Virus record (IMG/VR): IMGVR_UViG_3300010392_000349
Location: 1 to 28,356 of that record
From: a virus
DNA: 28,356 nt
Reading direction: 5' to 3' (one strand)
Each line of letters begins with the position of its first letter. Position 1 is the first letter of the stretch. A program made the translations under genes and the position numbers. Below the pieces are notes generated by a model, which had not been told where the DNA came from, did no database searches, and was given only the letters and a program-made list of their open reading frames with translations. Shown here piece by piece: positions 1 to 28,356 of the stretch.

Positions 1-73
1 CGCGTCTATTCCTGAGTTTATATGCTTTACATAGCATCATTGTTACTTTGTACGCTGATTCTTGAATATTCAT
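1..73 (-). CDS. Partial small hypothetical protein, cut by the window edge
   Basis: An ATG at 73 opens a frame that stays open for 24 codons to the left edge (begins MNIQESAYKVTMMLCKAY). A good Shine-Dalgarno (AAGAGG) lies just upstream, inside the last codons of the preceding gene. It is the last visible gene of the leftward operon of small proteins. No family is recognisable from this fragment. Confidence 0.55.
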   Translation of the reverse strand, partial: MNIQESAYKVTMMLCKAYKLRNRR

Positions 74-79
74 AATAAT

Positions 80-223
80 TCACCTCTTAAGGTTGATTTG
101 TTCGCATTCTGTATCGGTAATACACCCCAAATCAGTATATATTGGTTGATGTACTGAGTTAACCATTAACAGAATGCCCATGGTGGCGGCAAAGATAACG
201 CCAATTAGTGTGCCTGTGTTCAT
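80..223 (-). CDS. 47-aa membrane mini-protein, unknown function
   Basis: The ATG at 223 overlaps the TGA of the upstream gene (ATGA), and the 47-codon frame ends in TGA at 80. Residues 5-22 (LIGVIFAATMGILLMVNS) form one transmembrane or signal-anchor segment, followed by a short soluble tail with two cysteines (Cys34 and Cys40). The tight coupling to its neighbour and the Shine-Dalgarno it supplies for the next gene support a real gene. Function is not recognised; a small inner-membrane phage protein is likely. Confidence 0.55.
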   Translation of the reverse strand: MNTGTLIGVIFAATMGILLMVNSVHQPIYTDLGCITDTECEQINLKR

Positions 224-396
224 CTGCGGTTAACCGTTTCGTGGTATTCCGCCAGCTTGCGCCGACTGATTATGGACGCTTGTCTATGGGTACGTGTAAT
301 TATCCTTGAAACTATCGCGCCCACTATTGAAACAATAGACAAGGCAATAAACATACCAGCAAGTACAGTTATGATGTCGAATTGATCGGGTGTCAT
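220..396 (-). CDS. 58-aa single-span membrane protein, unknown function
   Basis: I chose the ATG at 396 because AGGAG lies seven bases upstream and because it follows the stop of the previous gene by one base. An upstream in-frame start at 459 would overlap that gene by about 60 bases and has no ribosome site. Residues 7-32 are strongly hydrophobic (ITVLAGMFIALSIVSIVGAIV) and are followed by a very basic segment with many Arg and Lys. This suggests one inner-membrane helix with a cytoplasmic C-terminal tail. Function unknown; membrane-acting small early protein is one possibility. Confidence 0.6.
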   Translation of the reverse strand: MTPDQFDIITVLAGMFIALSIVSIVGAIVSRIITRTHRQASIISRRKLAEYHETVNRR

Positions 397-397
397 A

Positions 398-724
398 TTA
401 GAACTCCTGATAGATGATTGAACCGTCGGAAGTAGTACCTGCAACAAAGGTATTGTCATTGAGGTACTCTAATACCTCTTCGATTTCATCCTCTTCGTTG
501 TCAGCCGTGGTTTTAATATCGTAATTTTCGATGATCTCATAGCGTGTTGACTCTGAGAACTCACAACATAGCGCGATAACATCTAATTCAACCTCTTGAC
601 CTGTATCATCACCTAATGATTCAAGAGCATTAAACAGCACCTCTTGACCTTCATAGCTAAAGTTATCAGGGCGTCTAGACTCAAATGCACGTCTAAAGTC
701 ATACAAGTTAATTGTTTGTTTCAT
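398..724 (-). CDS. Acidic 108-aa hypothetical protein
   Basis: Starts at ATG 724 with GGAG upstream inside the duplicated leader element. The product is soluble and markedly acidic towards its C-terminal half (runs of Asp/Glu such as DNEEDEIEEVLEYL). It begins MKQTINLYDFRRAFESRRPDNF and looks mostly helical. Small acidic proteins are common among phage host-interaction and DNA-mimic proteins, but no family is recognisable and no function is claimed. Confidence 0.7.
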   Translation of the reverse strand: MKQTINLYDFRRAFESRRPDNFSYEGQEVLFNALESLGDDTGQEVELDVIALCCEFSESTRYEIIENYDIKTTADNEEDEIEEVLEYLNDNTFVAGTTSDGSIIYQEF

Positions 725-727
725 AAT

Positions 728-796
728 ATTACTCCAGTTGGATTGGCATTATTGCCAGATATAACCCCGACTAGCAGGGTTATAACTGGAAACAAT
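728..796 (-). repeat. Duplicated intergenic leader, copy A
   Basis: A ~69-bp element between two small genes. It matches copy B (1024-1093) with about four substitutions and one indel, counted by eye. It contains a hairpin with 7-bp arms (ATAACCC/GGGTTAT) around a TGCTAGTCG loop, a TGGC/GCCA inverted repeat and a GGAG ribosome site placed for the ATG at 724. There is no U-tract, so it does not look like a terminator. Confidence 0.75.
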
Positions 797-798
797 CG

Positions 799-1020
799 TT
801 ACCTAGTGCCGTGGACCTTATCGGCGTATTTAAAAAAGTATTCAGTGTTCTTGCCTGTTACCCCGTAATTAGTGCGATAAACACCATTAAACAAGGTCAT
901 AGCCATAGTGACAGTATCATGTACTGTGTCAGTGTCAGGGTTCATGCCATCGATAGCGGCTTTTATCGACGCGATAAAGTTATCTCTAGATGTATAACGG
1001 TTGTAGTTGATGTCGCACAT
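799..1020 (-). CDS. 73-aa hypothetical protein
   Basis: I chose the ATG at 1020 (MCDINYNRYTSRDNFIASIK). GGAG sits upstream in the same relative place as in the neighbouring gene. The open frame runs back to 1092 only by reading through the duplicated leader. The product is soluble and mixed helical, with no recognisable motif. It is the second gene of the leftward operon. Confidence 0.65.
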   Translation of the reverse strand: MCDINYNRYTSRDNFIASIKAAIDGMNPDTDTVHDTVTMAMTLFNGVYRTNYGVTGKNTEYFFKYADKVHGTR

Positions 1021-1023
1021 ATC

Positions 1024-1093
1024 ATTACTCCGGTTGGTATTGGCATTATCGCCAGGTATAACCCCGACTAGCAGGGTTATAGCTGGAAACAAT
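1024..1093 (-). repeat. Duplicated intergenic leader, copy B
   Basis: Second copy of the ~70-bp element, again immediately upstream of a small gene and again carrying GGAG plus the ATAACCC/GGGTTAT hairpin. It also overlaps the stop of the preceding gene, whose last codons contain a related CCCTGCTAGT string. Confidence 0.75.
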
Positions 1094-1296
1094 TAACTAG
1101 CAGGGTAATCAGCTCTTTTATTGAACTGATTAATTACCCTGCGCTCTGCATGTGCTGGCACGCCGTCGATATAGTCGGTACTTGTGTAAACAGTAGGTAA
1201 ATTTGTATATCTAAAGGTGTCTTGTAGCGTGTAAACTGCGCCGGACCGCATCCATATAAACCTGGCTTGTTCAGTTGTTAGCTTATGTAGTTTCAT
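1093..1296 (-). CDS. 67-aa hypothetical protein, first gene of the leftward operon
   Basis: Starts at ATG 1296 with AAGAGGA about eight bases upstream. It is the promoter-proximal gene behind the sigma70-like site at 1327-1354. The product is small, basic and aromatic (for example QARFIWMRSGAVYTLQDTFRY). Its coding sequence includes a long imperfect inverted repeat near 1101-1141 (CAGGGTAAT...TTACCCTG), which could fold in the mRNA. No family is recognisable. Confidence 0.65.
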   Translation of the reverse strand: MKLHKLTTEQARFIWMRSGAVYTLQDTFRYTNLPTVYTSTDYIDGVPAHAERRVINQFNKRADYPAS

Positions 1297-1326
1297 TTCT
1301 ATATCCTCTTGATTGGTTACATTACT

Positions 1327-1354
1327 ATCGTATACTATAACGTCACTTTGTCAA
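1327..1354 (-). promoter_or_regulatory. Sigma70-like promoter for the leftward small-gene operon
   Basis: On the minus strand a perfect -35 TTGACA (1354-1349) is followed after 16 bp by TACGAT (1332-1327; four of six consensus bases). It lies about 30 bp upstream of the first leftward start codon, in a divergent intergenic region. A host polymerase promoter is the natural reading. Confidence 0.6.
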
Positions 1355-1370
1355 GCATCTTTAATGATTA

Positions 1371-1397
1371 TTAACAAATAAATATCTATGTTATACT
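1371..1397 (+). promoter_or_regulatory. Weak candidate promoter for the rightward genes
   Basis: TTAACA (1371-1376) and TATACT (1392-1397) are separated by only 15 bp, 36 bp upstream of the ATG at 1434. The hexamers are good but the spacing is short, so this is only a candidate. Confidence 0.25.
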
Positions 1398-1433
1398 TAC
1401 CTATAACTAAAGCATTGAAAGTACTTATAAATC

Positions 1434-1793
1434 ATGAGTGTAAAGTTAACCCGCAGACAGACAGAGCATCATCGCCAGAGCATTAAAGTATCGGCATTGA
1501 TGACTCGCCTGGCAAAGAACGCAGCCGGAACACTAAAGACGCCACAAGGTGAGTCTATTGAAATGACGGCCGGGCAAATAAGATCCGCGCAGATATTAAT
1601 AGATAAGGCAATGCCCAACCTAAGTAGTATCGAACAAACCAATATCGAAGAGCCAGTAAGCCGTCAAAGCCTACAGGAAGAGCTTAAACAGTTAAGGGAT
1701 AGTTTAACCCCTGATGAGTTAATACAACTGATAGGACGCGTGTCAGTAGACCAGCCCGCGGAAGAAGAACAACTACAGCCTACAATCCAATGA
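1434..1793 (+). CDS. Putative terminase small subunit-like protein
   Basis: A 119-aa soluble helical protein. The segment around residues 40-65 (ESIEMTAGQIRSAQILIDKAMP, then NLSSIEQ) resembles the MTxxQxxAAxxLLxKxxPxLxxIE core common in short phage DNA-packaging small-subunit proteins; this is recalled from the family, not computed. The N-terminus is basic (KLTRRQTEHHRQ) and the C-terminus acidic and Gln-rich. It is the first gene of the rightward late block and lies 1.1 kb before TerL. The HTH gene at 2116 is an alternative small-subunit candidate, so the assignment is tentative. Confidence 0.5.
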   Translation: MSVKLTRRQTEHHRQSIKVSALMTRLAKNAAGTLKTPQGESIEMTAGQIRSAQILIDKAMPNLSSIEQTNIEEPVSRQSLQEELKQLRDSLTPDELIQLIGRVSVDQPAEEEQLQPTIQ

Positions 1794-2044
1794 TGTATCA
1801 GTAACATGCAGTTATATGTGTTTATCAGTACTTAAACAGTATACAGCTTGATATATGTATATCCCCGCCCCTTCACTTTCTATTCCAGTATCAATCCAAT
1901 CATATCAACAGGTTACACAGCTTAGAATCAGCATAAGACAGGCAAAAGGGGTGGCATGGGGGGATGAACACGGGGATGTTAGGGGTATACCCAAATCCAT
2001 ACCGGAGGGAGATATTAGTCTATAACCCTTTGATTATATAGAAT
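1794..2044 (+). other. Intergenic region with a cluster of G-runs
   Basis: No convincing gene. Four runs of four or more G lie at 1948-1951, 1958-1963, 1972-1975 and 1982-1985, separated by 6, 8 and 6 bases. They could form a four-tetrad G-quadruplex on the plus strand. An SD-like GGAGGGAG at 2003-2010 is followed by no usable reading frame. The position, between packaging and regulatory-type genes, is where phages often keep packaging or control sites. Confidence 0.5.
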
Positions 2045-2114
2045 TGTTACACCATGTTACACTTGATGTTACACTTATGTTACACTCTCCAAATGTTACA
2101 GAGGAGATGTTACA
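2045..2114 (+). repeat. Array of six TGTTACA sites, likely an operator or packaging site
   Basis: TGTTACA occurs at 2045, 2055, 2067, 2078, 2094 and 2108; five of the copies continue as TGTTACAC. Spacings are 10, 12, 11, 16 and 14 bp, so the first four copies lie on roughly the same face of the helix. The unit TGT-N-ACA is a palindrome. The array ends two bases before the start codon of an HTH protein. Confidence 0.75.
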
Positions 2115-2115
2115 C

Positions 2116-2469
2116 ATGAGTTTAAAATTAGAGTTAGCGAAGAAGGGATTAAACAAGACTTTATTAGCTGAAATTTTGGATGTATCCCGGCAAACGGTAG
2201 CGCGAATGGGTGATGAGGTTACGCCTGAGGTACAGAAAGTCCTAGATGATTATGTTGAGGTGGTTCAGCCGTTAGAGACTCCGTTAGCGAGAAAGCACAA
2301 AAACTGGGATGAGTACTCGATTGATGAGATTCGGGGGTTGTGCAAGAGGAGGGGTGGACTTGAGGGTGATTCTGGTAGAGTATTGGAGACAGATTACGAG
2401 ATTGCTCATTCAATAGGATTAAGGGTATTTGAGTTCAACCGAATGATTGACGTATTGAGGAAAGGGTAA
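2116..2469 (+). CDS. Helix-turn-helix DNA-binding protein (regulator or small terminase)
   Basis: I chose the ATG at 2116 because GAGGAG lies nine bases upstream. A longer frame would translate the repeat array itself. Residues ~5-35 (LAKKGLNKTLLAEILDVSRQ, then TVARMGDEV) read as an HTH of the Cro/XRE type. The C-terminal half is basic then mixed (CKRRGGLEGDSGRV) and unrecognised. The upstream TGTTACA array makes it a probable autoregulator. Equally, small terminases bind repeated sites near their own genes, so it could be the true small subunit. It overlaps the next tiny gene by one base (TAATG). Confidence 0.65.
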   Translation: MSLKLELAKKGLNKTLLAEILDVSRQTVARMGDEVTPEVQKVLDDYVEVVQPLETPLARKHKNWDEYSIDEIRGLCKRRGGLEGDSGRVLETDYEIAHSIGLRVFEFNRMIDVLRKG

Positions 2470-2519
2470 TGCCTTGCGGGAAAAAGAGAAAGGGTCGTGG
2501 TGGAGGTCGTAGAAAGTGA
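2469..2519 (+). CDS. 16-aa Arg/Lys/Gly-rich peptide (MPCGKKRKGRGGGRRK)
   Basis: ATG overlaps the preceding stop (TAATG), and the TGA overlaps the next GTG start (GTGA), so the frame fits exactly between two coupled genes. Nine of sixteen residues are Lys or Arg, five are Gly and one is Cys. The peptide could bind nucleic acid. Its tiny size means it could also be only a translational coupler. Confidence 0.4.
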   Translation: MPCGKKRKGRGGGRRK

Positions 2520-2710
2520 GAGAGATACTACATCTTAAAGGAACCCCCCGTGGTGAAGCCCACAGAATTGAAGTGGAGAAGAAAGAGCCTCTTGAATCTC
2601 ACGACAAGGAGTACAAGATGGAGCACTTCAAACCTGACTATTCAGGAGCCAAGCCTTTACCCAAGACTAAGATTGTTAAACAGAAGAAACGGGAGTTCTT
2701 AAAGAAATGA
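2516..2710 (+). CDS. 64-aa basic hypothetical protein
   Basis: GTG start at 2516 overlapping the upstream stop, ending in TGA that overlaps the next ATG (ATGA). The product is hydrophilic and Lys-rich, especially at the C-terminus (KTKIVKQKKREFLKK). It has no membrane segment or known domain. Its position in a coupled run leading into TerL suggests a packaging-associated accessory, by context only. Confidence 0.6.
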   Translation: MREILHLKGTPRGEAHRIEVEKKEPLESHDKEYKMEHFKPDYSGAKPLPKTKIVKQKKREFLKK

Positions 2711-2937
2711 GTGAGCAAAGCTATAGAGACCCTGACACTGCTGCCAGGATTCAAGCCCTTGGCCCGAGTAGGGTTAATCCTGAAGTTGATAAAGCAATGA
2801 GGGGTGAGAAGGGTAAGAGGCCTCCCAAGCCACGTATCTGCAAGACTTGTGGTAAACCACTAGGCCCTAATCACAAGCCCCATGCTGGCCGTAGTACGGC
2901 TGAGAAGATGGATCGTGGTGAATCTCTAGTAAAATGA
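2707..2937 (+). CDS. 76-aa putative zinc-binding protein upstream of TerL
   Basis: Overlaps its neighbours by four bases on both sides (ATGA). The middle of the protein holds CKTCGKPLGPNHKPHAG, a CxxC followed by two histidines, which could form one zinc site. The flanks are basic and disordered-looking, with a C-terminal SLVK. A short zinc-ribbon-like DNA- or protein-binding role is plausible; no named family is recognised. Confidence 0.6.
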   Translation: MSEQSYRDPDTAARIQALGPSRVNPEVDKAMRGEKGKRPPKPRICKTCGKPLGPNHKPHAGRSTAEKMDRGESLVK

Positions 2938-4388
2938 GCCTTGAGCAACTCATTGCTTTAAACAAGAAGATTATGGAATACGACCGTTTCCACCGGTTAG
3001 AGTCTTACGACCCCTACCCCTTTCAGAGGGAGTTCCATTCAAGCTTCGCTGGGCAAATCGCTCTTATATGTGCCAACCAGATTGGTAAGACGACAGGAGG
3101 GGCCGCAGCGGTCGCCTATCACGCATTAGGTGAATACCCCGAGTGGTGGGAGGGGAGGAAGTTTAACAAGCCCGTAACCATCTTGTGTGCGGGGGTCTCA
3201 AACGACTCAACCAAGAGAATCATCCAGCACGAGTTAATCGGAGGAACTAAGGGCACTCCAGAGTGGGGGACGGGTATGATTCCCAGAGACCGTTTAGGAG
3301 AACCCACGAGAAAGGCAGGCGTCCCAGAGGCGTATGAAAAACTCATAGTAAGAGGGAAGTACGGCAACTCGACTATTTGGCTAATGGCCTACGAACAGGG
3401 TTGGCAGAAGTTCCAGGGGATTCGATTCGACTATGCTTGGCCCGATGAGGAGCCTCCTGTAGACGTTTGGAGTCAGTTACTCCGAGGGACTATCGCACGT
3501 CCTGATAGTCAGATAGCCATGACCATGACCCCTGAAGAGGGGATGACTGAAGTGGTTGCGGGGTTCTTTAATGATTTAAAGGACGGACAAGCTCTTGTAA
3601 CAGCGACATGGGAGGATGCCAAGCATGATGACGAGAACACATTTCACAAGGTTGGTTGCACCCATCTTACGGAGGCAAAGAAAGCCCAAATCCTCCTCGC
3701 CCTCCCGCCTCACCAGAGGGAGATGCGGTCAAAGGGAATCCCTCTTATGGGAAGTGGACTCATCTTCCCGATCAATGAAGAAGAGTTAATCTGTGAAAGA
3801 AGGGAAATCCCTGACTACTGGCCACAAATCATAGGGATAGACTTCGGAATAGAACACCCCTTTGGAGCGGTTAGATTGGCGTGGGACAGGGACTCAGACT
3901 GTATCTACGTGATAAACGAATACCGCGTTTCAGGAAAGACCCCTCCCATCCACGCAGAGCATGTTAAAGGCTGGGGGTCATGGATACCTATCATGTGGCC
4001 GCACGACGGGATAATAAGGGATAAAGGCTCTGGGATAGCCATGCACACCCAGTATCGGAATATAGGTTTAAAGATGCACTATGAGAAGTTCTCAAACCCT
4101 CCGGCGATTGGTGAGAAAGAAGGACAAGGAGGTCAGGGTGTTGAAGCAGGACTCAGTGAAATGCTCACCCGTATGGAAACCAGTCGGTTTAGAGTATTTG
4201 CTGACTGTCAAAAATGGTTAGAAGAGTACCGTATGTATCACAGAAAAGACGGTATGGTGGTCAAAGAAAGGGATGATTTAATGGCGGCTACCCGTTATGC
4301 TGCACAAATGTTAAGATTTGCCCGTACAAATCGACAAAGTTACAAGAAAAAACACCGAAACCGTGAATTAAAGAAAGGAATTGTATGA
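2934..4388 (+). CDS. terL: Terminase large subunit (packaging ATPase and nuclease)
   Basis: This is the motor that pumps DNA into the prohead and cuts it. Residues 1-54 carry the adenine-binding region (PYPFQREF) and a Walker A variant ANQIGKTT at 47-54. Walker B with the catalytic Glu is YAWPDEE at 167-173. The C-terminal RuvC-like nuclease begins IIGIDFGIEHP, with the first acidic residue, and the final acidic motif is probably RDDLMAATRYA. Length 484 aa fits the compact terminase family. It is coupled by ATGA overlaps to the small zinc protein before it and the AT-hook protein after it. Confidence 0.95.
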   Translation: MSLEQLIALNKKIMEYDRFHRLESYDPYPFQREFHSSFAGQIALICANQIGKTTGGAAAVAYHALGEYPEWWEGRKFNKPVTILCAGVSNDSTKRIIQHELIGGTKGTPEWGTGMIPRDRLGEPTRKAGVPEAYEKLIVRGKYGNSTIWLMAYEQGWQKFQGIRFDYAWPDEEPPVDVWSQLLRGTIARPDSQIAMTMTPEEGMTEVVAGFFNDLKDGQALVTATWEDAKHDDENTFHKVGCTHLTEAKKAQILLALPPHQREMRSKGIPLMGSGLIFPINEEELICERREIPDYWPQIIGIDFGIEHPFGAVRLAWDRDSDCIYVINEYRVSGKTPPIHAEHVKGWGSWIPIMWPHDGIIRDKGSGIAMHTQYRNIGLKMHYEKFSNPPAIGEKEGQGGQGVEAGLSEMLTRMETSRFRVFADCQKWLEEYRMYHRKDGMVVKERDDLMAATRYAAQMLRFARTNRQSYKKKHRNRELKKGIV

Positions 4389-4558
4389 TTCATCACAACG
4401 ACAAGACTTTAAAGGACATGAATATCACCAATTTCCAAGAATTTGGTATTCATGGTCTAGTTGAGGTCATTTCTAAACTGGAAGACAGGGTTTCTGCTTT
4501 AGAAGCGAAGTATGAACCCAAGAAACGCGGGAGACCGCCGAAGGTAGTGAATGGCTAA
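4385..4558 (+). CDS. 57-aa coiled-coil protein with a C-terminal AT-hook
   Basis: ATG at 4385 overlaps the TerL stop (ATGA), and the TAA at 4556-4558 lies inside the first codons of the portal gene. Residues 24-43 (GLVEVISKLEDRVSALEAKY) form a short coiled coil. Residues 46-53 (KKRGRPPK) contain the RGRP AT-hook core, which binds the minor groove of AT-rich DNA. A small oligomeric DNA-binding protein made together with TerL and portal could help packaging; that role is inference. Confidence 0.7.
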   Translation: MIHHNDKTLKDMNITNFQEFGIHGLVEVISKLEDRVSALEAKYEPKKRGRPPKVVNG

Positions 4559-6485
4559 AATGAAGAAAGATGAGCTTAGCGCTCTATTAGGGTCTGAGAT
4601 AGACATGGCCTATGGCGCTGACTCTGGAGAAATCTCTGAAGAAATCGCAGAAGCAATAGACTTCTACCTAGGACAGCCCTTTGGTAACGAAGAGGACGGG
4701 AAGTCTCAGGTTATCTCAAGGGACGTAATGGATGTCATTGAGTGGGTCATGCCCTCTTTGATGAGAATCTTCACCTCTAACGAACGAGCCGTAGTCTTCG
4801 ACCCAACAAAGCCTGGTGATGAAGAAGCTGCCAAACAAGAAACCGATATTGTTAATCATGTCTTTTATAAAGAGAACGATGGTTTTCTGAATTTATACAC
4901 CTTTTTCAAAGATGCTCTTTTGTCTAAAAATGGAATTATGAAGATATGGTGGTCTCCAGAGAAAGACACTGAACGAGAGGAATATACAGGGCTTACAGAG
5001 TTAGAGCTTCAGGTCTTACTAAGTGACCCAGACGCCGACCCTATCGAACACTCCCAAGATGGTGATCTACATGACATTACCGTCCTAAGGACTAAGAGTG
5101 ATGGTAGTGCGAAGGTAGAACCCATCCCCCCCGAAGAGTTTCTTATTTCTAAAGACGCTGACTGTATCGACCCTAAAAAGGCACGATTTACCTGTCACAA
5201 GACCTTAAAGACCCAGACTGAACTTATAGAAATGGGCTTTAAGAAGTCAAAGGTTAAGGATTTGCCCGCATGGGATGGGGCTGATATTAACGGGGAAGAT
5301 ATACGAATCGCCAGGAACCATCTTGAAGATGATACCTTCTCAAAAGATTCAAACCACGAAGCTACAAGACACATACAAGTTTATGAATGTTACTACCGTG
5401 TAGACTTTGATGGAGATGGTGTTGCCGAACTACGTCAGATCACGATGGCTGGCAGGGAGATCTTACTTAACGAACCCGCTGATAGAACTCCATTTGTCGC
5501 GATAACTCCTATCATACTAACCCATAAGTTCTATGGACTGTCTTTAGCCGACATGGTGATGGACATCCAGTTGATTAAGTCCACCCTTCTTAGGGGTGTC
5601 CTGGACAATACCTATCTTGCTAATGACGGCAGAACCGCTTACCAAGAGGGTATGGTTGACCTTGACGATCTCTTGACCTCTAGGAATGGCGGGACAATTG
5701 AAACTCAAGGCCCGCCGTCTAACGTCTTGTATTCAGTCCCTTTTAACCCACTCCCCCCTCAGACATTAGAAGTCTATAACCAGATGGACTCTATGAGGAA
5801 GGAGAGGACAGGTGTGTCACAAGACACAATGGGCCTTGAGTCCAACGTCCTTGCTCACGGTAGAACTGGAGTCGTCAATCAGTCTTTCGATATGGCTCAA
5901 ATGCGAACAGAGCTTATTGCTAGAATCTTCGCTGAGGTCGGAGTCAAGAACGTCATGCGCGAACTCCACGCTATCCTTCAAAAGAATCAAAAGAAGTCAA
6001 AATGGGTTCAGTTAAGGGGTGAGTGGGTAGATATTCGACCTGATGAGTGGCGCACTCGTAACCAGATGACGGTTAATGTCGGGCTTGGTTCAGGTAATAA
6101 GGACAAGCAAGTCCAGAATGTCACTCAGCTTATCGGATTACAGAAGGAGTCTCAGAATGTAGACCCTGCCAAGCTCTACGCAGCACAGGAGAAGTTTGTT
6201 GAGGTTTTGAACTTGGGTGACGGGTCTACTTACTTCAAAGACCCTGCCAAAGAACCACCAGAACCCCCTGCTCCTGATCCAGAACAGCAGTTGATACAGG
6301 CTCAGATACAACTCACTCAACAGCAGGTTGATGTAGCGAGGAGTGAGATGGAGACTAACCGTCAAGAGGCTATCTGGAAGCACGAAGACGAGGTTAGGAA
6401 GATAACATTATTAGATCAGCGTGAACGCTACAAGATAGAACTCGACCATCAGCGTAACGTACCTGGAGGGCTTGCAGTTGTTTGA
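4551..6485 (+). CDS. Portal protein
   Basis: A 644-aa protein directly after the terminase, in the size range of podovirus portals. The dodecameric portal forms the DNA channel at one head vertex. N-terminal features such as SRDVMDVIEWVMPSLMRIF followed by TSNERAVVFDPTKPGDE are typical of the SU10/P22-like portal group. The C-terminal ~90 residues are Gln/Glu-rich and helical (LIQAQIQLTQQQVDVARSEM), as in portal barrel or crown regions. It overlaps the AT-hook gene by eight bases and the following gene by eight. Confidence 0.92.
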   Translation: MAKMKKDELSALLGSEIDMAYGADSGEISEEIAEAIDFYLGQPFGNEEDGKSQVISRDVMDVIEWVMPSLMRIFTSNERAVVFDPTKPGDEEAAKQETDIVNHVFYKENDGFLNLYTFFKDALLSKNGIMKIWWSPEKDTEREEYTGLTELELQVLLSDPDADPIEHSQDGDLHDITVLRTKSDGSAKVEPIPPEEFLISKDADCIDPKKARFTCHKTLKTQTELIEMGFKKSKVKDLPAWDGADINGEDIRIARNHLEDDTFSKDSNHEATRHIQVYECYYRVDFDGDGVAELRQITMAGREILLNEPADRTPFVAITPIILTHKFYGLSLADMVMDIQLIKSTLLRGVLDNTYLANDGRTAYQEGMVDLDDLLTSRNGGTIETQGPPSNVLYSVPFNPLPPQTLEVYNQMDSMRKERTGVSQDTMGLESNVLAHGRTGVVNQSFDMAQMRTELIARIFAEVGVKNVMRELHAILQKNQKKSKWVQLRGEWVDIRPDEWRTRNQMTVNVGLGSGNKDKQVQNVTQLIGLQKESQNVDPAKLYAAQEKFVEVLNLGDGSTYFKDPAKEPPEPPAPDPEQQLIQAQIQLTQQQVDVARSEMETNRQEAIWKHEDEVRKITLLDQRERYKIELDHQRNVPGGLAVV

Positions 6486-6690
6486 TAAACAATTAGATGC
6501 TTTCAGGAAGTCCGGAAGACAGGTAACTGCTGAGGAATTATGTCAGGCAGTTGAAGAAGTTAAAGATTTGGTCTATAAACAGTGGTATACCTCTCTATCC
6601 AAAGACTCGGAGGGACGAGAGGAATGCTTTAGGCAGTTGAAAGGCATTGACACTGTTATGGGTAAACTAATCTCCGGGAACTGGAGTTAA
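6478..6690 (+). CDS. 70-aa helical hypothetical protein between portal and scaffold
   Basis: I chose the TTG at 6478 because GGAGG ends eight bases upstream; a TTG at 6472 would be too close. The product is helical, with two cysteines and several aromatic residues (VEEVKDLVYKQWYTSLSKDS). Small genes at this spot in related phages encode head accessory proteins, but nothing in the sequence decides the function. Confidence 0.65.
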   Translation: MFDKQLDAFRKSGRQVTAEELCQAVEEVKDLVYKQWYTSLSKDSEGREECFRQLKGIDTVMGKLISGNWS

Positions 6691-6692
6691 AC

Positions 6693-7748
6693 ATGGCTGA
6701 AGAAGCTGCTGAAGTACAGTCAGGCGAGACAGACCTATCAACGGTTAATAACGCCGCAGCACGATTAGCATCACTTATGGAAGGTACGCCATCTGTTGAG
6801 GAGACTCCTGTTGAGGAGCCTCAGCCAGACACTACCCATCCTGAACCAGTAGTAGCAGAGGTTGAAGTAGAGGCGGCTCCCGAGCCTACCGAAGCTGAAG
6901 ACCCAGTAACTCATTTCACTGACTTAGCGGAGCATCTTGGGGTGGAGCAATCCTACCTTGAGACATTGTTAGTTCCTACTAAAGTCAATGGAGAAGAGAG
7001 AGAGGCAAGTATTAAAGACTTGTTATCTTCTTTCCAAAAGGGTGAATCTGCTGACCTGAAGTTGATGGAGCTTTCTGATGAGAGAAAGCAATTCAACGCT
7101 GAACTTTCACAAACGAAGGAACAGCTTTCACAGGAATGGGGCCGTATCCAAGCCCTGAATACTGAGCTACAAAGCATGTTAACGGGTGATGAGGACGCGG
7201 AGATTTCAAACCTTCGCCATACTGATCCTGCTGAATATGCAGCACGAATGGCTGAAAGACAGCAGCGCTATCAAAGAGCCTCTAAAGTACAAGAGGAAAT
7301 GCGACAAGCAAATGCTGAAAAGACCTTAACCGAGTATGGACACAGGGTTCAAAGTGAGCGCACCAAGTTAGTTGAATCCATCCCTGGATGGGCAGATGAC
7401 AAGGTACGTGAAAGTGAGACCATGAAAGTTCGTTCTTATCTAAAGGCCCAAGGCTTTCAGGACTTTGAAATCGACGGCAAGATAACTGACGGACAACTCG
7501 TCCATCCCGGCATGATAGACCACAGGTTTATCGAAGCCTTTCAAAAGGCAATGCTGTATGACGAGGCTAAGAAAGGCACAGAACCAAAGAAGGCGAGGCT
7601 AAAGGCTTTACCTAAAGTGGGTGCTGGAAAGCCAAAGAGCAGGTCTGAGGTTAGCGAGTCGAAGAAGAAAGCAGTTCGTGGTAGAGCAAGAGATTCAGGT
7701 GATTTGAATGATGCGGCCGAAGTAATTAGGCAGATAATGGAGAGCTAA
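6693..7748 (+). CDS. Scaffolding / head assembly protein
   Basis: 351 aa, directly before the capsid gene. The first ~75 residues are extremely acidic and Pro/Glu/Val-rich and probably disordered. The middle (residues ~115-225) is a long charged helix or coiled coil (DERKQFNAELSQTKEQLSQE). The C-terminal ~50 residues are very basic (KKARLKALPKVGAGKPKSRS), like the capsid-binding tail of scaffolds. Composition, length and gene order all fit a scaffold that guides coat assembly and then leaves the prohead. No protease motif is visible. Confidence 0.85.
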   Translation: MAEEAAEVQSGETDLSTVNNAAARLASLMEGTPSVEETPVEEPQPDTTHPEPVVAEVEVEAAPEPTEAEDPVTHFTDLAEHLGVEQSYLETLLVPTKVNGEEREASIKDLLSSFQKGESADLKLMELSDERKQFNAELSQTKEQLSQEWGRIQALNTELQSMLTGDEDAEISNLRHTDPAEYAARMAERQQRYQRASKVQEEMRQANAEKTLTEYGHRVQSERTKLVESIPGWADDKVRESETMKVRSYLKAQGFQDFEIDGKITDGQLVHPGMIDHRFIEAFQKAMLYDEAKKGTEPKKARLKALPKVGAGKPKSRSEVSESKKKAVRGRARDSGDLNDAAEVIRQIMES

Positions 7749-7750
7749 TC

Positions 7751-8725
7751 ATGGCCCTTGTAACTAACGCATATTCAACATATACGTCTATCGGTATCCG
7801 AGAGGATTTGTCAGATGTAATTTATGACATCTCTCCCACCGAGACTCCCTTTCAATCAAACATCGCACGTGTAGGCGCTACTCAGAAATTTCATGAGTGG
7901 CAGACTGACTCCCTAGCAGGTGCTACCTCCAATCGTCAGATTGAAGGTGACACCATTGCTGGTGCCGCTGTTACTCCTTCTGCGCGACTTGGTAACTACT
8001 GCCAGATCTCACGCAAGCCAGTAACGATCACAGGCACTACTCAAACGAGTGATGCCGCTGGTCGTGCTAGTGAAATGTCCTATCAGATTGCAAAGATGGG
8101 CAAAGAACTTAAGCGTGATATGGAACAGGCATTGACCCAGAACCAGGCTTCGAGTGCTGGCGGCATTGGTACGGCAAGGTCTTTGGCCTCTTGTGAGTCT
8201 TGGTTGGCTACGACAAACATCAGAGAGACCACCAACACCACAGGTACAACTATTGGGTTCTCAAGTGGAGTTGTTGCTGCTCCGACTGACGGCACACAAG
8301 CGGCTCTTACAGAGAAGCTGTTTAAGAGTGCTATTGCTGCCACATGGACGGCGGGTGGTGATCCCAATGTGATTATGGTCGGGGCATTCAACAAAGCGAC
8401 TGTTTCAGGCTTTGCGGGTATTGCCACCATGTACCAGGATGTCACTCGACGAAGTACAGAACAGCAAGCGGCTATTATTGGTGCTGCTGATTTGTATATC
8501 TCTGACTTTGGCCGCCATACCGTAGTGCCTAATCGGTTCAGTCGAGACCGTACAGCACTTGTCCTTGATATGAGCATGTGGGCTGTTGCCTTCTTGCGTC
8601 CTATGCACACCATTGATCTAGCGAAAACTGGTGATGCTGAGACCAAGAGTCTGTTGGCTGAGTTCACGCTCGTTTCTCGAAACGAAGCAGCTAGCGGTAA
8701 GATTGCTGACTGTACTACATCGTAA
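7751..8725 (+). CDS. Major capsid protein, SU10 type (DUF5309 family)
   Basis: 324 aa. The N-terminus (IGIREDLSDVIYDISPTETP, then FQSNIARV) and the following FHEWQTDSLAGATSN are hallmarks of the DUF5309/SU10 major capsid family, which has the HK97 fold. The LGNYCQISRKPVTITGTTQ segment and the C-terminal region ending SRNEAASGKIADCTTS also fit. It follows the scaffold gene after two bases, has a strong ribosome site and is closed by a strong intrinsic terminator, as expected for the most abundant late protein. Confidence 0.92.
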   Translation: MALVTNAYSTYTSIGIREDLSDVIYDISPTETPFQSNIARVGATQKFHEWQTDSLAGATSNRQIEGDTIAGAAVTPSARLGNYCQISRKPVTITGTTQTSDAAGRASEMSYQIAKMGKELKRDMEQALTQNQASSAGGIGTARSLASCESWLATTNIRETTNTTGTTIGFSSGVVAAPTDGTQAALTEKLFKSAIAATWTAGGDPNVIMVGAFNKATVSGFAGIATMYQDVTRRSTEQQAAIIGAADLYISDFGRHTVVPNRFSRDRTALVLDMSMWAVAFLRPMHTIDLAKTGDAETKSLLAEFTLVSRNEAASGKIADCTTS

Positions 8726-8731
8726 AGGAGT

Positions 8732-8756
8732 CGCCCCTCTTCGGAGGGGCGTTTTT
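8732..8756 (+). terminator. Intrinsic terminator after the capsid gene, UUCG tetraloop
   Basis: Perfect 8-bp GC-rich arms CGCCCCTC (8732-8739) and GAGGGGCG (8744-8751) close a C(UUCG)G tetraloop, followed by five T residues (8752-8756). The 3' arm contains GGAGG, 11 bases before the next ATG, so the same bases may also be that gene's ribosome site. Confidence 0.93.
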
Positions 8757-8758
8757 CT

Positions 8759-9085
8759 ATGAAGCAACTATTAGATTCAGACTATTTAACGGGTGTGAGT
8801 ACATGGCATAGCTATGACCATCACACCGGAATAACCACGATAGAAACAACGCAAGACTGTTCTTCTTTCGTAGAAGAAAACAAGAAACGCCACAAATCAT
8901 CCTATCAAAAGGATGGGATAAAGCAGGAGTGGATGCACGCTGCTACCATTCCGATTATTATTCAAATGAAGTGGAAGCAGGAGTTAGGAGTGGATATATA
9001 CAACCCTGACCATTCAAAGAAAATAGCTTCCCTCTTAAACGATCCAGAATACAGGTATTTAAAGACTGGAACTCTCCGGTTGTGA
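8759..9085 (+). CDS. Conserved phage protein following the capsid gene
   Basis: 108 aa, starting three bases after the T-tract of the terminator. The C-terminal half (EWMHAATIPIIIQMKWKQEL, then GVDIYNPDH, and LLNDPEYRYLKT) matches the pattern of a small protein often encoded just after the capsid gene in podoviruses, remembered as GVDxxNxDH...LLNDPxxRxLRT. Its role is unknown. It probably belongs to the structural set rather than to the glycosyltransferase cassette, although its stop overlaps the GTG of the next gene. Confidence 0.75.
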   Translation: MKQLLDSDYLTGVSTWHSYDHHTGITTIETTQDCSSFVEENKKRHKSSYQKDGIKQEWMHAATIPIIIQMKWKQELGVDIYNPDHSKKIASLLNDPEYRYLKTGTLRL

Positions 9086-10425
9086 TTGACTACGCTTATA
9101 TGCGGCATCTTGATCGAGATGCTAGATTCGATATTGCGCTAAAACTTTACCATGCTAGTGAGTTGTATGACGCGATGTCTGTTGTTGGCCTTATTGTCGA
9201 TGACAATCCAAATGACTATGAGGCTATTTACCTCTACGGAGCAATCCTTCAAGACTCAGATAAGAATGGATTTGCTGAACTCATGTTTACTAGATGCACA
9301 GAGATAGACCCAAGTAGACATGATGGGTGGATGGCTAGAGGGACTTCGATTAAAGACCCTGCAAGATCCGATGAAGCGATAAGTTTCTTAATAACCGCAC
9401 TACTAATAAACCCTAAAAGCACGGCAACACTAGCTAACATTGCAACAATCTATAACGATATTCATGAGTATGAGTTAGCTGAAAAGTATTCTAGAAAGGC
9501 TTTAGAGTGTGGTGGAGGTATGGCTTCACATGACACTCTTGGAACTGCTCTATTAGGACAAGAAAGGTTCGGTGAAGGATTTGATGAAGTTACTCATTCT
9601 TTAGGCGGGAAGTACAGAAAGGAAATCGTCTACGGTGATGAGGAAAGGTGGGATGGAAGTAAAAATAAAGCAGTCATTATCTATGGTGAACAAGGATTAG
9701 GGGATGAGATCTTCTATGGCTCTGTTATTCCAGATGCAATAAAAGACTGCAAGAAAGTCATTATAGATTGTGACCCTAAGTTAGAGGGTCTCTTTAAAAG
9801 ATCTTTCCCTAAAGCATCTGTATACGGAACGAGAGAGAAGTCTGCATCATGGCTTAAAGATCATAAGTGGGATGCAAGGTGTTCAATGGCTGGTATTTCT
9901 CAATTCTATCGAAGAGACAAAAAAGACTTCAACGGAAAACCGTTCCTAATCCCTGATCCTGTAAGGGCAGAGCAGTGGGCGCATACATTGTCTGGTGGGG
10001 TGAAGATAGGTCTAGCCTGGAATGGCGGGTCTAGAATGACTGGCTATAAATTCAGACATATCCCGTTAAGTGAGTTTGCTCCTTTCTACAAGATGGGGGA
10101 ATGTATCTCACTTGAGTATACAAAAGTAGACACGAAAGGTTATCCGATAAAGTGGTACGACTTTGCGACCATTTCAAATGACTATGATGACACCGCCGCC
10201 CTTGTCGCTAATCTTGACTACGTTATTACTACCTGTACCTCTATTGTGCATTTGGCAGGAGGTCTTGGTATACCGTGTTTTGTGTTAAAGAATCCATATA
10301 CATCATGGCGCTATGCTCATGATATGCCGTGGTACAAATCTGTCAGAACCATTGAATGGGGAGGCAGTTGGAAAGCTGGTATTGATAAAATCAGAAAGCT
10401 CATTGAGCTAAGGAAAGTGGCATGA
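9082..10425 (+). CDS. TPR-repeat glycosyltransferase (GT9/OGT-like, GT-B fold)
   Basis: 447 aa, GTG start overlapping the previous TGA. Residues ~15-175 are tetratricopeptide-like helical repeats (YEAIYLYGAILQDSDKNGFA; DEAISFLITALLINPKSTAT; YELAEKYSRKALECG). The C-terminal half is a GT-B enzyme of the type often found behind TPR repeats: GEQGLGDEIFYGSVIPD, then VKIGLAWNGG and DTAALVANLDYVITTCTSIV followed by HLAGGLGIPC. Such enzymes transfer a sugar from a nucleotide donor to a protein or glycan; TPRs usually hold the acceptor. It opens a five-gene overlapping cassette. Donor and acceptor cannot be read from sequence. Confidence 0.85.
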   Translation: MIDYAYMRHLDRDARFDIALKLYHASELYDAMSVVGLIVDDNPNDYEAIYLYGAILQDSDKNGFAELMFTRCTEIDPSRHDGWMARGTSIKDPARSDEAISFLITALLINPKSTATLANIATIYNDIHEYELAEKYSRKALECGGGMASHDTLGTALLGQERFGEGFDEVTHSLGGKYRKEIVYGDEERWDGSKNKAVIIYGEQGLGDEIFYGSVIPDAIKDCKKVIIDCDPKLEGLFKRSFPKASVYGTREKSASWLKDHKWDARCSMAGISQFYRRDKKDFNGKPFLIPDPVRAEQWAHTLSGGVKIGLAWNGGSRMTGYKFRHIPLSEFAPFYKMGECISLEYTKVDTKGYPIKWYDFATISNDYDDTAALVANLDYVITTCTSIVHLAGGLGIPCFVLKNPYTSWRYAHDMPWYKSVRTIEWGGSWKAGIDKIRKLIELRKVA

Positions 10426-11360
10426 ACTCTATCACTAGTCGTATAGACGCAGTAACACTGATCGACCCAGAACATCTAGGGACTGAAATCCCCGTACCAC
10501 GAAGCGTAAAGATTGAGTTAACAGGACGATGCAACTTCTCCTGTTCGTTCTGCGCTCGAAGTCAGAAGTTAAGAGAAGTACAAGACATTGATAAAGACTT
10601 CTTCTTTCGTGTTCTAAGAGAGATGAGAGATGCAGGTGTTGAGGAGATTGGTTTATTCTATCTTGGGGAATCGTTCATGGTGCCGTGGCTACCTGAAGCG
10701 ATTAAGTATGCTAAGGACATTGGATTCCCGTATATATTCCTCACGACGAACGGGTCGTTAGCTACAGGCACTAAAGTACAAGATTGCATGGCTAACGGGC
10801 TAGACTCTTTGAAGTTCTCCTATAACTACGCTGATGGGGATCAGTTAAAGTCCATAGCGAAGGTGAAAACCTCATACTTTGATAAGATAGTTGAGAACAT
10901 GAAGACAGCGCGTCAGATTCGTGACGCTTATGACTATAAATGTGGTCTCTACGCATCATATATTGAGTACGATGGTGCTCAGAATGAGCGTATGAAGGAG
11001 GCGGTTAAGGAAATAGAGCCTTATATGGATGAGGTCTACGCCCTTCCATTATACAACCAAGCTACGCTCGTACAGGGGCAGACAGAGGGTTGGAGTTATA
11101 CCGCTGGGAACCGTGGACGACTAAAAGCTTTGAGAGAGCCAATCCCCTGTTGGTCTGTCTTCACAGAAGGTCACATAACCTGGGATGGTAAGCTAAGTGC
11201 TTGTTGTTTCGACCATAATGACCACTTCACAATGGCTGACCTTACCAAGACTTCCTTTGTCGATGGGTGGAACTCTGAGGAGTTTAAAACACTCCGTCAG
11301 GCGCATCTAAACAAGGATATAAAGGGGACAGCTTGTGAAAGCTGCGTAGCTTATGCTTAA
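10422..11360 (+). CDS. Radical SAM enzyme with SPASM-like C-terminal Cys domain
   Basis: 312 aa. The CX3CX2C cluster motif is Cys37, Cys41 and Cys44 (ELTGRCNFSCSFCARS), which binds the 4Fe-4S used to cleave S-adenosylmethionine. The GES-like FYLGESFMVPW and the FLTTNGSLA strand fit the radical SAM barrel. A C-terminal set (Cys243, Cys261/262, Cys305, Cys308) resembles a shortened SPASM domain holding an auxiliary cluster. Such enzymes modify peptides or carry out sugar chemistry; next to four transferases, a glycan or surface-polymer role is favoured, by inference. It overlaps both neighbours. Confidence 0.9.
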   Translation: MNSITSRIDAVTLIDPEHLGTEIPVPRSVKIELTGRCNFSCSFCARSQKLREVQDIDKDFFFRVLREMRDAGVEEIGLFYLGESFMVPWLPEAIKYAKDIGFPYIFLTTNGSLATGTKVQDCMANGLDSLKFSYNYADGDQLKSIAKVKTSYFDKIVENMKTARQIRDAYDYKCGLYASYIEYDGAQNERMKEAVKEIEPYMDEVYALPLYNQATLVQGQTEGWSYTAGNRGRLKALREPIPCWSVFTEGHITWDGKLSACCFDHNDHFTMADLTKTSFVDGWNSEEFKTLRQAHLNKDIKGTACESCVAYA

Positions 11361-12057
11361 AATCTTCATAGGATATGATGCAGTAGAATCAGTGGCTTAT
11401 CACACTCTTGTCCAAAGTATACTAGAATACACAAAAGAGCCAGTGTCGATAACGCCTATAAAGCTGTCGATGCTCCCTGAGTATACGAGATCGAGGAATA
11501 CGAAACAGTCAAATGAATTTTCATTCTCACGGTTCCTTGTGCCTTACCTGTGTGATTATGAAGGTTGGGCGTTATTCATGGATTGTGACATGATGTTCAC
11601 TGACAGCGTATCTGAGTTATGGAAACTAAGAGACGAGTCCAAATCCGTACAGGTCGTGAAGCACGACTATACGCCAAAGTCCCAAGTGAAGTATCTTGGC
11701 GCGATACAGTACCCGTACCCACGGAAAAACTGGTCTTCAGTCATGCTCTTCAATTGTCAGAGGTGCAAGAAGCTTACGCCCGCCTTCGTAAACACTGCTC
11801 ATCCAATGGAACTTCATAGGTTCCACTGGTTGAAAGACGAGGACATTGGCGAACTCCCCAAGGAGTGGAATCATCTCGTCTACGATCTGCCTCCAAACCC
11901 AAATGCCAAGATAATTCATTGGTCTACGGGTGGGCCGTATTTCCACGAATACCAACATTGTGAGTATTCAACAGACTGGTTCAAGATGAAAGTGAAGATG
12001 GGGAACTGCCAACAAAGCGGGAATGAAAATGAAAATAAACTACATAACACTGGCTAG
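11353..12057 (+). CDS. Glycosyltransferase, GT8-like (GT-A, DxD)
   Basis: 234 aa. It opens IFIGYDAVESVAYHTLVQSI, typical of small GT-A transferases. The metal-binding DxD is Asp77-Cys-Asp79 (ALFMDCDMMFTDS). The late IIHWSTGGPYFHEY corresponds to the second metal/acceptor motif of GT8-like enzymes. FSFSRFLVPYL before the DxD is also typical. The stop is a TAG followed at once by an in-frame TAA. The next gene starts 35 bases before this end. Donor sugar unknown. Confidence 0.85.
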   Translation: MLKIFIGYDAVESVAYHTLVQSILEYTKEPVSITPIKLSMLPEYTRSRNTKQSNEFSFSRFLVPYLCDYEGWALFMDCDMMFTDSVSELWKLRDESKSVQVVKHDYTPKSQVKYLGAIQYPYPRKNWSSVMLFNCQRCKKLTPAFVNTAHPMELHRFHWLKDEDIGELPKEWNHLVYDLPPNPNAKIIHWSTGGPYFHEYQHCEYSTDWFKMKVKMGNCQQSGNENENKLHNTG

Positions 12058-12871
12058 TAAAGAACTAGCAGCAAGACGCTACAGGATGGAGATGCCTGGT
12101 GAGTACATTGGTGATTACATCGTCACCAACTTCCCCTGTATTGCTGATGTGTATGTCATGGGGAAGGCGTATACAAAAGATGAATTGCTTTTGCAGACCT
12201 ACCTAGCTAGAGCAAAGAAACTGAGTTTTGTCTTTGATCTCTGTGATGACATATTTGACAGAGAAGAACATGACTACTACAGGAAGATGATAATGCTTGC
12301 TGAAAAGGTCGTAGTCCCTACAGAGGCAATGCGTGAAGTAGTTATAAAGGAAACAGGCATTTATCCTACAGTCATACCCGATCCTTATGCGTTTGATGAA
12401 AAGCCTATAAAGGACATATCGGAGCCTAAGTATCTGTGGTTTGGACATCCTACTAATCTCAAATACCTTGAACAAGTCAAACATATGAAGCTAGAGGTTG
12501 TTACAACAGACTCACCTGAAACAAGGGATTTCCTAAAAGACTATAACTGCACTCTAACTGAGTGGTCTGCAGAGAACCTACAAGAAGCGTTCGACAGGAA
12601 TAACGTAGTCCTAATCCCAAGTGACGACTCAAGGAAGAATAGTGTAAAGAGTAATAATAGGGTTATAGAGTCCATAAGACAGGGGATGTCAGTAATTGCA
12701 CATCCCATCCCTTCTTATAAAGAATTCGACATATCGTTCGACTTTGACAAGATTAAGAAGACAACGCCCGAACTACAGAAGCAGGTAAGGGATAACTACA
12801 ATATTTCTGTTATAGGTGAAAAATGGAAAAAGACATTAAGCTCAACATTGGATGTGGCCGAAGGGTTCTAG
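12023..12871 (+). CDS. Glycosyltransferase, GT4/GT1-like (GT-B, short)
   Basis: 282 aa, shorter than typical GT4 enzymes (about 350-400). FDLCDDIFD lies in the N-terminal domain, followed by AEKVVVPTEAMREVV at the domain boundary and PTVIPDPYAF entering the C-terminal domain. LWFGHPTNLKYLE is the strand that starts the nucleotide-sugar domain. NNRVIESIRQGMSVIAHPIP is the usual acidic donor-binding motif and following loop. Two starts are possible, ATG 12023 or 12029; both overlap the previous gene. It overlaps the methyltransferase by 49 bases. Confidence 0.8.
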   Translation: MKMKINYITLASKELAARRYRMEMPGEYIGDYIVTNFPCIADVYVMGKAYTKDELLLQTYLARAKKLSFVFDLCDDIFDREEHDYYRKMIMLAEKVVVPTEAMREVVIKETGIYPTVIPDPYAFDEKPIKDISEPKYLWFGHPTNLKYLEQVKHMKLEVVTTDSPETRDFLKDYNCTLTEWSAENLQEAFDRNNVVLIPSDDSRKNSVKSNNRVIESIRQGMSVIAHPIPSYKEFDISFDFDKIKKTTPELQKQVRDNYNISVIGEKWKKTLSSTLDVAEGF

Positions 12872-13317
12872 ATGGATGGATTAATGTTGATACGAGATCA
12901 AGGGGGTGTAAGCCTGATATAGACGCAGATGTTAGGGACTTACCCTTTCCTGATGATTACGCTGATGAAGTTATGGCTATTCATCTTATTGAGCATTTCT
13001 ATGTATGGGAGGCTCCAGCCGTTATTAAGGAATGGAAGAGAATCCTAAAGCCTGGAGGGAAATTAATCCTTGAATGCCCTGATCTTGAAAAGACCATCAT
13101 GCACATGGCAAACGGGAGGAGTGAGCCTAATCTAACGATGTGGCCTTTATATGGAGACCCATCTCATCAAGACCCGTTGATGTGTCATAAATGGGGGTAT
13201 AATGCTACATCATTGATTAAATTGATGGAGTTCTCTGGATTTGGTAAGGTGAGCCTAGAGGACGCACAGTTCCACATGAAGGAAGTTAGAGACATGAGAG
13301 TGGTCGCAACGAAATGA
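12823..13317 (+). CDS. Class I SAM-dependent methyltransferase
   Basis: 164 aa. Motif I is LNIGCGRR near residues 7-14, followed by GWINVDTR with the ribose-binding Asp. DVRDLPFPDDYADEV and HLIEHF are motifs II/III of the methyltransferase_11-type fold, and LKPGGKLILECPDL is the following strand. The lack of a DNA-binding domain and the position behind three glycosyltransferases suggest a small-molecule or glycan methyltransferase. Methyl capping of a sugar chain is a known theme in surface-polymer clusters, but is inference here. Confidence 0.87.
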   Translation: MEKDIKLNIGCGRRVLDGWINVDTRSRGCKPDIDADVRDLPFPDDYADEVMAIHLIEHFYVWEAPAVIKEWKRILKPGGKLILECPDLEKTIMHMANGRSEPNLTMWPLYGDPSHQDPLMCHKWGYNATSLIKLMEFSGFGKVSLEDAQFHMKEVRDMRVVATK

Positions 13318-13925
13318 GTATATCTACATATGCTGAACTACAGACAGCCGTAGCCAATTGGCTTGATCGTTCAGATCTGACTGACCGCATACCTGAGTTC
13401 ATCTCGCTAGCAGAGGCCAGGATAGCTCGAACCCTTAGAGTAAGAGGCGTAGAGGCAAGAGATACCTCCAATACTACTGATGGTTCCGAGTACTACACCC
13501 TCCCCACAGACTTCCTAGAGGCACGAAACGTCCAGATCAATACAAACCCTGTCAAGGTTTTGACCTATAGAACACCCCAACAACTTGACAAAGAATACCC
13601 ATACGACACCGCAGGAACAGCACAGTGCTTCACTATTATCGGTGAGCAGATCCAGTTAAAGCCAATCCAAAGCTCAGGGCAGGTCCTGGAGATTGCTTAT
13701 TTTAAAAAGCTCGCTCCGCTTTCAGCTTCCAATACAACTAACTGGATTATGGCTAATGCCCCTGATCTTTTGTTATACGGGTCGTTAATGGAGGCTGAGG
13801 CCTTTCTAGTCAATGACGAAAGAATCCCAATATGGAGAGGGGCTTTTGATACCTCTATGAAAGAGTGGAACGTACAAGACAAGAAGGGCCGTCATTCAGG
13901 CTCTATGTTAGAGATTAGGAGATAG
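13314..13925 (+). CDS. Head-to-tail adaptor protein, SU10 adaptor type
   Basis: 203 aa. The N-terminus (MSISTYAELQTAVANWLDRS, then DLTDRIPEFISLAEARIART) is characteristic of the podovirus adaptor family represented by the SU10 adaptor, which docks under the portal. YYTLPTDFLEARNVQ and the basic C-terminus (KKGRHSGSMLEIRR) also fit. It is coupled to the end of the methyltransferase gene (ATGA), which shows where the modification cassette sits: between head genes and the head-tail connector. Confidence 0.85.
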   Translation: MSISTYAELQTAVANWLDRSDLTDRIPEFISLAEARIARTLRVRGVEARDTSNTTDGSEYYTLPTDFLEARNVQINTNPVKVLTYRTPQQLDKEYPYDTAGTAQCFTIIGEQIQLKPIQSSGQVLEIAYFKKLAPLSASNTTNWIMANAPDLLLYGSLMEAEAFLVNDERIPIWRGAFDTSMKEWNVQDKKGRHSGSMLEIRR

Positions 13926-13926
13926 T

Positions 13927-14799
13927 ATGTCAATAGAATCACCGTTTACCCATATCACTGATTTAAATTCTTCATGGCCCGATGGGGCAGTTGATGATGT
14001 CTCCGAAGGTGACAATCATATACGAGGGCTAAAGACTGTCCTCCTAACAGACTTCCCTAATATTGATGCGGCTGTTACCGCTGATCCAGCAGACCTTAAT
14101 CGAACCGACATCACTACAGAAGGAACGTCAGAAACCAGTAAGGTCATGACGGTTAGCTCTGGTGATGCCATTGTCAATACAGGTATGACATGGACTGACC
14201 TTGGTGCTGTCACTACTGCTGATATCAATGGGGGGACGATTGATGGAGTAGCACTAGGTACGACAAATACAGGCAATACTGAATCTCCTGGTAATAGTTC
14301 TACTAAGTTAGCGACGACTGCTTTTGTTCAGGATACGAAGTGGACTTTTCTGGATACGTTTGATACGACAGGCACAACAGAGCTTGGTAACAATACTTCA
14401 ATCCCATCTACAGCGATTGGTATCAAGTTTGTATTCTACGGCCCAAGCACGATAGGTAGTGGCGTACAATCTGTAGTACTTGGTGACTCTGGTGGGTATT
14501 CAACAACGGTTGCAGGTGGTATTTCTTCTGGCACAATAAATGTTGGATTTTCTACAGTATATCAAGTTAGTGTTAGCGCAGTTGCTGCAATAACACAATA
14601 TGGCACTATCGAATTTACTAAACTTGACGGTGTTAATGTGTGGACTGGTTCAGGAGTTGTTGCTGATGGAAGTGGCACGGTAGATACATCGATATCTGGT
14701 GGCATGATAACGCTTGCAGGAGCTTTGGATAGATGCAAGGTTACTATTCCGTCAAGTACATTTGATGCTGGGTCAGTGGATGTTTATGTTCGTTCTTAA
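13927..14799 (+). CDS. Tail fibre protein
   Basis: 290 aa, Ser/Thr/Gly-rich and largely beta. The N-terminal SWPDGAVDDVSEGDNHIRGL, then KTVLLTDFPN, is a signature of many phage tail-fibre N-termini. NSSTKLATTAFVQD near residue 125 is the classic fibre repeat motif. The remainder is irregular beta sequence likely to form a receptor-facing domain. The last codons overlap the start of the lipoprotein gene in another frame. Confidence 0.8.
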   Translation: MSIESPFTHITDLNSSWPDGAVDDVSEGDNHIRGLKTVLLTDFPNIDAAVTADPADLNRTDITTEGTSETSKVMTVSSGDAIVNTGMTWTDLGAVTTADINGGTIDGVALGTTNTGNTESPGNSSTKLATTAFVQDTKWTFLDTFDTTGTTELGNNTSIPSTAIGIKFVFYGPSTIGSGVQSVVLGDSGGYSTTVAGGISSGTINVGFSTVYQVSVSAVAAITQYGTIEFTKLDGVNVWTGSGVVADGSGTVDTSISGGMITLAGALDRCKVTIPSSTFDAGSVDVYVRS

Positions 14800-15514
14800 A
14801 GTTTTACTGCTTTCCCTCTTCCTCACTGCTTGCGGTGGTGGGGGTTCTGGCGGAGGTTCTAGTAACAGTGTAACAAGGTTTATAGAAGAGCCTGTTATTA
14901 TAGAGCCTGAAGAAACGCATTGTATTTCACAAGATAGGAACTGTTCTAATGCAGACGTAGACCTGAATGCCCCGGTAAGGTGGGCTGCTGATAACGGTAT
15001 AAGTATTGTCCATATTCGTTGGGCAGGGTGTTCTGATGAAAAAACATCTAAGTATGCCTTTGAAAGAGGCGTAACAATTATCTGCATTGCTACAAACGAA
15101 TTTAGAGAAATAACAGCTAATTCAAAATACACGATTACAGTAAGCAGTTCACATAGATTTGCCGACTATGGCCCTGGTATTGACTATACTTTAGGGAAGA
15201 AAGGAACCATCCATTCAGGTATCTGGGCGACTGCTTTAGTATCTGTTGGTGAGCCTGTAGGTAATTATACCTTTGAGGGTTATAGCAAGATGTCACTCCC
15301 CTCTAAACCAGTGATGATTGTGGATAATGGTTTCGACCACAGGCCACTATACGTTCTACATAAAAATCCTATGCTTGCTGGTGAGATCACTGGTGATTAT
15401 GGGGTGAAGGCATTAAACGAGCTTTCAAGGTGGGTGGATGTGGATGTAATTGGTTATGTACCATTTAACACCATGCCGAAAGAACCGCGAATAGATAACT
15501 GGAAGATTATTTAA
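14786..15514 (+). CDS. Lipoprotein with a degenerate subtilisin-like domain
   Basis: I chose the ATG at 14786 because it gives a compact lipoprotein signal peptide, MFVLKVLLLSLFLTAC, with lipobox LTAC and lipidated Cys16; it overlaps the fibre gene by 14 bases. A Gly/Ser linker (CGGGGSGGGSS) follows. The mature domain resembles part of a subtilase: APVRWAADNGISIVHIRW, YAFERGVTIICIATNE (oxyanion Asn retained), YTITVSSSHRFADYGPGIDY and KGTIHSGIWATALVSVG. The Asp and His segments of the triad are missing and the GTS serine is replaced by Ile, so it should not be a protease. A superinfection-exclusion or host-surface role is possible but unproved. Confidence 0.7.
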   Translation: MFVLKVLLLSLFLTACGGGGSGGGSSNSVTRFIEEPVIIEPEETHCISQDRNCSNADVDLNAPVRWAADNGISIVHIRWAGCSDEKTSKYAFERGVTIICIATNEFREITANSKYTITVSSSHRFADYGPGIDYTLGKKGTIHSGIWATALVSVGEPVGNYTFEGYSKMSLPSKPVMIVDNGFDHRPLYVLHKNPMLAGEITGDYGVKALNELSRWVDVDVIGYVPFNTMPKEPRIDNWKII

Positions 15515-17115
15515 TGGCTATCGTCCCTAACAATGACCTAGCTTCCATTGGGATAATCACCGATCAACTCCCTATGCAACTCCCTCCTGCTGGATGGAGT
15601 AACGGTAGTAATGTAAGGTTTCTCGACAACAAGGTTATTAAGTTTACAGGTCAAGCAGAGTTCTTTGATACTGGTTCTAATTGGGATGGAGGAACTGGTG
15701 AGCAGGTTTATTACGCTATTCCCTACAATGATGGAACTGATGCTTATTGGGTTTATTGTGGGCTTAAGGATGTTCGAGTTACCAATGGTGTAGCCTCAAA
15801 GGAAATAACAAACGCTGCTGATTTTAGTGCAACAGCAAATAAAAACTGGACAGGTGGAATTTTAAGCACCTTTCTTATATTGAATAACGGAGTTGATGAA
15901 CCTCAGAGTTGGACGGGGGATTATGCAACTCCTGCTCTTTTGCTTGACCTTGCTAACTGGACTACTGGTGATAAATGCGGGGCTATGCGTGTTTATAAAA
16001 ACTATCTAGTAGCTTTGGATGTTACCAAGTCTGGAACTAGATATAAGACACTTGTTAAGTGGTCTGACTCTGCTGCTCTAGGTGCTTTACCTGGAAGCTG
16101 GGATGAGACTGACGCTACGGTAGACGCTGGTGAAACCGACTTATCAGAGAAGCAGAAAGATGTAAATATAGGTGCTTTAATTGATTGTCTCCCTCTAAGG
16201 GATACGAACATTATCTACTCTGACTCTCAGACTTGGGCAATGGATTTTATTGGCGGTACGTTTGTTTTTAACTTTCGTCAAATATTCAAAAACAACGGTA
16301 TCTTAACTAGAAGGTGTGTTCAGGAGTTTGAAGGCAAGCATTTTGTTGTGGGTAGTGGTGATGTCTACGTCCATGATGGAGCTACATTAAAATCAGTCAT
16401 AGACTCTAGGAATAAGAAGTTCCTCTTCTCTGATATGGATGGTACTAACTACGAAACAACTTATGTGTTTGCTAATTACGAGCAAACAGAAATGTGGATC
16501 TGCTATCCGCAAGTTGGTTCTGCAACTCCTCTCCCTACGGTAGCTCTTGTATGGAACTGGAGGAATGACGCATGGGGCAGGAGGGATTTAATAAACACTC
16601 CTACTCATGGAACACCTCATATCTCAAGTGGTGTTGTTGATACCTCAGTCGCAGATGACACATGGCAGACAGGAACAAGAGGTGCTTTGACATGGGATGC
16701 CGCTACGAGCATTTGGGATATTCTAGGTTTTAGCCCTCAAGAACAAAGTCCTTTAATATGCGCTGATAAACTCTATAAAGGTGATTCTACTAATGCTTTT
16801 GATGGCACTCCTTTTGAAGCAACTATTGAAAGAACAGACATCCCTCTAGGTGAGCAAGATCAGATAATGAGGATTAAGGCTTTCTATCCGAAGATGTCTG
16901 GAAGTGCCTCGGTTAATATTCACGTAGGCTCTCAGATGGCTCCCGGTGGGACTGTTGACTGGGGAACTCCTATAACTTTCACCCCCGGTACTGATATTAA
17001 GATAGACGTAAGAAAGACAGGAACACATGCTGCTGTTAAGGTTGAGTCATCTGGAGACCAGGATTGGTCTTTGGTTGGTTATGAAATAGAAGTTGAACCA
17101 GTGGCAAAGAGATGA
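15514..17115 (+). CDS. Tail nozzle / tail tubular-type structural protein
   Basis: 533 aa, beta-rich, starting at an ATG that overlaps the previous stop (TAATG). The opening PNNDLASIGIITDQLPMQLP, then PAGWSNGSNVRFLDNK, is typical of the large phage tail protein that follows the adaptor in SU10- and P22-like podoviruses. In those phages it forms the nozzle below the adaptor. The middle has blade-like beta repeats (FVVGSGDVYVHDG; VALVWNWRNDAWGRRD), as in a propeller. The C-terminal ~90 residues form a separate beta domain. Confidence 0.75.
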   Translation: MAIVPNNDLASIGIITDQLPMQLPPAGWSNGSNVRFLDNKVIKFTGQAEFFDTGSNWDGGTGEQVYYAIPYNDGTDAYWVYCGLKDVRVTNGVASKEITNAADFSATANKNWTGGILSTFLILNNGVDEPQSWTGDYATPALLLDLANWTTGDKCGAMRVYKNYLVALDVTKSGTRYKTLVKWSDSAALGALPGSWDETDATVDAGETDLSEKQKDVNIGALIDCLPLRDTNIIYSDSQTWAMDFIGGTFVFNFRQIFKNNGILTRRCVQEFEGKHFVVGSGDVYVHDGATLKSVIDSRNKKFLFSDMDGTNYETTYVFANYEQTEMWICYPQVGSATPLPTVALVWNWRNDAWGRRDLINTPTHGTPHISSGVVDTSVADDTWQTGTRGALTWDAATSIWDILGFSPQEQSPLICADKLYKGDSTNAFDGTPFEATIERTDIPLGEQDQIMRIKAFYPKMSGSASVNIHVGSQMAPGGTVDWGTPITFTPGTDIKIDVRKTGTHAAVKVESSGDQDWSLVGYEIEVEPVAKR

Positions 17116-18362
17116 GCTTCAAACCAGACTCTTCTGAAGAGAACTCTCTTGAATGGGCGTTAAGACAGTTCTGGCGTATTTCAGATGCAGACTCACTTCA
17201 TACGGCTGGTAATTCACCAACCCTACCGGCAACAGGATCTAGTTGGAATGCTCATGGCAATACAGCCACAGGGGCAGCAGGATCTGCTGATAGCAATACC
17301 GGGACTCTTATTATTGATGAAGGAGCTTTCCTGGTTGGCAAGTCTGGAGCGGCAGTAGGGACTACCCCTGACATAGACCAGGCTGGAACCTATATGGCTT
17401 TCATCCCGGCAAAGGGAGCGTTCAGGATGGGCGCTGTAACGGATGGGAAGTGGGCTGATGCGAATATAGGATCTGGCTCTATAGCAATGGGCTTGAACTC
17501 TGTCGCCACACAAACAGGCAATGTTGCTTTAGGTGAAACTGCAACAGCAACAGGAATTGGTGCTATTGCATTCGGAGGCAGTACATCTTCTGGCGCTTCT
17601 CAAGCAGTTGCATTTCAGTCTATTGCACTAGGTGCTAATACCGAGGCCGGAACAAGTTCTTTTGTTGGTGTTGGGGCTATAGCAATCGGTATTGGGTGTA
17701 AAGCCTATGCTACTTATGGAACGACAATAGGATATCTAGGGGTTAACTCTGCTCCTGATGGTCTTGTTCTTGGGAAAAATAATGTAGCCGGGGCGTTTAC
17801 GGGAGCGACAGCAATCGGCCTTGACGTATCAGCCAGTGCTGCTGGTGCGATTTCTATAGGTTCTGGTGCTGGCCCAGGATCAAGACTGGATAACCCAACT
17901 GCCGGCTCCATGTATCTTGGCGCAAAGAGCGCTGATCCAACTCTTGTATTGAGGGGCGGCAAATGCGGCGTAGGTAATGAACCGAATCCATTGTCAACTC
18001 TTGATGTTAATGGATCTGTTGGGTATCAGTACAGAACATGGGTTCAGTCTGTTGATGGGTCAACATTAACAATATTAACAAGTGAGCATGAGCTTGTATT
18101 TATAATTTATCCAGATGGTGGCGATGTAACTGTTAATCTTCCTGCTATGGCAACCCTGGACAGGCGTATGTATCACATAAAAAATGCTGCAACAGCTTCT
18201 GGATCTGCTGGTCATCAGGTTAACATTACGCCGACTGGCGGCGATCTGATAGATCAGCAAGCAAAAAACACTGCCCCTGCAACCACAGCGCTTGCTGTTG
18301 ATAGATTGGATTCTGTTCAGCTTGTTGCGGATCTTGGTCATACAACATGGTGGGTAATATAA
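17112..18362 (+). CDS. Tail fibre with YadA-like head repeats
   Basis: 416 aa, coupled by ATGA to the nozzle gene. Residues ~110-265 hold about seven to eight repeats of the trimeric-autotransporter head type ([SA]-[IV]-[AST]-[LMFI]-G): SIAMG, NVALG, AIAFG, SIALG, AIAIG, ATAIG and AISIG, spaced about 14-25 residues. Such repeats form a left-handed trimeric beta-roll, used by bacterial adhesins and some phage fibres. The C-terminal ~90 residues (HELVFIIYPDGGDVTVNLPA; GGDLIDQQAKNTAP; VQLVADLGHTTWWVI) resemble fibre tip domains. It probably binds the host receptor. Confidence 0.8.
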   Translation: MSFKPDSSEENSLEWALRQFWRISDADSLHTAGNSPTLPATGSSWNAHGNTATGAAGSADSNTGTLIIDEGAFLVGKSGAAVGTTPDIDQAGTYMAFIPAKGAFRMGAVTDGKWADANIGSGSIAMGLNSVATQTGNVALGETATATGIGAIAFGGSTSSGASQAVAFQSIALGANTEAGTSSFVGVGAIAIGIGCKAYATYGTTIGYLGVNSAPDGLVLGKNNVAGAFTGATAIGLDVSASAAGAISIGSGAGPGSRLDNPTAGSMYLGAKSADPTLVLRGGKCGVGNEPNPLSTLDVNGSVGYQYRTWVQSVDGSTLTILTSEHELVFIIYPDGGDVTVNLPAMATLDRRMYHIKNAATASGSAGHQVNITPTGGDLIDQQAKNTAPATTALAVDRLDSVQLVADLGHTTWWVI

Positions 18363-18836
18363 ATGAGCAACTTTATACTTGATTCAAGGTTAAGGCAGGT
18401 AGAGGACGGCAGTCTATTCTTTAATGTGCTTACTGTTGACCTTGGTCCGACAACTTCAAACTCAGCAAGGATATCCATTGAGGTAGGGGCAAATGACTGT
18501 GAGTTTGTTTTGGACGTAACAGCTCCACTCACTACAAGCATTGCTTTTTGGGAAGGGCATACTTCTGTGGTTGCAGGCACAACTTTTCCTAATTTGAATA
18601 TGCGTAGATCAAGTGCTACAACCAACGCATCTGTTGTCAAGGAAGGGGCGACGGTTGCGGGTGGTACTAAATTAACTGATTTTACTGGAACCGATGGGAA
18701 GTTTCCAAGGGGGACTCCAATCAACGGGGAAGTCGGAATTATCCTTGAAGCAAATACAGATTACAGTTTTCTAGTCGGCCATGTACAAGAGCGTAATGCG
18801 ATCTACTCGATAAGCTGGTTTTTGAGGGAGGTATAA
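18363..18836 (+). CDS. 157-aa conserved-type virion-associated protein
   Basis: Starts directly after the preceding stop. A single beta-rich domain with no signal peptide. Features such as ISIEVGANDCEFVLDVTAP, NMRRSSATTNASVV and SYRD-like C-terminal aromatic strands (IYSISWFLREV) recall small phage proteins found in tail-fibre regions that carry an RRSS/NRRS segment. Its position between fibre genes argues for a virion or fibre-accessory role. No enzyme motif is seen. Confidence 0.6.
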   Translation: MSNFILDSRLRQVEDGSLFFNVLTVDLGPTTSNSARISIEVGANDCEFVLDVTAPLTTSIAFWEGHTSVVAGTTFPNLNMRRSSATTNASVVKEGATVAGGTKLTDFTGTDGKFPRGTPINGEVGIILEANTDYSFLVGHVQERNAIYSISWFLREV

Positions 18837-18837
18837 A

Positions 18838-19779
18838 ATGTCTGTTATAAAATACGATGACTCAGAACAGCTACGCTACTGGCAGAGTGGTGATCCGGTG
18901 GAGAATCCAGGGAGCCATCTGAATGCAACGGCAGTTGACCTTGATAATGGTAGCAAATGGATATGGACCGGCAACACTGGGTCGTGGGTTAAGCAGGTAG
19001 AAAGAGGACGGTTTATCTCTACTGATCCTATGCTGGATATACCTGCTGGGATTAGTGGCTTTGAATCTTCTGTCAATAAGTTTGGTAAGGCACCAGATGT
19101 TGATACTGGTACGGCTACCGATGTATGGGACGGAGCAGATGGTGCAATATCAACTGATGTGTGGGTTCCTCCTACAATAGCCAGAGTTCATGACATTGTT
19201 TCTACGTTGGCAATCGACACTAATTCAGCAGGTATCGGAGCAAGGACTGTAGAAATTCAGGGGCTTGACACTAATTGGGATTTGCAGACTGAAACAGTCA
19301 ACATGAATGGCACGACCAACGTAGCGACTGCCAATTCCTATAGACGTATCTTCAGGATGAAGGTTGTTACGGCAGGGACTCTTGGAATCAATGCCGGGAA
19401 GATTACAGCGACAGCCCAGACAGACGCAACCGTTACAGCAGTTATCCAGGTGGGCAACAATCAAACGTTAATGGCTATCTACACGGTGCCAAACGGAAAG
19501 ACTGCGTACATCACCTCTTACTATGCTTCCTTCGCCGGGGCTACCCCGTCTACCGTATCAGGCAATGTACGGATGCTAATCAAGAATGTAAATGCCAGCA
19601 ATACTGTGTTCCAGTTAAAGCATATTCTCGGGATTGTCGGCGGAGACAGGTTCCAGCATTTCTTCGCCCCTTACTACAAGGTAACAGAGAAGCACGACAT
19701 TAAATTACACATGAATGATTCGAGCGCAAACAATACAGAGCTTTCTGGCGGATTTGACATTATCTTGGTGGATGACTAA
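18838..19779 (+). CDS. 313-aa virion-associated beta protein
   Basis: It begins MSVIKYDDSEQLRYWQSGDP and has a strong GGAGG ribosome site. There are two apparent parts: residues 1-60, with aromatic beta sequence, and residues ~95-313, a jelly-roll-like stretch (PNGKTAYITSYYASFAGATP; RMLIKNVNASNTVFQLKHIL; SGGFDIILVDD). It overlaps the next gene by one base (TAATG). Most likely a tail or capsid accessory protein; no enzyme motif is visible and no name is assigned. Confidence 0.6.
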   Translation: MSVIKYDDSEQLRYWQSGDPVENPGSHLNATAVDLDNGSKWIWTGNTGSWVKQVERGRFISTDPMLDIPAGISGFESSVNKFGKAPDVDTGTATDVWDGADGAISTDVWVPPTIARVHDIVSTLAIDTNSAGIGARTVEIQGLDTNWDLQTETVNMNGTTNVATANSYRRIFRMKVVTAGTLGINAGKITATAQTDATVTAVIQVGNNQTLMAIYTVPNGKTAYITSYYASFAGATPSTVSGNVRMLIKNVNASNTVFQLKHILGIVGGDRFQHFFAPYYKVTEKHDIKLHMNDSSANNTELSGGFDIILVDD

Positions 19780-20093
19780 TGGCTATTGAAAGAGACATAC
19801 CGACAAGAACAGCGATAAGCATTGATTACACTCGCACTGGTAATACGCTTAACCGAAGAGAGCGGCACGGGGTTAAAGATGTTGGTGGTGCTATTATTAT
19901 CACCTTTGAAGAAATCACTGCTTATAAGGGGAAGGATGCGCTTGATTATTTAGCCAACCTCACTGCATCAAGAGATTCAAATCAGGTATTTCTTGATAAC
20001 CTGGTTGTAGCAAACGACAAAACAGAGGCCGAAGTACAGTCAGGTGTCACTTTTCAGACTGACCAGATTGATGAAATAGAGGCTCTGCTGTAA
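19779..20093 (+). CDS. 104-aa hypothetical protein of the tail region
   Basis: Coupled to both neighbours by TAATG. Soluble, mixed alpha/beta, with an acidic C-terminus (FQTDQIDEIEALL). The segment IITFEEITAYKGKDALDYLA is probably helical. No family is recognised. Its conserved-looking place between virion proteins and ejection proteins suggests a structural or chaperone role by context only. Confidence 0.55.
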   Translation: MAIERDIPTRTAISIDYTRTGNTLNRRERHGVKDVGGAIIITFEEITAYKGKDALDYLANLTASRDSNQVFLDNLVVANDKTEAEVQSGVTFQTDQIDEIEALL

Positions 20094-20158
20094 TGGGTAA
20101 TATAGTTAAACTTGATATAGATCAAGAAAAGTTTCATGATAGAAGTATCAATTATTAA
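20093..20158 (+). CDS. 21-aa mini-ORF bridging to the ejection genes
   Basis: ATG overlaps the preceding stop (TAATG) and a 21-codon frame ends at TAA 20156-20158, eleven bases before the next ATG. The peptide reads MGNIVKLDIDQEKFHDRSIN plus Tyr. It could be a coupling peptide; the same bases hold a perfect TTGAT-N4-ATCAA palindrome, so the stretch may be regulatory instead. Confidence 0.3.
   Translation: MGNIVKLDIDQEKFHDRSINY
20112..20125. promoter_or_regulatory. FNR-box-like palindrome TTGAT-ATAG-ATCAA
   Basis: Ten of ten specified bases match the FNR/Anr consensus TTGAT-N4-ATCAA. The arms extend to CTTGAT/ATCAAG (20111-20126). The centre lies about 50 bases before the ATG at 20170. A TATCAA at 20146-20151 could be a weak -10. 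Function is only a candidate. Confidence 0.35.
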
Positions 20159-20169
20159 TTGAGGTAACT

Positions 20170-21234
20170 ATGAACGCATTATCACTATTTAAAAATATAC
20201 TAATGCCGCATTTGTGGTTGACCTCCAATGTTATCGGAATTGGTGCTGCGACACTTGGGGCGGCAGGAATTGGGGCTGCTTCTAGTCTGCTTGGCGGGTC
20301 GGATTCAGCTAGTTCTGAATCAGGATTAAGCGCCCTTCCTAAGTGGCTAAGGAAAGGCGTAATCAGAGAAACAGCCGCGCCAAGAATTGAGGACTTATAC
20401 AACCAAGGCCCACAGAGCTTCTTTCCAGGCCAGACCTTTGCTGACCTAGACCCAAATCAACTAGCAGGATTACAACAGCAACTTCAGTTCTCTGGTGGCC
20501 TTCTCCCTCAGCAGTTGAATCAGGTTAACCAATCCTTTGGAAGCGCCCTGAATGCCGGTAATCTCTATAATGACCCCTCTGTCCAAGCTGGGTTAGGGAC
20601 GATTGAGAACAGGGCTAATAGGAACTTCCAAGAAAATATCCTTCCTAACCTCCGACAGCAGGCTACTGGGACTGGGAATCAGTTCTCCAGTAAAGCAGAG
20701 CAGTCTGAAAGACTGGCTGGTAGAGATCTTCAACAGGCCATATCTGATTCACAGGGTAGTTTCCTTGCTAACCAACTTGGTAGTGCAAGAGCCTTACAGG
20801 GTGGCGCTATTGGTCAAAGTCCTAATATTACTCAGCTAGGGTTACTTCCTGGTTCTAATCAATTTGATGTAGGTTCTGTCTTCCAGAATCAAGCCCAGCA
20901 AGGCATTAACGATCAGTTCAATGCTTTCAACTTTAACCAACAAGCGCCTTCTAACCAGCTAAATCAGTATCTTGCACAGATACAAGGACTAGCAGGGGCA
21001 GGTGGCGGGGCTTCTCAACAGACTACTCCCGGTGGTGGGACAGACCTCCTGTCAGGTATTCTAGGTGGCGGCCTATTGGGTAATCAGTTGTATCAATCTA
21101 TCTCTCCTTCCTTTGGGAATACTGGTGGTAATACGGGTTTCCAAGCATTTAGTGGAGCTAATGGTGCTGATGCTCTAGGTATTAACTCAGGGCAATTCTC
21201 AAACTTTGGAGGTAATTTCGGAGGTTTTGGATAA
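20170..21234 (+). CDS. Ejection / internal virion protein, Gly-Gln-Asn-rich
   Basis: 354 aa. The N-terminus has a hydrophobic Gly/Ala segment (NVIGIGAATLGAAGIGAASS, then LLGG), typical of proteins that cross or enter membranes during DNA delivery. The centre is Gln/Asn-rich and helical (QLAGLQQQLQFSGGLLPQQL; FSSKAEQSERLAGRDLQQAI) and the C-terminus Gly/Asn/Phe-rich. Composition and position before two further such genes fit the trio of ejection proteins of P22-like podoviruses (gp7, gp20, gp16), although no sequence identity is claimed. GAGG precedes the ATG. Confidence 0.65.
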   Translation: MNALSLFKNILMPHLWLTSNVIGIGAATLGAAGIGAASSLLGGSDSASSESGLSALPKWLRKGVIRETAAPRIEDLYNQGPQSFFPGQTFADLDPNQLAGLQQQLQFSGGLLPQQLNQVNQSFGSALNAGNLYNDPSVQAGLGTIENRANRNFQENILPNLRQQATGTGNQFSSKAEQSERLAGRDLQQAISDSQGSFLANQLGSARALQGGAIGQSPNITQLGLLPGSNQFDVGSVFQNQAQQGINDQFNAFNFNQQAPSNQLNQYLAQIQGLAGAGGGASQQTTPGGGTDLLSGILGGGLLGNQLYQSISPSFGNTGGNTGFQAFSGANGADALGINSGQFSNFGGNFGGFG

Positions 21235-22280
21235 TGCCATTACTAGACTTCTTTTCTAATCCTAACGTAGCTGTTGCTGCTGGTCTTCTTAGCCCTACTA
21301 GGGATAAGAACTTCGGGCAGGGGCTTCTTCAGGGTATTACCGCTGGACAGGGTTCTCGTCAGAATAACACTCAGGATCAGTTAGCTCAGTTGAGAGCGCA
21401 GATAGCTAACCAAGGTATAGATGATGCTGCCGCATTCAGGGGAGGACTTCAGAACGCTCCTGCTGGCACGTTCCCTCCAGGCTTTAACCCACAGAATGTT
21501 GACCAAGTTAGAGCAATGGCTGGTTTTACGGGGCAAAAGAGAAGCCCTTTTTTAACAATGACGCCAGGATCAGAGGGTGCGCTTGTCTTTGATTCACGAT
21601 CAGGACAAATGGCATTCAACCCGTATCCCGCTGGATTTGGTGGTCCTGTAGCACAAGATCCAAGTCATCAGCGTAATCTAAAACAACAGGCGCAACTGGG
21701 GTTAGGTGCTGGAGAGATTGCAACTGATCCTGCAACAGCAGCAGAAACTATTATTGCAGAGAATGAAGCTAATAAGGCAGTAGCAAGACCTCAGAGAGAA
21801 TCTGAAGTAGCTTCAATTGGTGCAAAGACAGAGATGCTTGATAAATCAATTGACCAAGCTATCGACCAATCTGGTGTATTCACAGCAGGATTCCTTGGGT
21901 CAGCAAGTAGCTGGATTCCCGGTACTCCTGCTTTTGACTTGTCAAACACTCTTGGCTCAATAAGGGCGAACATTGGCTTTGATAAGCTAAGAGAGTTGAA
22001 AGACGCTGGCGGTACGCTTGGCCAAGTCTCTGAAAAAGAGAATGTCTTATTGCAACAGGTTTGGGGTTCTATTGAGCAGGCTCAGTCTGATACGCAGCTT
22101 AAAGAAAATCTAGAGAATGTTAGAAGGCAGGTAAAGGAAAGCTGGGGAAGAGTGAATAAGGCTTACAAGGCAGAGTATGGAACTGCCTATAAGGGTTCTG
22201 CTAACCCCCCTCCGCCTGAAGAAGTCCCTCAAGAGGTATGGGATGTGATGACACCAGATGAGCGTGCCTTATGGCAATGA
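21234..22280 (+). CDS. Second ejection / internal virion protein
   Basis: 348 aa, starting on the last base of the previous stop (TAATG). The N-terminus (FFSNPNVAVAAGLLSPTRDK; FGQGLLQGITAGQG) is Gly/Ala-rich. The rest is Gln/Ala-rich helix (ATAAETIIAENEANKAVARP), with a long helical tail (EKENVLLQQVWGSIEQAQSD) and a C-terminal PPPEEVPQEVWDVMTPDERA. The latter resembles C-terminal segments of phage ejection proteins. Expected to be packed with DNA and released into the host envelope; inferred from order and composition. Confidence 0.6.
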   Translation: MPLLDFFSNPNVAVAAGLLSPTRDKNFGQGLLQGITAGQGSRQNNTQDQLAQLRAQIANQGIDDAAAFRGGLQNAPAGTFPPGFNPQNVDQVRAMAGFTGQKRSPFLTMTPGSEGALVFDSRSGQMAFNPYPAGFGGPVAQDPSHQRNLKQQAQLGLGAGEIATDPATAAETIIAENEANKAVARPQRESEVASIGAKTEMLDKSIDQAIDQSGVFTAGFLGSASSWIPGTPAFDLSNTLGSIRANIGFDKLRELKDAGGTLGQVSEKENVLLQQVWGSIEQAQSDTQLKENLENVRRQVKESWGRVNKAYKAEYGTAYKGSANPPPPEEVPQEVWDVMTPDERALWQ

Positions 22281-24037
22281 CGGTTGAACAAAAGAAAGCT
22301 CTTGCAATGGCTGTCGCTAGAGGGCGGCTACAGGCAGGAGTGCCCCCCGTTAGAGAAGAGGCATCATATCGTGAGCAATTCGGCAGGGGCATGATGGATG
22401 TATATCAAGGTGGCAAACAACTTGCATTGGGGTATGGCGCAAAATTCGGGAAAGGCGGGGCAGAAGAACGTAACAAAGCTATTTTTGACAAGTACAACAA
22501 ACAGTTGGCTGAAGAGTTGAGCCTGTATGATAAATACAACCCTGGTATCCAGCCTGCAAGGATTGCAGGGAACATAGCAACTCCATTATCACTTTTACCC
22601 GCTGCTGCTGGAACAGGTGCGGCAAGGGCTGCGAGCGTTCCTGCAATGGGGGCTTTATTCGGAGCAACACAGCCAGTATCAGATGCAGAGAACTTTGCAA
22701 AGACAAAGGCCGAACAAGCAGCTATTGGTGCTGTTGTTGCTCCTGTCCTCCCATTAGCAGGGAAGGCTATTGGCAAGGTTGGCTCTGGAATAAAGAATAT
22801 GGTTGCTCCTTTAAGCAAAAAAGGACGCACAGAAGCAATTGAATCCCTATTAAGGAATCAGGCTGGTACTGACACTGACAAGATTGTCAGAGCGTTACAA
22901 CAGCCAAGCGGGGATAAAACAACTGCACAAATGATCGCTGCTGCTAATCGTGTAAGTGGTGATGACTTTGGCGCGCCTTTGGTAAGGCTTGAGAAAGACC
23001 TTGCTAGAGAAGGAATTGCTGGGAAATCTTTACGCTCCAGATATGCCGAACAAGCAGCAGGAAGGAAATCAGTTGTTGAAGGAATCGCTGGTACAGAGGC
23101 ACGGATGAGAGATGCCGTTGCTAGAAGGGCGGCAGCAGTAGACCCTTATTATAAATCTGTTGATGACTCTGTGAATATTGTAGCTACTGATGACGTATCT
23201 GCTTATATAAAGGAAGTCATTAAAAGAGCGCCCAATGAGCCGGGGATTACAGGCCCGTTAAAGTGGATAAACAACAGGATTAATGGAAAAATAGTTGATG
23301 GCAAATTAGTTAAGGACGACCTGACTCCAGGTGCTATGCACTCGCTATCAAAGCAAATCAAGGTTATGGCGAATAAAAAGAATCCTGCTGGGCAAAGCCT
23401 TTATAACAAGACCGTACTTAGTGCAGTGAAAGGCAGGCTTGATGAGGCAATAGGGCAGACAGAAGAAGCATTTTTAAGCGCACAGAGAATATATGCTAAA
23501 GGGTCTGTCCCGATAAACAGGATGAAGGTTGGTAAAGAATTAGCTTACGCACTTGAGAGCGCATTAGAAAGTGAAACCCCCGCTTCACTTGCAAACGCTG
23601 TAAGGAACGCTCCAAGGACTATCCAGAGGGCAACGAAGATAGGGGCATATGAAAGCCTGTCTGACATTTTAAGCCCAAGGCAGGTACAGAATGTTGAAAA
23701 TGTTGTTGCTGAGCTATTAAACCAGAAACAACAATCATTAATGGAACGAAGTGTTCGGCCTATATTCAGCAATATAAAGACTGGTATGGAGCCTAGACTC
23801 CCTAGAATCCTTGAAAGGTCTATTGTGATAGCCAACCATGCACTGAAAAGACTTTCTGTGGACAAGTCAGATGTCTACCACAAGGAAATTATTGGAATGA
23901 TGATGGAGCCTGAGAAGATTATACAGATCTTACAGCGACCACAAGACGACAAGACAAGAAGGATTGCAATGGAGATTGTTAATAAGCTCTCTGCTCAAGT
24001 TCCTGCTCAGACATTTGGCAGAGAAGTTGAAAATTAA
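22271..24037 (+). CDS. Third and largest ejection-type protein
   Basis: 588 aa. ATG at 22271, or more likely 22277, which gives an ATGA overlap like its neighbours. Residues ~85-190 contain hydrophobic Ala/Gly segments (LSLLPAAAGTGAARAASVPA; AAIGAVVAPVLPLAGKAIGK) that could insert into the host membrane. The remainder is long amphipathic helix, basic, without an obvious enzymatic motif (for example no lytic transglycosylase signature). Such proteins form the trans-envelope conduit for DNA in podoviruses. It is the last gene of the structural run. Confidence 0.65.
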   Translation: MAMTVEQKKALAMAVARGRLQAGVPPVREEASYREQFGRGMMDVYQGGKQLALGYGAKFGKGGAEERNKAIFDKYNKQLAEELSLYDKYNPGIQPARIAGNIATPLSLLPAAAGTGAARAASVPAMGALFGATQPVSDAENFAKTKAEQAAIGAVVAPVLPLAGKAIGKVGSGIKNMVAPLSKKGRTEAIESLLRNQAGTDTDKIVRALQQPSGDKTTAQMIAAANRVSGDDFGAPLVRLEKDLAREGIAGKSLRSRYAEQAAGRKSVVEGIAGTEARMRDAVARRAAAVDPYYKSVDDSVNIVATDDVSAYIKEVIKRAPNEPGITGPLKWINNRINGKIVDGKLVKDDLTPGAMHSLSKQIKVMANKKNPAGQSLYNKTVLSAVKGRLDEAIGQTEEAFLSAQRIYAKGSVPINRMKVGKELAYALESALESETPASLANAVRNAPRTIQRATKIGAYESLSDILSPRQVQNVENVVAELLNQKQQSLMERSVRPIFSNIKTGMEPRLPRILERSIVIANHALKRLSVDKSDVYHKEIIGMMMEPEKIIQILQRPQDDKTRRIAMEIVNKLSAQVPAQTFGREVEN

Positions 24038-24060
24038 ACACAGATACACTGGAGTAAATC

Positions 24061-24234
24061 ATGGCTATATTTGCACGAACAAAAAACCCTGATAAAGCAT
24101 CTTTTGCAATTGCAACTTCTAAAAATAGCACAACAGTAAATAATATAACTAAAAACCCACCAGCATCAGTAGCGACAATCACAGTGAGCAAGAATGTTAC
24201 TACAACTGTTTATGCGCTTTCAAAAAATCCTTAA
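24061..24234 (+). CDS. 57-aa Thr/Asn/Lys-rich protein with five KN repeats
   Basis: ATG at 24061 behind GGAG, ending in TAA that overlaps the next ATG (TAATG). Lys-Asn pairs occur at residues 8, 21, 31, 44 and 55, three of them followed by Pro, with beta-like stretches between (SFAIATSKNS; VATITVSKNV; TTVYALSKNP). It reads as a short beta-repeat protein. It could be a small virion decoration or fibre-tip protein; no family is recognised. Confidence 0.6.
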   Translation: MAIFARTKNPDKASFAIATSKNSTTVNNITKNPPASVATITVSKNVTTTVYALSKNP

Positions 24235-24461
24235 TGAAGCCCTTTATCATAACCATACTGACAGCGGCAACTATTCCGTTTGCTGTCTGGGCTATGGATA
24301 TGAGAATAAAACAACAGATGGGGAGTGTGGTTGATAACCAGTTAGATACAAGACAAATACAGTATTTAGAACACCAGAAGCGTACTCGCGAGCTAACTAC
24401 ACAAGAGAAGCGTGACCTTGAATATTACAAAGAACAATTGAGGCTACGACAGGAGAAATGA
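24234..24461 (+). CDS. Small membrane-anchored coiled-coil protein (possible inner spanin)
   Basis: 75 aa. Residues 3-20 (PFIITILTAATIPFAVWA) form a signal-anchor helix; the rest is a charged coiled coil (RQIQYLEHQKRTRELTTQEK) ending RLRQEK. An N-terminal anchor with a periplasmic coiled coil is the layout of Rz-type inner spanins, although 75 residues is short for one. It is coupled upstream by TAATG and begins the lysis block, supporting a lysis or membrane role. Confidence 0.6.
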   Translation: MKPFIITILTAATIPFAVWAMDMRIKQQMGSVVDNQLDTRQIQYLEHQKRTRELTTQEKRDLEYYKEQLRLRQEK

Positions 24462-24713
24462 GTGGAACAGCGAATGGCGAAGATAGAGCAAAAACTGGAT
24501 GACCACATAAAAGCTAATAATGAGGATGCAAGGCATAATAACGAGTCACATGCCAGGCTTGAATCAAAGCTAGACCACGTGCTGATATTCCAGCACAAAA
24601 TCAGGTGGACGATTGGTGTAGCTTCTACAGTTCTCGGAATGGTGCTGATGTTTATTTACCACTACCTCCCCGAGATATGGGATGCACTTCCTAAGCATGG
24701 GCATACACATTGA
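24462..24713 (+). CDS. XhlA-like / holin-associated membrane protein
   Basis: 83 aa, GTG start with AGGAG six bases upstream and directly abutting the previous stop. An N-terminal amphipathic coiled coil (MAKIEQKLDDHIKANNEDAR; ARLESKLDHVLIFQHK) leads to one transmembrane helix near residues 49-69 (WTIGVASTVLGMVLMFIYHY). This soluble-helix-then-TM layout matches the XhlA haemolysin/holin-helper type. The stop overlaps the endolysin start (TGATG). Confidence 0.6.
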   Translation: MEQRMAKIEQKLDDHIKANNEDARHNNESHARLESKLDHVLIFQHKIRWTIGVASTVLGMVLMFIYHYLPEIWDALPKHGHTH

Positions 24714-25315
24714 TGAAGCTTTCATGGGGCAACAAGGTAGATCACCGGTTCCGCGATGCCGTCATAAAGATGTGCAAGGAACTCGGCTGGGGTGAGCCTC
24801 ACGCATCGTGGATGATGGCCTGCATTGCCTTTGAGACTGCCGATACCTTTGACCCAGCTATCAGGAATGCTGCCGGGAGCGGGGCTACAGGGCTGATACA
24901 GTTCATGCCGCGCACTGCCTTGGGACTGGGTACGGATACGGACAAACTGGCTGCGATGGATGCGCCAGAGCAGATGGTATATGTCCAGAAGTACATGAAA
25001 CCGTATGCCAACAGTATCCACTCGCTGTCTGATATGTATATGGCTATCCTAGCACCGAAGGCCGTTGGCAAAGCAGATACTTTCGTCTTGTATTCCGATG
25101 GTGCAGCTTACCGCATGAATTCCCCGTTGGACACTGACAGTGATGGAACTATCACAAAGGCCGAAGCATCCCAGTTCGTCCGGTCTAAACTCGTCAAGGG
25201 TTACGGATTCGGCAAGTGGATTAACATTGCATGGAACGACAACGACTCGGTACTGGCTATGATTTCCGAGATAAAGACAAGGCTCGTTGAGCTTGAAACG
25301 ATGATTGGAGGCTGA
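24713..25315 (+). CDS. Lytic transglycosylase endolysin with an EF-hand loop
   Basis: 200 aa. I chose the ATG at 24713, overlapping the previous stop (TGATG). Residues 33-70 give the SLT-like core: WMMACIAFETADTFDP with catalytic Glu41, then GSGATGLIQFMPRTA. Residues 140-151 (DTDSDGTITKAE) form a complete canonical EF-hand calcium loop: Asp140, Asp142, Asp144, Gly145, Ile147, Glu151. It has no signal peptide, so it probably depends on a holin. It cleaves the peptidoglycan glycan strand at lysis; calcium could regulate it. Confidence 0.85.
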   Translation: MKLSWGNKVDHRFRDAVIKMCKELGWGEPHASWMMACIAFETADTFDPAIRNAAGSGATGLIQFMPRTALGLGTDTDKLAAMDAPEQMVYVQKYMKPYANSIHSLSDMYMAILAPKAVGKADTFVLYSDGAAYRMNSPLDTDSDGTITKAEASQFVRSKLVKGYGFGKWINIAWNDNDSVLAMISEIKTRLVELETMIGG

Positions 25316-25316
25316 T

Positions 25317-25505
25317 GTGAATGCAACGGTTAAAGGATTTATATCTGGCATGCTGGCAGGCGGGATTGCAAGTGCTGGTTCGACTGTTACAGCGTTGCAG
25401 GAGGCCCAGTTAGAGGCGATATCTGATGGAGCATGGGTTACCATAGGCTTAACGGGTTTCCTCGCTGCTGCCGTGGGCTGGCGCACCATGCTGGCCAAGC
25501 CTTGA
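25317..25505 (+). CDS. Holin candidate, two membrane segments
   Basis: 62 aa, with GTG at 25317 chosen because GGAGG (25307-25311) lies five bases upstream. Two hydrophobic segments (GFISGMLAGGIASAGSTVTA and WVTIGLTGFLAAAVGWRTML) are separated by an acidic loop (LQEAQLEAISDGA). Size, topology and place after the endolysin fit a class II-type holin that permeabilises the inner membrane to release the transglycosylase. Confidence 0.65.
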   Translation: MNATVKGFISGMLAGGIASAGSTVTALQEAQLEAISDGAWVTIGLTGFLAAAVGWRTMLAKP

Positions 25506-25535
25506 TTGTAAACATTTGAATTTAAAAGTTTACAA
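25506..25535 (+). repeat. Inverted repeat covering the start of the DUF1353 gene
   Basis: Perfect 8-bp arms TTGTAAAC (25506-25513) and GTTTACAA (25528-25535) surround 14 AT-rich bases. The last base of the right arm is the A of the ATG at 25535, and there is no clear Shine-Dalgarno. It may be an operator or an RNA hairpin controlling translation. Confidence 0.6.
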
Positions 25536-25963
25536 TGACTTACATCATTGGCGAGCTTGACTGGCGTAAGGATGGTGACAGTCATGTCAAACTCCTGTCG
25601 CCCATCGAGTACCAGTTAGACTGTGGACGGATTGTTATGGCAGAGAGGGGCTTCCGTTACGATGGTGGATCGGTTCCGTCTGCTTTCCGTTCTCTTGTAT
25701 GTCCTTTTGGTTCTGCTGCTGACCACGGGTTTTGCCTACACGACCGTCTATACAGGGGGCACCGTGATCTACAGGAACAACAATTCACCAGGCTACAGGC
25801 TGATTCGGCAATGCTAGAAATCTTCCTGTACTGTGGAGTACCGAACCACATAGCCTATGGAGTCTATACGGGTGTGTTAGCTGGAGGCTTGGCCGCGTGG
25901 CAGACTGAGGCTGAGAAGATCCAGTGGGGCATGCATGAAGATAAGACGTTCCTCGATCAATAA
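25535..25963 (+). CDS. DUF1353 family protein of the lysis region
   Basis: 142 aa. The segments RGFRYDGGSVPSAFRSLVCP, AADHGFCLHDRLYR and a late hydrophobic helix (IAYGVYTGVLAGGLAAW) match DUF1353, a small family usually encoded beside phage lysis genes. Conserved Asp/His residues in ADHGFCLHD suggest a metal or catalytic site, but the activity is unknown. There is no good ribosome site; the start lies in the right arm of an inverted repeat, so its translation may be controlled. Confidence 0.8.
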   Translation: MTYIIGELDWRKDGDSHVKLLSPIEYQLDCGRIVMAERGFRYDGGSVPSAFRSLVCPFGSAADHGFCLHDRLYRGHRDLQEQQFTRLQADSAMLEIFLYCGVPNHIAYGVYTGVLAGGLAAWQTEAEKIQWGMHEDKTFLDQ

Positions 25964-26045
25964 TCTAATCAGTGTCTTCTACCTCATCGCCCTTACCTGG
26001 ATAGGAGTGGGGTCGATTATTCTTCTCCTTCATCTTCTACGGTAG
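25935..26045 (+). CDS. 36-aa membrane mini-protein
   Basis: Starts inside the end of the DUF1353 gene in another frame and ends at TAG 26043. A basic N-terminus (MKIRRSS) precedes one long hydrophobic helix (LISVFYLIALTWIGVGSIIL, then LLHLLR), a believable transmembrane peptide. GTGGGG just upstream is a modest ribosome site. It could be a second lysis-region membrane peptide. Its 3' end overlaps an antisense mini-ORF, so only one of the two may be real. Confidence 0.45.
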   Translation: MKIRRSSINNLISVFYLIALTWIGVGSIILLLHLLR

Positions 26046-26154
26046 ATATTATTTCAGTCCCCCCTTTGTCGTCCACTTCAGGCACGTCCTGCCAGTCATC
26101 ATTTATCCCGCACCCCTGTAAATACCCAAATAACCCGATGCCACAAATTGGCAT
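26017..26154 (-). CDS. 45-aa acidic mini-ORF at the end of the leftward operon
   Basis: The ATG at 26154 lies inside the preceding gene in another frame. The peptide begins MPICGIGLFGYLQGCG and continues with an acidic tail (DDWQDVPEVDDKGGTEI). The bases coding VDDKGG resemble the gene-end/ribosome-site repeat found twice farther upstream in this operon. LQGC could be read as a lipobox, but the hydrophobic part is short and lacks a basic start. Weak but not dismissible. Confidence 0.35.
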   Translation of the reverse strand: MPICGIGLFGYLQGCGINDDWQDVPEVDDKGGTEIISTVEDEGEE

Positions 26155-26458
26155 GTAATACTCTTGAATGCTTCTGTTGTATCGCTTCTGCTTTGTCTAA
26201 GATAGCTCTTATTGGCACCCCTAATAATTCTTCTACCTCTTCGCTGTAGGCAATGTACAAATCTGGTTTTGTTGAAGAACATATCCTGTTAATAGGAACA
26301 ATTTTACGCTTGAATGCTTCGGTTTCATCGAATGATTCAAGTATGATGTCTTCACATCTTGCAGTAAATTCAGGCACAGTATGTGGATGGTATTCGTAAT
26401 AATCCGTTGCCATAACTTTCTTAACAATAAGGTCTTCTATGAAAATAGCAGTTTTCAT
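26099..26458 (-). CDS. 119-aa hypothetical protein
   Basis: ATG at 26458 overlaps the preceding stop (TGATG). Soluble, mixed helical, with two cysteines and aromatic-rich patches (MATDYYEYHPHTVPEFTARC). The middle (FKRKIVPINRICSSTKPDLY) is basic; helices follow (EEVEELLGVPIRAILDKAEA). No domain recognised. Part of the leftward DNA-metabolism operon by position. Confidence 0.65.
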   Translation of the reverse strand: MKTAIFIEDLIVKKVMATDYYEYHPHTVPEFTARCEDIILESFDETEAFKRKIVPINRICSSTKPDLYIAYSEEVEELLGVPIRAILDKAEAIQQKHSRVLHANLWHRVIWVFTGVRDK

Positions 26459-26763
26459 CACATTTTTTTGATCCCTTTCCTGATTTTCTCTGCCATTAGC
26501 TTTCCTTCATATGGGAAGTCAGAAAGGATTGCTTGTGCAGCAACCATATCAGCAGCCCGCTCCATTCCCCTCCGCTCACCGATGGCGAGGGCATTTGTGT
26601 AGACTTCTACAACTTCTGCTTCGCTACGCTCTAGGGCAATAGCAAGGCCACGGACTTTACCTACGTCCATTTTAATAAATGGTTCTATCTCGTCTTCAAA
26701 TGAAAACTGTTCTTCCCAGTTATACTCGCTAGGATCTACAGTTCCTGTTTGATATTTAATCAT
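26458..26763 (-). CDS. 101-aa hypothetical helical protein
   Basis: Starts at ATG 26763, overlapping the previous gene by eight bases. An acidic N-terminal third (NWEEQFSFEDEIEPFIKMD) is followed by a helical, basic C-terminal part (ERRGMERAADMVAAQAILSD) that ends in Lys-rich sequence (KIRKGIKKM). No known family. Its stop overlaps the next start. Confidence 0.65.
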   Translation of the reverse strand: MIKYQTGTVDPSEYNWEEQFSFEDEIEPFIKMDVGKVRGLAIALERSEAEVVEVYTNALAIGERRGMERAADMVAAQAILSDFPYEGKLMAEKIRKGIKKM

Positions 26764-27094
26764 CTAACACCTTCCCGTTGTCGTCGAACCATCTATTAAT
26801 CTTTGCGTGTCTTAAATGCTCATAATCATATCCACGCATGTGCGCCTTCATAAACTCCATCCGCTCGCCCCGCACCCGCACCTGCTCCCAAAGCCACTTT
26901 TTGTCTTCTTTCAGACGTTTATTCTCGGCCTCAATGCCAGAGTTCAAATCTTGCCACTTGCAGCACTCAAGTTTCCACTTCTTTACTTCAGCCTGTAGTT
27001 CTAACAACTCTTGCTCTAACTCTGGCACTCTGTCATGCAGGGCAATGTATGCTTCGCCAACATCCTTGATCACTTTGTCTTCAATGCTTTTCAT
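26756..27094 (-). CDS. 112-aa coiled-coil protein
   Basis: I chose the ATG at 27094 (MKSIEDKVIKDVGEAYIALH). It overlaps the upstream TGA (ATGA) and has AAGGGGG as ribosome site; a start at 27145 would overlap the previous gene by over 50 bases without a site. Residues ~25-75 form a strong coiled coil (VPELEQELLELQAEVKKWKL; SGIEAENKRLKEDKKWLWEQ). The C-terminus is basic and aromatic. No enzyme motif; an oligomeric accessory protein. Confidence 0.7.
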   Translation of the reverse strand: MKSIEDKVIKDVGEAYIALHDRVPELEQELLELQAEVKKWKLECCKWQDLNSGIEAENKRLKEDKKWLWEQVRVRGERMEFMKAHMRGYDYEHLRHAKINRWFDDNGKVLDD

Positions 27095-27110
27095 ACATCC
27101 CCCTTGTCGT
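27091..27110 (-). repeat. 20-bp gene-junction repeat, copy 1
   Basis: On the minus strand ACGACAAGGGGGATGTATGA. It codes the end of one protein (DKGDV, stop), supplies the AAGGGGG ribosome site and contains the ATGA start overlap of the next gene. It is identical to 27273-27292. Confidence 0.9.
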
Positions 27111-27276
27111 AGTCCTGTTTTACTGGTGTAGTTGTGAGTGCGCATCCAAGTCTAAGTATTGCCGCTAAGTAGCATTCATCACATGCGTATGTATTGGCGC
27201 GTTCGATCTTAACTGTAGCTGGCTTCTCGCACTTGCCTTTATCGGTATAGCATTGGCACTTAATCACCTCGCTCAT
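27091..27276 (-). CDS. 61-aa zinc-finger-like protein
   Basis: ATG at 27276 lies in the second copy of the junction repeat. Cysteines at 7, 9, 16, 32 and 35 (KCQCYTDKGKCEKPATVKIE; NTYACDECY) suggest a small treble-clef or zinc-ribbon site. The C-terminal half is hydrophobic then Thr-rich and ends DYDKGDV, the same ending as its upstream neighbour. Probably binds nucleic acid or protein; not assigned to a named family. Confidence 0.7.
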   Translation of the reverse strand: MSEVIKCQCYTDKGKCEKPATVKIERANTYACDECYLAAILRLGCALTTTPVKQDYDKGDV

Positions 27277-27292
27277 ACATCCCCCTTGTCGT
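27273..27292 (-). repeat. 20-bp gene-junction repeat, copy 2
   Basis: Exact copy of 27091-27110, again forming the end of one gene (DDKGDV, stop) and the ribosome site and start of the next. A decayed third version lies near 26054-26073. Confidence 0.9.
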
Positions 27293-28022
27293 CTAATTTA
27301 TTCTTCAACCTCCATAGTTGGTTACAGGCTAGAAAGTACTCAAGTCCATGTCTTAATTCTTCCTCGGTGTACTCCTTGATAAACACTTCAGCATCAGGCG
27401 ATATAAAGACATTCGCACACTTAGCATCAGGATATCCCAGGCCAAACCGATAAGCTGCCAGCTGACTAATATGTGAGTCATACCATATCTTTTTAGGTGT
27501 CCCATCTTTCTTGTTCTCCCATCCTCCAGACTTAAATTTGAAGTCCATGACATACTCAGGACTCGATAAATCCACCGCACCACCCCATTGTTCTGTGGAA
27601 AACGTCTTTTCTGCCTCTACATCCCCCATAGATACCCCGTACACCCCCTCCAGAGCCGCTGTAACAGCCGAAACGTACTTACCTAGGGTAGGGTCTAGCT
27701 CCTCAGTAGAGTCGCTGTAATACACCTCTAGCTGGTGGTGTATAGCACTTCCCTTATCTCGTGCCTGTTTACTGTGTTCACCAGCCTTTTTACGAACTAC
27801 CTTTGCCCATTCCTCGTATGAGGGCGGCACTATCTCAGTATCCCAAGCAGCCTCTAAGTGTTGGTTGATGAAGTAATTGGTTAATCCCGGCGAAGCAACA
27901 ACATCCAGTATTCCAGTGACCGAGGGGACGAGATCCTGCTTTCTGGCATGACGTAATGTCGTGTCCTTGCCATCGGGTTGATAGTGGCAAGGTTCACCTG
28001 ATTTTGTGTAGTAATGTCCGAT
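27273..28022 (-). CDS. RecB/Cas4-like PD-(D/E)XK exonuclease, apparent AUC start
   Basis: 249 aa. Nuclease motifs: GSAIHHQLE (G91-x3-H95-x3-E99), GGAVDL (Asp151), VMDFKFK (Asp160-x-Lys162) and SHISQLAAYRFGL with the Q/Y motif. The usual start (GTG 27830) would remove 64 upstream residues that read as coding: GHYYTKSGEPCHYQPDGKDT, then TLRHARKQDLVPSVTGILDV, an opening common in phage exonucleases of this kind. GGAGG lies exactly eight bases before an in-frame ATC at 28022, and a stop precedes it, so AUC initiation is the best reading. Likely role: DNA end resection for recombination or replication. An SSB-like tail lies upstream. Confidence 0.82.
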   Translation of the reverse strand: MGHYYTKSGEPCHYQPDGKDTTLRHARKQDLVPSVTGILDVVASPGLTNYFINQHLEAAWDTEIVPPSYEEWAKVVRKKAGEHSKQARDKGSAIHHQLEVYYSDSTEELDPTLGKYVSAVTAALEGVYGVSMGDVEAEKTFSTEQWGGAVDLSSPEYVMDFKFKSGGWENKKDGTPKKIWYDSHISQLAAYRFGLGYPDAKCANVFISPDAEVFIKEYTEEELRHGLEYFLACNQLWRLKNKLDDKGDV

Positions 28023-28024
28023 GG

Positions 28025-28216
28025 CTATTTCCTCCTATGGTGGTTGTCATGGTGTTCCTTACAGAGAAACCGATTGGTAAATTGGTGACAATCCACTGGC
28101 AGCTAGTCAGTACTAACTAGCCTTTTAAGCGCCGGGGAGTTGCACCCCGCTGTTAACTGTTGACGGTAATTACTCGCCCTTAAGTCAACGTCGCTACTAC
28201 GCGCTGCCAGCTTCAT
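28025..28216 (-). pseudogene. Small His/Cys-rich gene interrupted by an in-frame TAG
   Basis: From ATG 28216 a 37-codon frame (begins MKLAARSSDVDLRASNYRQQ) meets TAG at 28105-28103. In the same frame it continues 25 codons as LPVDCHQFTNRFLCKEHHDN, then HHRRK, to TAG at 28027-28025. The second part has a Cys/His-rich, zinc-site-like pattern and ends within the Shine-Dalgarno of the exonuclease. Either this is one gene broken by an amber codon or read through it, or two mini-genes. No good ribosome site precedes the second part (CTG 28102 or GTG 28096). Confidence 0.45.
28102..28121. repeat. 20-bp near-perfect palindrome
   Basis: GCTAGTCAGTACTAACTAGC is self-complementary except for one base pair (28108/28115). 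It overlaps the internal TAG of the small Cys/His gene. It could be a protein-binding operator or an RNA hairpin around that stop codon. Confidence 0.65.
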
Positions 28217-28332
28217 GCCATTGCGCGGATGTCTGTGTCGTCGAGGTTGCCAGCGAGGGACACTGGCGTAACCGACAGCCCTAACACAAACTTTGTTTCC
28301 CGATGCCGCGCCACCGGGCCAACCGCTGCCGG
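28122..28332. other. Stretch with several inverted repeats between SSB-like end and small gene
   Basis: Besides the small-gene codons it holds CGGGG/CCCCG (28133-28149), GTTGAC/GTCAAC (28159-28189) and GGTTGCCAG/CTGGC-GT-AACC (about 28245-28272). A short minus-strand frame at 28314-28213 overlaps the next ATG (ATGA) but lacks other support. No tRNA is apparent. Confidence 0.4.
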
Positions 28333-28356
28333 TTAGAAAGGAATTTTATCCTCAAA
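28333..28356 (-). CDS. C-terminal tail of an SSB-like protein, cut by the window edge
   Basis: The last eight codons read FEDKIPF then stop. This closely resembles the acidic-hydrophobic tail of single-stranded DNA-binding proteins (DDDIPF in bacterial SSB), which recruits replication and repair partners. Its position upstream of an exonuclease on the same strand supports the call, but only seven residues are visible. Confidence 0.45.
   Translation of the reverse strand, partial: FEDKIPF

Follow-up and report, generated by a model that had tools for sequence, protein, structure and literature searches.

A predicted lipoprotein with an S8-derived half domain in a fibre/nozzle cargo slot of a distant LUZ24-like podovirus

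In lipoprotein S8 autotransporters of the SphB1 and NalP type, a lipobox and a Gly-rich linker precede a peptidase S8 (subtilisin) domain. S8 domains are also encoded in phage genomes, as in Bacillus phage Goe3 and in the phage loci collected here (L109 and L110–L189). Subtilisin-like domains with inactivated catalytic residues are found in C. difficile CspC and CspA, regulatory pseudo-subtilases that pair with each other (PMC12880746), and a small lipoprotein of phage T5, Llp, mediates superinfection exclusion at FhuA (PMC9586334). Here we describe a phage gene for a 242-aa protein that resembles each of these in part. It has the order of lipobox, Gly-rich linker and S8 sequence of the SphB1/NalP type, but lacks the autotransporter barrel, the Asp/His half and the catalytic Ser. 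With CspA and CspC it shares a subtilisin-like domain that has lost catalytic residues, whereas those two are soluble proteins of the spore with the S8 fold kept whole. Like Llp it is a short, phage-encoded predicted lipoprotein, but it is larger, has an S8-derived core and lies in the structural operon, whereas Llp-type exclusion proteins are described as early-made; receptor binding would be by analogy only. Taken together, the data presented below identify the protein, very probably, as a predicted lipoprotein with an S8-derived half domain, encoded in a cargo slot of its phage.

The window analysed is an entire IMG/VR record of 28,356 bases, with PHROG family matches for terminase, portal, scaffold, major capsid, adaptor and nozzle-like genes. 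Its nozzle-like gene shares 35% identity with the counterparts in Pseudomonas phages related to LUZ24 (for example, tf, NV1 and UFV-P2), and the window is therefore that of a distant LUZ24-like podovirus; this group has many environmental members (PMC10386132). The gene and its surroundings are as follows.

13314–13925, + strand: adaptor gene (PF24175 SU10 adaptor, 5.5e-37; phrog_2941, 2.8e-54)
13927–14799, + strand: upstream fibre (tail protein) gene (phrog_6465, 3.2e-8)
14786–15514, + strand: lipoprotein gene, 242 aa; open frame with overlaps with both neighbours and phage-like codon use
14786–14833, + strand: predicted signal peptide with lipobox LTAC; predicted lipidated Cys at residue 16 (codon 14831–14833)
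14945–15184, + strand: S8-homologous half domain, residues ~54–133 (helix D, strand 4, helix E, strand 5 with N104, strand 6, FADYGPGID)
15185–15511, + strand: C-terminal tail, residues 134–242, unique
15311–15337, + strand: VMIVDNGFD, residues 176–184, an Asp-motif-like strand and possible permuted S8 strand 1
15514–17115, + strand: downstream nozzle-like virion structural gene (phrog_3287, 6.9e-111)

The open reading frame at 14786–15514 is real. Its start overlaps the end of the fibre gene by 14 nt, an overlap inside the tail operon that an earlier note on this DNA had already described, and its TAA has one base in common with the ATG of the nozzle-like gene (taATG, 15512–15516); these overlaps with both neighbours indicate a gene packed into the operon. 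Its codon use and GC3 fall among the values of the phage's other genes. Another possible start, an in-frame ATG, is found two codons before it at 14780, and promoter-like sites for the gene, which is inside the structural operon, were not above those in shuffles. In the fibre gene, the first 78 aa align as conserved among LUZ24-like phages. Farther downstream, 17112–18362 encodes a YadA-head-like repeat protein (weak Pfam match, below the cut-off) that is possibly a receptor-binding fibre. We found no tRNA or Rfam match and no match to an anti-phage family.

To place the gene among its relatives, we compared the fibre/nozzle junction across 70 relatives that have both genes on either side of it. 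The two genes abut in 58, and the other 12 hold inserts of 248–785 nt. The junction is empty in the cultured phages NV1 and JB8. Nine of the 12 inserts appear to belong to the same 2OG-Fe(II) oxygenase family, of which a single sequence was tested and passed the PF13640 cut-off; one encodes a putative HNH-like protein, judged by eye; and those of L004 and L005 hold small open reading frames, the latter with a signal-like N-terminus. The oxygenases are 180–187 aa long in eight loci (L011, L030, L033, L040, L041, L049, L075 and L077), and the gene is split by a frame break in L032. The oxygenase genes start inside the end of the fibre gene, as does the gene in the window. The fibre/nozzle junction of LUZ24-like podoviruses is thus a recurring cargo slot, and in the window it is occupied by a protein unlike the other inserts. 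The earlier note had suggested a moron for superinfection exclusion or a scavenged host module; the accessory nature of the gene is supported, and is strengthened by the other inserts in 12 of 70 relatives. That the S8 module was scavenged from a host is plausible, but no donor was found, and the gene's codons are used as in the rest of the phage. A second and larger block of cargo, at 9082–13317, separates the major capsid gene from the adaptor gene; it encodes TPR-like, radical SAM/SPASM, GT8-like, second glycosyltransferase and methyltransferase proteins and may serve to alter surface glycans. In L004, a similar gene of the TPR type occupies the corresponding position (1154–2512).

The protein starts with MFVLKVLLLSLFLTAC followed by a GGGGSGGGSS linker. 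It has the n and h regions of a signal peptide, with a hydrophobic stretch preceding the lipobox LTAC16 and its Cys, and a pattern scan of six frames found no other lipobox-like open-reading-frame start in the window. By the Lol rule of enteric bacteria, a lipoprotein with Gly at position +2 would be expected in the outer membrane, and the residue after the lipobox Cys is Gly. Consistent with the lipobox and Gly/Ser linker singled out in the earlier note, the protein is a predicted lipoprotein, and both lipidation and sorting to the outer membrane are inferred from these signals.

Residues 54–133 are homologous to one half of the peptidase S8 domain, as judged by sequence comparison. When all PDB chains were searched by phmmer with the whole protein, the single significant match was a subtilisin-like protease (9rk9_B, E 8.5e-6). 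Residues 53–135 alone gave E 1.7e-6, and subtilisins made up 10 of the 11 matches up to E 10, whereas the reversed protein, used as a control, matched no subtilisin. In PLSDB plasmids, all 19 records matched by tblastn were S8 peptidases, though at E 0.2–2. An S8 profile hidden Markov model (HMM) scored 36.8–37.3 bits against a shuffle maximum of 4.7 (300 shuffles), figures biased by the choice of the genome S8 set with a pattern taken partly from the query protein; with a profile built from viral S8 proteins, for which the bias is smaller, the score was 18.6–19.1 bits against a shuffle maximum of 7.0. Because of the origin of that pattern, the unbiased figures are those of the PDB searches with whole protein and segment, the plasmid search and the reversed control.

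The segment aligns with residues ~101–190 of subtilisin BPN' (helix D to FSNYG), with identity to subtilisins of up to 43% over ~60 aa. RWAADNGxxIVHIRW corresponds to helix D and strand 4, YAFERGVTIICIATNE to helix E and strand 5, and ITVSSS and FADYGPGID follow. Within this stretch, the conserved groove segments SLGG and AAG of S8 are replaced by RWAG and IAT, and N104, which aligns with the oxyanion-hole Asn155 (BPN' numbering), is retained. The likeness to peptidase S8 (9rk9_B, BPN' and Carlsberg) ends there: the protein has no Asp/His half in place, no GTS Ser, a replaced groove and a predicted lipid anchor, and it falls below detection by PF00082.

The catalytic His and Ser of S8 are missing from the protein. 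The Asp/His half is not found N-terminally, where it would normally be, and PF00082 gave no match to the protein, even at E up to 10. For the HGTH motif of the catalytic His, the best score in the tail was 4.1 against an S8 minimum of 19.5, and 10% of background pieces equalled it; for the GTSxxxP motif of the catalytic Ser, the best score was −0.3 bits against an S8 minimum of 23.8. Of the five S8 landmarks that the earlier note had listed in order, four reflect genuine similarity to S8 and are correctly ordered; the fifth, KGTIHSGIWATALV, proposed as the GTS landmark, is that top-scoring window at −0.3 bits and is equalled by 7.7% of random 109-aa background pieces. As collinear S8 C-terminal motifs in the tail, KGTIHSGIWATALV, GYSKMSLP and GDYGVKALNELS are all at background, and collinear alignment of the tail with the S8 C-terminus was no better than with shuffles (z −0.65). 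The oxyanion-hole Asn, N104, is the sole catalytic residue left. With no Asp/His half in place, no His or Ser motif and PF00082 silent, the protein is S8-derived and not an S8 peptidase, and its truncated domain is almost certainly non-catalytic. The prediction of a dead domain with no Ser at the GTS position thus holds, as does the absence of the His; the absence of the Asp part is uncertain, because VMIVDNGFD sits in the tail, at a permuted position.

No full-length homologue was found in IMG/VR, INPHARED phages or PLSDB plasmids; viral contigs queried with the whole protein, the tail or the S8 segment gave no homologue, and profile-type queries returned ordinary S8 proteins or nothing. Phage S8 proteases differ from the protein in keeping their catalytic motifs: the Ser motif is present in 80 of 80 viral S8 proteins fetched and the His motif, by pattern, in all but two, one of them cut by a contig edge, and none of the 80 is a half-domain protein. 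The bacterial S8 proteins most like the 242-aa protein are also full length. L109, a phage contig, encodes at 3572–4618 an S8 protease that is complete in its Asp, His and Ser motifs and adjoins head genes, possibly a head-maturation or secreted protease.

The S8 segment was also assessed in structure models. An AlphaFold2 (AF2) model conditioned on S8 rows, which covered residues ~58–133 only, gave a pLDDT of ~85–95 over much of 61–130. When this model was searched with VIA, pyruvate-kinase C domains came out on top (best Z 6.7, model residues 54–194, ~100 residues) and subtilisins scored Z 4.2–4.5, in a range (Z < 8) that the tool itself notes is common between unrelated folds. Foldseek found nothing in BFVD and nothing in the PDB at E < 0.001. 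A single-sequence AF2 model had a pLDDT of 34, and the VIA run on it was meaningless. The earlier note had named a fold unrelated to S8 as evidence against its reading; the modelling did not refute that reading, in that residues 61–130 are confidently modelled when S8 rows are supplied, but the model is conditioned on S8 and the structures ranked highest for it, with middling Z, are C domains of pyruvate kinase.

The best explanation, which we hold tentatively, is that the gene is accessory ('moron') cargo at the fibre/nozzle junction of a LUZ24-like podovirus and that its lipid-anchored half-S8 product binds the envelope, without cutting, and blocks adsorption or injection. Under this model, the protein would be translated together with the structural genes, presumably late, secreted and lipid-anchored, probably in the outer membrane. 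Its folded core would be half a peptidase S8 domain (subtilisin strands 4–7 and helices D–E), which, given the absent His and Ser and the replaced substrate-groove residues, would not cut. Instead it would bind a target in the host envelope, such as a receptor or some other protein there, and adsorption or injection would then fail for further phages or for the phage's own progeny at lysis; alternatively, progeny would be kept off debris. Exclusion or debris masking by non-enzymatic action on the envelope is what we infer from these features, with Llp of T5 as a precedent. Half an S8 domain on its own would be expected to be unstable unless the tail or a partner supports it. This is one sequence with no close relatives, and the functional claim is consequently weak; we regard the proposed function as doubtful.

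Rather unlikely, in our estimate, is that the gene is a relic, a captured S8 protease lipoprotein gene in decay that is translated but functionless. The missing N-terminal half, the loss of His and Ser, the lack of homologues and the full length of the nearest-like bacterial S8 proteins would all fit decay, but the 242-codon frame and the lipobox are intact, codon use is phage-like and the start and stop overlap tightly with both neighbours.

The C-terminal tail raises the possibility of circular permutation. Residues 134–242 had no significant match in any library searched; PDB matches to methylglyoxal synthase and shikimate dehydrogenase (E ~0.2–1) are at chance level, and we rejected both as identities for a tail fragment. 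If the S8 domain were permuted, residues ~172–226 (the strand VMIVDNGFD, a strand, a helix and a strand) would supply the N-terminal half, giving a near-whole S8 sandwich without His or Ser. Against a position-specific scoring matrix of the S8 Asp motif, VMIVDNGFD reaches 12.4 bits (S8 minimum 14.7), which is expected by chance in the tail at 0.001 (9-residue window) or 0.01 (7-residue window) and was seen in 0 of 777 background pieces. The permuted local alignment gave z 2.2, with 2 of 100 shuffles as good; AF2 assigned the unaligned tail strand 172–181 a pLDDT of ~71; and the pyruvate-kinase C-domain rows cover residues 52–194 of the model, a topology that, we assume, would set the tail strand beside strand 4, in the place of S8 strand 1. 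Against this, restoring the S8 order of the sequence raises its S8 HMM score by only 0.8 bits (38.1 versus 37.3), an HGTH-like motif is absent, VMIVDNGFD was chosen after the fact, strings like ILNNGVD are present in unrelated nozzle proteins too, and we found no precedent in the literature. We therefore consider permutation unlikely, and still less likely the fuller version in which a permuted, catalytically dead, lipid-anchored S8 protein (C-terminal half first, then the Asp-motif strand) acts as an envelope-binding exclusion factor.

Improbable to a similar degree as that fuller version is a pseudoprotease acting as decoy or regulator, which would block or tune an S8 protease of the host envelope by pairing with it or with its substrate or inhibitor. 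Regulatory pseudo-subtilases do exist in CspC and CspA, but the protein has a half domain only, unlike either of them. Finally, a generic alpha/beta domain, like the pyruvate-kinase C domain and similar to subtilisin by chance, is highly improbable: it is favoured by the VIA ranking, at Z values common for unrelated folds, but the S8 sequence evidence (PDB phmmer, plasmid tblastn and reversed control) is specific and the segment has no Pfam PK_C match at E up to 10.

Returning to the envelope-binding lipoprotein, few lipoproteins are known by which a phage shuts other phages out at the host envelope, and most are small; if the proposal is true, such proteins would have gained a new scaffold in a protease remnant. 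If the permutation is true, a classic fold would have undergone a natural rearrangement of a rare kind. The fibre/nozzle cargo slot itself helps in finding accessory genes in LUZ24-like podoviruses.
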